IMG/VR virus record: IMGVR_UViG_3300035523_000031
Span: 1 to 41,925 of that record
Reading direction: 5' to 3' (one strand)
Length of the DNA stretch: 41,925 nt
Origin: a virus
Shown: positions 1-41,925 of the stretch, piece by piece
Position numbering within the stretch: position 1 is the first letter of the stretch
Layout of the letters: each line of letters starts with the position of its first letter
Made by a program: the position numbers and the translations under genes
The notes under the pieces: generated by a model
Told to the model about the DNA's origin: nothing
Seen by the model: the letters and a program-made list of their open reading frames with translations, nothing else
Database searches by the model: none

Positions 1-105
1 GTCGGGGTCTATAACCGGCATGGCTACGATGCCGAGCGGCTGGACTGGCTCACGCGCCTTGATGCCCGACTTGAGGAGCTGGCGCGGGCGGCCGCGGCTT
101 CTTAG
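1..105 (+). CDS. Integrase C-terminal end (wrap-around copy)
   Basis: The frame from base 1 gives the last 34 residues of the tyrosine integrase, ending in TAG at 103-105. The full gene is at 40596-41903, and base 1 corresponds to codon 402. The catalytic tyrosine (Y405 of the full protein) lies in the VYNRH motif here. This is not a separate or truncated gene. It is the same locus seen twice because of the terminal overlap. Confidence 0.95.
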   Translation, partial: VGVYNRHGYDAERLDWLTRLDARLEELARAAAAS

Positions 106-127
106 CTCCGGTGTTGGGTGGCGGCAG
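1..127. repeat. Left copy of 127-bp exact terminal repeat
   Basis: These 127 bases are identical to positions 41799-41925. The repeat covers the last 34 sense codons and stop of the integrase gene plus 22 bases beyond. A length of exactly 127 equals a common largest k-mer of short-read assemblers, so the simplest reading is the overlap left when a circular contig is written as a line. A genuine direct terminal repeat is less likely because the boundary falls arbitrarily inside a gene. Confidence 0.95.
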
Positions 128-307
128 CTGGTCGGACACGGGCCGCGTGCGGGCCCACTCGACCACCTCCTCGACTAGGTAGCCAACCCGCCGGCCGGCG
201 AGCTGGCGCGGACGTGGAAACCGGCCCTGGCGGATCTCCTCGTCGATCGTGCTCTCGGCCAGCGTGGTCGCGTCTGGCAACTCGGACTTTTCGAAGTACA
301 GCTTCAC
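50..307 (-). CDS. AlpA/MerR-type small DNA-binding protein, probable excisionase
   Basis: The 85-residue protein has a winged-helix AlpA-like core: an N-terminal helix ending in a DATTLAEST segment, then FPRPRQLAGRRVGYLVEEV and VEWARTRP, the usual recognition and wing pattern of AlpA and Xis proteins. A Pro/Ala-rich tail follows. I start it at the GTG at 307, whose GTGA overlaps the upstream stop and follows a GAGGAAGG ribosome site. An ATG at 361 would add 18 residues inside the upstream gene. It is the last gene of the leftward early operon, and its 3' end converges on and overlaps the integrase 3' end by 56 bp. Position and family suggest a directionality factor acting on the attachment site; that role is inferred. 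Confidence 0.75.
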   Translation of the reverse strand: MKLYFEKSELPDATTLAESTIDEEIRQGRFPRPRQLAGRRVGYLVEEVVEWARTRPVSDQLPPPNTGAKKPRPPAPAPQVGHQGA

Positions 308-1095
308 GGTTCCTTCCTCGACGGTTGGGGCTCCGTCACGCCAGGGGTGGCACAGCGGCATTCAGCAGCAACACACGCTTGCGCCACGTTGTCCCAGCCG
401 CACCAGCACTCAGCGCCGCGCTGACACAAGCCCTTTGCAGGCCGGCCGCACGGGATCGCTTTCGACGCCGGCACGCCAGAGCCACCGGGCAACGTGCCTT
501 TGCTCTGGCGTGCCACTTGTCGAATTTCCTGCTCGATCCGCTCTTTGCGTTCATCCAACGCCAGCACGCCAGCAACGGCTTTGCGCCAACCGCTCGCCGG
601 GTTCTGGAGCAGTTCGTTTGCGTAGAGCGTCGCTGCCTCGGTTTCCAGCTTCAGGCGGATCGTGCGCGGCGCCGGTTCGCGCACATCGCATTCGATGCAA
701 TCGCCGACTCGCGCGACGGACGGTGGCACGCCATTGGGGCAGTCGAACGCATGCGGTTCGCCCGGCGGGCAGCACGGCAGCGACGCCGGAGCGCCAAAGG
801 TGGGGCCGTTTGCATTCACTGGGCATTCACTGTTTGTCGGGCGGTGCCCGTTGTCGCAGACGCACGCGGGGGGCGCCAGCACGCTAGCGGTGCCGCGCGG
901 CACGTCAGCCCAGGCAATCACCGGCACCTCGACGCCGTGCACGTCGCGCCAGGCCTCGCCATCCCACGAGCCCATGAACACCGGCTCGCTGTAGTCGCTG
1001 GCCGGATCCAGCTCGATCATCACGGTGAGGTCGGCGTCCGGCAGGTCCGCGGGGTTGTCGGCGAGGATGTGCCAGGTGAGGGGTTCGGTGATCAT
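304..1095 (-). CDS. DUF551-like phage protein with Cys-rich C-terminal part
   Basis: This is a 263-residue protein. Residues 1-70 look like the DUF551 family, a small domain of unknown function common in phage early regions: a paired acidic strand, an EPVFMGSWDGEAWRD-type stretch and a closing W-x-D-V-P. The rest is unusual. It holds many cysteines (ACVCDNG, LPCCPPGE, DCIECD, CWCGW, CRC), suggesting one or more metal-binding sites, with a helical charged segment (about 165-205) between them. The ATG at 1095 overlaps the stop of the methyltransferase gene (ATGA), so it is co-translated in the leftward early operon. Function unknown. Confidence 0.7.
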   Translation of the reverse strand: MITEPLTWHILADNPADLPDADLTVMIELDPASDYSEPVFMGSWDGEAWRDVHGVEVPVIAWADVPRGTASVLAPPACVCDNGHRPTNSECPVNANGPTFGAPASLPCCPPGEPHAFDCPNGVPPSVARVGDCIECDVREPAPRTIRLKLETEAATLYANELLQNPASGWRKAVAGVLALDERKERIEQEIRQVARQSKGTLPGGSGVPASKAIPCGRPAKGLCQRGAECWCGWDNVAQACVAAECRCATPGVTEPQPSRKEP

Positions 1096-3623
1096 CAGGC
1101 GGCCTCTTTCAGCGGTACCGGTTCATCCAGGTCGAACAGCGTCGGCATGCTGACCTCGCGCTCGATCGCGCGCAGGTAGTGCACCTGGTCAGCGAAGTAC
1201 GCGGCGGACAGCTCCGACCCGCCGCCGCGCCGCCCGGCCTTGATCGCCCGCACCGGCACCGTGCCCAGCCCGCAGAACGGGTCATAAACCAGATCGCCCT
1301 TGTTGCTGTATCGCTCGATCAGGCGGTCGACGATGTCGAACTGCAGGGGGCAGACGTGCTTCTCGACGGCCCGGTTGCTCTGCTCGCCGTTGAGCGTGCG
1401 CATGCGGTTCACGTCGTGCCACACGTCGGCGCAGTGGCTGCCCGGCGCGAGGCTCATGAAGGTGGAAGGCAGCGCGCCGCGTGCGAGCAGATCCTCGCCG
1501 ATCTTCACGTGGTGCTCGAAGTCGTAGACCCGGCGCAGGCTGTCCTCGGTGAAGTACTTGGCCAGCTTGGCCGGGCCCATCTGCGCCATCTCCTCGGCGG
1601 TCAGCAGGCGGTTGCCGCTGGAGCGCCAGAAGGCGTGCGCGTCGACCTGCCAGCGCGCCAGGCTGTATTCGTCCTTGCGCTTGACCACCGGCTGATCGGC
1701 GTAGCCGCGCGTGCGGTCGCTCTGCGGCTTGTGGAACAGCAGGATGTATTCCGGCGAGCCGGCGCCCATCTTCGTGCCGTCCTTGCACATCTCGGTGTAG
1801 CCGAGCCGATAGGTCTGGTTGTTCTCCCGGACCACGTCGGTCACCACCGTGATCATCCCCATGTAGTCGAAGCCGTGCTTCAAGCCATGGAACAGCGCCT
1901 CGGCGTGGAACGGGCTCACCGTGGGCACGCCGGCCCCGGTGACGTTGCCGAAGTTGATCCGGTCCTTCACGTGGCAGCAGTACATGCGGCCAGGCTTCAG
2001 GATCCGCAGCAGCTCGGGCGTGAGGAAGTCCATCTGCTGCCAGAAGTGGCTGTTGTCCTGGGTGTGGCCGAAGTCGTTGTAGCTCGGCGTGTATTCGTAG
2101 TGGTTCGCGAACGGGATGGAGGTCACGATCAGGTCGACGCTGTTCTCCGGCTGCTCCATGGCTTCCAGGACGCAGTCGTTGTTCGCCACGGTGAAGTGCT
2201 CGCCGCTGACTACCTTGCGCTCGATGCCGATCGACCTGGCCAGCGTGTCCTGCATGGCAACGTGGCTCAGGCCGTAGGTGCGGATGATCTCGGCCATCTT
2301 CGCCTGCATCTCGTCGTGCCGAGCCCACTTCTCGCGCAGCGTCTTGAGGACCTCGCGCTCGGACTCGGTCTGCACGATGTCGATGCGCACCGGCCGCTCC
2401 TGGCCGAAGCGCTGCACGCGGTGGATCGACTGGATGAAGTCGTTGAACTTGAAGCTGACGCCGGCGAACACCTCGCGGTGGCAGTGCCTCTGGAAGTTGC
2501 ACCCGCTGCCGGCGATGATCGGCTTCGTCGACAGGATCCTGTGGCGGCCGTCGCTGAAGTCGACGATGCGCTGCTCGCGCTCCTCCAGGTCCTGGGTGCC
2601 CCACACGCTCACCGCCTCGGGCAGGGCCGCCTGCAGGGCATGCCGCTCGTCCTCGAGGTCGTGCCAGACGATGAAGTGGTCCTGCGGGTCGGCCTGCACG
2701 ATCGCCGCGGCTTTGGCGACCCGTGCCGGCATGCTGTTTCGCTTCTCGGTGGCGGCGGCCGACAGCCCCATCGCCACGTCCGGGATCAGCAGGCCCTGGC
2801 CATTCTTCTCGGCGCCGGCGGCGGCATAGTCGCTGGGCACCTCGTGATAGCGCACGTCCAACTCCGGCAGCACGTAACCCTCGTCGCTGTGGCCCAGGTC
2901 GCTGGGGCGCTGGATGAAAACCGCCCAGCTCGCCACCCACAGCCAGAACTCCTGTTCCTTGTGCGGGTACAGCGTGAGGTTGCCCGCCTTCTCGCTGTCA
3001 CGCTGGAAGAACCGCGTCAGGGCCTGCCCGGTGTCCATCACGCCCAGGTAGCCGGCATAGTGGATCAGCTCCTTGAACCGGTTCGGGCTCGGCGTGGCGG
3101 TGGCCACGAACTTGAACTCCACCGGCGCGAAGGCGGGCAGGAACTCCTGATAGGTCTTGCTGCCGTAGCTGCGCAGCACGCTCGCCTCGTCCAGGCTGGC
3201 GGCGCGGAACTTCGACGGGTCGAGCTTGCCCTCGCGCACGCTCTCGTAGTTGGTCATGTAGATCGTGCGCTCGTCGCCGATCTCGCTGTCCGAGCGGATG
3301 AAGCGCAGGTCGATCGCGAAGTCACCGTGGAACCGCTGTGCGGCCTCGCGGTAGAACTCCTGGCGCACGCCCAGCGGCAGGACCTGCAAGCGCAATCCGG
3401 GCCGGTGCACGCCGATCAGGCGCATCAGTTCCAGCTGCGTTGCCGTCTTGTGCAGTCCGAAGCTGGCGAAGATGGCGCGGTTGCCACCCTTGGCGGCCCA
3501 CTTCACGATATCGCGGGTGTGCGGCTTCAGGGCGGGGTTGATCTCCTCGAGCGGCACATCGAAGCCGTCGAAGTGCGCGAGCTTGATCTTGTCGCGCAGG
3601 AATTCTAGGTACTGCTGGCTCAC
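1095..3623 (-). CDS. SNF2-like helicase fused to an N4/N6 DNA methyltransferase
   Basis: The 842-residue fusion has two enzymatic halves. Residues 1-470 are a superfamily 2 ATPase of SNF2 type: nucleotide-binding FGLHKT (55-60), DEAS motif II (145-148), TATP motif III (175-178) and HRVQRFGQ motif VI (401-408). Residues 475-842 are an amino-methyltransferase with motif IV TSIPF (501-505) before the SAM-binding motif DPFCGLGT (781-788), the permuted order of beta-class enzymes. Motif I has His where GLGKT is usual, and motif IV has Ile for the first Pro; both may be typical of this phage family. The GTG at 3623 overlaps the cytosine methyltransferase stop (GTGA). It probably modifies phage DNA against host restriction, perhaps translocating along it. 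Confidence 0.88.
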   Translation of the reverse strand: MSQQYLEFLRDKIKLAHFDGFDVPLEEINPALKPHTRDIVKWAAKGGNRAIFASFGLHKTATQLELMRLIGVHRPGLRLQVLPLGVRQEFYREAAQRFHGDFAIDLRFIRSDSEIGDERTIYMTNYESVREGKLDPSKFRAASLDEASVLRSYGSKTYQEFLPAFAPVEFKFVATATPSPNRFKELIHYAGYLGVMDTGQALTRFFQRDSEKAGNLTLYPHKEQEFWLWVASWAVFIQRPSDLGHSDEGYVLPELDVRYHEVPSDYAAAGAEKNGQGLLIPDVAMGLSAAATEKRNSMPARVAKAAAIVQADPQDHFIVWHDLEDERHALQAALPEAVSVWGTQDLEEREQRIVDFSDGRHRILSTKPIIAGSGCNFQRHCHREVFAGVSFKFNDFIQSIHRVQRFGQERPVRIDIVQTESEREVLKTLREKWARHDEMQAKMAEIIRTYGLSHVAMQDTLARSIGIERKVVSGEHFTVANNDCVLEAMEQPENSVDLIVTSIPFANHYEYTPSYNDFGHTQDNSHFWQQMDFLTPELLRILKPGRMYCCHVKDRINFGNVTGAGVPTVSPFHAEALFHGLKHGFDYMGMITVVTDVVRENNQTYRLGYTEMCKDGTKMGAGSPEYILLFHKPQSDRTRGYADQPVVKRKDEYSLARWQVDAHAFWRSSGNRLLTAEEMAQMGPAKLAKYFTEDSLRRVYDFEHHVKIGEDLLARGALPSTFMSLAPGSHCADVWHDVNRMRTLNGEQSNRAVEKHVCPLQFDIVDRLIERYSNKGDLVYDPFCGLGTVPVRAIKAGRRGGGSELSAAYFADQVHYLRAIEREVSMPTLFDLDEPVPLKEAA

Positions 3624-4534
3624 GCGGTCTCCCTGATCTTGTTGATGACGTCTCTGGCCACCTTCGGACACACCGCATTGCCAAGCATGAAGTTCGCCTC
3701 GGGCACGCTGGCCGGCAGCAGGTAGTCCACTGGAAAGCCCATGAAGTCGCGGTTCTCCGGAATGCTGGTCATGCGCATGCGGTCGCCGTCCACCACGGCC
3801 CATCGCGCCTTCGTGGTGATCGTCCCGATCGGCCGGTCCAGGCTGCGACCGGTCAGGCCCGAGCCGCTGCCGTAATACGGCATCACGAACCGGTCACCGA
3901 AGCGCGCGCGGCCGGCTGCAATGCGCTGCAGGGTGGCCAGCGACCGGCCTGGCTTGTGGATTGGTGACCAGCCAGGAGCACCGAAGTCGATCACGCTGCT
4001 GGCCGGCACGTGCGCGCGGCGCGGCAGGCTCAACTCGAGCGGGTGCTTGCTGCGCGTCAGGACTAGGAACAGGCGTTCGCGGTGCTGCGGCACACCATGT
4101 TCCGCGGCGTCGATTAGGTGCGGCGCGATCGCATAGCCCAGCGCGTTCATAGCCGCGCACCACGCCGGGAACAGCGTCCAGCGGGCGAAGTCCGGCACGT
4201 TCTCGACCAGGGCGACGGCCGGCCGGTGGCACTCGGCAGCGGAGACGACGGCCCATGCCGTGCTGCGCATCGCGTCGTGGTGCGGCCGATCCTTGCCGCG
4301 CGCTCGGCTGTGGCCCTGGCAGGCCGGGGATGCCATCAGGAGGTCATGCGCCGGCACGGTGGTCCAGTCGCACTGATGCAGGTCCTGGCAGGCGTGCACG
4401 GTGCCCGGGTGATTGGCCGCGTGGATCTCGACAGCCGCGCGCCAGTGGTTCGCGGCCCACACGACCGTGCAGCCGGCCATAGCTGCGCCAGTTGTGAAGC
4501 CGCCGGCGCCCGCGAAGAGATCCACGGCCCGCAT
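3620..4534 (-). CDS. DNA (cytosine-5-)-methyltransferase
   Basis: The 304-residue protein has the ordered C5-methyltransferase motifs: SAM-binding DLFAGAGGFTTG (5-16), motif IV SPACQGHS with catalytic Cys72, ENV (111-113) of motif VI, QHRERLFLV (150-158) of motif VIII, then a short target-recognition region and a C-terminal GNAVCPKVA (motif X). The usual PPCQ reads PACQ here. No restriction endonuclease gene is adjacent, so it looks like an orphan phage methylase that protects phage DNA, working beside the helicase-methyltransferase encoded next. It is in the leftward early operon. The target site cannot be read from the sequence. Confidence 0.92.
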   Translation of the reverse strand: MRAVDLFAGAGGFTTGAAMAGCTVVWAANHWRAAVEIHAANHPGTVHACQDLHQCDWTTVPAHDLLMASPACQGHSRARGKDRPHHDAMRSTAWAVVSAAECHRPAVALVENVPDFARWTLFPAWCAAMNALGYAIAPHLIDAAEHGVPQHRERLFLVLTRSKHPLELSLPRRAHVPASSVIDFGAPGWSPIHKPGRSLATLQRIAAGRARFGDRFVMPYYGSGSGLTGRSLDRPIGTITTKARWAVVDGDRMRMTSIPENRDFMGFPVDYLLPASVPEANFMLGNAVCPKVARDVINKIRETA

Positions 4535-4538
4535 CGCC

Positions 4539-5081
4539 TTACGCCTCCACTTCCTGCTGCTGCACCACCGGAGCCGTCAGCAGGATCGGGAACTCGCGAG
4601 TCTTCAGCAGCGCCAGCTTGCCGTGCGTCTTCTCGTTCACGTCGGGCGACTCGACGCGGAACTTCATCTCGACGCTGCCGCCTTCCTTGCACTTGAAGCG
4701 CCAGTTCGTCAGCTTGCAGTCCTCCAGTGAGATGTTCGACTTCGGCCCGCCCATGCCATGGTCGAGCGTCACGTCGTAGCCGGTGAGCTCCAGGTCCCAG
4801 CCGAACTGCCCGATCGCCTTGCCGATGCCGGTGAGGTTGGGCATGTCCGACACTGCCGGCACGCCTTCGAGCGTTCCTTGCGCCGGCGCCGAGCTGGCGG
4901 CCGTCTTGCAGAACAGCGCCGAGCGCAGGCCGCCGTCGAACATCGTGAGCATGTCGTTCGAGACGGTCATGCTGAAGTCCAGGCCGACGCCCGGGTTCGT
5001 GTCGGGTGCGCGGTCCTTGTCGGACAGGACGATGACGTCGACGAGCTTGGCCTGCGTCGGGGATTCAAGTTCGAAAGCCAT
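4539..5081 (-). CDS. Conserved protein of recombination cassette, unknown function
   Basis: The 180-residue protein has no motif I can assign with certainty. It is rich in short strands, with a central IGQFGWDLELTGYDVTLDHGM stretch and alternating hydrophobic and charged residues at the end, like a small beta fold. It sits between the exonuclease/RecT genes and the methyltransferases. A role as a single-strand DNA-binding or annealing partner is possible from position only. The start at 5081 has a moderate AAAGG site. An upstream ATG at 5153 would overlap the exonuclease stop (ATGA) and add 24 Pro/Thr-rich residues, and cannot be excluded. Confidence 0.6.
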   Translation of the reverse strand: MAFELESPTQAKLVDVIVLSDKDRAPDTNPGVGLDFSMTVSNDMLTMFDGGLRSALFCKTAASSAPAQGTLEGVPAVSDMPNLTGIGKAIGQFGWDLELTGYDVTLDHGMGGPKSNISLEDCKLTNWRFKCKEGGSVEMKFRVESPDVNEKTHGKLALLKTREFPILLTAPVVQQQEVEA

Positions 5082-5149
5082 GGTGCGGGTGCCTTTCTGG
5101 GCTGGTGGGGAATCGGTGTGGGCGGAGGTGGGGAAGGGCCAGGTGGCTG

Positions 5150-5755
5150 TCATGCCGGCACCGCCTCGCGTTCCTTGATCGCGAAGTACACGGCCATGCA
5201 GGCCTGCACGTCGGGCATCGCGCTGTGCGCGTCCTCGAGCTGCTTGCCCAGGAAGTGCTGGTACGCCTCGCCCAGGTTCGCTGTCTTGAACTTGGTGAAG
5301 CCGGCCGCGATCATCTTCGGCGTGGGCGGCAGCTTCAGGATCGGCGTGGCCATCTGCGCCGTGCACTCGGCCTTGCCGGCTTCCCACGGGTCCGCCATGT
5401 CGGCGCGGTGGCGCTTGGCGGCGATGCGCACGATCCTCGCGTCGAACGGCTCGTTGTGCGCGATGCGCAGGCGCCGGCCGCCCCACAGGTCCAGCAGCAT
5501 GTCCAGCGCGAGCGGCTCGGGCACGCCCTCGTCCATCGCGCGTTCCGTCGTGATGCCGTGGATCGCCGCGACCTGGTCGGGGATCGTCCAGCCATCGGGC
5601 CGCACGATGACATCGATGCTGGCCACCGTTGCGCGCGTCTCCATGTTCACCAGCGCCGCCGCGAGCTGCACGATGTGCGGCTGGCCCGGGTGCTCGGAGG
5701 GCTCGCGAAACAGCGGAAGGCCCGTGGTCTCGGTGTCGTAGAAGAGGGCGTGCAT
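5150..5755 (-). CDS. DnaQ-like 3'-5' exonuclease (DEDDh family)
   Basis: The 201-residue protein carries the exonuclease motifs in order: YDTETTG with D7 and E9 near the start (Exo I), AHNEPFDARI in the middle (Exo II), and HSAMPDVQA near the C-terminus (Exo III, His and Asp). This is the fold of the epsilon proofreading subunit and RNase T. No DNA polymerase is encoded in the window, so it probably trims 3' ends during recombination or replication beside RecT and the Fe-S nuclease. The ATG lies 4 bp after the RecT stop. An in-frame extension to 5806 lacks support. Confidence 0.85.
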   Translation of the reverse strand: MHALFYDTETTGLPLFREPSEHPGQPHIVQLAAALVNMETRATVASIDVIVRPDGWTIPDQVAAIHGITTERAMDEGVPEPLALDMLLDLWGGRRLRIAHNEPFDARIVRIAAKRHRADMADPWEAGKAECTAQMATPILKLPPTPKMIAAGFTKFKTANLGEAYQHFLGKQLEDAHSAMPDVQACMAVYFAIKEREAVPA

Positions 5756-5759
5756 GGCG

Positions 5760-6665
5760 TCATTCCCCCTTGCTGATCGCAGCGAAGCGCCTGGACGCCA
5801 GCGCATTGAGGCGGGCCTGGTCCTCAGCGTCGATCACGCGGGCGATGAGCGCGCGCGCACCGTCCAGCGCCTCGCCGGTCTTCGCGTTCTCCAGGTGCTT
5901 CTTCACCTGGTCGTGCGTGAGCGGAGGCAGCGCCTCGGCGCCGGTCTCGGGGTTGTCGGCCGGATCGATCACCGGCGCGGCAGCGGTGTGCTGCTGGTAT
6001 TCCTGCAGGTCGCCGATGCTGGTGACGCTGCCAGGCGCCGCGTCGATCACGCCGTCCTCGATCTCGTCGACCGAGCGCAGGCCCATGCTGATCTCTGGCG
6101 CGTATGCCCGCACAAAGAAGGCGGCCGCGCGGTACATCAGCATCTGCTCGGGCATCGTCTTCCACTTGCTGCCGGACTTCGTCGACCACTGCTCGGCATC
6201 GGCCATGGCGATGGTGATCGTGGCGCCCACCAGCTTCTCGCCGGTGACCTTCTCGACGGCCCAGGCGCGGCAGCCCCAGTCCTTGCTGCCGGGCGTGCCG
6301 ACGAATTCGTAGCGCATCGCCGAGAACCGGCCGCACTGGTTGAAGCAGGCCACCAGGAACTTCGAGGACCACCCGGGGTTGCCGTGCACGATGTAGAGGT
6401 TTTGCATCACCATCAGCGGCGAGGCGCCCATGCGGTTGGCCATCTCCAGGGCCACGATGCAGTTCGCCAGGTTGCCCTGGTACTGCTGCGGCACGAGCGT
6501 GGAAGCCGCGAAGGCCTTGCCGATGCGCTGGGCGAGGTCCCAGCTGCTGGCGCTGTTGAAGCCGGGCATCACGGCCATGTCGCGCGGGCCGGGCAGCGGC
6601 GCCGCCGCGGGCAAGTTCGCAGCCTTGTTGGCCTGCAGGTTGTCGAGGGTAGCGGTAGCGGTCAT
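5760..6665 (-). CDS. recT: RecT-family single-strand annealing protein
   Basis: The 301-residue protein matches RecT-type annealases. About residues 38-190 hold the conserved core: a helical LAQRIGKAFA..STLVPQQYQ stretch, NCIVALEMANRMGASPLMVMQNL, IVHGNPGWSSKFLVA, an aromatic-rich strand segment, and the TMPEQMLMYRAAAFFVRAYAPE helix. The C-terminal 100 residues are acidic and less ordered. RecT proteins bind single-stranded DNA and pair complementary strands, usually with a partner exonuclease; the next gene upstream in transcription supplies a likely one. A strong AGGAGGG ribosome site precedes the ATG. Confidence 0.87.
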   Translation of the reverse strand: MTATATLDNLQANKAANLPAAAPLPGPRDMAVMPGFNSASSWDLAQRIGKAFAASTLVPQQYQGNLANCIVALEMANRMGASPLMVMQNLYIVHGNPGWSSKFLVACFNQCGRFSAMRYEFVGTPGSKDWGCRAWAVEKVTGEKLVGATITIAMADAEQWSTKSGSKWKTMPEQMLMYRAAAFFVRAYAPEISMGLRSVDEIEDGVIDAAPGSVTSIGDLQEYQQHTAAAPVIDPADNPETGAEALPPLTHDQVKKHLENAKTGEALDGARALIARVIDAEDQARLNALASRRFAAISKGE

Positions 6666-6708
6666 GGTTGTTGGCCCTCCTGGCCGTGGTGAAAAACTGG
6701 GGTCGTGC

Positions 6709-7503
6709 TCACTTGCGGAAGCTGCAGGTGGCGTGGATCGGGCAGTACTTCTCGCCGCACAGCTGGCTGCGCGGGTTGCCGTAGAACAGGCCCGACTGGA
6801 TGAAGCGGGCAGCGTGCTGCAGCGCGCCTGGCGCCTCGGGCGTGCCGATCAACATGTCGCGCGGGCTGTCGATCTCGCCGATGGCGATGCGCTGCGCGCG
6901 CTCGGTGGCACCGGTCTGCATGCCGATCACGCGCGCCGGCGCTTCGATGCGCTGCTGGATCGCGACCTCGGCGAGAAGTTCGTAGGTGGCCAGCTGCAGG
7001 CCGTGGCCCTGCGTCTTCACCTCGCCCTGCGCGTTCACGGCCGTCTTGCCGGTCTTCAGGTCGGCGATGCCCAGGGATCCGTCCGCGGCGCGGTAGACGC
7101 GGTCGATGGTGCCGGTCAACACGATGCCCAGGTCGGTGATCTCCAGCGCCTCGCACGTGGCCTCGACGCCGACATAGTCCTGCGCCGGCGCGATCTCGCC
7201 GCAGTACTTGCCGTGCAGCGCCAGCGCGACCTTTTCGGCGGCCTGCGGCTTGTCTTCGTCCCAGTCGACATCCTCTGTCGGGTGGTGCAGGGCGTCGACC
7301 GCGGCGGCTGCTGCTTCATCGGCTGTGATGGGGGAGCCGAGCACGCGGGCCGAGTCGAAGGCGCCGGTGCTGGCGTGGATCGCCTTGCCGAGCGCGGCCT
7401 TGCCGGACATCGGCATGCGCTTGCCGTCGATCTGCTTGGCAGCCCAGCGCGCCGGGCAGTCGAAGAGTTCGGGCAGCGAGCTGGCGCGGATTCTCGTGCT
7501 CAT
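6709..7503 (-). CDS. PD-(D/E)XK exonuclease with probable 4Fe-4S cluster (RecB/Cas4-like)
   Basis: The 264-residue protein has the RecB-family nuclease pattern: H43 in GKAIHAS, D134 in GTIDRVY, the D148-L-K150 pair in IADLKTGK, and a QLATY motif near 170. Four cysteines (C16 and C249, C254, C260) are spaced as in the iron-sulphur clasp of AddB and Cas4 nucleases. It probably resects DNA ends to give the single strands that RecT anneals. The ATG overlaps the preceding gene stop (ATGA), which sets the start against a longer reading frame extending to 7749. Confidence 0.85.
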   Translation of the reverse strand: MSTRIRASSLPELFDCPARWAAKQIDGKRMPMSGKAALGKAIHASTGAFDSARVLGSPITADEAAAAAVDALHHPTEDVDWDEDKPQAAEKVALALHGKYCGEIAPAQDYVGVEATCEALEITDLGIVLTGTIDRVYRAADGSLGIADLKTGKTAVNAQGEVKTQGHGLQLATYELLAEVAIQQRIEAPARVIGMQTGATERAQRIAIGEIDSPRDMLIGTPEAPGALQHAARFIQSGLFYGNPRSQLCGEKYCPIHATCSFRK

Positions 7504-7793
7504 GACCGCGCCTTCGGGATCGTGCGCGAGGCCAGCTGCCCGTTGCGCTTGGCGGCGGCATGGTCCCACCAGCGCAGGTACACCGACAGGTAGCCGGCGA
7601 CGTAGCGGATCGGCGCGGGCAGCAGGGGCGCGGGCTGAACCGGTGCGGCCACCAGCGCGGGCTCGATCGGCATCGACATCACGCGGTGCAGGTGCGCCTC
7701 CATGCGGCCCGGGCAGTGCTTGTCGGGGCAGGCCGGGTCTTTGCAGCACATGCCCGGGTTCTGTTCGCAGCGGGATTTTTCAGCTACAGCCAT
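7500..7793 (-). CDS. Small Cys-rich, probably zinc-binding protein
   Basis: The 97-residue protein opens with a cluster of cysteines and histidines (C9, C16, C17, C22, C27 and HLH near 35), suggesting a zinc finger, followed by a Pro/Ala linker and a Trp-containing basic helix (YLRWWDHAAAKR). I use the ATG at 7793; a TTG two codons earlier is possible. It sits directly upstream of the Fe-S nuclease with a 4-bp overlap. Function unknown. Confidence 0.65.
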   Translation of the reverse strand: MAVAEKSRCEQNPGMCCKDPACPDKHCPGRMEAHLHRVMSMPIEPALVAAPVQPAPLLPAPIRYVAGYLSVYLRWWDHAAAKRNGQLASRTIPKARS

Positions 7794-7981
7794 TGCCAAG
7801 CCTTTCGAAGAATGGAAGGGGGCTGCGCCGCGCGTTCGTCCAGGAGCGTGCGCAGGCGCAGCACGATGTAGGGCAGGTCCGGGTGCGTCGGGTCCTTGCG
7901 CTGCAGGTCGTGAAGGGCCCAGCGAAAGCCCAGGATCGCGGCCTCGCGCCAGACGGGATAGATGCCGGAGCGGCGGATCAC
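7784..7981 (-). CDS. Small early protein, unknown function
   Basis: The 65-residue protein contains a YPVWREAAILGFRWALHDLQ amphipathic helix followed by PDLPYIVLRLRTLLDE. It resembles the small helical proteins often found in phage early operons, but I cannot name a family. The GTG at 7981 overlaps the previous stop (GTGA), which favours this short form over a longer reading frame to 8242 that would be read through two neighbours. Its end overlaps the next gene by 10 bp. Confidence 0.6.
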   Translation of the reverse strand: MIRRSGIYPVWREAAILGFRWALHDLQRKDPTHPDLPYIVLRLRTLLDERAAQPPSILRKAWQWL

Positions 7982-8199
7982 GGCAGCACCTTCGCCAGCT
8001 TCCTGCGCCACGCTGCGGCGCCGCGCATGGCCCACTCCCACGCGCTGGCGTTGCCGGCGATCCGTGCCGCGCGGGCTTGCCGCAGGCAGCGGACCGTGTT
8101 GTCGCGGGCGGTCTGGATGCGCAGCGCGCGCAGGTCGAGCATCGTGCCGACGTGGGCCGGGCCGTCGCTCTCGCGGGTGGGGTAGAGGGCGGAGGTCAC
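7978..8199 (-). CDS. Small basic early protein, unknown function
   Basis: The 73-residue protein is rich in Arg and Ala, with helical segments (DLRALRIQTARDNTVRCLRQ and AWEWAMRGAAAWRRKLAK). Its ATG overlaps the upstream stop and its own stop overlaps the next start, so it is locked into the translationally coupled operon. No known domain recognised. The charge pattern could suit nucleic-acid or protein binding. Confidence 0.6.
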   Translation of the reverse strand: MTSALYPTRESDGPAHVGTMLDLRALRIQTARDNTVRCLRQARAARIAGNASAWEWAMRGAAAWRRKLAKVLP

Positions 8200-8525
8200 G
8201 ACGCGGCTCCAGTGGCCTTGGCGATGGCGGCGCGGGCAACATCGGCGGCGGCCAACCGGCCGGCTTGGTCTACGTGGTGGGTGCGCTCAATCGCAGCGAC
8301 ACACGTATGCAGCGCCTCCAGCAGCTCGGGAGCGGCGGCGATCAGGCGGGCGTTGGCGACGAGTTCGTGATACTCCGGGCCGTTGCCTGGATAGTCCGCG
8401 TAGATGCAGGCGTGATTCAGCTTGCCCCGCTTCCACGGGAACGGGCCGACCTTGAAGCAGACGCCGACAGAGGTGCGGACCGTTTCCATGGTCCACGGCC
8501 CAGGGGTGTGCGTGGCCGCGCTCAT
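8196..8525 (-). CDS. Conserved phage hypothetical protein (HTPGPW type)
   Basis: The 109-residue protein starts with the THTPGPWTM motif and ends with the ANARLIAAAPELLEAL helix, a pair of landmarks seen together in many small early proteins of phages from high-GC proteobacteria. The middle (about 20-60) is a short beta region with aromatic residues. Function unknown. The ATG at 8525 overlaps the preceding stop; the reading frame stays open upstream to 8684 but that part shadows another gene. Confidence 0.75.
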   Translation of the reverse strand: MSAATHTPGPWTMETVRTSVGVCFKVGPFPWKRGKLNHACIYADYPGNGPEYHELVANARLIAAAPELLEALHTCVAAIERTHHVDQAGRLAAADVARAAIAKATGAAS

Positions 8526-8902
8526 GCGAAGTCCGCCTGCATGTCCGCCCACTTCGCCCCAGCCTCGGCCAGCAGCTGCTGCGCGTCGCGCTGGCACCCG
8601 CGACCGTTCGCCGCGTTCACCAGCACCTGCATTGCCCGCTTGCCGAAGTCGCTGTACGTCAGCGCGTCTTCGATCAGCTCCCACACCAGCGGCGCCGGCT
8701 CACCGCGCCGCGCGAACAGGGCCCGCGCCGTCACGTCGCCGTGCTGCACAGCTCCGGCGAAGAGCTGGCGCAGCAGCGCCTCAGCAGCGACGCGCTCGCG
8801 CTCGTCGGCCTCCATGCGCGCCAGCACCTGCTGCGTGCTGTCGTTCGCGCGGCACGCGGCCCGGCGTTCCGGGTCCAGGGCTTGTTCGAGGATCGCGCTC
8901 AC
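8522..8902 (-). CDS. Helical early protein, unknown function
   Basis: The 126-residue, mostly helical protein (LEQALDPERRAACRANDST, ERERVAAEALLRQLFAGAV, PAPLVWELIEDALTY, AMQVLVNAANGR) has no recognised motif. The GTG at 8902 overlaps the preceding TGA (GTGA), the same coupling used across this operon. Function unknown. Confidence 0.62.
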   Translation of the reverse strand: MSAILEQALDPERRAACRANDSTQQVLARMEADERERVAAEALLRQLFAGAVQHGDVTARALFARRGEPAPLVWELIEDALTYSDFGKRAMQVLVNAANGRGCQRDAQQLLAEAGAKWADMQADFA

Positions 8903-9651
8903 GATGTCACCTCGACCGGTTTGCCCGCTTCGAGCGTGTACCAGACGTTCGCCTTGACACCGTCGCGCCCGGCGACGCCGGCCCACGCGGCAACGATCGT
9001 CCATTGGCTGTCACGTTCCACGAGGAACAGCGCGCAGCCTTCGGCGGCCATCGCGCGGCCATCGCGGCCGGACGCCATCGCGGCCCCGTGCTTGCCGGTG
9101 GCGCTCGCCGCGCCGCTGTACCCGGTGGCGCTCGCCGCGCCTCTGTCCCCGGTGGCGCTCGCCGCGCCTCTGTCCCCGGTGGCGCTCGCCGCGCCTCTGT
9201 CCCCGGTGGCGCTCGCCGCGCCTCTGTCCCCGGTGGCGCTCGCGTGGCCCTGCTCCGCATCGGACAGCGCTGGCGACTCCGGATCGATCGGTTTCGCGCG
9301 GCTGAACGTGTCTTCGACCGCGGCCTTGATCAGCCCGGCGAAGTCAATTTCGGCCTTGATGTGGATGCGAGAGCTCGCGACCTTCGTGTCGCCGTCGTGC
9401 CGCGCGATCTCGCCGGACTGCTCGACGATCGCGAAGCGCGAACCGGCCGGCGGGTAGTAGGCGAAGACGTCCAGCGGGTGCTCGCAGGCGTGGAAGCCGC
9501 CCTCGCACGCCTTGACTTCGCCCTTGTGCTCGTAGGTCTTGCCGAGTTCGAACTGGAACGGCACGCCGCCGCCGTGGCAGCACAGCTTCGAGTCGAAGCC
9601 CTTGTACGCCAGCACGACCTGAGCCGCTTGCTCCACCTGTCTCTTCGCCAT
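8899..9651 (-). CDS. First gene of left early operon, with nine-residue tandem repeats
   Basis: The 250-residue protein has three parts. Residues 1-125 form a compact domain (VLAYKGFDSKLCCHGGG, GGFHACEHPLDVFAYY) resembling a phage domain of unknown function in which the FHACE-x-PLDV motif recurs. Residues 130-185 consist of a nine-residue unit, GAASATGDR, repeated about five times, which may form a small beta-solenoid or a flexible spacer. The last 60 residues (ALFLVERDSQWTIVAAWAGVAGRDG) form another strand-rich domain. The ATG follows GGAGAGACAG, and the gene is first after the probable left promoter and operator. The role is unknown; being first expressed, it could counter host functions. 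Confidence 0.7.
   Translation of the reverse strand: MAKRQVEQAAQVVLAYKGFDSKLCCHGGGVPFQFELGKTYEHKGEVKACEGGFHACEHPLDVFAYYPPAGSRFAIVEQSGEIARHDGDTKVASSRIHIKAEIDFAGLIKAAVEDTFSRAKPIDPESPALSDAEQGHASATGDRGAASATGDRGAASATGDRGAASATGDRGAASATGYSGAASATGKHGAAMASGRDGRAMAAEGCALFLVERDSQWTIVAAWAGVAGRDGVKANVWYTLEAGKPVEVTS
9095..9256. repeat. 27-bp tandem repeat inside a coding sequence
   Basis: Six units start at 9095, 9122, 9149, 9176, 9203 and 9230. The four middle units are identical; the first differs at two positions and the last diverges after 14 bases. The unit length is a multiple of three, so gain or loss of copies keeps frame and changes only the number of nine-residue protein repeats. Short-read assembly may have mis-stated the copy number. 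Confidence 0.95.
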
Positions 9652-9685
9652 CTGTCTCTCCTGCCGCCCGGTTCGTGGGCGTGGA

Positions 9686-9740
9686 TATAATTGTGCACAA
9701 GGAAATCTAGTAATGCAAGAGAAACTTGCATGGAGCCGCC
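9686..9740. promoter_or_regulatory. Left early promoter region with operator palindrome
   Basis: A perfect 7-bp inverted repeat, ATGCAAG (9713-9719) and CTTGCAT (9725-9731) with five bases between, lies about 60-80 bp upstream of the leftward gene starting at 9651. It is part of a 35-bp block (9706-9740) that matches 11660-11694 at 31 of 35 positions. AT-rich TATAAT (9686-9691) and its complement lie beside it in a GC-rich background and may form the leftward -10 region, although a good -35 is not clear. I infer an operator for the XRE repressor. Confidence 0.6.
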
Positions 9741-9785
9741 CCAACAATCCGACGAACGGTAGTCAGCGGGGCAGTTCCGGGCGTG

Positions 9786-9808
9786 AAAAAGCCCGCGCGA
9801 GGCGGGCT
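9786..9808 (-). terminator. Rho-independent terminator for leftward transcription
   Basis: Read on the minus strand, AGCCCGC and GCGGGCT (9790-9796 and 9802-9808) form a 7-bp GC stem with a 5-base loop, followed by five U residues (9786-9790). It lies downstream of the leftward repressor operon and would keep that transcript from running into the left early promoter region. Confidence 0.8.
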
Positions 9809-9819
9809 AGGAGAGAGCG

Positions 9820-10029
9820 ATGGACATCAAGTTGACGATTCCCGCACAGCCGGCACGGGAGATAACGATTCCAGAGTGCCCAGCACCGGGCGAGCGCGAG
9901 GCGCTCTGTCAAGCGATGGCTACGGCGAGACCCGGTGACGTGGTGACCTGCCCGCCGGGGACGCTGCTATCTCACTGGAACGGCCCAAATTTCAGCTGGA
10001 ACACGATGCCAGTCAGGATGCATTTCTAG
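9820..10029 (+). CDS. Small protein, unknown function, opposed to repressor operon
   Basis: The 69-residue protein contains a PAREITIPECPAPGEREALC segment and a C-terminal PPGTLLSHWNGPNFSWN stretch. A clear AGGAGAGAG site precedes the ATG, the main reason to accept it. It runs opposite to the repressor operon and overlaps the last gene of that operon by 17 bp tail to tail, so the leftward transcript is antisense to it. No family recognised. Confidence 0.55.
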   Translation: MDIKLTIPAQPAREITIPECPAPGEREALCQAMATARPGDVVTCPPGTLLSHWNGPNFSWNTMPVRMHF

Positions 10030-10216
10030 ACTGGCGCTCGACAGCGGCCGCGAGTTCGATCAGGCTGGCGCCGAGCACGCGAGCTTGGGCAGCCGTCAGT
10101 GTCGCAATGAGGTTTAGATTGAAGGTTCCGGAGCCGTCATCAGGTCGCGGCAGCACAAGATGAATGCAGTCGCGCGCGAACACGGGATAAACGGGGCCTT
10201 GGTCAGGGAACATCAT
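10013..10216 (-). CDS. Small cytosolic protein, last gene of repressor operon
   Basis: The 67-residue protein has a short beta part (GPVYPVFARDCIHLVLPRP) followed by a helix (TAAQARVLGASLIELAAAVE). No signal sequence and no family recognised. Its ATG overlaps the HNH gene stop (ATGA). Being coupled to three exported proteins, it could be an accessory or protective factor for them, but nothing in its sequence shows that. Confidence 0.6.
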   Translation of the reverse strand: MMFPDQGPVYPVFARDCIHLVLPRPDDGSGTFNLNLIATLTAAQARVLGASLIELAAAVERQSRNAS

Positions 10217-10500
10217 TTTCTCCTGAGCGAGCGACAAAGCCGGCGCTCGTCGGCGTCCTTGCGGACCGCAGCCGCAACCGTCTGCCACTGCATGTTCGTC
10301 CGGCGATCCGGGCCGCCGGCGCACAGCGGCCGCACGTGGTCGATCACGTAACCAGGGCACGAGCCCCGGCGTCGGCCAGTCGAAGGGCAGGGGTGCTCGC
10401 GCTCAAAGGCGGCGCGCTCAACCGCAGAACGCTCTTGGTGCGCTTTCGAAACTAAAGGCAGCGCTACGATCAACGCCGCCGTCAATCGCAGGGCGCTCAT
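10213..10500 (-). CDS. Exported HNH-type nuclease-like protein
   Basis: The 95-residue protein has an N-terminal hydrophobic stretch (LTAALIVALPLV, residues 6-17) ending in SKA, which looks like a cleavable signal peptide. The mature part holds an HNH-like core: CPSTGRRRGSCPGYVIDHV with the conserved D-H pair, LCAGGPDRRTNMQWQT supplying the Asn, and a final ADERRLC that may complete a cysteine pair. Similar secreted HNH proteins are common in proteobacteria and their phages but, as far as I know, lack a settled role. Here it is coupled by ATGA to its neighbours in the repressor operon, so it should be made in lysogens. A periplasmic nuclease acting on incoming DNA is a possible role. Confidence 0.78.
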   Translation of the reverse strand: MSALRLTAALIVALPLVSKAHQERSAVERAAFEREHPCPSTGRRRGSCPGYVIDHVRPLCAGGPDRRTNMQWQTVAAAVRKDADERRLCRSLRRK

Positions 10501-10793
10501 TTCTTGCGATCAGCAACGCGCTGAGCCAGGATCATCTGAATCAGGTGCGGCCTCAGCGCCTCTGCCATCGCGTTTTCTCTCTGCACGTCGATCGCAGCGT
10601 TGGCAAACGCTCGGCGACACAGGCCGTACAACCCAATCGCCACCGTGGCGGCGTCGGATTGATGGTCGTCGAGCGACGCGATGCCCGACTTCGCGCATTC
10701 GAAATATTTGCGCGTTGCTTCTGCGTATTGGTCTTGCGCGCGAGCACTGACAACCGCGACGCACATGAAGCACAGCAGTGCTACGCGCTGCAT
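10497..10793 (-). CDS. Small exported protein, unknown function
   Basis: The 98-residue protein has a likely signal peptide at residues 1-20 (hydrophobic VALLCFMCVAVV, then ARA before QDQY). The mature part is helical with two cysteines (YFECAKSG and YGLCRRAF), perhaps one disulphide in the periplasm. The start at 10793 overlaps the lipoprotein gene by 13 bp; the ribosome site is weak. The stop overlaps the HNH gene start. Function unknown. Confidence 0.68.
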   Translation of the reverse strand: MQRVALLCFMCVAVVSARAQDQYAEATRKYFECAKSGIASLDDHQSDAATVAIGLYGLCRRAFANAAIDVQRENAMAEALRPHLIQMILAQRVADRKK

Positions 10794-11107
10794 TTCTTCG
10801 CGACGCGCAACTCTTCCAGCTGCTTCTGTCGAGTGGTCGCGCTTTCCATCGCCGCTTGGCGCTCCATCGAATTGCCGATTCCGAAGTCGCCCAGGAACGC
10901 CAGCACGTCCTTCCCGCTGAACTGCGCCTCGGTTGTCACGCGCTCGACGAAGCCATTCGTGCGGGCCGCGTCGAGCGCAATCTCGCGGCAAGTCATCGAT
11001 TCCTTCTCGAAGGATGTGAGCGGGCCGAGTCGCCCGTATGTCTTCGTTGCGCAGCCGGCGACCGCGGCGGCCAACAGCGTGGCGACGATGATTTGGCGAA
11101 CGATCAT
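10781..11107 (-). CDS. Predicted lipoprotein in repressor operon
   Basis: The 108-residue protein has a lipoprotein signal (IIVATLLAAAVAGC, lipidation Cys19). The mature part starts ATKTYGRLGPLTSFEKESMTC and contains a conserved-looking FSGKDVLAFLGDFGIGN segment and a coiled C-terminal helix. Similar short lipoproteins occur in bacterial genomes without known function. The ATG overlaps the repressor stop (ATGA), so lysogens should make it and place it in an envelope membrane. Surface or periplasmic lipoproteins of prophages often alter phage entry; that role is inferred. Confidence 0.75.
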   Translation of the reverse strand: MIVRQIIVATLLAAAVAGCATKTYGRLGPLTSFEKESMTCREIALDAARTNGFVERVTTEAQFSGKDVLAFLGDFGIGNSMERQAAMESATTRQKQLEELRVAKKCSA

Positions 11108-11613
11108 CTCTTCTCCGGAGGGATGTCGTCCAGCAGCGAGCGCTGGCGCAGCTGCTCTGTCACTTCGAGTGCGGCGCGTGCGAGCTCAGTCTTCTTCGCG
11201 TCCGCGAAGTGGCGGGCGGGTGTTGAGCGGATTCCGTGGGGGGCGAGCAGTTTCTCCCTGAGCGCGCGAATCTTCGCGGCCTTGATCGCGACCTCTTCCA
11301 GGATGCGCCGCCACTCGTCCTCGTCGACCTGGATCTCACGCAGGTTGTCGACGAAGCGCTGCTCGTCGTCGGTCAGCGCGCCGAAATCGCTCCCAGGCTC
11401 CGGCGGCCCGGCAAGGTCGTCCAGTGCCAGCAGGCGGCGAACGACCTCCATCCTTGTGCGCTTCGGCGCGGAGGCTCCGTTTTCCCACTGCTGAACGGTC
11501 TGCCAGCTCAGCGGCTTCTTCAGCTCCTCGGCCTTGCTGACTTCGCTGGCCAGCCTTTCCATGGACCAGCCCTTCCTCTCGCGGGCGGTCTTGATCTGCT
11601 GGTGAATGTCCAT
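11104..11613 (-). CDS. XRE-family repressor, probable CI-type lysogeny regulator
   Basis: The 169-residue protein has an N-terminal helix-turn-helix (about residues 5-65: IKTARERKGWSMERLASEVSK, then SWQTVQQWENGASAPKRTRM), and a charged helical C-terminal half without the Ser/Lys autoproteolysis domain of LexA-type repressors. It is divergently placed from a Cro/YdaS-like gene, with operator-like repeats between. I start at the ATG at 11613; an ATG at 11646 would add 11 residues inside the promoter region. It probably holds the rightward and leftward early promoters silent. The lack of a peptidase domain suggests induction by something other than RecA-driven self-cleavage. Confidence 0.82.
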   Translation of the reverse strand: MDIHQQIKTARERKGWSMERLASEVSKAEELKKPLSWQTVQQWENGASAPKRTRMEVVRRLLALDDLAGPPEPGSDFGALTDDEQRFVDNLREIQVDEDEWRRILEEVAIKAAKIRALREKLLAPHGIRSTPARHFADAKKTELARAALEVTEQLRQRSLLDDIPPEKR

Positions 11614-11638
11614 GTCCGCAAGTTTTTCCTGCGAAGGC

Positions 11639-11694
11639 TTGTGCATCAATGCAAGATGGTCTAGTATTGCTAGAGAATCTTGCATGGAGCCGCG
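11639..11694 (+). promoter_or_regulatory. Rightward early promoter with operator half-sites
   Basis: TTGTGC (11639-11644) and TAGTAT (11662-11667) are separated by exactly 17 bases and precede the Cro-like gene. ATGCAAG (11649-11655) lies in the spacer, and the degenerate palindrome TTGCTAG / CTTGCAT (11668-11674 and 11679-11685) lies just downstream of the -10. Block 11660-11694 matches the left operator block at 31 of 35 bases. A repressor bound here would block polymerase; the assignment is inferred. Confidence 0.65.
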
Positions 11695-11967
11695 ATGAAA
11701 CTGGATGTCCCCCCTGACGTTGAAAGTCCAACTGCCAGGGCCGTCCGGCTCCTCGGCGGCCCGGTTCGTGCAGCCTCCCGGCTGAACGTCGAGCGCTACC
11801 AGACCGTCCAGTCGTGGCTGCGAAATCGCGTCCCGGCGGAGTACTGCCCCCTGATCGAGCGTGAGACCGACGGCGCTGTCCGGTGCGAGGAACTGCGCCC
11901 CGATGTCGCCTGGGACGTGCTGCGCGAGCAGGCAGGGCAGGGCGCCGCCACCCATCCCCAAGCCTGA
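11695..11967 (+). CDS. YdaS/Cro-like DNA-binding protein
   Basis: The 90-residue protein has a helix-turn-helix (TARAVRLLGGPVRAASRLNV, then YQTVQSWLRNRVPAEYCPLIE) and the VRCEELRPDVAWDVLR ending typical of YdaS-family phage regulators, which take the place of Cro. It is the first gene of the rightward early transcript, opposite the repressor. The ATG at 11695 follows a GGAG only five bases away, and the operator overlaps its leader. Confidence 0.82.
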   Translation: MKLDVPPDVESPTARAVRLLGGPVRAASRLNVERYQTVQSWLRNRVPAEYCPLIERETDGAVRCEELRPDVAWDVLREQAGQGAATHPQA

Positions 11968-12089
11968 GGCGCACACGCCATGCGCGCGCCCTGGTTCCTC
12001 TGTTTCGAAACGGCTGAGCCTCATGCGGCGCAGTTTTGCCCGCGCGAGCCTCGCAACGCCACGCAATCTTTCTGCGGAGGTCTGCGGAC

Positions 12090-12479
12090 ATGACGCAACC
12101 AACCCTGCTTGCCGTCGAGGTTCCCCTCTCGGAGATCGTGCGCAAGAAGTCGCTCGGGCAGGCCATCGAGTACTGCGCCGAGCTGGCCGGCTACAGCTAC
12201 GACAAGGAGCTGGAAGAGGCGCTGCGCAAACACGGCGTGAGGGTCGACGCGACCCAGCTCACGCGCTGGAAGCAGGGCGGCGAGGGGATCAAGGAAGAAA
12301 AGTTCTTCGGCCTGATGGACGCGTGCGGCAACGACGCGCCGCTGCTGTACCTGAACTACGCCCGCGGCTGGGACCTGCACGCGATGCGCCGGCGCGAGAG
12401 CGAGCTGCAGCGCGAGCTGCGTCTGGCGCGCGAGGAGAACGCCGCGCTGCGCCGCGTGCTGCAGGGGAGTGGAACATGA
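12090..12479 (+). CDS. CII/YdaT-like regulatory protein
   Basis: The 129-residue protein has an N-terminal domain that resembles a phage DNA-binding fold (KKSLGQAIEYCAELAGYSYDKELEEAL, then VDATQLTRWKQGGEGIKEEKF with a helix-turn-helix look), and a C-terminal coiled-coil helix (MRRRESELQRELRLAREENAALRR) suited to oligomerisation. The place after the Cro-like gene is where CII or YdaT regulators sit. GCGGAGG precedes the ATG. It may activate lysogeny or late promoters. Confidence 0.65.
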   Translation: MTQPTLLAVEVPLSEIVRKKSLGQAIEYCAELAGYSYDKELEEALRKHGVRVDATQLTRWKQGGEGIKEEKFFGLMDACGNDAPLLYLNYARGWDLHAMRRRESELQRELRLAREENAALRRVLQGSGT

Positions 12480-12805
12480 GAATCTATCTCGCCGGGCCGA
12501 TGTCCGGAATCGAAGCCCTGAATTTTCCGGCCTTTGCCAAGGCCGCCGCCTACCTGCGCGCCGCCGGTCACGAGGTGATCAACCCGGCCGAGGAGAACCC
12601 GGACCACGGCATGGCCTGGGCGGACGCACTGCGCGCCGACATCCCCCTGCTGCTGACGTGCGAGGCGATCGCGCTGCTGCCCGGATGGGAAGAGTCCAAG
12701 GGCGCGCGCCTGGAGCACCACATCGCCCGCGAGCTGGGCATGCGCGTGATGCACCTGCCAGGCGACAAGCCCGTGCGGCTGCCGAAGGAGAGCGCCAATG
12801 CGTGA
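12476..12805 (+). CDS. DUF4406 protein (nucleoside deoxyribosyltransferase-like)
   Basis: The 109-residue protein opens with IYLAGPMSGIEALNFPAF, the signature of DUF4406, followed by GHEVINPAE and the acidic LLTCEAIALLPGWEESKGARLE motif. The fold is that of small nucleoside 2-deoxyribosyltransferase or LOG-like enzymes that bind nucleotide sugars. In phages its substrate is unknown; nucleotide salvage or signalling interference are options. ATGA overlap with the upstream gene. Confidence 0.85.
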   Translation: MRIYLAGPMSGIEALNFPAFAKAAAYLRAAGHEVINPAEENPDHGMAWADALRADIPLLLTCEAIALLPGWEESKGARLEHHIARELGMRVMHLPGDKPVRLPKESANA

Positions 12806-12926
12806 ATTCCTGATCGTGCTGGCCTTCGTGGCCGTCGTGTTCATCCTGTTGGTGGCGCTGCTGGTGTGGCTCTCGCGCATCGGACTGCGCGCCCTGGACA
12901 ACGTGGAGGGCGACCCGTGGCACTGA
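12798..12926 (+). CDS. Single-span membrane mini-protein
   Basis: A 42-residue protein with one long hydrophobic segment (residues 5-26: LIVLAFVAVVFILLVALLVWL) and a short polar tail. It overlaps the DUF4406 gene by 8 bp and the next gene by 10 bp, so it is packed into the early operon. Early phage membrane peptides often affect host membrane processes or exclusion; no family recognised. Confidence 0.6.
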   Translation: MREFLIVLAFVAVVFILLVALLVWLSRIGLRALDNVEGDPWH

Positions 12927-13105
12927 GCGCCGCCGTGACCCTCGTGTTGGTGCCGCCTGGGCGCGGCCGCTGGCAGGCCGTCGAGGTGCGCGTTCCGCCG
13001 CGGCGCATGCCGACCACTGGCTGCCCGCTGTTTCCCGCATATCGCAGTGGCCAGCGCATCGTCTTCGATTCCATGGAGTGGCGGATTCGAGAGGTGAGGT
13101 CGTGA
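12917..13105 (+). CDS. Small early protein, unknown function
   Basis: The 62-residue, strand-rich basic protein (AAVTLVLVPPGRGRWQAVEVRV, then SGQRIVFDSMEWRIREV) resembles a small barrel. The GTG at 12917 is chosen because it starts inside the previous gene just before its stop. No family recognised. Confidence 0.5.
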   Translation: MALSAAVTLVLVPPGRGRWQAVEVRVPPRRMPTTGCPLFPAYRSGQRIVFDSMEWRIREVRS

Positions 13106-13266
13106 TGCCGCGTCTTGAGCAAACCGTCGTGATCTACGGTCGGCGCTGCACGCAGCGTGCAGCGGGCCAGAGCTACATCGTGCGCGATGCGCGTGGAAAG
13201 GTGCTCGCGCGGGCCATGACGCGCCTGCTGGCCGTCGCTCGCGCGGCAAGGGCGGTGCTCGCATGA
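13105..13266 (+). CDS. Small basic early protein, unknown function
   Basis: The 53-residue, Arg-rich protein (LEQTVVIYGRRCTQRAAGQSYIVRDARGKVLARA) has a short hairpin followed by a helix. Its ATG overlaps the preceding TGA (TGATG). No family recognised; nucleic-acid binding is possible from charge. Confidence 0.5.
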   Translation: MPRLEQTVVIYGRRCTQRAAGQSYIVRDARGKVLARAMTRLLAVARAARAVLA

Positions 13267-13391
13267 CGCCGCTTCTTCGCGCCCCGACCCCGTCGCGCGG
13301 CCCGGACTGCGCCAGCGTGATTGAAGCGCTCGCCGCGCCGGCTCCGGGTAGGACTGCACCGACGAAGCGTGCCGGAGGCGCGCCGACATGA
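13263..13391 (+). CDS. Mini-gene, unknown function
   Basis: A 42-residue Pro/Ala/Arg-rich reading frame, coupled by ATGA at both ends. The composition is like the surrounding GC-rich DNA in any frame, so it may be a translational bridge rather than a functional protein. It fills a gap that would otherwise be non-coding in a tightly packed operon. Confidence 0.4.
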   Translation: MTPLLRAPTPSRGPDCASVIEALAAPAPGRTAPTKRAGGAPT

Positions 13392-13588
13392 CTGAATCAC
13401 TGCAGGCGCTGGCGTCGCCTCGCCAACTCGCCGTGCGAGAGCACCGCACAACCTACGTGCTCGGCGTGCCGTGTCCGAAGGGCCACAACGGCCCGCGCTA
13501 CACCCTGAACGGCGCGTGCGTCGAATGCCAGCGCGCCTGGAGTCGCGAGGAGCGCGCCAGGATCCGCGCGCAGCGAGGTGCCGCGTGA
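13388..13588 (+). CDS. Small zinc-ribbon-like protein
   Basis: The 66-residue protein has a CPKGHNGPRYTLNGACVECQ motif: Cys and His near one another, then C-x2-C, which fits a single zinc site as in the N-terminal part of phage HNH or recombination-associated fingers. A basic helix (SREERARIRAQR) follows. ATGA overlap upstream and GTGA overlap downstream. It may bind DNA near the replication gene. Confidence 0.62.
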   Translation: MTESLQALASPRQLAVREHRTTYVLGVPCPKGHNGPRYTLNGACVECQRAWSREERARIRAQRGAA

Positions 13589-14586
13589 ATTATTACGAGC
13601 ACCACATCGGCGACTACGACAAGAACACCTCGCACCTCACGGCCTGCGAGGACGGGATCTACAGCCGCATGTTGCGGCGGTACTACGACACGGAGAAGCC
13701 GCTGCCGGCCGATCTCGACCGATTGTCCAGGCTGGTCCGAGCGCACACACGCGAGGAAAAAAAGGCAGTCGCTGCAGTAGCAGCCGAGTTTTTTTTCCAA
13801 GTCGGTGATGAACTGCATCAGAAAAAATGTGACGAGGTCATCGCAAACTTTCGAGCCACAGAACCCGAGCGCGAGGCCAAGAAGAAGAACGAGGACACCC
13901 GCCTCGCGCGCCATCGCGCCGAACGCGCAGAACTGTTTTTTGTCATTAACGGCGCGGGGTTACACATGCCATGGAACACGCCCATGGCCGAGTTGCGGGC
14001 CGCTGCGGAACGTATCAGGAGCGGCACGAGCGCACCTGCTGCAACGCCACCTGCAACGCCAAATCCTCGTTCACCTGCAACGCCACCTGCAACGGGAACT
14101 GCAACGCCTGCCACGGCTACCCATACACCAATCCCCACTCCCCATACACCACTCCCCAATGGTTTAAATACAGAAGGTACCTACGGTACCTCGTCCTCGC
14201 CTGCCGGCGACGACCCGGTCGACCTGGTCGGCGATGCCGTGCCACCGGCCCCCCCGCAGTGCCCGCACCTCGAGATCCTCGCCCTGTGGCGCGAGGTCCT
14301 CCCAGCCATGCCGCAGCACGACCCGAAGAAGTGGCACAAGACCCGCCGCGAGCACCTGCAGACGCGCTGGCGCGAGACCGCAGCAGAGAAAGGCTGGCGC
14401 TCGAAGGACCAGGGCCTCGCCTACTTCCGAAAGCTCTTCGCCTACGTCGGGCAAAGCCGCTTTCTCACCGGCCGCGTGCAGTCGCGCGACCCCAACAAAC
14501 CGTCGTTCGTGATCGAGCTCGAGTGGCTCATCCTGCCCAGCAACTGGGCCAAGGTGCACGAAGGCAAGTACCACGCGGAGGACTGA
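13585..14586 (+). CDS. DUF1376 replication initiator-like protein
   Basis: The 333-residue protein starts with the DUF1376 signature (NYYEHHIGDYDKNTSHLTACEDGIYSRMLRRYY), a winged-helix-like domain of phage replication proteins. Residues 145-200 are a Thr/Pro/Ala linker, and residues 230-330 a second domain (HLEILALWREVLPAMPQHD, WRSKDQGLAYFRKLFAYVGQS, LEWLILPSNWAKV) resembling helicase-loading C-terminal parts of initiators. The DNA coding for the linker holds regular repeats, as in lambda O. No DnaB- or DnaC-like gene is present, so host helicase is probably recruited. The start is a GTG overlapping the preceding stop. Confidence 0.8.
   Translation: MNYYEHHIGDYDKNTSHLTACEDGIYSRMLRRYYDTEKPLPADLDRLSRLVRAHTREEKKAVAAVAAEFFFQVGDELHQKKCDEVIANFRATEPEREAKKKNEDTRLARHRAERAELFFVINGAGLHMPWNTPMAELRAAAERIRSGTSAPAATPPATPNPRSPATPPATGTATPATATHTPIPTPHTPLPNGLNTEGTYGTSSSPAGDDPVDLVGDAVPPAPPQCPHLEILALWREVLPAMPQHDPKKWHKTRREHLQTRWRETAAEKGWRSKDQGLAYFRKLFAYVGQSRFLTGRVQSRDPNKPSFVIELEWLILPSNWAKVHEGKYHAED
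14036..14191. other. Putative replication origin (iterons, paired repeat, AT-rich patch)
   Basis: CTGCAACG occurs at 14039, 14051, 14075, 14087 and 14099, all on a 12-bp register with one position missing. Next come two near-identical 18-bp repeats starting at 14120 and 14141, then an AT-rich patch TGGTTTAAATACAG (14160-14173), then an inverted repeat of two GGTACC sites (14175-14191). This order of iterons plus AT-rich stretch inside an initiator gene matches lambda-type origins. No replication test supports it yet. Confidence 0.6.
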
Positions 14587-14589
14587 CCC

Positions 14590-15132
14590 ATGGCCACCCG
14601 ACCGAACTTCGACGAGAACGCCCACGGCTACCGCGGCGGCCGCGTCGACGACGACCCGATCTCCGACGATAAGCCCAAGCGCCTGCGCTACCCGTGCTTC
14701 GCCGGCGGCTGCCCGATGCCCGGCACGATCCTTCCGAGCGGCGGCAAGGACGGCGGCCCCGGGTCCTGCGCCTGGCACTACGGCACCAAGCCCAGCGACA
14801 TCCCGCGCGTGACACAGGTGCTGAAGGACTGGGCCTGCCTCACCTACGAGGTCAACGAAGCGCGCCGGGCGCTCACCGGCGACATCGCGGCCGATCCGAA
14901 GGCGCTGGCCGACGCCTTCACCGCCGCATGGGAGCGCCTGGAGCCACTCGTCGGCGACTGGGCCGAGCAGCTGCGCCCCGGCCCGATCCGCTCGCGCAAC
15001 CGCGCCACCGGCATCGTCAGCGACAGCCACATGCCAGAGGGCTATGCGGACTGGGCCAAGCGCCTCACCGAGTTCCTCGGTGCCCGCGTCGTCGAGGTGC
15101 TGTCGACGCACCGGGAAAGGAAGGCCGCATGA
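14590..15132 (+). CDS. Early protein with Cys/His cluster, unknown function
   Basis: The 180-residue protein has an N-terminal possible zinc site (YPCFAGGCPMPG, then GSCAWHYG) followed by a mostly helical domain (VTQVLKDWACLTYEVNEARRAL, ALADAFTAAWERLEPLVGDW). It follows the replication gene by 3 bp, so a replication or recombination role is likely, but I do not recognise the family. Confidence 0.6.
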   Translation: MATRPNFDENAHGYRGGRVDDDPISDDKPKRLRYPCFAGGCPMPGTILPSGGKDGGPGSCAWHYGTKPSDIPRVTQVLKDWACLTYEVNEARRALTGDIAADPKALADAFTAAWERLEPLVGDWAEQLRPGPIRSRNRATGIVSDSHMPEGYADWAKRLTEFLGARVVEVLSTHRERKAA

Positions 15133-15338
15133 GCGCCGTCCTGTCCTTCCTCGAGGTGCCGCACCGCGACCGGTTCGCGCCGCACGTGCGCCGGGCCCTG
15201 TGCCTGCTGGACCGGGTTGCCGACGGCGAAGACGTCTCACGGGAGGCCGTAGAGCGTGCTCTGCGCGTGACCGGGGACCTGGACGGGTCCCGTCTGGCTC
15301 ATCGGTTACGACTCGTGACTTCTGCGGAGGAGCGATGA
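15129..15338 (+). CDS. Small helical early protein, unknown function
   Basis: The 69-residue, mainly helical, basic protein (APHVRRALCLLDRVADGEDVSREAVERALRVTGD) resembles short regulatory or DNA-binding folds but has no clear match. ATGA coupling to the upstream gene. Confidence 0.58.
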   Translation: MSAVLSFLEVPHRDRFAPHVRRALCLLDRVADGEDVSREAVERALRVTGDLDGSRLAHRLRLVTSAEER

Positions 15339-15844
15339 AAAAGGCTTACGAACCCTACAGCGGATCGGTCCCTTCACGGGCGATCGAACACCTCAGGTCG
15401 CTCGGCGAAGGTGTCGAGATCCAGACCGTTCCGCTGTGCGCTGCGATCGAGGCGGATCCCAGCTGCTTCGTCGAGGCGATGAAGCGGGCCGTCGAGACCG
15501 GGCTGGTGCGCAACCGCCGCGGCACCACGCTGGGCCGGCCGTGGCTGTGGTCCATCGGCAATGGCAAGCCGCTGCCGCTGCCGCAGGACTTCGAGCCGGA
15601 TGGTCCGATCGGTCGGGCCAGCGTCGACGTGCAGGTGCGGCCTGGTCCGTTCTTTCCGGGGACCACAGAGGCGAAGGCGCCGCGGCGTGCTGCCAGCCTG
15701 GGCTACACGATCCCGACGTTCCGCGCCGCGCTGTGGTCGAACGACACGATGGTGCTGGAAGGCGCCACGGTGCTCGATGGGCGGGTGGTGCTGGACTCGC
15801 AGGAACTGGCGGCCATCAAGCGGCTGGTGGGGGCGCCATCGTGA
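15335..15844 (+). CDS. Winged-helix-like early protein, unknown function
   Basis: The 169-residue protein has an N-terminal segment (SRAIEHLRSLGEGVEIQTVPL, ADPSCFVEAMKRAVETGLVRNRR) with the layout of a winged-helix domain, then a linker and a C-terminal strand region (NDTMVLEGATVLDGRVVLDSQELAAIKRLV). It could bind DNA next to the resolvase gene. Strong TGCGGAGGAGCG site before the ATG. Confidence 0.6.
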   Translation: MKKAYEPYSGSVPSRAIEHLRSLGEGVEIQTVPLCAAIEADPSCFVEAMKRAVETGLVRNRRGTTLGRPWLWSIGNGKPLPLPQDFEPDGPIGRASVDVQVRPGPFFPGTTEAKAPRRAASLGYTIPTFRAALWSNDTMVLEGATVLDGRVVLDSQELAAIKRLVGAPS

Positions 15845-16341
15845 TCACGCTCACGCTGCCCTACCCGATCTCGGCCAACCGGTACTGGAAGCAGTTCGTG
15901 CTCGGCAAAGGCCAGAGCGCGCGGATGATGCAGGCGCCCAGCGCTGAGGCCAAGGAATACAAGCGCCAGGTGCAGAAGGCTGCCGTGCTCGCGCGTGTCG
16001 GCGCACCGATCGCCGGCCGCGTGCGCGTCGACGTGAAGCTGTACCCGCAGCGGCCGCAGGACTGGGCTCGGCGCGCGCAGCGCAACCCGCTGACCTGGGA
16101 CGACGACGTGCGCTGCCTGGACCTGGACAACGCGAACAAGGTGCTCTTCGACGCGCTGAAGGGCGTGGCCATCGAGGACGACCGCTGGGTGCGCGAGATC
16201 CACTCGCAGCGCATGGAGCCCGATGGCGAGGCGCGCGTGGTGGTGACGATCACGCCGCTCCACGTGGAACAGCCGCAGGGCGAGCTGCTGCCGCTGTCTG
16301 CGATCGAGCGCCGGATGGCGCCCGACGTGTTCGAGGTCTGA
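15841..16341 (+). CDS. rusA: RusA-family Holliday junction resolvase
   Basis: The 166-residue protein matches RusA: an N-terminal TLPYPISANRYWK and the catalytic block with D94 and D96 in LDLDN, K100 and further acids near D113-D114 (VAIEDDRWV), spacing close to the four catalytic residues of E. coli RusA. It cleaves four-way junctions, which would clear recombination intermediates from phage DNA before packaging. GTG start overlapping the upstream stop. Confidence 0.9.
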   Translation: MITLTLPYPISANRYWKQFVLGKGQSARMMQAPSAEAKEYKRQVQKAAVLARVGAPIAGRVRVDVKLYPQRPQDWARRAQRNPLTWDDDVRCLDLDNANKVLFDALKGVAIEDDRWVREIHSQRMEPDGEARVVVTITPLHVEQPQGELLPLSAIERRMAPDVFEV

Positions 16342-16345
16342 CGCG

Positions 16346-16591
16346 ATGAGATCCGGCTTCGACCGCATTGGCCGCACCGTCACGGTGGAACACGCCGTGC
16401 GGTCGTGCCTGGACAAGGTCCGCTACGGCAGCCGCAACGATGCGCGCGACCGCGCCACCAAGATCGCGCACAAGTTCCCCGACAGCAAGCCGCAGCGTCC
16501 CTACCGCTGCACGCTGTGCGGCGACTGGCACCTGACGACGAAGAACCCGGCGAGCCTGCAGATGCGCCCGAAGGGAGACCGCGCCGCATGA
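16346..16591 (+). CDS. Small Cys/His protein before terminase
   Basis: The 81-residue basic protein has a YRCTLCGDWHLTTK motif, a C-x2-C plus His knuckle that may bind zinc. It is common for small zinc-knuckle or HNH-like proteins to precede terminase genes, but the HNH catalytic set is not complete here. The stop overlaps the terminase small subunit start. Confidence 0.6.
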   Translation: MRSGFDRIGRTVTVEHAVRSCLDKVRYGSRNDARDRATKIAHKFPDSKPQRPYRCTLCGDWHLTTKNPASLQMRPKGDRAA

Positions 16592-17127
16592 CCGCGAAGA
16601 AGCCGCCTGCCGACAAGCCGCGCAAGCTCTCCCTGATGGAGGCGAAGTTCGTGCGCGAGTACCCGCTGTGCCGCGGCAACGGGACCCAGGCCGCGATCAA
16701 GGCCGGCTACAACCCGAAGCGCGCCAAGCAGTCCGCCTGGGAGCTGATGCAGCGCCCGCACGTGAAGGCGGCCATCGGCGAGGTGATCACCCGCGGCCTG
16801 TCGAAGCTGGACGTCACCGTCGACCGCGTGCTGCAGGAGCGCGCACGCCTGGCGTTCTTCGATGCCCGCAAGCTGTTCCGCCCGGACGGCACGCCGATCC
16901 CGCTGCACGAGCTGGACGACGACACGGCCGCCGCAGTGCAGGGCGTGAAGCTGGGCGGCCACTTCGAAGGGCGCGGCAAGGCGCGCAAGTTCGTCACCAC
17001 CATCGACGAATACAAGCTCCCGGCCAAGGACCCAAACCTCACCGCGCTGGACAAGTATCTCGGGCTCTATCGCGAGGAAGCGTCCAGCGTCGGCATTTTC
17101 AACATCCACCTGCACCTGAAGGACTGA
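16588..17127 (+). CDS. terS: Terminase small subunit
   Basis: The 179-residue protein has the Terminase_2 pattern: SLMEAKFVREYPLCRGNGTQAAIKAGYNPKRAKQSAWELM, a helix-turn-helix that recognises the packaging site, then VKAAIGEVI and a C-terminal oligomerisation region. It binds phage DNA and hands it to the large subunit. ATGA overlap with the preceding gene. Confidence 0.87.
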   Translation: MTAKKPPADKPRKLSLMEAKFVREYPLCRGNGTQAAIKAGYNPKRAKQSAWELMQRPHVKAAIGEVITRGLSKLDVTVDRVLQERARLAFFDARKLFRPDGTPIPLHELDDDTAAAVQGVKLGGHFEGRGKARKFVTTIDEYKLPAKDPNLTALDKYLGLYREEASSVGIFNIHLHLKD

Positions 17128-17128
17128 C

Positions 17129-17404
17129 ATGGCAACTGCAACTCCCAAGGCCACACCGGCGCCCACGAAGGCCAAGCCCCGCGGCTACTTCCTGCTGGTC
17201 GCGCGCCTGCCCGGCGAGATCGTCATGCTGCGCCGCGGCCTGTACCTGGCGCCCGACATCGAGGTGCAGGAGGTGCTGGTGCGCGACCTGAACGACATCC
17301 GCACGCGCAAGTACGTCGGCGGGTGCATCGGGCCCACGGTCGTGAAGGAGGACCGGGCGCTGTGCAAGGCGATCATCGCGGCGAGTGCAGTGGGTGCGGC
17401 GTGA
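17129..17404 (+). CDS. Small protein between terminase genes, unknown
   Basis: The 91-residue protein has a low-complexity N-terminus (Thr/Pro/Lys) and a strand-rich core (GYFLLVARLPGEIVMLRRGLYLAPDIEVQEVLVRDLND). No family recognised. It starts one base after the small terminase stop. Confidence 0.58.
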   Translation: MATATPKATPAPTKAKPRGYFLLVARLPGEIVMLRRGLYLAPDIEVQEVLVRDLNDIRTRKYVGGCIGPTVVKEDRALCKAIIAASAVGAA

Positions 17405-17637
17405 TCATCGACAACATCGTCCTGGAGCGCTCCCCGGTGCACGCCGTGGGCATCTACGTCCTGCACATCGAGGCCGGCGGCAACAAGTTCTCCGGCTACT
17501 TCGAGGCCAACATCCCAAGCTTCGTGACGTGCGTGACCGACGCTGCCAAGTATTTCGCCGTGCGCCATGGCCTGCTGAAGAACAAGGACGCGCGGGCCAC
17601 GCGCGAGATCGTCGACGTTCCGGTGCGCAGGCAATGA
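17401..17637 (+). CDS. Small protein before TerL, unknown
   Basis: The 78-residue strand-rich protein (IVLERSPVHAVGIYVLHIEAGGNKFSGYFEANI) has no recognised motif. GTG start overlapping the previous stop, stop overlapping the TerL start, so it is fixed in the packaging operon. Confidence 0.58.
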   Translation: MIIDNIVLERSPVHAVGIYVLHIEAGGNKFSGYFEANIPSFVTCVTDAAKYFAVRHGLLKNKDARATREIVDVPVRRQ

Positions 17638-19121
17638 CCGACATCGTCCAGGCCAGCACCGGCCGCCGCGTCGACTACTTCCCGCCGGGCCCGGTCGCGA
17701 AGGCCTTCATTCGCTCCGACGCGTTCGTCGCCGGCATCAAGGGCCCCATCGGCTCGGGCAAGTCGGTCGCATGCGTGATGAAATTGATCCGCAACGTGCA
17801 GAAGCAGCAGCGACTGAAGGATGGCTGGGTGCGACGGCGCACGGCCATCATCCGCAACACCTACGCCGAGCTGCGCACGACCACGATCAAGACCTGGCAC
17901 CAGTGGGTGCCGCCGTCGGTGGGGACCTACCGCGACAGCGCCCCGCCGACGCACATCATCGAGGACTCGGCCGCGAAAACGCACTGGGAGGTGCTGTTCA
18001 TCGCCCTGGACCGGCCCGACGACGTGCGCAAGCTGCTGTCGCTGGAGCTGTCGGACGCGTGGATCAACGAAGCGCGCGAGGTCCCGAAGGCAATCCTGGA
18101 CGGGCTCACGGGCCGCGTCGGTCGGTTTCCGCGGCGCGAGGAGGGCGGCTGCACCGACCCGCAGATCCTGATGGACACCAACCCGCCGGATACGGACCAC
18201 TGGTGGTATCGCCTGGCCGAGGACCCGACGCCCGAGGATACCGAAGCGATTGCCCAGCTCGAGGACCAGCTGCAGCGCATCGGCGCGCTTCGCTCCGACC
18301 AGCGCCTGTACGAGTGGTTCGCCCAGCCAGGCGGCGAGGACCCGAGCGCCGAGAACCTGCAGAACCTGCCGCCCGGCTACTACCTGAAGGCCAAGGCCAA
18401 CAAAAAACCCGAGTGGATCAAGGTGTACGTGAACGCCGAGTACGGCTTCGTGCTGGACGGCCGGCCCGTGTATCCCGAGTACCGCGACAACGTGCACTGC
18501 CGCGAGTTCACGTTCAACCCGCGCCTGGGGCTGCACGTGGGCATGGACTTCGGCCTGACCCCGGCCGCCGTGTTCGGGCAGAAGATGCCCAACGGCCAGT
18601 GGCGCAAGCACAGCGAGGTGGTGACCGAGAACATGGGCATCTTGCGCTTCGGCGACCTGGTGCAGGTGCACATCGCCACGAACTACGCGGGAGTGCACAT
18701 CGTCAGCATCACGGGCGATCCGGCCGGCAACACCCGCAACGACGACGAGCGCACCACCTTCGACCTGCTGGCCACGAAGAAGCTGATCGTGCGCCCGGCG
18801 CCCACCAACGACCCGACGCTGCGGATCGAGGCCGTGCGCACGCCGATGAATCGCATGATCGACGGCGAGCCGGGCATGCTTATCCACCCCCAATGCCGCG
18901 TATTGCGAAAAGCCTACGCCGGTGGCTACAATTACCGCCGGGTTCAAGTTGCCGGCGACGAGCGCTTCCGCGACGAGCCGGACAAGAACATCTACAGTCA
19001 CATCAGTGACGCCGATCAGTACATGATGATCGGTGGCGGCGAGGGAAAGGTCATCACTCGCCAGGAGCCCAGAAAAGACCGGCCTGCCTTTGCGATCTCC
19101 GACTACCACGTAGGAGATTGA
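17634..19121 (+). CDS. terL: Terminase large subunit (ATPase-nuclease)
   Basis: The 495-residue protein has a P-loop GPIGSGKS (G37-S44), an arginine-rich region, a Walker B-like LSLELSDAWINEARE, and a C-terminal RNase H-like nuclease with VGMDFGLTPAA and SHISDADQYM carrying catalytic acids. It pumps DNA into the capsid and cuts the concatemer. The order TerS, two small genes, TerL, connector is that of the BPP-1-like podoviruses. ATGA-type overlap with the upstream gene. Confidence 0.93.
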   Translation: MTDIVQASTGRRVDYFPPGPVAKAFIRSDAFVAGIKGPIGSGKSVACVMKLIRNVQKQQRLKDGWVRRRTAIIRNTYAELRTTTIKTWHQWVPPSVGTYRDSAPPTHIIEDSAAKTHWEVLFIALDRPDDVRKLLSLELSDAWINEAREVPKAILDGLTGRVGRFPRREEGGCTDPQILMDTNPPDTDHWWYRLAEDPTPEDTEAIAQLEDQLQRIGALRSDQRLYEWFAQPGGEDPSAENLQNLPPGYYLKAKANKKPEWIKVYVNAEYGFVLDGRPVYPEYRDNVHCREFTFNPRLGLHVGMDFGLTPAAVFGQKMPNGQWRKHSEVVTENMGILRFGDLVQVHIATNYAGVHIVSITGDPAGNTRNDDERTTFDLLATKKLIVRPAPTNDPTLRIEAVRTPMNRMIDGEPGMLIHPQCRVLRKAYAGGYNYRRVQVAGDERFRDEPDKNIYSHISDADQYMMIGGGEGKVITRQEPRKDRPAFAISDYHVGD

Positions 19122-19123
19122 GC

Positions 19124-19318
19124 ATGTCCTTCGGCAGCGCACCTGCAGCACCTCCGCTCCCCCCGCCTCCTGCGCCTCCGCCGACGATGGCGCAGGCCGA
19201 CGCGAACGCACGCGACAACGCCGACGCGTTCCGCCGGCGCCGCGGCACCCAGGCAAACATCCAATCCTCGGGCTCCGGCCCGGTCACAACTGCGGCCGCC
19301 CGGCTGCTCGGGAGCTGA
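19124..19318 (+). CDS. Small Pro-rich protein, unknown
   Basis: The 64-residue protein starts with a run of Pro/Ala (residues 7-22) and continues with a charged helix (ADANARDNADAFRRRRG). Similar short, disordered proteins sit between terminase and portal in related phages. It may be a minor virion protein. No function known. Confidence 0.58.
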   Translation: MSFGSAPAAPPLPPPPAPPPTMAQADANARDNADAFRRRRGTQANIQSSGSGPVTTAAARLLGS

Positions 19319-19322
19319 AACC

Positions 19323-19643
19323 ATGGCACGTCGCATTCGACTTGACCTGATGACTGCGGGCATTCCGCAGACCGGCAACGGCAACGCGTTCAACTGGCCC
19401 GGCGGCCGCGGCGTATTCCTGGTGGAGGCCATGACCGGCGGGACGACGGTGGGGCTGCAGTTGCAGGGCCCAGGCGGCGTTTGGTGCAACGTCATCAACT
19501 ACGCCACCACCACGGACATCGCGGTCGCAGCAACGAAGACCGCGAGTTTCGAGATCCCTGCAGGGCCGATCCGCGCCGTCGCAGGAGCGGGCACCGCGTG
19601 CGTTTGCTCGGCGATCGGCGTGCCCACCAACAGCGCCGGCTGA
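19323..19643 (+). CDS. Small structural-like protein, unknown
   Basis: The 106-residue, mostly strand-forming protein (RGVFLVEAMTGGTTVGLQLQGPGGVWCNVINY, TASFEIPAGPIRAVAGAGTAC) has a jelly-roll-like look and may be a head decoration or head-tail protein. It lies directly before the connector gene. No family recognised with confidence. Confidence 0.6.
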   Translation: MARRIRLDLMTAGIPQTGNGNAFNWPGGRGVFLVEAMTGGTTVGLQLQGPGGVWCNVINYATTTDIAVAATKTASFEIPAGPIRAVAGAGTACVCSAIGVPTNSAG

Positions 19644-19649
19644 CCGCCA

Positions 19650-21359
19650 ATGTCGGACTCCAACGCCGACGCGTGCATCCGTCTGCAGGAGCAGATGGAA
19701 TCGACCCGCAGCAACTTCGAATACCAGTGGCGCGAGGTGGCCGAGCGCGTGCGGCCGGCGTCCAACCAGTTCCGCATCGCAGTGGCCGAGGGCCAGAAGC
19801 GCGACCAGCTGGTGTTCGACGACACGGCCCCGCTCGCCCTCACGAAATTCACGGCGGCCGTGATCTCGATGTGCTTCAACCAGCAGGGCCAGTGGCACAA
19901 GCTCTCGACCGCCGACCCGCGCCTGGCCGACATGCCCGAGGTGAAGCGCTATTTCGAGCAGCTGACCGACATCCTGTTCAAGGCGCGCTACTCGCCGATG
20001 GCGAATTTCCAGAGCCAGCTGGCCGAGATGGTGATCGATGTCGGGTGCTTCGGCAACGGCGTGCTGTTCACCGATGACGTGCTGGGCATGGGCCTGCGGT
20101 ACAAGTCGATCCCGCTGGCCGAGAGCTGGGTCGCCGAGAACGGGCACGGCATCATCGACACGCACCACCGCAAGTTCCAGCTCACTGCCAAGGCCGCGGT
20201 GAGCCTGTTCGATCCGTCGCGCCTGCCGCCGGCCATCGTCGACTGCGCCGAGAAGCAGCCGCTCACGAAGTTCTGGTTCCTGCACTGCGTCGGGCCGAAC
20301 GAAGAGCGCCAGACGCGGATGCGCGACTACCGCGGCATGCAGTTCAAGAGCTGCTACATCGCCCAGGAGACGCGCACCACCGTGAGCGAAGGCGGCTATC
20401 GCACCTTCCCGTTCGCTATCCCCCGCTTCGAGACCGCGCCGAACGAGACCTATGGCCGCGGCCCGGCGATGAAGGTGCTGCGCTCGATCAAAGCCCTGAA
20501 CGAGATGAAGAAGACGATCATCCGTGCCGGGCAGCTGGTGGTCGCGCCTCCGATCATGCTGAGCGACGACGCCAGCCTGGCACCGTTCTCGATGCGCTCC
20601 AACGCGCTGAACTACGGCTACGTCGACAACCAGGGCCGGCCGATGGCGCAGGCGTTCAACTCGCAGGGCCAGGTCGACATCGGCGTGGAGCTGATGGACA
20701 AGGAACGCGAGGCGATCAACGACGCCTTCTTCGTCACCCTGTTCCGCATCCTGGTTGAGGAACCGCAGATCACCGCCACCGAGGCCATGCTGCGCGCCCA
20801 GGAGAAGGGCCAGTTGCTGCAGCCCACGATGGGCCGGATGCAGTCCGACGTCGGCGGCCCGATGGTCTCGCGCGAGCTGGACATCCTGTTCGAGATGGAC
20901 CGGGCCCGAAAGGCGCTTGGTGCTCCCGGCCTGCTTCCCGAGCCGCCGCAGGTGCTACTGGAGGCCGGCGCCGAGTACAAGGTCGAATACCAGTCGCCGC
21001 TTAACCAGGCGCAGAAGGCTGGTGCGGGCGTGGGCATCCTGAACACGATCAACGCACTGGCGCCGCTGGCCACCGCGATGGGTCCGCAGGGCGCCGCCAC
21101 CATCATGCGAATCCTGGATCCGGAGCGCACGGCGCGCGCACTGGCCGATGCGAATGGCGCTCCCGAGCGCGTGTTGCGCACGCCGGAAGAACTGGCTGCG
21201 CTCGACGAACAAGACCAGCAGGCCCAGCAGGCGCAGATGCTGCTGCAGGCCGCCCCCGTTGCTGCCGGCGCTGCCAAGGACCTCGCGCAAGCCGGCGCAC
21301 TCGCCGCGGCGGGCCCACCCGGGCAAGCGCCGCAGATCTTCGGGCAACCCGCCCAGTAA
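19650..21359 (+). CDS. Portal (head-to-tail connector, T7/BPP-1 type)
   Basis: The 569-residue protein matches the podoviral head-tail connecting family: an N-terminal FEYQWREVAERVRP, the LTKFTAAVISMCF and VIDVGCFGNGVLF segments, and a long C-terminal region ending in Gln/Ala-rich low complexity (LDEQDQQAQQAQMLLQAA). Twelve copies form the ring at the portal vertex through which DNA enters and leaves. It follows TerL as in related phages. Confidence 0.9.
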   Translation: MSDSNADACIRLQEQMESTRSNFEYQWREVAERVRPASNQFRIAVAEGQKRDQLVFDDTAPLALTKFTAAVISMCFNQQGQWHKLSTADPRLADMPEVKRYFEQLTDILFKARYSPMANFQSQLAEMVIDVGCFGNGVLFTDDVLGMGLRYKSIPLAESWVAENGHGIIDTHHRKFQLTAKAAVSLFDPSRLPPAIVDCAEKQPLTKFWFLHCVGPNEERQTRMRDYRGMQFKSCYIAQETRTTVSEGGYRTFPFAIPRFETAPNETYGRGPAMKVLRSIKALNEMKKTIIRAGQLVVAPPIMLSDDASLAPFSMRSNALNYGYVDNQGRPMAQAFNSQGQVDIGVELMDKEREAINDAFFVTLFRILVEEPQITATEAMLRAQEKGQLLQPTMGRMQSDVGGPMVSRELDILFEMDRARKALGAPGLLPEPPQVLLEAGAEYKVEYQSPLNQAQKAGAGVGILNTINALAPLATAMGPQGAATIMRILDPERTARALADANGAPERVLRTPEELAALDEQDQQAQQAQMLLQAAPVAAGAAKDLAQAGALAAAGPPGQAPQIFGQPAQ

Positions 21360-21371
21360 CAGGAGAAGACC

Positions 21372-21650
21372 ATGGAAGACACCCCCGGCCAAGGCCAAGC
21401 GACGGATCCGAACGAGAGCATCGTCGAGCGCGCTGTGCACGTCATCGAGGACGCTGCCTCGCAAGCTGAGCACGCGCTGCACGACATGGTCGCCGGCGCG
21501 CCGGCGCCGCAGCAGCCCGCGCCCGACGCGCCAGCCGCAGCACCGGCGCCCGCGCCCACCCGCGCCGAGGCGCGCGAGATGTTCAAGGCGAACCCTGGCC
21601 TGTGGTCGATCGCGACCGCAGACGGGCCGATGACGCGCGACGAATGCTGA
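21372..21650 (+). CDS. Small acidic/Pro-Ala-rich protein, unknown
   Basis: The 92-residue protein has an N-terminal helix (SIVERAVHVIEDAASQAEHALHDM), a Pro/Ala linker, and a final AREMFKANPGLWSIATADG. It sits between portal and scaffold, so an assembly role is likely, but no family is recognised. Stop overlaps the next start. Confidence 0.58.
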   Translation: MEDTPGQGQATDPNESIVERAVHVIEDAASQAEHALHDMVAGAPAPQQPAPDAPAAAPAPAPTRAEAREMFKANPGLWSIATADGPMTRDEC

Positions 21651-21925
21651 ACCCGTTCGCGCACGTACAGCGCATCCTGAAGCGGCGCAGCCACTACCGC
21701 GCCATCTTCAACGGCACACCATCAGCCGAGGCGGTTCTTGCCGACCTCAAGCGGTTCTGCCGCTGGGGCGAAAGCCCCCTGGTGGTGTCACCCGCTCACC
21801 AGCAGGTCGATCCGGTCGCCACGGGCGTGCAGATCGGACGACAGGAAGTCCTGCAGAGGATCCTGACTCACCTGCACATCGACGACGCCCATCTCATCAA
21901 CCTGAAGGAAGAGGCCAATGACTAG
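21644..21925 (+). CDS. Bbp19-like small virion/assembly protein
   Basis: The 93-residue protein resembles the small BPP-1-family protein with YRAIFNGTPSAEAVLADLKRFCRW, then a QIGRQEVLQRILTHLHID helix. The pattern of a downstream QxVLxDLxRFC and a final arginine-helix recurs in this position next to capsid genes. It probably belongs to head assembly; exact role unknown. Confidence 0.7.
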   Translation: MLNPFAHVQRILKRRSHYRAIFNGTPSAEAVLADLKRFCRWGESPLVVSPAHQQVDPVATGVQIGRQEVLQRILTHLHIDDAHLINLKEEAND

Positions 21926-22892
21926 CGCTGCTGCTGCCCTTGCGAACACCGGAACAACTGGCGCCACGACGAGCGGCGCCACCACCACCGGAGCGACGAC
22001 CACTGCCACGACCGGAGCCACGACGGCCACCGGCACGGGCGCGACCACCACCACGGCCGGCGACGGCACGAACGGAACGGCTGCCACCACGAGCGGTACA
22101 TCCGCGAACGAACCGTGGTTCTCCACCATCCCCGCCGGCGAGACGCGAACCTGGGTGGAAGCCAAGGGCTGGAAGGACCCGGCCGCGCTGGCCGAGTCGG
22201 CCTACAACCTGGAGAAGCTGATCGGCTTCGACAAGGCCGGCCGCACCATCGTGGTCCCGAAGGACGACGCGCCGCCCGAGGAGCGCCGCGCTTTCCTCAC
22301 GAAGCTGGGCGTGCCGGAGACGCCGGACGGCTACAAGCTGCCGGTGCCCGAGGGCGCGGACCCGGCGTTCGCCAAGACGGCCGCGCAGTGGATGCACGAG
22401 GCCGGCATCCCGCCGAAGCAGGCCGAGCTGCTGGCCACGAAGTGGAACGAGCACGCGGCCAAGGCCGTCACCGCCGACCAGCAGGCCGCCGCCACGAAGG
22501 CCGACCAGGAGTTCAGCGCGCTGATGGGCGAGTGGGGCAAGGATGCCGACGCGCGCCTCGAGGTGGGCCGGCGCGCCGCCGCGCAGTTCATCCCGGCCGC
22601 GAACCCGCAGGAGCGCCAGGCGCTGATGACGAAGCTGGAGCTCGCCATGGGCACGAAGAACATGCTCACCATGTTCGCCGAGATGGGCCGCCACCTGGGC
22701 GAGCACACCATGATCGGCAACGGCCAGCCGGGTCAGTACGGCGCGATGACGCCCGCGCAGGCGCAGGCGAAGATCAGCGCGCTGAAGATGGACCCGACGT
22801 GGACGGCGGCCTACGTCGGCGGCGACAAGGGCAAGCTGAAGGAGATGACGGACCTGATGGCGATTGCCAACGGCGTGCAGCCTGGTTCCTGA
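21918..22892 (+). CDS. Capsid scaffolding protein
   Basis: The 324-residue protein has a Thr/Gly/Ala tract over residues 5-63, then a helical charged body (WVEAKGWKDPAALAESAYNLEKLIG, LATKWNEHAAKAVTADQQAAATKAD) and a C-terminal basic helix (GKLKEMTDLM). Low aromatic content, high charge and a place just before the capsid gene fit a scaffold. The N-terminal tract is unusual and absent from typical scaffolds. Overlap of 8 bp with the upstream gene. Confidence 0.82.
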   Translation: MTSAAAALANTGTTGATTSGATTTGATTTATTGATTATGTGATTTTAGDGTNGTAATTSGTSANEPWFSTIPAGETRTWVEAKGWKDPAALAESAYNLEKLIGFDKAGRTIVVPKDDAPPEERRAFLTKLGVPETPDGYKLPVPEGADPAFAKTAAQWMHEAGIPPKQAELLATKWNEHAAKAVTADQQAAATKADQEFSALMGEWGKDADARLEVGRRAAAQFIPAANPQERQALMTKLELAMGTKNMLTMFAEMGRHLGEHTMIGNGQPGQYGAMTPAQAQAKISALKMDPTWTAAYVGGDKGKLKEMTDLMAIANGVQPGS

Positions 22893-22919
22893 CGCGCCGG
22901 GTTCGCTCCTCAGCCTGCA

Positions 22920-22943
22920 GGCCCCGCACGTCGGGGCCTTTTT
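22920..22943 (+). terminator. Rho-independent terminator before capsid gene
   Basis: GGCCCCG and CGGGGCC (22920-22926 and 22932-22938) form a 7-bp stem with a 5-base loop, followed by TTTTT. It ends the packaging/scaffold transcript. The 189 bp between it and the capsid start may hold a promoter; TTGACA occurs at 23059-23064 but no good -10 follows at the right spacing. Confidence 0.85.
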
Positions 22944-23132
22944 CATGGAATCCGAAATCCCCTAGCGGCTGACAAAAACGTCAACCACAATTCAGGCCAT
23001 CCGGAAAGCTCAGCAGGGCCCGGACGAGACGGCGGGACAGACCGCAGACCGGCGCGGCTTGACAGCGCAAGAGGGCCCCGATCCTGGGCAAGCCTTTCGA
23101 GAGCGTGATTCATCACTTTTTCGGAGGGCATC

Positions 23133-24023
23133 ATGTCCCAGTTCGTCACGACCCACTACGTGCAGCAGTACACGACCAACGTGCAGCTGCTGGCCCAACA
23201 GAAGATGAGCCGCCTGCGCGGTTCCGTCACCACCGGCACCTACACCGGCAAGCAAGGCGTGCCGGTCGACCAGTTCGCCGCGACCGTCGCCAACAAGCGC
23301 ACCACGCGCTACCCGGCCCTCACGCCCGCGGACACGCAGGCAGATCGCCGCTGGGTGTTCCCGTCCGACTACGACTGGAACGACCTGATCGACTCGATCG
23401 ACAAGCTGCGCTTGCTGATCGACCCGCAGTCCAGCTACGTGCAGAACGGCATGGCCGCCATGAACCGCGCGATGGACGACGAGATCATCACGGCGTTCTT
23501 CGGCGCGGCCAAGACCGGCTCGGACGGCTCCACGAGCACCGCGTTCCCGGCCGGCCAGCAGGTCTCGGCCAGCGAGGGCGCCTCGGGCGCCACCGGGATG
23601 AACGTGGAAAAACTGAAGGCCGGCATCCAGATCCTGCTGGCCAACGAAGCGTGGGACCCGTCCTCGGGCGACCGCATCTACTGCGCGATCTCGGCCAAGC
23701 AGAACCGCAACCTGATGGATGAAATCCAGGTCGTGAACGCCGACTACAACGGCGAGAAGGCCGTCGTCAACGACGGGTTTGTGAACTCCTGGGGCAAGGT
23801 GGACTTCATCCACACCGAGCGCTTGCCGAACAACGGCTCGGCGCAGGCCCGCTGCCCGATGTGGGTCAAGCAGGGCATGCACCTGGGTCTGTGGCAGGAC
23901 CTCTCGGCCGACGTCTCCCAGCGCAAGGACCTCGCGGGCCTGCCGTACCAGGTGTACCTGTTCGGCACGTTCGGCGGCACCCGGCTGGAAGAGAAGAAGG
24001 TCGTCGAGCTGCCCTGCGCGTAA
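23133..24023 (+). CDS. Major capsid protein (BPP-1 type)
   Basis: The 296-residue protein fits the podoviral major capsid family of the Bbp17 type: FVTTHYVQQYTTNVQLLAQQK at the start, a DRRWVFPSDYDWNDLIDSIDKLRLL helix, central MNVEKLKAGIQILLANE and a C-terminal QVYLFGTFGGTRLEEKKVVEL. A strong TCGGAGGG site precedes the ATG. A hairpin follows the stop. It would form the icosahedral shell, with the next gene as a candidate cement protein. Confidence 0.88.
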   Translation: MSQFVTTHYVQQYTTNVQLLAQQKMSRLRGSVTTGTYTGKQGVPVDQFAATVANKRTTRYPALTPADTQADRRWVFPSDYDWNDLIDSIDKLRLLIDPQSSYVQNGMAAMNRAMDDEIITAFFGAAKTGSDGSTSTAFPAGQQVSASEGASGATGMNVEKLKAGIQILLANEAWDPSSGDRIYCAISAKQNRNLMDEIQVVNADYNGEKAVVNDGFVNSWGKVDFIHTERLPNNGSAQARCPMWVKQGMHLGLWQDLSADVSQRKDLAGLPYQVYLFGTFGGTRLEEKKVVELPCA

Positions 24024-24029
24024 GCGCTT

Positions 24030-24059
24030 GATCGGCCCTCGCTCGCGCGGGGGCTGATC
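24030..24059 (+). promoter_or_regulatory. Stable hairpin just after capsid stop
   Basis: GATCGGCCC (24030-24038) pairs with GGGCTGATC (24051-24059) over nine base pairs, one a G-U, with a 12-base loop and no T tract. This looks less like a terminator than a structure that protects or processes the abundant capsid message. Function inferred. Confidence 0.6.
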
Positions 24060-24088
24060 GCCAACCCCCACATCTCAGGAGAAACATC

Positions 24089-24628
24089 ATGGCAATCGTC
24101 CAGACGAAATCCACCACGATCACCAACCGCGACGCGACCCCGGCTGTCATCAGCGATGGCCGGCTCGAGCGCGGCAACCTGCGCAGTTCCGTCGGCTCCG
24201 TCGCCGTCGGCGCCGCCGACTCGGCCACGTCGTACTACCCGCTGGTGGCGGTGCCCTCCAACGCGATGGTGCGCGCGGTGTACGTGACGGCGCCCGCCGG
24301 CATGACCCTGCTTGCTGGAAACATCGGCGTGTTCAAGAACACGGTGAATGCCGCGGGCGTGACCACCGGCGTGCCGGCGGCCGCGGGCTCGGACACGATT
24401 TTCGCCGCAGCGCAGACCCTGGCCACGGCGCAGAACCGCACCGACGTGACCAACGCGAACGCGAACGCGTACCCGACCGATGCGCGCGAAAAGCCGCTGT
24501 GGCAGGCCATCGGCCTGGCCGCCGACCCGGGCGGCACGTTCGACATCGGCGTCGCCGTGACCGCCGCGAACACCGGCGTTGCCGGCCGTGTCGGCCTGGA
24601 AGTCCAGTACGTCGACAACGGCACCTGA
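24089..24628 (+). CDS. Candidate capsid cement/decoration protein
   Basis: The 179-residue strand-rich protein (SVAVGAADSATSYYPLVAVPSNAMVRAVYVT, then FDIGVAVTAANTGVAGRVGLEVQYV) is of the size and position of the BPP-1 cement protein that locks capsid subunits together. No sequence motif proves the identity. A second terminator follows. Confidence 0.65.
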   Translation: MAIVQTKSTTITNRDATPAVISDGRLERGNLRSSVGSVAVGAADSATSYYPLVAVPSNAMVRAVYVTAPAGMTLLAGNIGVFKNTVNAAGVTTGVPAAAGSDTIFAAAQTLATAQNRTDVTNANANAYPTDAREKPLWQAIGLAADPGGTFDIGVAVTAANTGVAGRVGLEVQYVDNGT

Positions 24629-24645
24629 TCCCCGTCGCAAGGGCC

Positions 24646-24677
24646 TTGGCCGGGGGCGGGTGCTCCCGGTCCTTTTT
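24646..24677 (+). terminator. Probable rho-independent terminator after cement gene
   Basis: An imperfect stem around CCGGG (24650-24654) and CCCGG (24665-24669), flanked by further GG/CC pairs, is followed by TTTTT at 24673-24677. The stem is less regular than the one before the capsid gene, so some readthrough into the tail genes is likely. Confidence 0.65.
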
Positions 24678-24699
24678 CTGAACCGCCAGGAGAACGCAC

Positions 24700-24927
24700 A
24701 TGGCAACCCGCCGCTACGGCATCAAGCCCGAACAGGCCGCGTATCAGGTCACCAACGAGGTGGGCGCCGCGACCGTCAACAATCCGATCGAGCTCACCGT
24801 CGACTTCGCCGCGCTGGCCGCGTACACGCCGACGATGACCGGCACGAACGCCAAGCGCCTGGTGCTGGACGCAATCCAGAAGCTGGGCGAGTACATCGAA
24901 CAGACGCACATCTGGCCGCCCGCGTAA
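24700..24927 (+). CDS. Small protein after cement gene, unknown
   Basis: The 75-residue protein has strands (NPIELTVDFAALAAYTPTMTG) and a C-terminal amphipathic helix (AKRLVLDAIQKLGEYIEQ). CCAGGAGAA precedes the ATG. Probably a minor head or head-tail protein; not recognised. Confidence 0.6.
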   Translation: MATRRYGIKPEQAAYQVTNEVGAATVNNPIELTVDFAALAAYTPTMTGTNAKRLVLDAIQKLGEYIEQTHIWPPA

Positions 24928-24939
24928 CGGGAGCGGTGC

Positions 24940-25542
24940 ATGGCGGCATCGCAGATCCAGATCATCAATCTGGCGATCCACAAGCTGGGCGCCGGCCGCA
25001 TTACCGCGCTGACCGACGGCAGCAAGCCGGCGCGCGTGATGACCGACATCTACGACCTCGTGCGGCAGGCCGAGCTGCGCCGCAGCCGGTGGAACTTCTC
25101 CATCGCGCGGGCATCGCTGGGCGCACTGGCCGCGGTGCCCGCCTTCGGCTTCGGGTATGCGTACCAGCTCCCGGCCGACTACCTGTCACTCATCCAGGCC
25201 GGCGACACGCTCGCCGCGCCTGCGCTGTCGAACTACGTCACCGACGACAACAGCCAATGGTCGATTGAGTCGGGGCAGATACTCACCGACCTCACCGCGC
25301 CGCTGCGCATCCGGTATGTGCGCAACGTCACCGACGAGACGCAGTTCGACGCCCTGTTCGTGATGGCCTTGGCCGCGCGCCTGGCCTATGAGGCGTGCGA
25401 GGAGATCACCGGGGCGAACACGAAGAAGGACGCCGCGGCGAACGACTACACCGAGGCGCTGAAGCAGGCGGTGCGCGCCAACGCGATCGAGCGCGCGCCG
25501 GTCGCCATCGCCGACGATTCGTGGATGGTGGGGAGGCTGTAG
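24940..25542 (+). CDS. Head-tail adaptor (tail tubular protein A-like)
   Basis: The 200-residue protein fits the adaptor family of T7 gp11 and P22 gp4 type: an N-terminal IINLAIHKLGAGRI, the DLVRQAELRRSRWNFSIARASL helix, a strand middle, and a C-terminal YEACEEITGANTKKDAAANDYTEALKQA. It docks on the portal and carries the nozzle. The next gene follows without a gap (TAGATG). Confidence 0.82.
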   Translation: MAASQIQIINLAIHKLGAGRITALTDGSKPARVMTDIYDLVRQAELRRSRWNFSIARASLGALAAVPAFGFGYAYQLPADYLSLIQAGDTLAAPALSNYVTDDNSQWSIESGQILTDLTAPLRIRYVRNVTDETQFDALFVMALAARLAYEACEEITGANTKKDAAANDYTEALKQAVRANAIERAPVAIADDSWMVGRL

Positions 25543-28002
25543 ATGGGCCGCGCCAGCCCGGGCCTCACCAGCTTCAACGCGGGCGAGCTGTCCCCCCGCC
25601 TGGAGGGCCGCGTCGAGACCGAGAAGTATCAGGCGGGCCTACGCGTCTGCGAGAACTACATTCCGCTCATTCAGGGCCCGCTCGTGCGCCGCAGCGGCAC
25701 GCGCTTCGTCGGCGAGGTGAAGGCGTCGGTCAATCGCACGTGGCTCGTGCCCTTCCAGTTCAGCACCTCCCAGGCATACATGCTCGAATTCGGGGACCGC
25801 TACGTGCGGTTCTATTCGAATCAGGCCCGGGTCGTCGTCTCCGGCGTGGCCGCGTACAACGGCGCGACGGCCTACGCAGTTGGCGCCCTGGTCGTGCAAG
25901 GCGGCGTGAACTACTACTGCATTGCTGCCACCACCGGCAACGCGCCGCCCAACTCCACGTACTGGTACGCGCTCACCGGCAACATCTACGAAATTCCGTC
26001 GCCGTACACCGCGGCCGACCTCACCGGCGCCGACGGCACGCTGACGATCCGCGCGACCGAGTCGGCCGATGTGGTGTACATCTGCCTGCAGGGCAAGCCC
26101 CAGCAAAAGCTGACGCGTTTCGGCCCGACGAACTGGACGATCGCGCCGCTGCAAACGGTGGGCGGCCCGTTCAAGACGTTGAACCTGACGACCACCACCG
26201 TGCAGGCCAGCGCGACCACCGGAAACATCACCCTCACGGCGAGCACCGGCGTTTTCCTGCCAGGCCACGTGAACAGCCTGTTCTACCTCGAGCTGCAGGA
26301 CCTGAGCGCCACCAAGCCGTGGGAAGGCTACGCCGTGCTGGCCAGCGGCACCGGCGCCAATCCCTCGGGCCTGACCTGCCGAAGCGGGAACCGCAGCTAC
26401 ACCTGCACGACCACATTTTCCGTGGTCGCCCCCAAGGGCGAGGTCCGCAGCGGAACCGATCGGCCGCTGCACACGCATGGCAGCGCCTACGATGGACGCA
26501 ACCAGGCTATACCCAATGGCCCCGAGCTGTGCGGCGTGCTGTGGCGCTTCGACGGGCTGACGTATGGGGCGGTTCTGATCACCGGCTACACCAACGCGAC
26601 GACCGTCACCGGCATCGTCGTGGCGATGCGCGCCGGCGGCGTGGACTCCCTTCCGGCCGGCGTCGTCAGCGCTCCGACCAATCGGTGGGCGTTCGGCGCA
26701 TGGTCCGACGTGGAGGGTTGGCCGAGTCACGCCGCATTCTTCCGCGAGCGACTGGCCTTCGCTCGGGGGCAACAGATCTGGCTGTCGACGGCCGCCGACT
26801 TCGAGAACTTCAACGAGTTCGACGACAACGGGCTGGTGGTGGCCGACTCGTCGATCAAGCTGCGCCTGCCCAGCGAGCAGCAGGATGACATCTGTTGGAT
26901 GCGCGTGCTCAGCCCCACGGTGGAGGCCCTGATGGTGGGCACGGGCAGCGAGGAATTCGCGGTCAAGAGCCAGACCGAGAACCAGCCGTTCGGCACCGAC
27001 AACGTGACGGCGCAGCTGCTGTCGGGGATCGGGTCGCGCAACGTGGTGCCAGTGAAGGTTGGGCCGGCGCTCCTGTTCGTGCAGCGCCTGGGCGTGAAGC
27101 TGCGCGACCTGGTCTACGACGCCTATGGCAACAATGGGGGCAGCAACGATCAGACGCTGTACGCAGAGCATGTGCCGCGCCCCCGGCTGGACCAGTTGGC
27201 CTATCAGCAGGACCCGTCTTCCATCGTGTGGGCGCGGCGCTCGGACGGCCAGTTGGTGGCGATGACGTACAGCCGCGAGCAGTACGCGAACCCGCCACAC
27301 GGCGGTTGGCATCGGCACCCGATGACCAACGGGTCCGTCGAGTGCATCTCTTCGATCGCGGGCGCGGACCGCAACGAGCTGTGGATGATCGTGAACCGCA
27401 CGATTGCGGGAGTGACGCGGCGGTATGTCGAGCTACTGGAGGCCGAGTTCGCCGACGACACCCCCCTGACCAGCGCGTTCTACGTGGACTGCGGCCTGAG
27501 CTACAACGGCGCGGCGGCGACTACCTTCTCTGGCCTGGACCACCTGAACGGGCAGACGGTCTCGATCATCGCCGACGGCGCTGTGCGGCCGCAGCAGGTT
27601 GTGGCGGCGGGCGCCGTGACGCTGGACACGCCGGCCTCAGTGGTCAGCATCGGGCTTCCGCTGTGCGCGCGCATGCAGACCATGCGCCTGAACGCCGGCG
27701 CGCAGGACGGCACCAGCCAGGGCAAGAAGACCAAGATCCCGCAGGGCGTGGTCCGGTTGCAGAACACGGTGGGCCTGAAGTTCGGGCCGTCCTTCGACAT
27801 CCTGGACGAGATGGACTTTCGCACGCCGAGCATGGCGATGGACACCGCGATCCCGCTGTTCACTGGCGACAAGGAATTCAACTGGCCGACCGACACCGAC
27901 GGCTACAACTTCAACCCGTGGCTGTGCTTCCAGCAGGATGATCCGCTGCCCGGCACCATCGTCGCGGTCTTCCCGCAGTCCCTCGTGAGTGACAAGGGAT
28001 GA
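25543..28002 (+). CDS. Tail nozzle protein (tail tubular protein B-like)
   Basis: The 819-residue protein opens with FNAGELSPRLEGRVETEKYQAGLRVCENYI and RRSGTRFV, a signature of the large tail-tube proteins of podophages. It is strand-rich over its length. Residues 85-230 include possible carbohydrate-binding-like inserts (YNGATAYAVGALVVQGGVNYYC). Six copies would form the tail nozzle below the adaptor. Confidence 0.85.
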   Translation: MGRASPGLTSFNAGELSPRLEGRVETEKYQAGLRVCENYIPLIQGPLVRRSGTRFVGEVKASVNRTWLVPFQFSTSQAYMLEFGDRYVRFYSNQARVVVSGVAAYNGATAYAVGALVVQGGVNYYCIAATTGNAPPNSTYWYALTGNIYEIPSPYTAADLTGADGTLTIRATESADVVYICLQGKPQQKLTRFGPTNWTIAPLQTVGGPFKTLNLTTTTVQASATTGNITLTASTGVFLPGHVNSLFYLELQDLSATKPWEGYAVLASGTGANPSGLTCRSGNRSYTCTTTFSVVAPKGEVRSGTDRPLHTHGSAYDGRNQAIPNGPELCGVLWRFDGLTYGAVLITGYTNATTVTGIVVAMRAGGVDSLPAGVVSAPTNRWAFGAWSDVEGWPSHAAFFRERLAFARGQQIWLSTAADFENFNEFDDNGLVVADSSIKLRLPSEQQDDICWMRVLSPTVEALMVGTGSEEFAVKSQTENQPFGTDNVTAQLLSGIGSRNVVPVKVGPALLFVQRLGVKLRDLVYDAYGNNGGSNDQTLYAEHVPRPRLDQLAYQQDPSSIVWARRSDGQLVAMTYSREQYANPPHGGWHRHPMTNGSVECISSIAGADRNELWMIVNRTIAGVTRRYVELLEAEFADDTPLTSAFYVDCGLSYNGAAATTFSGLDHLNGQTVSIIADGAVRPQQVVAAGAVTLDTPASVVSIGLPLCARMQTMRLNAGAQDGTSQGKKTKIPQGVVRLQNTVGLKFGPSFDILDEMDFRTPSMAMDTAIPLFTGDKEFNWPTDTDGYNFNPWLCFQQDDPLPGTIVAVFPQSLVSDKG

Positions 28003-28424
28003 AGGTCTACCCGTTCCGCGCCGGCCACCTGGAGAACCTGCTGCTGCAGCCGGCGCAGGCGCACCTGCGCGAGTTCTTCACGCCCGAGTACATCCGGACC
28101 TATGAGAACGGGCTGTGCTATTCGCTGGTCGCCGACGACGGCTCGACGCTGGCGTGCGCCGGGCTGCTGCCGATCTGGGAGAACCGGGCCAGCGCCTGGG
28201 CGCTGCTGTCGGCCGACCTCGGGCCGCGCGGCCTGCTGATCGTCACCCGGGCATGCCTGCGCGAACTGAACCTCGGGCGCTTCCGGCGCGTCGAGGCCTA
28301 CGTCGACCCCGAGTTCATGGCGGCGCGCAAGTGGGTACGCGCGCTTGGCTTCCGGTTCGAGGGTCACATGGCCGCGTTCACGCCCGAGGGGCGAGACCAC
28401 GACCTCTACGCAAGGGTGCAGTGA
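27999..28424 (+). CDS. GNAT-like internal virion or acetyltransferase-type protein
   Basis: The 141-residue protein has an acetyltransferase-like fold: CYSLVADDGSTLACAGLLP, WALLSADLGPRGLLIVTRACLREL and VDPEFMAARKWVRALGFRFEGHMAAF, the ending seen in GNAT enzymes. In podophages a protein of this type lies before the ejection proteins, where T7 has gp13. Whether it acetylates anything is unclear because the acetyl-CoA loop is degenerate. ATGA overlap with the nozzle gene. Confidence 0.75.
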   Translation: MKVYPFRAGHLENLLLQPAQAHLREFFTPEYIRTYENGLCYSLVADDGSTLACAGLLPIWENRASAWALLSADLGPRGLLIVTRACLRELNLGRFRRVEAYVDPEFMAARKWVRALGFRFEGHMAAFTPEGRDHDLYARVQ

Positions 28425-28924
28425 TGGCATGGCTTCCGATCGTCGCGGCAATCGCAGGCGCGGGTGGCGCACTGGTCAGCGCGAGCGCGGCCTCGCAGCA
28501 GGCCAAGGCGCAGCAGAACATGGCCAACTACAACGCGCAGGTGGCCACGAACAACGCCACCGCCGTTCGGCAGCAGGCCGGCGCCAATGAGGAGGCGCAG
28601 CGCCGGCAGGCCGCCGTGCAGCTCGGGCGCGAGCGTGCGGGCATCGTGCAAAGCGGCCAGGGCCTGGACGGCACCGGCGCCGACATCTACCGCCAGTCCA
28701 CCGGCAACGCCGAACTGGACGCGCTGAACACGCGCTACATGGGCGAGCTCAAGGGCCAGGGCCTGGACAGCGAGTCGACGCTGCAGCGCACCGCCGCCAC
28801 CCAGTACGGCAATAACGCGTCCTCGGCGCTGATCGGCGGGTTCCTCAACGCCGGCGCCGCCGGCCTGTCCGGTTACGGCGGCGTCATGCAGTGGCAAAAG
28901 CGTTTGCCGCTCGGGGGTTCCTGA
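28424..28924 (+). CDS. Internal virion (ejection) protein, gp14-like
   Basis: The 166-residue protein has an N-terminal hydrophobic glycine/alanine segment (LPIVAAIAGAGGALVSASAAS), then a long Gln/Ala-rich helix (NNATAVRQQAGANEEAQRRQAAVQLGRERAGI) and a glycine-rich end. This matches small ejection proteins that enter the outer membrane first during infection. ATGA-type coupling to both neighbours. Confidence 0.8.
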   Translation: MAWLPIVAAIAGAGGALVSASAASQQAKAQQNMANYNAQVATNNATAVRQQAGANEEAQRRQAAVQLGRERAGIVQSGQGLDGTGADIYRQSTGNAELDALNTRYMGELKGQGLDSESTLQRTAATQYGNNASSALIGGFLNAGAAGLSGYGGVMQWQKRLPLGGS

Positions 28925-31161
28925 TGCCAGTTCTTCCGTACCAGCAGCAAGTCAGCCTCGGCGGCGGCGGCCAGCAGCCCTACGGCCAGGCCACGGCGGT
29001 GTCGGACGCGATCGGGCGCGGCCTGACGGCTGTCGAGGGCGGCGTCGAGAAGATCAACGCCGCGGCGCTGCAGCAGCAGGACCTGCACGACGCGGCGGCC
29101 GTCAACGACGTGTATGCGAACAGATTCAGCCCCGCGGTGCGCAGCGCGCTGTACGACCCGAAGGACGGCTACTTCGCCAAGCAGGGTGCCGACGCCGTGC
29201 GCGCGCTCCCGCAGACCGAGGGCGTGGTCGACCAGATTCGCACCCAGACCCGGGCCACGCTGCAGAACGAGAACCAGCAGCGCATGTTCGACGCGATGTC
29301 GCGCCGTCACCTGGAAATGGAGATGGACGGCGCCTACCGGCACGCCGACCGCGAAAATCAGGTCTGGCAGGCGCACACCAGCGATGCCGTCGTGAAGGAC
29401 AAGATGGCCAGCGCCGTCGACCACTTCAACGATCCGAAGTACGCGGACGGTGCCATCGCCGGCGGCCTGTACGAAATCCAGCAGTACGGCCTGTCGCATG
29501 GGCAGTCGGCCGAGATGATGGCCGAGCGCGCGAAGGAGTTCGTGCGCAACACGCGCACCGCCGTCGCGCAGCGCCTGCTCGTGGCCGACCCGTTGGCCGC
29601 GCGCGACTACGTCCAGGAGCACGCCGCCGAGCTGGCCGGCCCGAACATGGCCGTCCTCGAACACCAGGTGAAGCAGGCGGTGCTGCCGATCGAAGCGCGC
29701 ACCATCGCCGACAAGGTGATCAGCGGCGCGACGCCTGGCGCCAGCGGCACGGCGCCTTCCGGCTTCGATTCCGCCGTGCAGTTCGTCCTCTCGAAAGAGG
29801 GCGGATACAACGCGAGCGACGGCAACAGCGGCGCGCCGGTGAACTTCGGGATCAACCAGAAGGCGAACCCGGACGTCGACGTCAAGAGCCTGACCAAGCA
29901 GGGCGCCACACAGATATACCGCGACCGTTACTGGAACGCGATCGGGGGCGACAACCTGCCGCCGGGCGCCGCCCTGATGGCGATGGACGCGGCCGTGAAT
30001 CAGGGGGTGCCGTTCGCCAAGCAGATCCTGGCGCAGTCGGGTGGCGACGTGACCAAGATGGCGCAGCTGCGGCGCGCGAAGTACCAGGAGATCATCGCCG
30101 CCGACCCGAGCCAGGCGAAGAATCAGACCGCGTGGATGGGCCGCGTGGATGCCGCCGAGCAGCAGGCCGCAACCGTGGGCGCACCCACGGCGAACGCCAC
30201 CGGCATGCGAGCGCAGATGCTGGACCTGATCGGCCAGGCCGAGCAGGAGGCCGACAGGACGCACCCGGGTGACCCGGTGTTTCGTGACATGGCCGTGGCG
30301 CAGGTCAAGGCCCATTTCAACAACCAGATCGCCAACCAGGTCGCGGTGCAGCAGCAAGCGCATGGCATCCTGACGCAACTGGCCACCGGCACCGGCAAGG
30401 GCAGCGCCAAGCCCACGACGCTGGACGATCTGCTGGCCGCGCCCGGGGCGCGCACCGCATGGACGGTCGTGCCGCCAGAATCGCAGCGCGGCATCCTCGC
30501 CATGCTGGACCACAACCAGAAGGAAGCGATCGGCATCTCCACGAAGAGCGACCCGGCCGCCGTGCAGGAGGCTTTCCGGCGCGTGCACCTGCCCGATGAC
30601 GACCCGCAGAAAATCCGCTACGCCGAGCAGCTGGTGCCGCTGTTCAAGCCGGGCGGCGGTCCGGGCAGCAAAGGCATCAACCGCGAGGATTACGACTGGC
30701 TGAAGAAGGAAGTCGACCAGCAGCAGTCGGTGAGCGGCCGCAGCCTGACCAAGGACCTGCAGAACGTGCGCACCAGCGCGCGCACCATGCTCGCCGGCAG
30801 CATCATCGGCCGCGTCCAGCCCGAGCTCGCCGAGGAAGCGTCCTACCGGTTCTCGCTGGACGTGCAGAACCAGGTCGATGCCTACATCAAGGCCGGCAAG
30901 GACCCGCGCGCGCTGCTGACGCCTGGCAGCGCCGAATACCTGCTGAAGCCCGAGCGGGTGATGTCCTTCCTGCAGACGCCGCAGCAGGCAGTGGCGGCGC
31001 AGGCAGAGGCCATCCGCAAGGGCAGCGCGCCGAAGAACCCGACCGCGTCCGGCAAGGTAGGCGTCGCGCCGGCGCGCGTGGCCAGCGATGCCGAATATGC
31101 AGCCCTGGAAAGCGGCACCCAGTTCGTCGGCCCTGACGGCAAGGTGAGGGTGAAACCCTGA
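28924..31161 (+). CDS. Ejection protein with GH108-type lysozyme domain
   Basis: The 745-residue internal virion protein has a long helical N-terminal part (1-280), then about 283-405 a GH108-like muramidase domain with FVLSKEGGYN, catalytic Glu292, NFGIN and MAMDAAVNQGV. The rest is helical with a basic Pro-rich tail. It probably forms part of the trans-envelope channel and opens the peptidoglycan during DNA entry. In T7 the lytic domain is in gp16; here it is in the middle protein of the three. The ATG at 28924 overlaps the previous stop. Confidence 0.85.
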   Translation: MPVLPYQQQVSLGGGGQQPYGQATAVSDAIGRGLTAVEGGVEKINAAALQQQDLHDAAAVNDVYANRFSPAVRSALYDPKDGYFAKQGADAVRALPQTEGVVDQIRTQTRATLQNENQQRMFDAMSRRHLEMEMDGAYRHADRENQVWQAHTSDAVVKDKMASAVDHFNDPKYADGAIAGGLYEIQQYGLSHGQSAEMMAERAKEFVRNTRTAVAQRLLVADPLAARDYVQEHAAELAGPNMAVLEHQVKQAVLPIEARTIADKVISGATPGASGTAPSGFDSAVQFVLSKEGGYNASDGNSGAPVNFGINQKANPDVDVKSLTKQGATQIYRDRYWNAIGGDNLPPGAALMAMDAAVNQGVPFAKQILAQSGGDVTKMAQLRRAKYQEIIAADPSQAKNQTAWMGRVDAAEQQAATVGAPTANATGMRAQMLDLIGQAEQEADRTHPGDPVFRDMAVAQVKAHFNNQIANQVAVQQQAHGILTQLATGTGKGSAKPTTLDDLLAAPGARTAWTVVPPESQRGILAMLDHNQKEAIGISTKSDPAAVQEAFRRVHLPDDDPQKIRYAEQLVPLFKPGGGPGSKGINREDYDWLKKEVDQQQSVSGRSLTKDLQNVRTSARTMLAGSIIGRVQPELAEEASYRFSLDVQNQVDAYIKAGKDPRALLTPGSAEYLLKPERVMSFLQTPQQAVAAQAEAIRKGSAPKNPTASGKVGVAPARVASDAEYAALESGTQFVGPDGKVRVKP

Positions 31162-34100
31162 TGGCCGGTTGGCAAGACGCCCCCGAGATTGTTGCGGCCG
31201 CACCGACCGCGGTCGAGCCGCCGCCTGCCTCGTGGCAGCGCGCTCCCCTGGCAGATCAGCCGGCGCCGGACGCTGCCGCCCGCGTTGGCAGCCTGATGAA
31301 GGGCAACCTCTCCGCCCGCGGCCCGGCGCCGCAGAAGGCCACCACCTTCCTGGAAGCGCTCGAGGCCGGCCTGCAGACTTCGGTGTCTGGCCTGCTCGCG
31401 CGCGGCGCGGCGCCATCCATGCAGCCCGATCCGGACGCGCCCTGGTACAACCGCGCCGCGGCGAACGTCGGCCAGGTGACCGGCGATCTGCCGTTCATGG
31501 CCGCGGGGGGCGTGATCGGCGGCGCCGGTGGCGGCCCGGCTGCTCCCATCACCGGCGCCGGCGCTGCTTTCGCGCTTCCGGCCGGCCTACGCGCAATGCT
31601 GATGGACATGTACGGCACCGACGACCCGAGCATCAAGAGCTTCGGGGACTTCTGGAACCGGGCGAGCGGCATGATCTGGGAGACCACGAAGGGCTGGCTC
31701 ACCGGTGCGGCAACCGGCGGCGCCGGCATCGGGGCGAAGGCGTTGCTGCCGGCCGCGGCGCCCGTCGTCGCCCAGGTGGCCGCGCCAACGGCCGCCGAGC
31801 TCGCCACCATGGTCACCGTGGGCAGCGCCCTGGAGGGCCACGCGCCGGCCGCGCAGGACTTCGTCGACGCGGCGATCGTGCTGGGCGGGCTGAAGGCGGC
31901 CGGCACCGTGGCGCCGGCGCTGCGCAACATCTACGCGAGGACCGGCAAGACGCCGGCCGAGGTGGTCGCGGACGCGAAAGCCGATCCGACCATCGCGCGC
32001 GATCTTGGGATCAAGAGCGAAGCGGCCGCCGAGGCACCAGGGGGCGCGCAGGAGCCGCGCGCGGCAGCTGCCGAACCATCCGCAGGCCCCGACGCCATCC
32101 CGCGCGCCTACGCGCCCCTGGCGGCCGCCGAGCGCGCCCGCATGATCGTGCCGGGCGACAAGGCCGCCGAGGTCGCGCAGTCGCCATTCGCGGACATCCC
32201 GCAATCCCCGGGCGAGCCGGCGCTGCCGACGCACGTGAATTACAACCTGCTGAACACCACCGAAGACGCGGCTGCCGCCCTGTCCCGGCTCTCCCAGGTC
32301 TACACGCACGAAATCCAGACCCAGCGCCGCGGCACCGTGTCATGGGAGCAGACCAGCGCTGAGACCGCCAAGATGCTGTCCGACACCGTCGGCGGGATCG
32401 ACCCAGCCCTGATCATGCCGCGCGAGCCTGGCACGCCGGCCGGTGCCGCCGAACTGCTCGCCCGCAAGCAGCTGACCATTGGGGCCGCTGAGGACATGGT
32501 GCGCGCCGCCCGCGACTACCAGGCCAAGGGCGCCAGCGCCACGCCGGAAGACGCGCTGTCCTTCCATGCCGCGATCGAGCGCGCCGCGCTGGTCCAGCAG
32601 CAGTTCCTGGGCGCTCGGGCTGAAGCCGGCCGGGCCCTGAACATCCTGAAGTCGACCGCCCGCGATGCCGAGCGCGTCAAGCAGATTCAGGACGTGCTGA
32701 CGATGTACGGCACCGACATCTCCAAGCTGGGCGAGCTGGCCGGCAAGATCGGCGAGATGGACTCGGCCGCCGGCGCGCTGGCGTTCGCGCGCGACGCCGT
32801 CAAGGCCACCACCTGGGAGAAGGTAATCGAGGCATGGAAGGCTGGCATCCTGTCCGGGCCGGTCACGCACATGGCCAACGTCCTGGGCAACAGCGCCTTC
32901 ATGCTGATGCGCGCGCCCATCGATCTGGTCGCCTCCGGCATCGGCGCCATGCGCACCGGCGTCGACAAGGTCCATCCGATGGAGCCAATCGCCCGCCTGA
33001 CCGGCGCCATCGAGGGCGCGCGCGAGGGCCTGCAGATCGGTTGGCAGATCCTGAAGAGCGGCGACGATCCGCGGCTTTCCAAGAGCGAGCAGTTCCGCAA
33101 GGCCATCGGCGGCGACGTTGACTCGACGCCCACGGCGCGCATGGCCGGCGAGGTGATCCGCACTCCGTTTCGGGCCTTGTCGGCAGAGGACGCTGTCTTC
33201 AACTCGATGAACACCCGCGGCGAGCTCTACACCCGGGCCGTGCGCCAGGCCGCCGACGAGGGCCTCAATCCGCTGACCCGCGAATTCCGCGAGCGCGTCG
33301 CCTCCCTCGTGCAGAACCCGCCGACGAAGATGGCCGAAGCCGCCGAAGCCGCGGGCACGCGTTTCACGTTCAACAGCGAACTGGGCGACGCCGGCAAGGC
33401 GCTGCAGAAGTTCGTGCGCGCCTGGCACCTGGAGTTCATCGTCCCCTTCATCCGCACGCCGATCAACATCGTGAAGGAACTGGCGCGCCTCACGCCGCTG
33501 GCGCCGGCCCTGAAGGAATGGCGCGAGGACTTCGCGGCCGGCGGCGCCCGGCGCGACAAGGCGATTGCCGAATTCGCCGTCGGCTCGGCCGCCATGGCCA
33601 CGGTCTTCATGTACGCCCTGGACGGCCAGATCACCGGGGCCGGGGAGCCGGACGCCGGCAAGCGTCGCGTGCAGCAGGCCGCCGGCTGGCAGCCGTACTC
33701 GATCAAGGTAGGCGACACCTGGTACAGCTACAACCGCCTGCAGCCGATGGGCACCCTCATGGGCATGGCCGCCGACGTCGCCGAGGTGTGGGACCACCTG
33801 AACGACGAAGAGGCCGACCAGATCCCGAAGATGCTGGCCGTCGCCTTCGCCAATGCGGTCACGAACCAGACCTTCCTGCAGGGGATCACCAACCTCGTGA
33901 ACGGCATGAGCGACCCCAAACGCTTCGGCCCGAGCTTCCTGCAAAGTTTCGCCCGCTCGGCGGTCCCGAACATCGTGGGCCAGCTCACCGAGATGAACGA
34001 CCCGATCGCGCGCCAGGTGAACGGCATGATCGACGCGGTCAAGTCCCGGGTGCCCGGCCTGCGCCAGGACCTGCTGCCCAAGCGCGACGTCTTCGGCGAG

Positions 34101-34514
34101 CCGGTCGCCAGCACCGAGCGCCTGGGCGGGATCTCGCCGGTGACCGTCAGCGCCGAGAGCGACGACAAGGTGCGCCAGGAGGCCGCCCGCCTGAACATCA
34201 GCGCCGGCGCCGCGCCGAAGAAGACCCACGTCGGCCGCGGCTCCGGGAAGTTCGGCGACGTCGAGCTCACCCCGGAACAGCGCGACATCTTCACCGACAA
34301 GGCCGGGCACCTCGCGCACGACGTGCTCACCCAACTGGTCAACAGCCCGAACTGGGACCCGATGCCGGATCTGGCGAAGAAGCGGGCGTTCGCCAAGGTA
34401 TTCCTGCAGGCGCACCGCGCGGGCGCCGCGGCCGCGCTGCCGCCAGACCTGCGCGCCGGCATTGCCCAAGAGATCACCCAGAAGATCGAAGCAGAACTAG
34501 CCCCCGAAGAGTAG
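31161..34514 (+). CDS. Large internal virion (ejection) protein, gp16-like
   Basis: The 1117-residue protein is the largest in the genome. Hydrophobic glycine/alanine-rich stretches occur near residues 115-150 and 175-260, the middle is helical, and around 555-790 are segments likely to touch membranes (SGPVTHMANVLGNSAFMLMRAPI, HLEFIVPFIRTPINIVKEL). It ends with a charged helix. Size, place and composition fit the inner protein of the podoviral ejection set, which spans the inner membrane and helps draw DNA in. ATGA-type overlap upstream. Confidence 0.8.
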   Translation: MAGWQDAPEIVAAAPTAVEPPPASWQRAPLADQPAPDAAARVGSLMKGNLSARGPAPQKATTFLEALEAGLQTSVSGLLARGAAPSMQPDPDAPWYNRAAANVGQVTGDLPFMAAGGVIGGAGGGPAAPITGAGAAFALPAGLRAMLMDMYGTDDPSIKSFGDFWNRASGMIWETTKGWLTGAATGGAGIGAKALLPAAAPVVAQVAAPTAAELATMVTVGSALEGHAPAAQDFVDAAIVLGGLKAAGTVAPALRNIYARTGKTPAEVVADAKADPTIARDLGIKSEAAAEAPGGAQEPRAAAAEPSAGPDAIPRAYAPLAAAERARMIVPGDKAAEVAQSPFADIPQSPGEPALPTHVNYNLLNTTEDAAAALSRLSQVYTHEIQTQRRGTVSWEQTSAETAKMLSDTVGGIDPALIMPREPGTPAGAAELLARKQLTIGAAEDMVRAARDYQAKGASATPEDALSFHAAIERAALVQQQFLGARAEAGRALNILKSTARDAERVKQIQDVLTMYGTDISKLGELAGKIGEMDSAAGALAFARDAVKATTWEKVIEAWKAGILSGPVTHMANVLGNSAFMLMRAPIDLVASGIGAMRTGVDKVHPMEPIARLTGAIEGAREGLQIGWQILKSGDDPRLSKSEQFRKAIGGDVDSTPTARMAGEVIRTPFRALSAEDAVFNSMNTRGELYTRAVRQAADEGLNPLTREFRERVASLVQNPPTKMAEAAEAAGTRFTFNSELGDAGKALQKFVRAWHLEFIVPFIRTPINIVKELARLTPLAPALKEWREDFAAGGARRDKAIAEFAVGSAAMATVFMYALDGQITGAGEPDAGKRRVQQAAGWQPYSIKVGDTWYSYNRLQPMGTLMGMAADVAEVWDHLNDEEADQIPKMLAVAFANAVTNQTFLQGITNLVNGMSDPKRFGPSFLQSFARSAVPNIVGQLTEMNDPIARQVNGMIDAVKSRVPGLRQDLLPKRDVFGEPVASTERLGGISPVTVSAESDDKVRQEAARLNISAGAAPKKTHVGRGSGKFGDVELTPEQRDIFTDKAGHLAHDVLTQLVNSPNWDPMPDLAKKRAFAKVFLQAHRAGAAAALPPDLRAGIAQEITQKIEAELAPEE

Positions 34515-34636
34515 GGCGAATAAAATTCGGACACCGGGCCAGCCTCAGAAGGACCCGGGCACTTGCGACATAGCGACTGAACGAGGCGCGAGCACACGCG
34601 CACGTCGGCCGCCCCGATTGAATCGAGGGTCGCAAG

Positions 34637-36709
34637 ATGACTGTCAGCTCCACGACCGCACGCGTCGCGTACACCGGAGACGGTGCGACGACCGTCTTTG
34701 CCGTCCCGTACCCATTCCTGGCAAATAGCGATGTCGCCGTGTACATCGACGACGTGAAGCAGGGAGGGGGATTCACGACGAGCGGAGCTGGCGGCACATC
34801 GGGAACCGTGACGTTCGTCACGGCGCCGGCGAACTTGTCCAGCGTCGTGATCTTGCGCGAAATGCCATACACCCAGCCGACGGTGCTCGCACCGAACGGC
34901 CCTTTCCCCGCCAAGAGCGTCGAAAAGATGGCCGATCGCATGATGCTGGGGCTGCAGCAATTCCTGGATCAGATCGGGCGCACGCTGAAGTTCCCCATCT
35001 CGGACGGCTCCCCCGCGGCCGACACGATCCCCGCCAGGTCGGCTCGCCTGGGCAAGTATCTTGCCTTCGACGCGGGAGGCGACCCGGTCGCGTCCATCGG
35101 CACCGGTGCTGACGTTGGACTGCGCACCGACCTCGCCGCATCTTCTGGCTCCTCTTTGCTCGGCTGGATCCGCAGCGCCGTCGGCGCGGTCGCGCGCGCG
35201 CTGTCCGACATCCTGCGTGATCGTGTCAGCGTCTTCGACTTCATGTCACCAGCGCAGAAGGCCGACGTGCGCGCCGGCGGGGTCGGGCTGGTGGACGTGA
35301 CAGCCGCCGTGCAGGCAGCAATCAAGCACGCGAAGACATTCTCTGGAACCCAGACCGAGGTCACACTGGAATGGCCGGCCGGCGGCTACAACATCACGAG
35401 CCTGAACCTGGTGGGGGCGAGCCGGATCGAGATGAGGGCGCTGGGCAACGTCAACATCTACGGCACTTCGGTGGGCGGCACGTCGATCCTCGACTATGAC
35501 GGGGGCACGATCACCCCGACGTACAGCCCGATCTGGAGCGGGAACTTCGCGGTGCAATGCGCCGCTGGTGCGTCCTACCAGTACGGAGTGAAATTCTCCT
35601 TCCTCACGGGGGCTCGCATCGACATGAGCGTCAGCGGGCCATTCTCGGTCAACACCATCTTCATCAATTACTGCTGGGACAACGAGTTCAAGCTGACGGC
35701 CGGCAACAGCAGCGGCCTGGCAATCCCGACCGTCGCGTGCGGCAGCAACAACGTCAACCGCAACAACTTCAACATGCGCACGACGGGCGCTGCGGACCTG
35801 TCCATCGCCAGCATCGGCTTCCAGGTGGCCGGCTATGCAAACGAGATCCGCGGTGACTTCAGCTCGAGCCAGATCGGGCTGAACCTGTACGCCTGCACCG
35901 GCTGCACGTTCGTCTCGCCGTATTTCGAAGTCAACACGAAGTCGGTCGCCACGCAACTCAACCCGCAGGGCAACGTGTTCCTGGGCGGCCTGTATCAGCC
36001 CAGCACGAACGGCTGCGCGTTCGACCTTTCCTCGAGCTACAACACGACGATCATCAGCCCGCGCATTCGCGGCGATGTGGGCGTCAACCGCACCGCCTTC
36101 GTGCTGGGTGGGGGCGCCTGCTACGGGCTGGAAGTGCTCACGCCGATGATCGACGCCGCGACGATCGATACGATCTACACCGGGACGTGGCGCGGCCCCG
36201 GCAACTTCGCGAAGGACTTCAAGGTGCTGGGGGCGCAGTGGCTGTCGTTCCCCACCGCGCAGGTCCAGTCCTCCGACGCGAACACGCTGGACGATTATGA
36301 AGAGGGCACCTGGACGCCGGTACTGACGGCGAGCACGCCCGGCGACCTGGCTGTCACATACGGCACCCAGCTGGGGACCTACACCAAGATCGGGCGCAAG
36401 GTCACCGTGACCTTTTCGATCAACACATCCTCGTTCACCTGGACCACCGCTGTCGGCAACGTGCAGATCACTGGCCTGCCGTACACGTCCGACATTACCT
36501 ACGGTCTGGCCGTCGGCACTGTGATGTACACCGGCGTCACGCTGGGCGGCTACACGCAGATCAATTCGGTCGTGAACCAGAACAAAAACTGGATCGAATT
36601 GTGGGCGTCCAACACTGCAGCGGTGATGTACATCCTCCACGTCAGCAATCTCCCATCTGGCGGCACCGTGCAACTGTACGGCGTCATCAGCTACAACGCC
36701 CCCACCTGA
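34637..36709 (+). CDS. Tail fibre/tailspike with T7-type N-terminus and pectate-lyase-like helix
   Basis: The 690-residue protein has a T7 tail-fibre N-terminal domain (1-130: TVSSTTARVAYTGDGATTVFAVPYPFL, ILREMPYTQPTV) that attaches to the tail. A pectate-lyase-superfamily start (RVSVFDFMSPAQKADV, then DVTAAVQAAIKHAK) begins near residue 195. A beta-helix with many Asn/Ser/Thr runs to about 540, and a C-terminal NTLDDYEEGTWTPVL domain follows. It would bind and perhaps degrade surface polysaccharide. The 122 bp before it hold no gene and no clear promoter. Confidence 0.87.
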   Translation: MTVSSTTARVAYTGDGATTVFAVPYPFLANSDVAVYIDDVKQGGGFTTSGAGGTSGTVTFVTAPANLSSVVILREMPYTQPTVLAPNGPFPAKSVEKMADRMMLGLQQFLDQIGRTLKFPISDGSPAADTIPARSARLGKYLAFDAGGDPVASIGTGADVGLRTDLAASSGSSLLGWIRSAVGAVARALSDILRDRVSVFDFMSPAQKADVRAGGVGLVDVTAAVQAAIKHAKTFSGTQTEVTLEWPAGGYNITSLNLVGASRIEMRALGNVNIYGTSVGGTSILDYDGGTITPTYSPIWSGNFAVQCAAGASYQYGVKFSFLTGARIDMSVSGPFSVNTIFINYCWDNEFKLTAGNSSGLAIPTVACGSNNVNRNNFNMRTTGAADLSIASIGFQVAGYANEIRGDFSSSQIGLNLYACTGCTFVSPYFEVNTKSVATQLNPQGNVFLGGLYQPSTNGCAFDLSSSYNTTIISPRIRGDVGVNRTAFVLGGGACYGLEVLTPMIDAATIDTIYTGTWRGPGNFAKDFKVLGAQWLSFPTAQVQSSDANTLDDYEEGTWTPVLTASTPGDLAVTYGTQLGTYTKIGRKVTVTFSINTSSFTWTTAVGNVQITGLPYTSDITYGLAVGTVMYTGVTLGGYTQINSVVNQNKNWIELWASNTAAVMYILHVSNLPSGGTVQLYGVISYNAPT

Positions 36710-36735
36710 AAACAGCGGCCGAAGGAGCCTAGATC

Positions 36736-36978
36736 ATGCTCACTGAAAAGACACTCATCGACCAGATCCTTGTCGCCGATCTCGGCGTCGTCACGGTGCG
36801 CCAGTCGCGCGTCATCGAAAGCGATGGCGTGGAGGTGGCGCGGGTGGTCCACCGCACGTCCCTCATGCCGGGGCAAGACGTCAGCGCCCAGCCGGCGAAC
36901 GTGCAGTCCATCTGCGCGGCGGCATGGACGCCGGCCGTCATCGCTGCCCATAAGGCAGCGCAGGCGCACCAGCAATAG
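36736..36978 (+). CDS. Small protein after tail fibre, possible fibre accessory
   Basis: The 80-residue protein has a strand-rich core (KTLIDQILVADLGVVTVRQSRVIESDGVEVARVVHR) and a helical Ala-rich end. Small genes after fibre genes are often fibre chaperones or cap proteins, and this fold recurs at that position in related phages. Function unproven. Confidence 0.65.
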   Translation: MLTEKTLIDQILVADLGVVTVRQSRVIESDGVEVARVVHRTSLMPGQDVSAQPANVQSICAAAWTPAVIAAHKAAQAHQQ

Positions 36979-36987
36979 GGTGCGCCG

Positions 36988-37374
36988 ATGGACCGCATCG
37001 TTCTTCAACTGCTGCTATCAATGTATCTCCTGATGCCGATGGCGGCGTCGGCGCAGACCATCGCAAAGAACCCGCTGGACTACCCGCTGAAACAGTACGC
37101 GCTGATCATCGGCATCGCCGTGGCCGGGGGATTCGCTTCCTGGTACGCGAAGGTGCGAAAGGGTGAGCTGCCAGGCTGGAGCATCCACCACCTGATCGGC
37201 GAGCTGGCCACCAGCGCGTTTGCGGGCATGCTGTGCTTCTGGATATGCGAGTGGATGGGCGCCCCATCGCTGCTGACGGCCACGCTGGCCGGGATCGCCG
37301 GCCACATGGGCACGAACGCAATCACGCTGGTCGAGCAGTGGGCGGCCCAGCGCGCACAGAAGGCCCTCGGATGA
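36988..37374 (+). CDS. Holin-like membrane protein
   Basis: The 128-residue protein has an N-terminal hydrophobic stretch like a signal sequence (VLQLLLSMYLLMPMAASAQ), then three more hydrophobic segments (ALIIGIAVAGGFASWYA, ATSAFAGMLCFWICEW, LLTATLAGIAGHMGTNAI). It resembles LydA-type holins and directly precedes the lytic enzyme gene, with which it overlaps (ATGA). It would make inner-membrane holes at lysis. The N-terminal segment may be cleaved or may act as a signal-arrest anchor. Confidence 0.82.
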   Translation: MDRIVLQLLLSMYLLMPMAASAQTIAKNPLDYPLKQYALIIGIAVAGGFASWYAKVRKGELPGWSIHHLIGELATSAFAGMLCFWICEWMGAPSLLTATLAGIAGHMGTNAITLVEQWAAQRAQKALG

Positions 37375-37892
37375 TCCTGCTCGACACCATCCTGCACGAA
37401 GCCATCGGCCCGGCCATGGCGCTCCTGCCGGCGCGCATGGAGTCGCGCGAGGCCCGCGTCGAGCTGCTCGCCATCGGGCTGCAGGAAAGCCGCTTCCAGT
37501 ACCGCGCGCAGAAGACCAGCGACCCGTACACGAGGGGCCCGGCCCGCGGCTTCTGGCAGATGGAGCGCGCCGGCGGCGTGCGCGGCGTGATGACGCACCC
37601 CAAGAGCGCCGACCTGGCGCGCTGGGTGTGCACTGAGCGCGGCGTGAGCTTCGACGATGTGCTGGTGCACGCCCGCCTGGAATTCGACGACGTGCTGGCC
37701 GCGGCATTCGCGCGGCTGCTGCTGTGGACCGACCCCAAGCCGCTGCCGGCCCTGAGCGCTCCGGCGTCCGAGGGGTGGGCCTACTACCTGCGCAACTGGC
37801 GACCCGGCAAGCCACACCCCGAAACCTGGGACGCCTACCACGAGCAGGCCGTCGCCCAGATCCTCACCCCTGAAGAAAGGCCTCAGCCATGA
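37371..37892 (+). CDS. Endolysin, lysozyme/transglycosylase-like
   Basis: The 173-residue protein has a catalytic-looking Glu39 in AIGLQESRFQYR and a following GPARGFWQME (56-65), the usual layout of transglycosylase-type lysozymes, then a helical C-terminal domain. No signal peptide, so it should wait in the cytosol for the holin. ATGA overlap with the holin gene. The exact cleavage chemistry cannot be told from sequence alone. Confidence 0.83.
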   Translation: MILLDTILHEAIGPAMALLPARMESREARVELLAIGLQESRFQYRAQKTSDPYTRGPARGFWQMERAGGVRGVMTHPKSADLARWVCTERGVSFDDVLVHARLEFDDVLAAAFARLLLWTDPKPLPALSAPASEGWAYYLRNWRPGKPHPETWDAYHEQAVAQILTPEERPQP

Positions 37893-38227
37893 AAACCGCC
37901 ATGATGATCATCCTGACCGCGCTGGCCCTGGCCGGCTGCGCATCCCTCACCGACGCCGGGCACAGCGCTTACAGCATGGAGCCCACCGCGGAGGGCGGCT
38001 GCAAGTTCAACGCGACCGACGGCAAGGAATATTCGGGCCGGAGCATCATCGCGCAGTCGACGAAGGATGGCTGTGCCGTCATGGTGCAGGAGGGCGCTTC
38101 GACCGCGTTCCAGGGACAAGCCATCGCCGGCAAGGCGCTGAGCGTGCTGCCGTCGTTCGCGCCGATCCTGCTGCCCCCGGGCCCGGCCTCGGTCGTGACG
38201 CAACCGGCGCAAGGACCGAAGCTGTGA
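37889..38227 (+). CDS. Lipoprotein of the lysis cassette
   Basis: The 112-residue protein has a lipoprotein signal (MIILTALALAGC, lipidation Cys17) and a strand-rich mature part with two more cysteines (GGCKFNATDG, DGCAVMVQEG), then a Pro-rich end. The place suggests an outer-membrane spanin (Rz1 role), but no Rz partner with a coiled coil overlaps it, so this is not a standard spanin pair. Overlaps endolysin and the next mini-ORF by four bases each. Confidence 0.75.
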   Translation: MKTAMMIILTALALAGCASLTDAGHSAYSMEPTAEGGCKFNATDGKEYSGRSIIAQSTKDGCAVMVQEGASTAFQGQAIAGKALSVLPSFAPILLPPGPASVVTQPAQGPKL

Positions 38228-38283
38228 TCCTGGTCGCGAACGCCGCCTGGCTTGCGTGGCTTGCGTGGTGGACCGGTCTGTGA
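38224..38283 (+). CDS. 19-residue hydrophobic Trp-rich mini-ORF
   Basis: VILVANAAWLAWLAWWTGL, GTG start and TGA stop, with GTGA four-base overlaps to the lipoprotein gene before and the DUF1353 gene after. Without this ORF the two genes would be about 52 bp apart, so it either encodes a membrane peptide or carries ribosomes across by coupled reinitiation. Four Trp and no charge are unusual. Too short for homology; translation is unproven. Confidence 0.45.
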   Translation: MILVANAAWLAWLAWWTGL

Positions 38284-38723
38284 GCATCACCCTCGCGCCG
38301 CACTTCGAGGTGCCGTTCGTGCCGGTCGTGAAGACCCAGGAGCTGCCTGCGCCGCTGTGGAAGCTGCTGGCTCGGCTGCGCTTCTACTCCTGCGTGGTCA
38401 ACGACTGGGTCGAGGCGCCCGAAGGGTTCCTCAGCGACGGTTGCAGCATCCCGCGCCTGCCGCTGATCTTCCTGCTGGCCGGCGGCAAGGCGAACGAGGC
38501 CGGCTACATCCACGACGCGCTCTACACCAGCCGCAAGTATGACCGCGAGACCTGCGATCGCATCCTGCGCGAGATGGTGATCGCGATGGGCTATGACGAG
38601 CAGCTGGCCGACGAGTTCTACCTGGGCGTGCGCATCGGCGGCGCCTCACATTGGGACCTGCCCAACGTGCCGCAGCCGGATCACGTCGCCGCCGCGCTGG
38701 GCATGGCGCCAGCGGTCGCCTGA
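38280..38723 (+). CDS. DUF1353 protein
   Basis: The 147-residue protein has the DUF1353 features: a NDWVEAPEGFLSDGCSIPR segment, the GYIHDALYTSRKYDRETCDRILREMV helix with its conserved HD pair, and a GVRIGG ending. DUF1353 proteins occur in phage lysis or tail regions; the His-Asp pair suggests metal binding, but activity is unknown. GTG start overlapping the mini-ORF stop. A GTG at 38265 would also be in frame. Confidence 0.8.
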   Translation: MSITLAPHFEVPFVPVVKTQELPAPLWKLLARLRFYSCVVNDWVEAPEGFLSDGCSIPRLPLIFLLAGGKANEAGYIHDALYTSRKYDRETCDRILREMVIAMGYDEQLADEFYLGVRIGGASHWDLPNVPQPDHVAAALGMAPAVA

Positions 38724-38733
38724 AGGAAAGCAC

Positions 38734-39234
38734 ATGGCCGCACCAGGCGCACTCCAGGACACCCGCCGCGACCCACTCACGTGGCCAACGCCGACGCCTC
38801 CCAGCGCGTGGCCAGTCGGTTCGGTCTTCACATCGGTGGTTCCCACCAACCCAGCCACGTTGCTCGGTTACGGCACCTGGTCCGCCTTTGCCGCCGGCCG
38901 CGTGCTGGTGGGATTGGATGCGCTGGACCCCGACTTCGACACGGTGGGCAAGACCGCCGGCGCGAAGACCAAGCCGATCAGCGCGCACACCGGCACGGCC
39001 GTGGCTGACCATGCGGCGCACACGCATGGCGTGACTTCGAACGTCACCGGCAGCACTGCGGGCGTGACGGCCGGCGGAGCGACAGCGGTGGTGAGCAGCC
39101 TCGTGAACAACACGGTGACGTCCGCGGTCGCATCGCCCGCACTCACCCACACCGTGACACAGCCGAACGCGCACACCGATCTGAATGTCGTGCAGCCCTA
39201 TTTCGTCGTGTACTTTTGGCAGCGAACCGCGTAG
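38734..39234 (+). CDS. Tail-tip/collar-like protein with His-rich metal-binding region
   Basis: The 166-residue protein has a collar-like half (GSVFTSVVPTNPATLLGYGTWSAFAAGRVLVGLD) and then a repeated HTG/HTH/HTDL region (DHAAHTHGV, LTHTVTQPNAHTDLNVVQPYFVVYFWQRT). This matches the T4 gp10 C-terminal/short-fibre-tip family, in which His residues bind metal ions in a trimeric knob. Its place after the lysis genes suggests a late-added receptor-binding tip. AAGGAAAG site before the ATG. Confidence 0.8.
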   Translation: MAAPGALQDTRRDPLTWPTPTPPSAWPVGSVFTSVVPTNPATLLGYGTWSAFAAGRVLVGLDALDPDFDTVGKTAGAKTKPISAHTGTAVADHAAHTHGVTSNVTGSTAGVTAGGATAVVSSLVNNTVTSAVASPALTHTVTQPNAHTDLNVVQPYFVVYFWQRTA

Positions 39235-39262
39235 GAAAGTAGGCAGCTAGACACTACCCGCG

Positions 39263-39309
39263 GATGAGTCAACAATGCCGGTTTCCCCCACCGGCCTGAA
39301 GGACTCATC
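39263..39309 (+). promoter_or_regulatory. Nested inverted repeat ending at the methyltransferase start codon
   Basis: GATGAGTC (39263-39270) and GACTCATC (39302-39309) are perfect complements, and inside them CCGGT (39278-39282) pairs with ACCGG (39290-39294). The outer stem ends one base before the GTG start and the AAGGA ribosome site lies within it. It may hide the ribosome site or act as a weak terminator/anti-terminator between tip gene and methyltransferase. Function inferred. Confidence 0.6.
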
Positions 39310-40263
39310 GTGACATCTCTATCGCAGCCCTGGATCCTGGAGCACCTGCGGTGCCCGAAAACCGGCGCGCGCCTGACCGAACAGAACGGCCAGCTGCTCG
39401 GGGGCGCCAGGCCGTACCCGATCGTCAACGGCATCCCTCGCTTCGTCGACTCCCACTACGCCGGCGGCTTCGGCCTGCAGTGGAACAAGCACGACCTCAC
39501 CCAGATCGACACCACCCAGCACGCACACTCGGCGCAGCGCTTCTGGGGCGAGACCGGCTTCACGCCCGAGTACCTGAAGGGCAAGCTGGTGCTCGATGGC
39601 GGCTGCGGGGCCGGGCGCTTCACGGACATCGCGGCCCGGGCCGGCGCCCGCATGGTCGCGGTGGATCTGTCCGAGGCGGTCGAAGCCTGCGCGAAGACCA
39701 CTGCCGGCCTGGACGTGGCCGTGGTGCAGGCCAGCCTGCTGGAACTTCCCTTCGAGCCGGGCACGTTCGACGCCGCCTTCACGATCGGCGTGATCCAGCA
39801 CACGCCCGACCCGCTGCGGTCCCTGGCCAACATCGCGCGCACCGTGAAGCCGGGCGGCCAGATGGGGGTGAGCTGGTACAAACGCTATTGGTACACCTTC
39901 CTGCACCAGAAGTACATCCTGCGCTGGCTGCTGCGGCCGTACCTGTGGGGCGACGAGCGGCTTTATCGCGTCGTGTCCTGGTACGTGCCCAAGCTGCTGC
40001 CGATCAGCCGCGTCCTGAACAAGGCGGTGCCGGCCTCGGTGCTGGACCGCGTGCTGCCGGTGGCGAACCGCGACTGGGTCCAGGGCCTGACTGAAGCCGA
40101 GAAGCGCGAGTGGGCGGTGTTGGACACCTATGACTGGTTCAACGCCAGGTACGACCAGCCGCAGCGCTGGCGCGACGTCGAGGCCACGATGCGCCGCGCG
40201 GGCTTTCAGTGCGAACGCGCGCCGGCTAGGCGGGCGGGGCTGCATTGCGTGCAGGGCGGGTGA
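39310..40263 (+). CDS. SAM-dependent methyltransferase, likely lysogenic-conversion gene
   Basis: The 317-residue protein has a short N-terminal segment like a Trm112-type zinc ribbon (HLRCPKTGARL...YPIVNGIPRFV, only one Cys left) and a class I methyltransferase domain: VLDGGCGAGRFT (motif I), AVDLSE, FDAAFTIGVIQHTPDP, KPGGQMGVSWY. A basic aromatic C-terminal half follows. Such proteins act on sugars, quinones or small molecules; the DNA-methylase motifs are absent. It lies between the late genes and the attachment site, the place where prophages carry host-altering genes. GTG start behind AAGGA. Confidence 0.78.
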   Translation: MTSLSQPWILEHLRCPKTGARLTEQNGQLLGGARPYPIVNGIPRFVDSHYAGGFGLQWNKHDLTQIDTTQHAHSAQRFWGETGFTPEYLKGKLVLDGGCGAGRFTDIAARAGARMVAVDLSEAVEACAKTTAGLDVAVVQASLLELPFEPGTFDAAFTIGVIQHTPDPLRSLANIARTVKPGGQMGVSWYKRYWYTFLHQKYILRWLLRPYLWGDERLYRVVSWYVPKLLPISRVLNKAVPASVLDRVLPVANRDWVQGLTEAEKREWAVLDTYDWFNARYDQPQRWRDVEATMRRAGFQCERAPARRAGLHCVQGG

Positions 40264-40595
40264 GGTCTCGCCGCGCGGCGTAGCTTCCGGCGTAACTTCT
40301 CCATCACTGGTGAGTTTTCCCCAATGAGCGCCGCTGGACCATCATGGGTGTAACGGGCGGCTTCGGCTTCTCCGCAAGTCGTTGATTCTTCGACGTGTCA
40401 GGCTGCAACTGCTTGATTCCTCTACGTTTTCTGCCAATCGACGCTCAACCGTTCCAACCCGACAACGCTTGCCTAAACACGGCTACACTTGCCGCCGCAG
40501 CGTAGCTTTTCCGTCCCACCGAGAAAAAGTGACGCCGGCCGAACCGAAAAGTTACGCCGGAGCCCCGAAAAAGCTACGCCTGCTCAGGAGTAGCC
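40264..40595. other. attP: Attachment-site region with six integrase arm-type repeats
   Basis: This is the only gap over 300 bp. A motif close to GAAAAGYTACGCCGG occurs three times in one direction (40523-40538, 40544-40560, 40565-40580) and three times inverted (40276-40287, 40288-40299 in tandem, 40497-40513). A second pair, TTGATTCTTCGACGT (40382-40396) and TTGATTCCTCTACGT (40413-40427), lies 31 bp apart in the middle. Repeats flanking a central core next to the integrase gene is the plan of an attP. The core itself cannot be named without the host attB. Confidence 0.7.
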
Positions 40596-41903
40596 ATGCC
40601 CTTCGACGGCCGCGACGCCAAGCTGTTACAGCCCGGAGACCACCTCACTTTACAGGAGCATCCAGGCCTGCGGCTCACGGCCACCGGGTCGCGGCGCAGC
40701 TGGATCTACCGCTACAAGTCGCCGGTGGACGGCGGCATGCGCCAGGTCAAGCTCGGCGAGTGGCCGGCGATGTCTTACCCGGCCGCGGCGGTGGAGTGGG
40801 AGAAGCGACGCGACGCCCGCGCCGGCGGCGTCGACGTGCAGCTGCAGAAGCGCGCGGCGCGGCGCCAGGAGCTGGCGGCAGTGGCCGCCGAGAAGGTCAG
40901 ACCCTACAGCGTGGCGGATCTGGTGCAGGACTACCTGGCCGGCCACATCGATCTGCACCGCAAGCCCAAGGGCCGCTCCGAGGTCCGCAGGCTGCTCGAG
41001 CAGCACACCGTGCCGATCGCGGATCGGCCGGCGCACCTAGTGCTGCGCAGCGAGGCCTACGACCTGCTGCAGGCCCTGTCCGACCGGCCGGTGCTGATGG
41101 GGCAGGTCCGCCAGGAGATGGGCGCTGCCTACGATTACGGGCTGGACAGCGGCCGGCTGCCGGAGAACACGCCCAACTGGTGGCGCCAGGTCTGGCGCGG
41201 GAAGATGCCGCGCACCCTCGGCAAGAAGATCGCCGGCAAGCACGTCGGGGCCGCGTCGCGGGTCCTGAACGAGAAGGAGATCGGCACGCTGGCCAACTGG
41301 CTGCCGAACTTCAGCCGCACCATCGCGGATGTGGTGACGCTGTACCTGTGGACCGGCACGCGCGGCGCCGAGATCGTGGCCATGGAAAAGGGCGAGATCA
41401 CCGACGAGCCGACTGGGCTGTGGTGGACGATTCCGAAGGAAAAGACGAAGAACGCGAAGCGCGCCGGCGCGTCGGATCTGCGGGTGCCGTTGATCGGCCG
41501 GGCAAAGGCCGTGGTGCTGCGCCGGCTCGGGGCCGCTGAGCGGTATCTCTTCGCCTCAGCGGTCAGGGCCGAGGATGGGTCGGAGCGGCCGATCGAGCAG
41601 AAGGCGGTGCAGAGCGGCGTCTACCACCACCAGCCCTATTGCAAGACGACGGACAAGGGCGCGCAGCCACGGCCGCGCCTGACGGTGACGCACTGGTCGC
41701 CCCACGATCTGCGGCGCACGGTGCGCACGCAGTTGGCCGCCATGGGCTGCCCGGCCGAGGTGGCCGAGTCGGTGCTGGGGCACATGCTGCCGGGCGTGGT
41801 CGGGGTCTATAACCGGCATGGCTACGATGCCGAGCGGCTGGACTGGCTCACGCGCCTTGATGCCCGACTTGAGGAGCTGGCGCGGGCGGCCGCGGCTTCT
41901 TAG
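40596..41903 (+). CDS. int: Tyrosine-type integrase
   Basis: The 435-residue protein has an N-terminal arm-binding domain of P4-integrase type (LTLQEHPGLRLTATGSRRSWIYRYKSP, VKLGEWPAMSYPAA), a core-binding domain (about 105-215) and the catalytic domain with R256 in TGTRGAE, H370 and R373 in HDLRRT, H396 in LGHM and Y405 in VYNRH. All active residues are present. AGGAG precedes the ATG, and the last arm-type repeat ends about 6 bp before that site, so the integrase may limit its own expression. The final 35 codons recur at window start. Confidence 0.95.
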   Translation: MPFDGRDAKLLQPGDHLTLQEHPGLRLTATGSRRSWIYRYKSPVDGGMRQVKLGEWPAMSYPAAAVEWEKRRDARAGGVDVQLQKRAARRQELAAVAAEKVRPYSVADLVQDYLAGHIDLHRKPKGRSEVRRLLEQHTVPIADRPAHLVLRSEAYDLLQALSDRPVLMGQVRQEMGAAYDYGLDSGRLPENTPNWWRQVWRGKMPRTLGKKIAGKHVGAASRVLNEKEIGTLANWLPNFSRTIADVVTLYLWTGTRGAEIVAMEKGEITDEPTGLWWTIPKEKTKNAKRAGASDLRVPLIGRAKAVVLRRLGAAERYLFASAVRAEDGSERPIEQKAVQSGVYHHQPYCKTTDKGAQPRPRLTVTHWSPHDLRRTVRTQLAAMGCPAEVAESVLGHMLPGVVGVYNRHGYDAERLDWLTRLDARLEELARAAAAS

Positions 41904-41925
41904 CTCCGGTGTTGGGTGGCGGCAG
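41799..41925. repeat. Right copy of 127-bp exact terminal repeat
   Basis: Identical to bases 1-127. Joining the two copies gives a 41,798-bp circle with one intact integrase gene and the excisionase gene on the other strand overlapping its 3' end. Confidence 0.95.

Follow-up and report, generated by a model that had tools for sequence, protein, structure and literature searches.

A repressor-linked phage operon encoding predicted envelope proteins and a secreted HNH-like protein, a candidate module against incoming DNA

We found that a probably temperate podophage carries, behind its repressor gene and between its operators, an operon for a lipoprotein, two proteins with signal-peptide-like starts, one of them HNH-like, and a small cytosolic protein. 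At even chances, this operon would be an envelope module expressed in lysogeny that keeps DNA from entering, with a nuclease in the periplasm and membrane partners that vary between phages. Of greater interest than this one operon is the family of exported HNH proteins itself, found in the repressor slot with partners at the membrane. Exclusion systems are already known to occur among the accessory genes behind phage repressors; our literature search revealed no recurring exported nuclease in this position, and the word nuclease is absent from the text of a 2024 review on superinfection exclusion (PMC11436027).

The window, i.e., the whole stretch of DNA analyzed, is an IMG/VR record of 41,925 bases with 68% G+C. 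The operon and the hairpin that closes it consist of the following features:

11104 to 11613, minus strand: repressor-like HTH protein, 169 aa, no S24 peptidase domain (HTH_31 and phrog_3 matches)
10781 to 11107, minus strand: lipoprotein, 108 aa (phrog_10370 match, lipobox AVAG-C)
10497 to 10793, minus strand: signal-peptide protein, 98 aa, with two cysteines in the mature part (from the sequence)
10213 to 10500, minus strand: secreted HNH-like protein, 95 aa (conserved D54-H55...N69 core, fold search)
10013 to 10216, minus strand: small cytosolic protein, 67 aa (open reading frame)
9786 to 9808, minus strand: leftward intrinsic-terminator-like hairpin (7-bp GC-rich stem and T5)

The five genes run from 11613 to 10013 with the repressor gene first, and every junction overlaps. 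Three of the four junctions are of the ATGA type (11107-11104, 10500-10497, and 10216-10213), and the lipoprotein gene shares 13 nt with that of the 98-aa protein. This layout had been described in an earlier sequence-only reading of the same DNA, and all five genes were present as described, confirming the observation. The same reading placed a leftward terminator after the operon, and a hairpin with a T run is indeed present at 9808-9786; its fold is modest (-13.3 kcal/mol, with a z value of only -0.94), many shuffled sequences fold as well, and a scan of the window did not report it. The sigma-70 promoter scan gave no match. Signal peptides of the operon proteins were judged by eye from the sequence. 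A convergent 69-aa open reading frame with no family match was also observed at 9820-10029 on the plus strand, overlapping the operon end just inside the left operator.

The 169-aa HTH protein matched HTH_31 with an E value of 4.6e-4, below the curated cut-off, and the phrog_3 transcriptional repressor with an E value of 1e-5. Its role as a repressor was assigned from its position, as a YdaS/Cro-type gene diverges from it, operators lie between both genes, and the genome contains an integrase:

9713 to 9731, no strand: OL-like operator, perfect dyad ATGCAAG-N5-CTTGCAT, before the leftward early genes (repeat and pattern search)
11649 to 11667, no strand: OR-like operator 1, two mismatches (pattern search)
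11667 to 11685, no strand: OR-like operator 2, two mismatches, inside the 34-nt repeat (repeat and pattern search)
11695 to 11967, plus strand: divergent Cro/YdaS-type regulator (PF15943, E 4.6e-18)
12036 to 12479, plus strand: possible CII-like regulator, with an ATG at 12090 (resemblance only)
40596 to 41903, plus strand: tyrosine integrase (PF00589, E 5.5e-10)

The left and right operator regions share a 34-nt direct repeat of 91% identity (9706-9739 and 11660-11693). No shuffled sequence reached as many matches to the operator pattern, and the exact half-site ATGCAAG occurs four times in 41.9 kb, always within the OL or OR places. Another pattern, TGCAAGA...TCTTGCA, failed to match the operators and was discarded in favor of ATGCAAG-N5-CTTGCAT. 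The YdaS/Cro-type gene diverges at the right copy, and the leftward early genes begin beyond the left one; the first of them (8899-9747, minus strand) encodes a product with tandem SATGDRGAA repeats, which may be compared with a repeat protein (AATDAAHV) near the repressor of record L043. The flanking operators, missed in the earlier reading, are the best evidence that the operon genes would be co-regulated with the repressor. With operators on both sides and its genes downstream of the repressor, the operon fills the immunity-region slot, the place of rexAB in lambda. According to a transcriptomic study, accessory loci are commonly found from the repressor to the N gene of lambdoid prophages, and rexAB are among the genes expressed in lysogeny (PMC7067206).

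A similar layout was found among the 59 viral relatives of the repressor. In record L240, whose repressor is 48% identical, the repressor gene is followed by genes for membrane proteins of 51 and 97 aa and then for a secreted HNH protein; its operator copies, at 4929 and 6704, are identical at 21 of 24 positions, and the best of 30 shuffles reached 18. Record L241 (46% identical) contains the repressor and an 87-aa membrane protein, as well as a divergent gene similar to the possible CII-like gene of the window. Its operator copies at 4924 and 6262 also agree at 21 of 24 positions, with a best shuffle of 20, hence they are weaker than those of L240. With operator copies flanking the operon and the same layout in these two relatives (46-48% repressor identity), expression linked to lysogeny, as the sequence-only reading had expected, is likely. 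L240, L241, and L251 carry different envelope genes behind related repressors, the kind of cargo variation known from a rex-type slot. This cargo is mosaic, yet predicted to be envelope-directed in the cases read.

A direct terminal repeat of 127 bases, at 1-127 and 41799-41925, indicates that the record is probably a complete genome. It encodes a podophage-type portal (Head-tail_con, E 1e-96 in a profile search of the window), a capsid, a terminase, and a T7-type fibre start. Since a tyrosine integrase denotes a temperate phage, this is probably a temperate podophage, with a proteobacterial host. A DNA-level search of deposited phages with a structural stretch of the window found zero relatives. 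One gene of a leftward operon (3620-4534, minus strand) reads by eye as a DNA cytosine methyltransferase with the motif DLFAGAGGF.

Next, we analyzed the secreted HNH-like protein. It had no Pfam, NCBIfam, or PADLOC model, a PDB sequence search with the single sequence as query gave no match, and a weak PHROG match to HNH was obtained (phrog_333, E 0.002). A search with an alignment of relatives yielded 363 viral matches, whereas only one record was found in 50,697 deposited phages, along with two plasmids; among 300 genomes from a single bacterial order there were eight strong cases. The family is large and uncharacterised; it is frequent in viral sequences from the environment but hardly represented in deposited phages, and so it has escaped study. 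In three genomes of about 1.3 Mb (L220, L221, and L222), a secreted HNH gene was observed amid ordinary chromosomal genes, apparently outside any prophage.

Conservation was read from 35-38 diverse member sequences, and R24, F32, C38, P39, C48, P49, G50, D54, H55, L59, G63, N69, K81, and D82 were invariant. The loss of the HNH active site in the family, which would have refuted the earlier reading, was not observed, as D54, H55, and N69 are kept; H55 and N69 have the spacing of the HNH motif, and the family profile aligned both residues with this motif of Cas8f-HNH (E 0.009). The third metal-site His is absent, as no conserved His follows N69 and K81-D82 are invariant instead. T4 endonuclease VII and the HNH domain of Cas9 are D-H...N nucleases active without a third His, so the missing residue does not rule out activity. 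The AlphaFold2 model had a pLDDT of 87, with elements E51-55, E70-74, and H75-94 that may correspond to the beta-beta-alpha fold of HNH nucleases, and the fold search retrieved mostly HNH nucleases, McrA, and colicin/pyocin DNases, with probability up to 0.99 and E values of 0.1 or worse. Almost every member read has a signal-peptide-like start, and the C38/C48 pair would suit a periplasmic disulfide. In L016, L018, L025, L026, L033, and L038, the HNH part is fused to a C-terminal YTGPRGG...GGxKRY-type segment, possibly a basic DNA-binding tail.

Then, the genes around the HNH family were inspected. An HTH_3 gene lay just upstream on the same strand in 41 of 89 HNH records against 5.6 expected (17/39 versus 2.2 and 24/50 versus 3.4 in the two sets), ratios that are approximate, as weak HTH_3 matches were counted and records were uncorrected for relatedness. 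A link required an HTH_3 gene in the same orientation and no more than 2.5 kb upstream, and the expectation was derived from the HTH_3 matches per record, assuming random position and strand. The association with repressors predicted by the sequence-only reading was thus recovered in homologues. The stricter view, in which every HNH gene would be linked to a repressor, was rejected, as about half of the relatives were without a detected HTH_3 gene nearby; among the apparent negatives, L154, L164, and L182 have a repressor-like gene missed by HTH_3 or just outside the rule. Other contexts were an endolysin-like gene adjoining the HNH gene in L225, tail or head regions in L013, L041, and L152, and structural genes in L044.

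Among the repressor-linked loci read, the repressor stood directly before the HNH gene in 3, and another gene was directly upstream in 40. A strong hydrophobic segment, defined as 19 residues with a mean hydropathy of at least 1.6, was found in 28 of these 40 upstream partners, compared with 8 of 34 downstream genes, and about nine of the remaining partners read by eye as signal peptides or lipoproteins; these genes were called by simple rules, and a few rows may be wrong. Zinc-ribbon membrane proteins occur among these partners, as do one lipoprotein resembling BamE, one PDZ lipoprotein, and one protein of the T4 Imm family. This last one is encoded in L161 (4744-5290; PF14373, E 2e-14) directly upstream of the secreted HNH gene and behind the repressor. 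In L152 (4687-5312), the Imm-family/HNH pair lies amid structural genes, a hint that the two genes travel together. Both Imm-family proteins have a C-terminal zinc ribbon, and such a gene adjoined HNH in 2 of the 89 records only. The partner in L023 had a weak Cor-like match (E 0.001). A protein of no known family with two hydrophobic segments recurred beside the HNH gene in L161 (4277-4738) and L026 (8559-9023), and a protein of L223 (1878-2420), with no Pfam match, may resemble it.

The lipoprotein of the window has its own family and a similar link. It matched the phrog_10370 'lipoprotein' with an E value of 2.4e-30 and contains a lipobox; in the family, the motif FLGDFGIGN is conserved, and C40 and C106 are invariant. 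Its AlphaFold2 model was all-helical (pLDDT 84), and PDB fold and sequence searches gave no meaningful relative. An HTH_3 gene was upstream in 18 of 33 records against 1.7 expected. In the Pseudomonas phages vB_Pae-SS2019XII and Tom33, the lipoprotein gene is directly behind an HTH repressor-like gene, and JBD25 has the same gene order with a shorter annotated upstream gene; this order of repressor and lipoprotein is that of P. aeruginosa Beetrevirus-type phages. The family is also present in Aeromonas phage 65 (L049), a lytic T4-like phage in which it cannot be a lysogeny gene. A second small lipoprotein, with motifs near DPDSAQY and AFTGY/AYTGF, was observed between the repressor and the phrog_10370 lipoprotein in L059, L064, L069, L071-L073, L076, and L078, a placement seen in many prophages.

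The four-gene set, which the sequence-only reading had proposed to look for in other prophages, was not conserved. The 98-aa protein had zero relatives in deposited phages, viral contigs, and fetched loci, and the 67-aa protein had zero in fetched loci. The lipoprotein and the HNH protein occurred together in the window and in none of the other sequences, including the repressor relatives, and the HNH family was absent from five searched genomes that carry the lipoprotein. The idea that the lipoprotein positions the nuclease at sites of DNA entry is thus left without comparative support. None of the HNH, lipoprotein, 98-aa, or 67-aa proteins gave a convincing PADLOC defence-model match, and Imm_superinfect (PF14373) did not match any operon protein of the window.

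An envelope module against incoming DNA fits where the genes lie, their signals for export and nuclease core, and the partners they have. We propose that the operon would be accessory cargo of the immunity region, co-transcribed with the repressor in the lysogen, whose exported proteins would prevent DNA from entering the lysogen. In the periplasm, the HNH protein would serve as a dedicated nuclease and attack DNA once it has passed the outer membrane. The small membrane proteins or lipoproteins encoded upstream, exchanged between phages and including the T4 Imm family, may hinder passage through the inner membrane or, alternatively, disturb the ejection conduit so that DNA becomes exposed; in the window phage, this part would be played by the lipoprotein and the 98-aa protein. 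Phage DNA usually traverses the periplasm enclosed in a protein conduit, P22 being an example (PMC10883804), and a free nuclease would therefore require a partner that exposes it. Superinfection exclusion is the function we favor, given the partners at the membrane and the pairing with Imm, and the main rival is a block of transformation. Against an exclusion module stand the pairing of lipoprotein and HNH protein only here, the roughly half of HNH genes without HTH_3, the lack of the third His, and the rarity of the Imm pairing. The earlier interpretation is therefore partly supported: a periplasmic exclusion module is a reasonable inference from the repressor link, the exported or membrane partners, and the Imm pair, whereas the role given to the lipoprotein in nuclease placement was not supported by the comparisons. 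More specifically, and tentatively, the family may represent a widespread and so far unnamed two-part exclusion system of temperate phages, in which an exchangeable membrane protein or lipoprotein stalls or exposes the DNA and the secreted HNH protein destroys it in the periplasm, both expressed from the repressor operon.

It is also conceivable, albeit somewhat unlikely, that the HNH protein, made in lysogeny, works as a DNase in the periplasm against natural transformation and spares the prophage from replacement by homologous DNA (chromosome curing), with the membrane proteins and lipoproteins being separate accessory genes. Naked double-stranded DNA does reach the periplasm during transformation, hence no partner would be required, and a function that serves the resident prophage would agree with the repressor link. 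There are precedents, as natural transformation is prevented by DNases of Campylobacter jejuni prophages (PMC11472951) and of a Vibrio cholerae ICE (PMC3995785). This explanation leaves unaccounted for the envelope protein usually encoded upstream of HNH and the Imm-family pairing in L152 and L161. If transforming DNA is the target, the family would add further evidence that prophages resist curing by recombination.

We regard as unlikely that the slot just collects unrelated lysogenic-conversion genes, e.g., for receptor masking, scavenging of nutrient DNA, or host fitness, with no functional module. The full gene set is unique to the window phage, the cargo behind homologous repressors varies among relatives, and HNH and lipoprotein copies are found in other contexts too, all of which this explanation would accommodate; however, most cargo examined is predicted to be envelope-targeted, and HNH was repeatedly close behind a membrane or exported partner. 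Finally, an HNH-like protein that is inactive, or serves only in lysis for DNA clearing or as a release aid, with its repressor-proximal place reflecting recombination hot spots, would agree with the missing third HNH residue, the endolysin-like neighbor in L225, and the structural genes beside it in L152 and L044, but is very unlikely, given that 35 diverse members all retain D54, H55, and N69, that some HNH nucleases, namely T4 endonuclease VII and the HNH domain of Cas9, function without the third His, and that the repressor-linked copies sit on the repressor strand.

When compared with known systems, the candidate exclusion module resembles the DNases of C. jejuni CJIE1 (Dns) and CJIE4 (CJE1441) and of the V. 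cholerae ICE in that a chromosomal mobile element would encode an exported DNase that excludes DNA, whereas the family described here consists of HNH proteins of about 95 aa in a repressor operon. Like P22 SieA, phage Cor, the Ltp lipoproteins, and T4 Spackle, the operon includes small phage envelope proteins that may block the entry of other phages, but its lipoprotein and 98-aa protein showed no homology to these in family libraries. T4 Spackle, which is small, helical, and periplasmic and contains a disulfide, is able to exclude phages (PMC7677548). The HNH protein shares the aligned H55 and N69 with Cas8f-HNH, and its predicted fold may resemble that of Cas8f-HNH, McrA, and colicin-type HNH nucleases; it differs from them in being stand-alone, predicted to be exported, provided with two conserved cysteines, and devoid of the third His. 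If active, it would show how prophages defend the periplasm, a compartment beyond restriction and CRISPR.

The operon shares with the lambda rexAB slot the location of accessory genes between OL and OR, behind the repressor and on its strand, and their variation among relatives. The Rex proteins are a cytosolic and inner-membrane exclusion system, whereas the cargo of the window, with its HNH-like protein, is predicted to be exported. T4 Imm (PF14373) is comparable through the Imm-family genes directly upstream of secreted HNH in L152 and L161, with DNA entry as the presumed target, although the window is without an Imm homologue. The DNA diverted by T4 Imm is thought to be cut by the host endonuclease I, and we know of no phage-encoded partner nuclease for this protein. 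An active HNH protein would make the old idea of Imm plus an endonuclease directly testable and, should the two-part exclusion system hold true, it would be the phage-encoded equivalent of T4 Imm acting with host endonuclease I.

Follow-up and report, generated by a model that had tools for sequence, protein, structure and literature searches.

The window, by which we mean the whole stretch of DNA that was analysed (virus record IMGVR_UViG_3300035523_000031, complete at 41925 bases), carries a DUF1376 (YdaU-like) gene whose linker region contains a regular array of short DNA repeats. The gene, its protein domains, the DNA elements within it and the gene that follows are as listed here.

13585..14586, plus strand: DUF1376 (YdaU-like) replication initiator gene, GTG start, 333 amino acids (Pfam, PHROGs)
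13588..13842, plus strand: DUF1376 domain, aa 2-86 (Pfam E 2.4e-27; AlphaFold2 model of aa 1-145)
13843..14028, plus strand: extension, aa 87-148, a long helix in the model, which sorts with the repeat type among relatives
14011..14018, minus strand: inverted iteron-like CGTATCAG
14039..14046, plus strand: iteron 1, CTGCAACG
14051..14058, plus strand: iteron 2, CTGCAACG
14075..14082, plus strand: iteron 3, CTGCAACG (the slot at 14063 is empty)
14087..14094, plus strand: iteron 4, CTGCAACG
14099..14106, plus strand: iteron 5, CTGCAACG
14108..14115, plus strand: degenerate iteron 6, CTGCCACG, 9 bp past iteron 5
14118..14159, plus strand: six tandem heptamers with CCA every 7 bp, G-poor and A/C-rich on this strand; candidate unwinding element
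14160..14173, plus strand: AT-rich patch, TGGTTTAAATACAG
14176..14190, no strand assigned: GGTACC pair, not conserved
14260..14583, plus strand: C-terminal domain, aa 226-333, common to initiators without DUF1376
14590..15132, plus strand: gene in the position of lambda P, without a family in Pfam or PHROGs; homologues at 10 other loci from 7 contigs, mostly alongside the same type of initiator C-terminal domain

The first-pass annotation had placed a DUF1376 replication gene here, and the family searches agree. The window protein scores 95.5 bits against the DUF1376/YdaU family (PF07120), for which the Pfam gathering cut-off is 30.1. Most of its strong PHROG matches are named primosomal or replication protein, some are named unknown, and its C-terminal half matches phrog_345, 'replication initiation O-like' (PHROGs). 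A Pfam scan at E values up to 1 returned only DUF1376 and a sub-threshold match to Peptidase_M15_2.

Among the genes around the initiator, one on the opposite strand is repressor-like, with helix-turn-helix matches below the Pfam cut-off and a PHROG match to transcriptional repressors. Further genes around the initiator encode YdaS/Cro-like and DUF4406 proteins and the small and large terminase, and an integrase gene is located at the far end. Taken together, these genes indicate a lambdoid temperate layout. Cumulative GC skew, a check proposed with the first-pass annotation, does turn near 13.5 kb. However, the direction of transcription switches just upstream, so the turn is confounded with it and gives no independent support for an origin.

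Other repeats and genes of the window were noted in passing. A 27-bp tandem repeat (9095-9243; 5.5 copies, 98% matches) lies inside the minus-strand ORF 8899-9747. It encodes a 9-residue unit rich in Ala, Ser, Thr and Gly, and is a whole-codon repeat, unlike the heptamers. Short repeats that have GTTACGCC in common, in opposite orientations, are found at 40276-40299 and 40523-40580, just 5' of the integrase gene (40596), and are possibly arm-type integrase sites or part of an att region. On the minus strand, 1095-3803 encodes a 902-residue protein in which Pfam recognises only a DNA methylase domain (N6_N4_Mtase, aa 556-870), leaving the first 550 residues without assignment.

The copies of CTGCAACG at 14039, 14051, 14075, 14087 and 14099 are the only exact ones in the window. 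The first-pass annotation had described five copies in a strict 12-bp register with one empty slot, and both the positions and the uniqueness of the grid bear this out: nowhere else in the 41925 bases do at least four exact copies of one 8-mer fall on a 12-bp grid. The bare count of five is unremarkable, as whole-window shuffles contain 3.03 copies on average and 18 of 100 reach five. When codons 89 onwards of the gene were shuffled synonymously 100 times, no 8-mer reached more than 3 copies. The repeat array is real and not a product of chance.

All window iterons lie in one codon phase, 12 bp being four codons, and protein repeats could therefore explain the copies in this gene, codon choice aside. 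Within the iteron segment, GCA accounts for 6 of 9 Ala codons; in the other window ORFs, which were picked by a GC3 rule, it makes up 7.4% (98/1325). The codon score of the segment (z -10.4 over 30 codons) likewise reflects rare codons. Elsewhere in the gene, the score is z -6.6 for aa 1-86 and z -0.2 for the C-terminal domain. The argument from rare codons is weakened because aa 1-86 deviate too, as expected in a mosaic gene, which this gene looks like.

Downstream of the iterons, 14118-14159 is the sole run in the window of at least four such CCA heptamer units. The 'doubled 18-bp motif' of the first-pass annotation is real (CCCATACACCA.TCCCC, at 14120 and 14141), but is a slice of the six tandem 7-mers. 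The AT-rich patch reported there is present as well, in a 40-bp stretch from 14145 that ranks at the 99.9th percentile of instability in the window. It is not unique, however: a stretch at 13789 is equally unstable, and 20-nt windows at 13929-13931 are more AT-rich. The GGTACC pair exists too, at 14176 and 14185, but is private to this phage. Among 64 genes, only the window gene has GGTACC within 120 nt past the last iteron, and the pair was dropped as a likely origin component.

An HMM search found 262 DUF1376 ORFs, of which 256 are complete and at least 550 nt long, and 101 remained after removal of near-copies. Nearer relatives are over-represented in this set, since the window protein or its alignment served as the query that found many of the loci. 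Genes were assigned to class A if they have two or more CTGNNACG of five common kinds and no TGCGAACG (47 genes), and to class B if they have TGCGAACG and no CTGNNACG (31 genes). The 23 genes in neither class comprise 14 without both words, 8 with a single CTGNNACG, and L152, which has one CTGNNACG beside two TGCGAACG and is the only gene of the 101 with both types.

The repeat words are concentrated in the linkers. With patterns and linker limits that were picked after inspecting the data, CTGNNACG on either strand has a density of 12.5 per kb in linkers (nt 380-570; 239 sites), compared with 0.99 per kb in the remainder of the same genes (74 sites), and TGCGAACG, again on either strand, is found 63 times in 30.9 kb of linker (nt 264-570) and never in the 62.8 kb outside. 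Steps between forward copies of CTGNNACG are mainly 12 bp (70 cases), 9 bp (45, the step that leads to iteron 6 in the window), 24 bp (15), 34 bp (7) and 11 bp (6). The 27 forward steps of TGCGAACG include 23 that are close to whole numbers of DNA turns (11-12, 22-23, 33-35 or 45 bp); the others are 68 bp or longer. The inverted element of the window also has counterparts, in that CGTNNCAG occurs at nt 395-450 in 12 of the 47 class-A genes. A subgroup of loci (L153, L137, L034, L005 and similar) has GTCACGC instead of CTGCAACG; it occurs in both orientations, frequently forming the palindrome GTCACGCGTGAC.

The two middle bases (NN) of CTGNNACG vary in a patterned way. In 29 of 47 class-A genes, the two copies nearest the heptamers both have CA at these positions. 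Copies further upstream often have a pair that is characteristic of the gene (AA, TA, AT or TC), so that Glu, Val or Asp replaces Ala in the protein. Within genes, 0.47 of the pairs are identical, compared with 0.384 after shuffling (maximum 0.462 of 2000 shuffles). This concerted change is real but modest, and is explained in part by the tendency of heptamer-proximal copies to CA in every gene.

The words are not tied to a reading frame. Forward copies of TGCGAACG fall in codon phases 2, 1 and 0 in 28, 26 and 3 cases, and more than one phase is used in 16 of the 18 genes with two or more copies. The words translate as ...ERNAN... or ...NANAMRTH..., and CTGCAACG as ...PATPAT.... The heptamers behave in the same way: since 7 is not a multiple of 3, CCAGACA falls in differing codon phases (more than one in 41 of 44 genes), and the 7-bp units are read in all three frames.

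In the relatives, the 60 nt past the last repeat are low in G and high in A and C (78 genes). Lag-7 identity in 64 genes is 0.505, compared with 0.361 +- 0.006 in gene-wide and 0.439 +- 0.005 in local synonymous shuffles, with more peaks at 14 and 21; this analysis was aligned on the chosen repeat words and so depends on them. Averaged over 63 genes, nearest-neighbour energies give the lowest duplex stability at the heptamer stretch among the sampled offsets (z +2.2 at offset 20).

Synonymous shuffles, which hold the protein and the codon pool fixed, gave tests that are independent of the chosen words. The copy number of the commonest 8-mer is reached by at most 1 of 100 shuffles (p <= 0.02) in 24 of the 101 DUF1376 genes; as a control, 334 other ORFs from these loci include 6 with a count that none of 50 shuffles reached. 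In two of the 24 genes (L036 and L067) the word is scattered across the gene, and these were rejected as linker repeats. At least four copies of the commonest 8-mer are present in 29 of 101 DUF1376 genes versus 8 of 334 other ORFs. A clustered statistic exceeds all 19 synonymous shuffles in 44 of the 101 genes, the other 57 not passing, and in 2 of 150 control ORFs sampled from the 334.

More distant genes give a mixed result. In a whole-gene 9-mer test, lambda O (5 copies versus a null maximum of 4) and Gifsy-2 O (7 versus 6) exceed the null; the Rac K-12 and 673R7 genes do not, nor do any of 9 distant phage DUF1376 genes, among which Bordetella IFTN2 equals the maximum. With the clustered statistic, which was adopted after the 9-mer result was known, 60 shuffles gave p 0.016 for each of the positive controls, lambda O and Gifsy-2 O, and p 0.049 for Rac YdaU, and the 673R7 initiator missed at p 0.082. 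Ten distant phage DUF1376 genes (PfDIW6 is also among the 101) divide into 3 that pass the clustered test at p <= 0.05 and 7 that fail. For this reason, the design is claimed for relatives of the window gene and, with weaker numbers, for the Rac type, and not for every DUF1376 gene.

The same words in several frames, together with the exceeded synonymous nulls, indicate that DNA and not protein is kept. The first-pass annotation had suggested selection on the DNA of the linker rather than on its residues, and the relatives agree, as they keep the DNA words and vary residues and reading frame. It had also counted against an origin any relatives that keep Thr, Pro and Ala through other codons without the register; this was looked for, and is not what the relatives show. 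Judged by these comparisons, the linker DNA is the selected object. In this gene set, a DNA signal has shaped the protein sequence in all three frames.

Repeat type sorts with the protein segment that follows DUF1376 (aa 87-122) and not with DUF1376 itself. Mean identity over aa 1-86 is about equal within and between classes (A-A 0.631, B-B 0.694, A-B 0.640), and over aa 87-122 it is 0.626 for A-A, 0.500 for B-B and 0.109 for A-B. Clustering of aa 87-116 gave a group of 57 genes with 230 CTGNNACG of the five kinds and no TGCGAACG, a group of 35 with 63 TGCGAACG and 2 CTGATACG, a Rac-type group of 5 with 8 TGTTCAAA and 2 CTGCAACG, a group of 2 without any word, and two singletons. Eleven A-B pairs, picked with the tree in view, have identities of 0.63-0.86 over aa 1-86 and 0.07-0.37 over aa 87-116. 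On a DUF1376-domain tree built from few columns, with 25 of 74 inner branches left open, class changes 15 times; with shuffled labels the number is 24.7, and none of 500 shuffles gave so low a value. This history suggests repeated switching with some inheritance.

Given this association, the repeats may be read by the segment that follows DUF1376. In class B, however, the first repeats can lie as far forward as about nt 296, which makes part of aa 87-116 repeat-encoded, and DNA neighbours travel together anyway, so the association is no proof of recognition.

The C-terminal side was examined in the family of the window's C-terminal domain. Seven loci with a complete N-terminal half that is not of the DUF1376 kind (L017, L028, L264, L268, L270, L271 and L272) have 0 to 2 scattered CTGNNACG and no array. 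Among members with DUF1376, an array is present in L003 and L267, two TGCGAACG in L269, and only single sites in L265; the count omits L018, L026, L033 and L266, whose upstream parts are missing. As judged from these genes, the repeats go with the N-terminal side of the initiators. Five loci with another N-terminal domain (L017, L028, L264, L268 and L272) have a Gln-Glu repeat linker (EQEQEQ), encoded in most of these loci by CAGGAG repeats, possibly a different origin or melting tract.

The AlphaFold2 model of aa 1-145 (mean pLDDT 91.5, pTM 0.64) contains helices, short strands at residues 71-73 and 76-78, and a long helix at 80-123, and suggests that the DUF1376 domain is winged-helix-like. 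A Foldseek search of the model against the PDB gave no match at E <= 0.001, which does not imply a new fold. VIA-align comparison with solved structures gave weak matches with a best Z of 6.5, many of them winged helices and ORC2 among them. According to their titles, the matches 4pql (Z 5.3) and 4pt7 (Z 5.0) are a DNA-binding protein's N-terminal domain and an initiator; we take both to be RepA_N structures. Of the viral models, 23 match at E <= 0.001, and the named ones are mostly DUF1376 or Lin1244-like proteins. Sequence matches to solved structures (E 0.48 and E 0.042) are to proteins without evident link and were discarded, and a model of the C-terminal domain was set aside (mean pLDDT 68.3).

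The product of 14590-15132 is a candidate helicase loader or primosome partner, for which no family was matched in Pfam or PHROGs. Its homologues accompany an initiator with the window-type C-terminal domain at L022, L003, L018, L037/L268 and L004/L267, and by eye such a domain is lacking at L032, L035 and L143. The product carries a CPMPGTI...CAWH segment. In other systems, DnaC-like or loader genes neighbour the Rac-type, Gifsy-2, PfDIW6 and AH02 genes, and a replicative helicase gene is the neighbour in ctTUS972 and a Leptolyngbya phage. A Walker A motif occurs in 13 of 92 longest downstream ORFs, a crude pick that is often wrong in GC-rich DNA, the window included.

Readings of the linker other than an origin were weighed. 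It might be a low-complexity Thr/Pro/Ala protein repeat that arose by slippage, with the DNA periodicity as its shadow. The single codon phase of the five window copies and the low complexity of the segment fit this reading, but it is contradicted by frame changes of the same DNA words among relatives (in the 16 of 18 and 41 of 44 genes above) and their presence on both strands, by steps such as 11, 22-23 and 34-35 bp that are mostly not multiples of a codon, and by the synonymous nulls, and we regard it as scarcely credible. Another gene in a different frame could hold the DNA fixed, and in the window a 233-codon ORF does overlap in another frame. Yet among the 47 class-A genes each of the other two forward frames is open across the linker in only 8 and the most open reverse frame in 28, whereas in a control stretch of the same genes the most open other frame is open in 35 of 46. 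These counts contradict an overlapping gene and leave it a negligible chance.

Module exchange offers a further explanation, in which the linker is a patch of homology for swapping modules among phage genes and has no binding role. Exchanges do occur at the edges of the linker. However, the words differ by class and segregate with the adjoining protein segment (L152 alone of the 101 genes has both types), so the repeats are not one common homology; nor does such a patch account for the heptamers and the low stability. We consider it very improbable. The repeats might instead be an operator array, with no origin present, at which the DUF1376 protein, or some other regulator of the phage, would repress or adjust its own operon. 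The binding logic would be the same, an array within a coding region can serve as a roadblock, and inverted copies of the repeat exist. Against an operator, the array starts approximately 430-450 nt into the gene and not at its start, the coupled, strand-asymmetric heptamer stretch of least stability would be needless, and the matched PHROG families are mostly named primosomal or replication proteins. This reading is improbable.

The most likely reading of the sequence comparisons is a lambda-ori-like origin within a different kind of initiator gene. We consider it highly probable that 14011-14173 is a phage replication origin located inside the initiator gene, which would be bound, as in lambda, by the protein that the gene encodes, with the C-terminal domain recruiting helicase. 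A mechanism can be proposed from the analogy with lambda O and pSK41 rep. The protein of 13585-14586 would bind the CTGCAACG iterons by its N-terminal half, composed of the winged-helix-like DUF1376 domain and the basic extension. Several initiator molecules would then wrap the iteron array, and the heptamer and AT-rich stretch, which is among the easiest-melting parts of the gene, would open. The C-terminal domain would recruit the helicase, either via a loader or directly.

A more tentative proposal, and one that we hold to be rather doubtful, is that the basic extension, its cognate iterons and the heptamer tract form an 'origin cassette' that is swapped as a block. Initiators would keep DUF1376 on one side of the cassette and change the C-terminal partner domain on the other. 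The extension, and not the winged helix, would read the iteron, and DUF1376 would give assembly or general DNA contact. If so, the CTGNNACG, TGCGAACG and TGTTCAAA classes would be first entries of a protein-to-iteron code for the DUF1376 family.

Pfam names DUF1376 as a domain of unknown function, and it is widespread in viral contigs, with at least 591 matching stretches in one scan, in many phages and prophages. In the literature passages retrieved, DUF1376 appears as such a domain or as a gene that is listed, expressed or mutated, and not as an origin; an earlier proposal of an origin may exist in the YdaU literature, in subscription journals or in preprints. If the proposed origin is correct, DUF1376 genes would point to the origins of many uncultured temperate phages by sequence alone, and the family would gain a function. 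The genes would also provide a natural paired set of initiators and iterons, in two or more classes, from which recognition rules might be derived.

The YdaU protein of the Rac prophage in E. coli K-12 is likewise encoded by a DUF1376 gene with repeats in the linker, although the repeat word differs from that of the window gene. The K-12 gene (NC_000913 1421119-1421976) has repeats around TGTTCAAACA, both direct and inverted, and exact TGTTCAAA on either strand at gene nt 393, 426 and 451. Prophage Rac-SA53 matches K-12 ydaU over nt 1-507 at 96% and then has a different C-terminal part, and it retains 2 of the 3 exact TGTTCAAA copies. Phages 673R7 and Rac 442/2 match only from nt 485 or 497 to 858, at approximately 87%, and have a different N-terminal domain and a different word, AGCGTTAC, of which 3 of 4 copies are at nt 368, 379 and 402, just 5' of the part common with K-12 ydaU. 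These natural hybrids exchange repeats together with the N-terminal half. An origin named oriJ, active but under repression as a rule, has been reported for Rac (PMC3945230), and the literature passages retrieved give no map position for oriJ relative to ydaU.

In Pseudomonas phage MD8, repeats lie inside the gene of an O-like protein, gp56, as they lie in the window gene, and the authors infer a lambda-like mechanism (PMC8508860); the word DUF1376 does not appear in that paper, and its section 2.6, on this gene, contains no test of reading frames. A resemblance also exists to the RepA_N initiator of plasmid pSK41, whose N-terminal winged-helix domain recognises four Rep boxes located centrally in its own gene, while the linker is encoded by the origin and a separate C-terminal domain contacts partners (PMC5703833). 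The window gene has a comparable layout, with mid-gene repeats, a linker that would be encoded by the origin and a separate C-terminal domain, and its N-terminal half may be winged-helix-like, as the model suggests. However, RepA_N proteins are initiators of Gram-positive plasmids, the window protein has no match to RepA_N (pfam06970) at Pfam E values up to 1, and structural matches with Z < 8 may reflect just the common winged-helix arrangement.

Lambda ori inside gene O was the model named by the first-pass annotation, and phi80 and P22 likewise have their origin inside an O-type gene. The window gene differs from lambda O in its N-terminal domain, which is DUF1376 and not Phage_rep_O (PF04492, which we take to be the N-terminal domain of lambda O), and a Pfam scan of the window protein at E up to 1 gave no match to Phage_rep_O. 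Lambda iterons are 18 bp long at intervals of 20-24 bp, whereas the words here are 8 bp at steps of 12 and 9 bp or approximately 11 bp. The melting tract of lambda is a plain A-rich tract, in contrast to the heptamer array, and where lambda has a P-type loader, the window has 14590-15132, a gene of no recognised family. Lambda O is reported to act on the iterons, with an AT-rich tract needed for unwinding (PMC7466680), and its N-terminal half to bind DNA while the C-terminal half serves for partners (PMC7466680, PMC8508860). The arrangement of the window gene is nevertheless that of lambda, with an initiator domain, iterons, an easily melted strand-asymmetric stretch and a C-terminal domain combined in one gene. 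In both genes, a DNA-binding N-terminal half, which is a prediction for the window protein, is followed by iterons in the middle of the gene (nt 349-433 of 900 in lambda O, and nt 455-531 of 1002 in the window), then by the melting stretch, and finally by a C-terminal half that contacts partners in lambda and is predicted to do so here.
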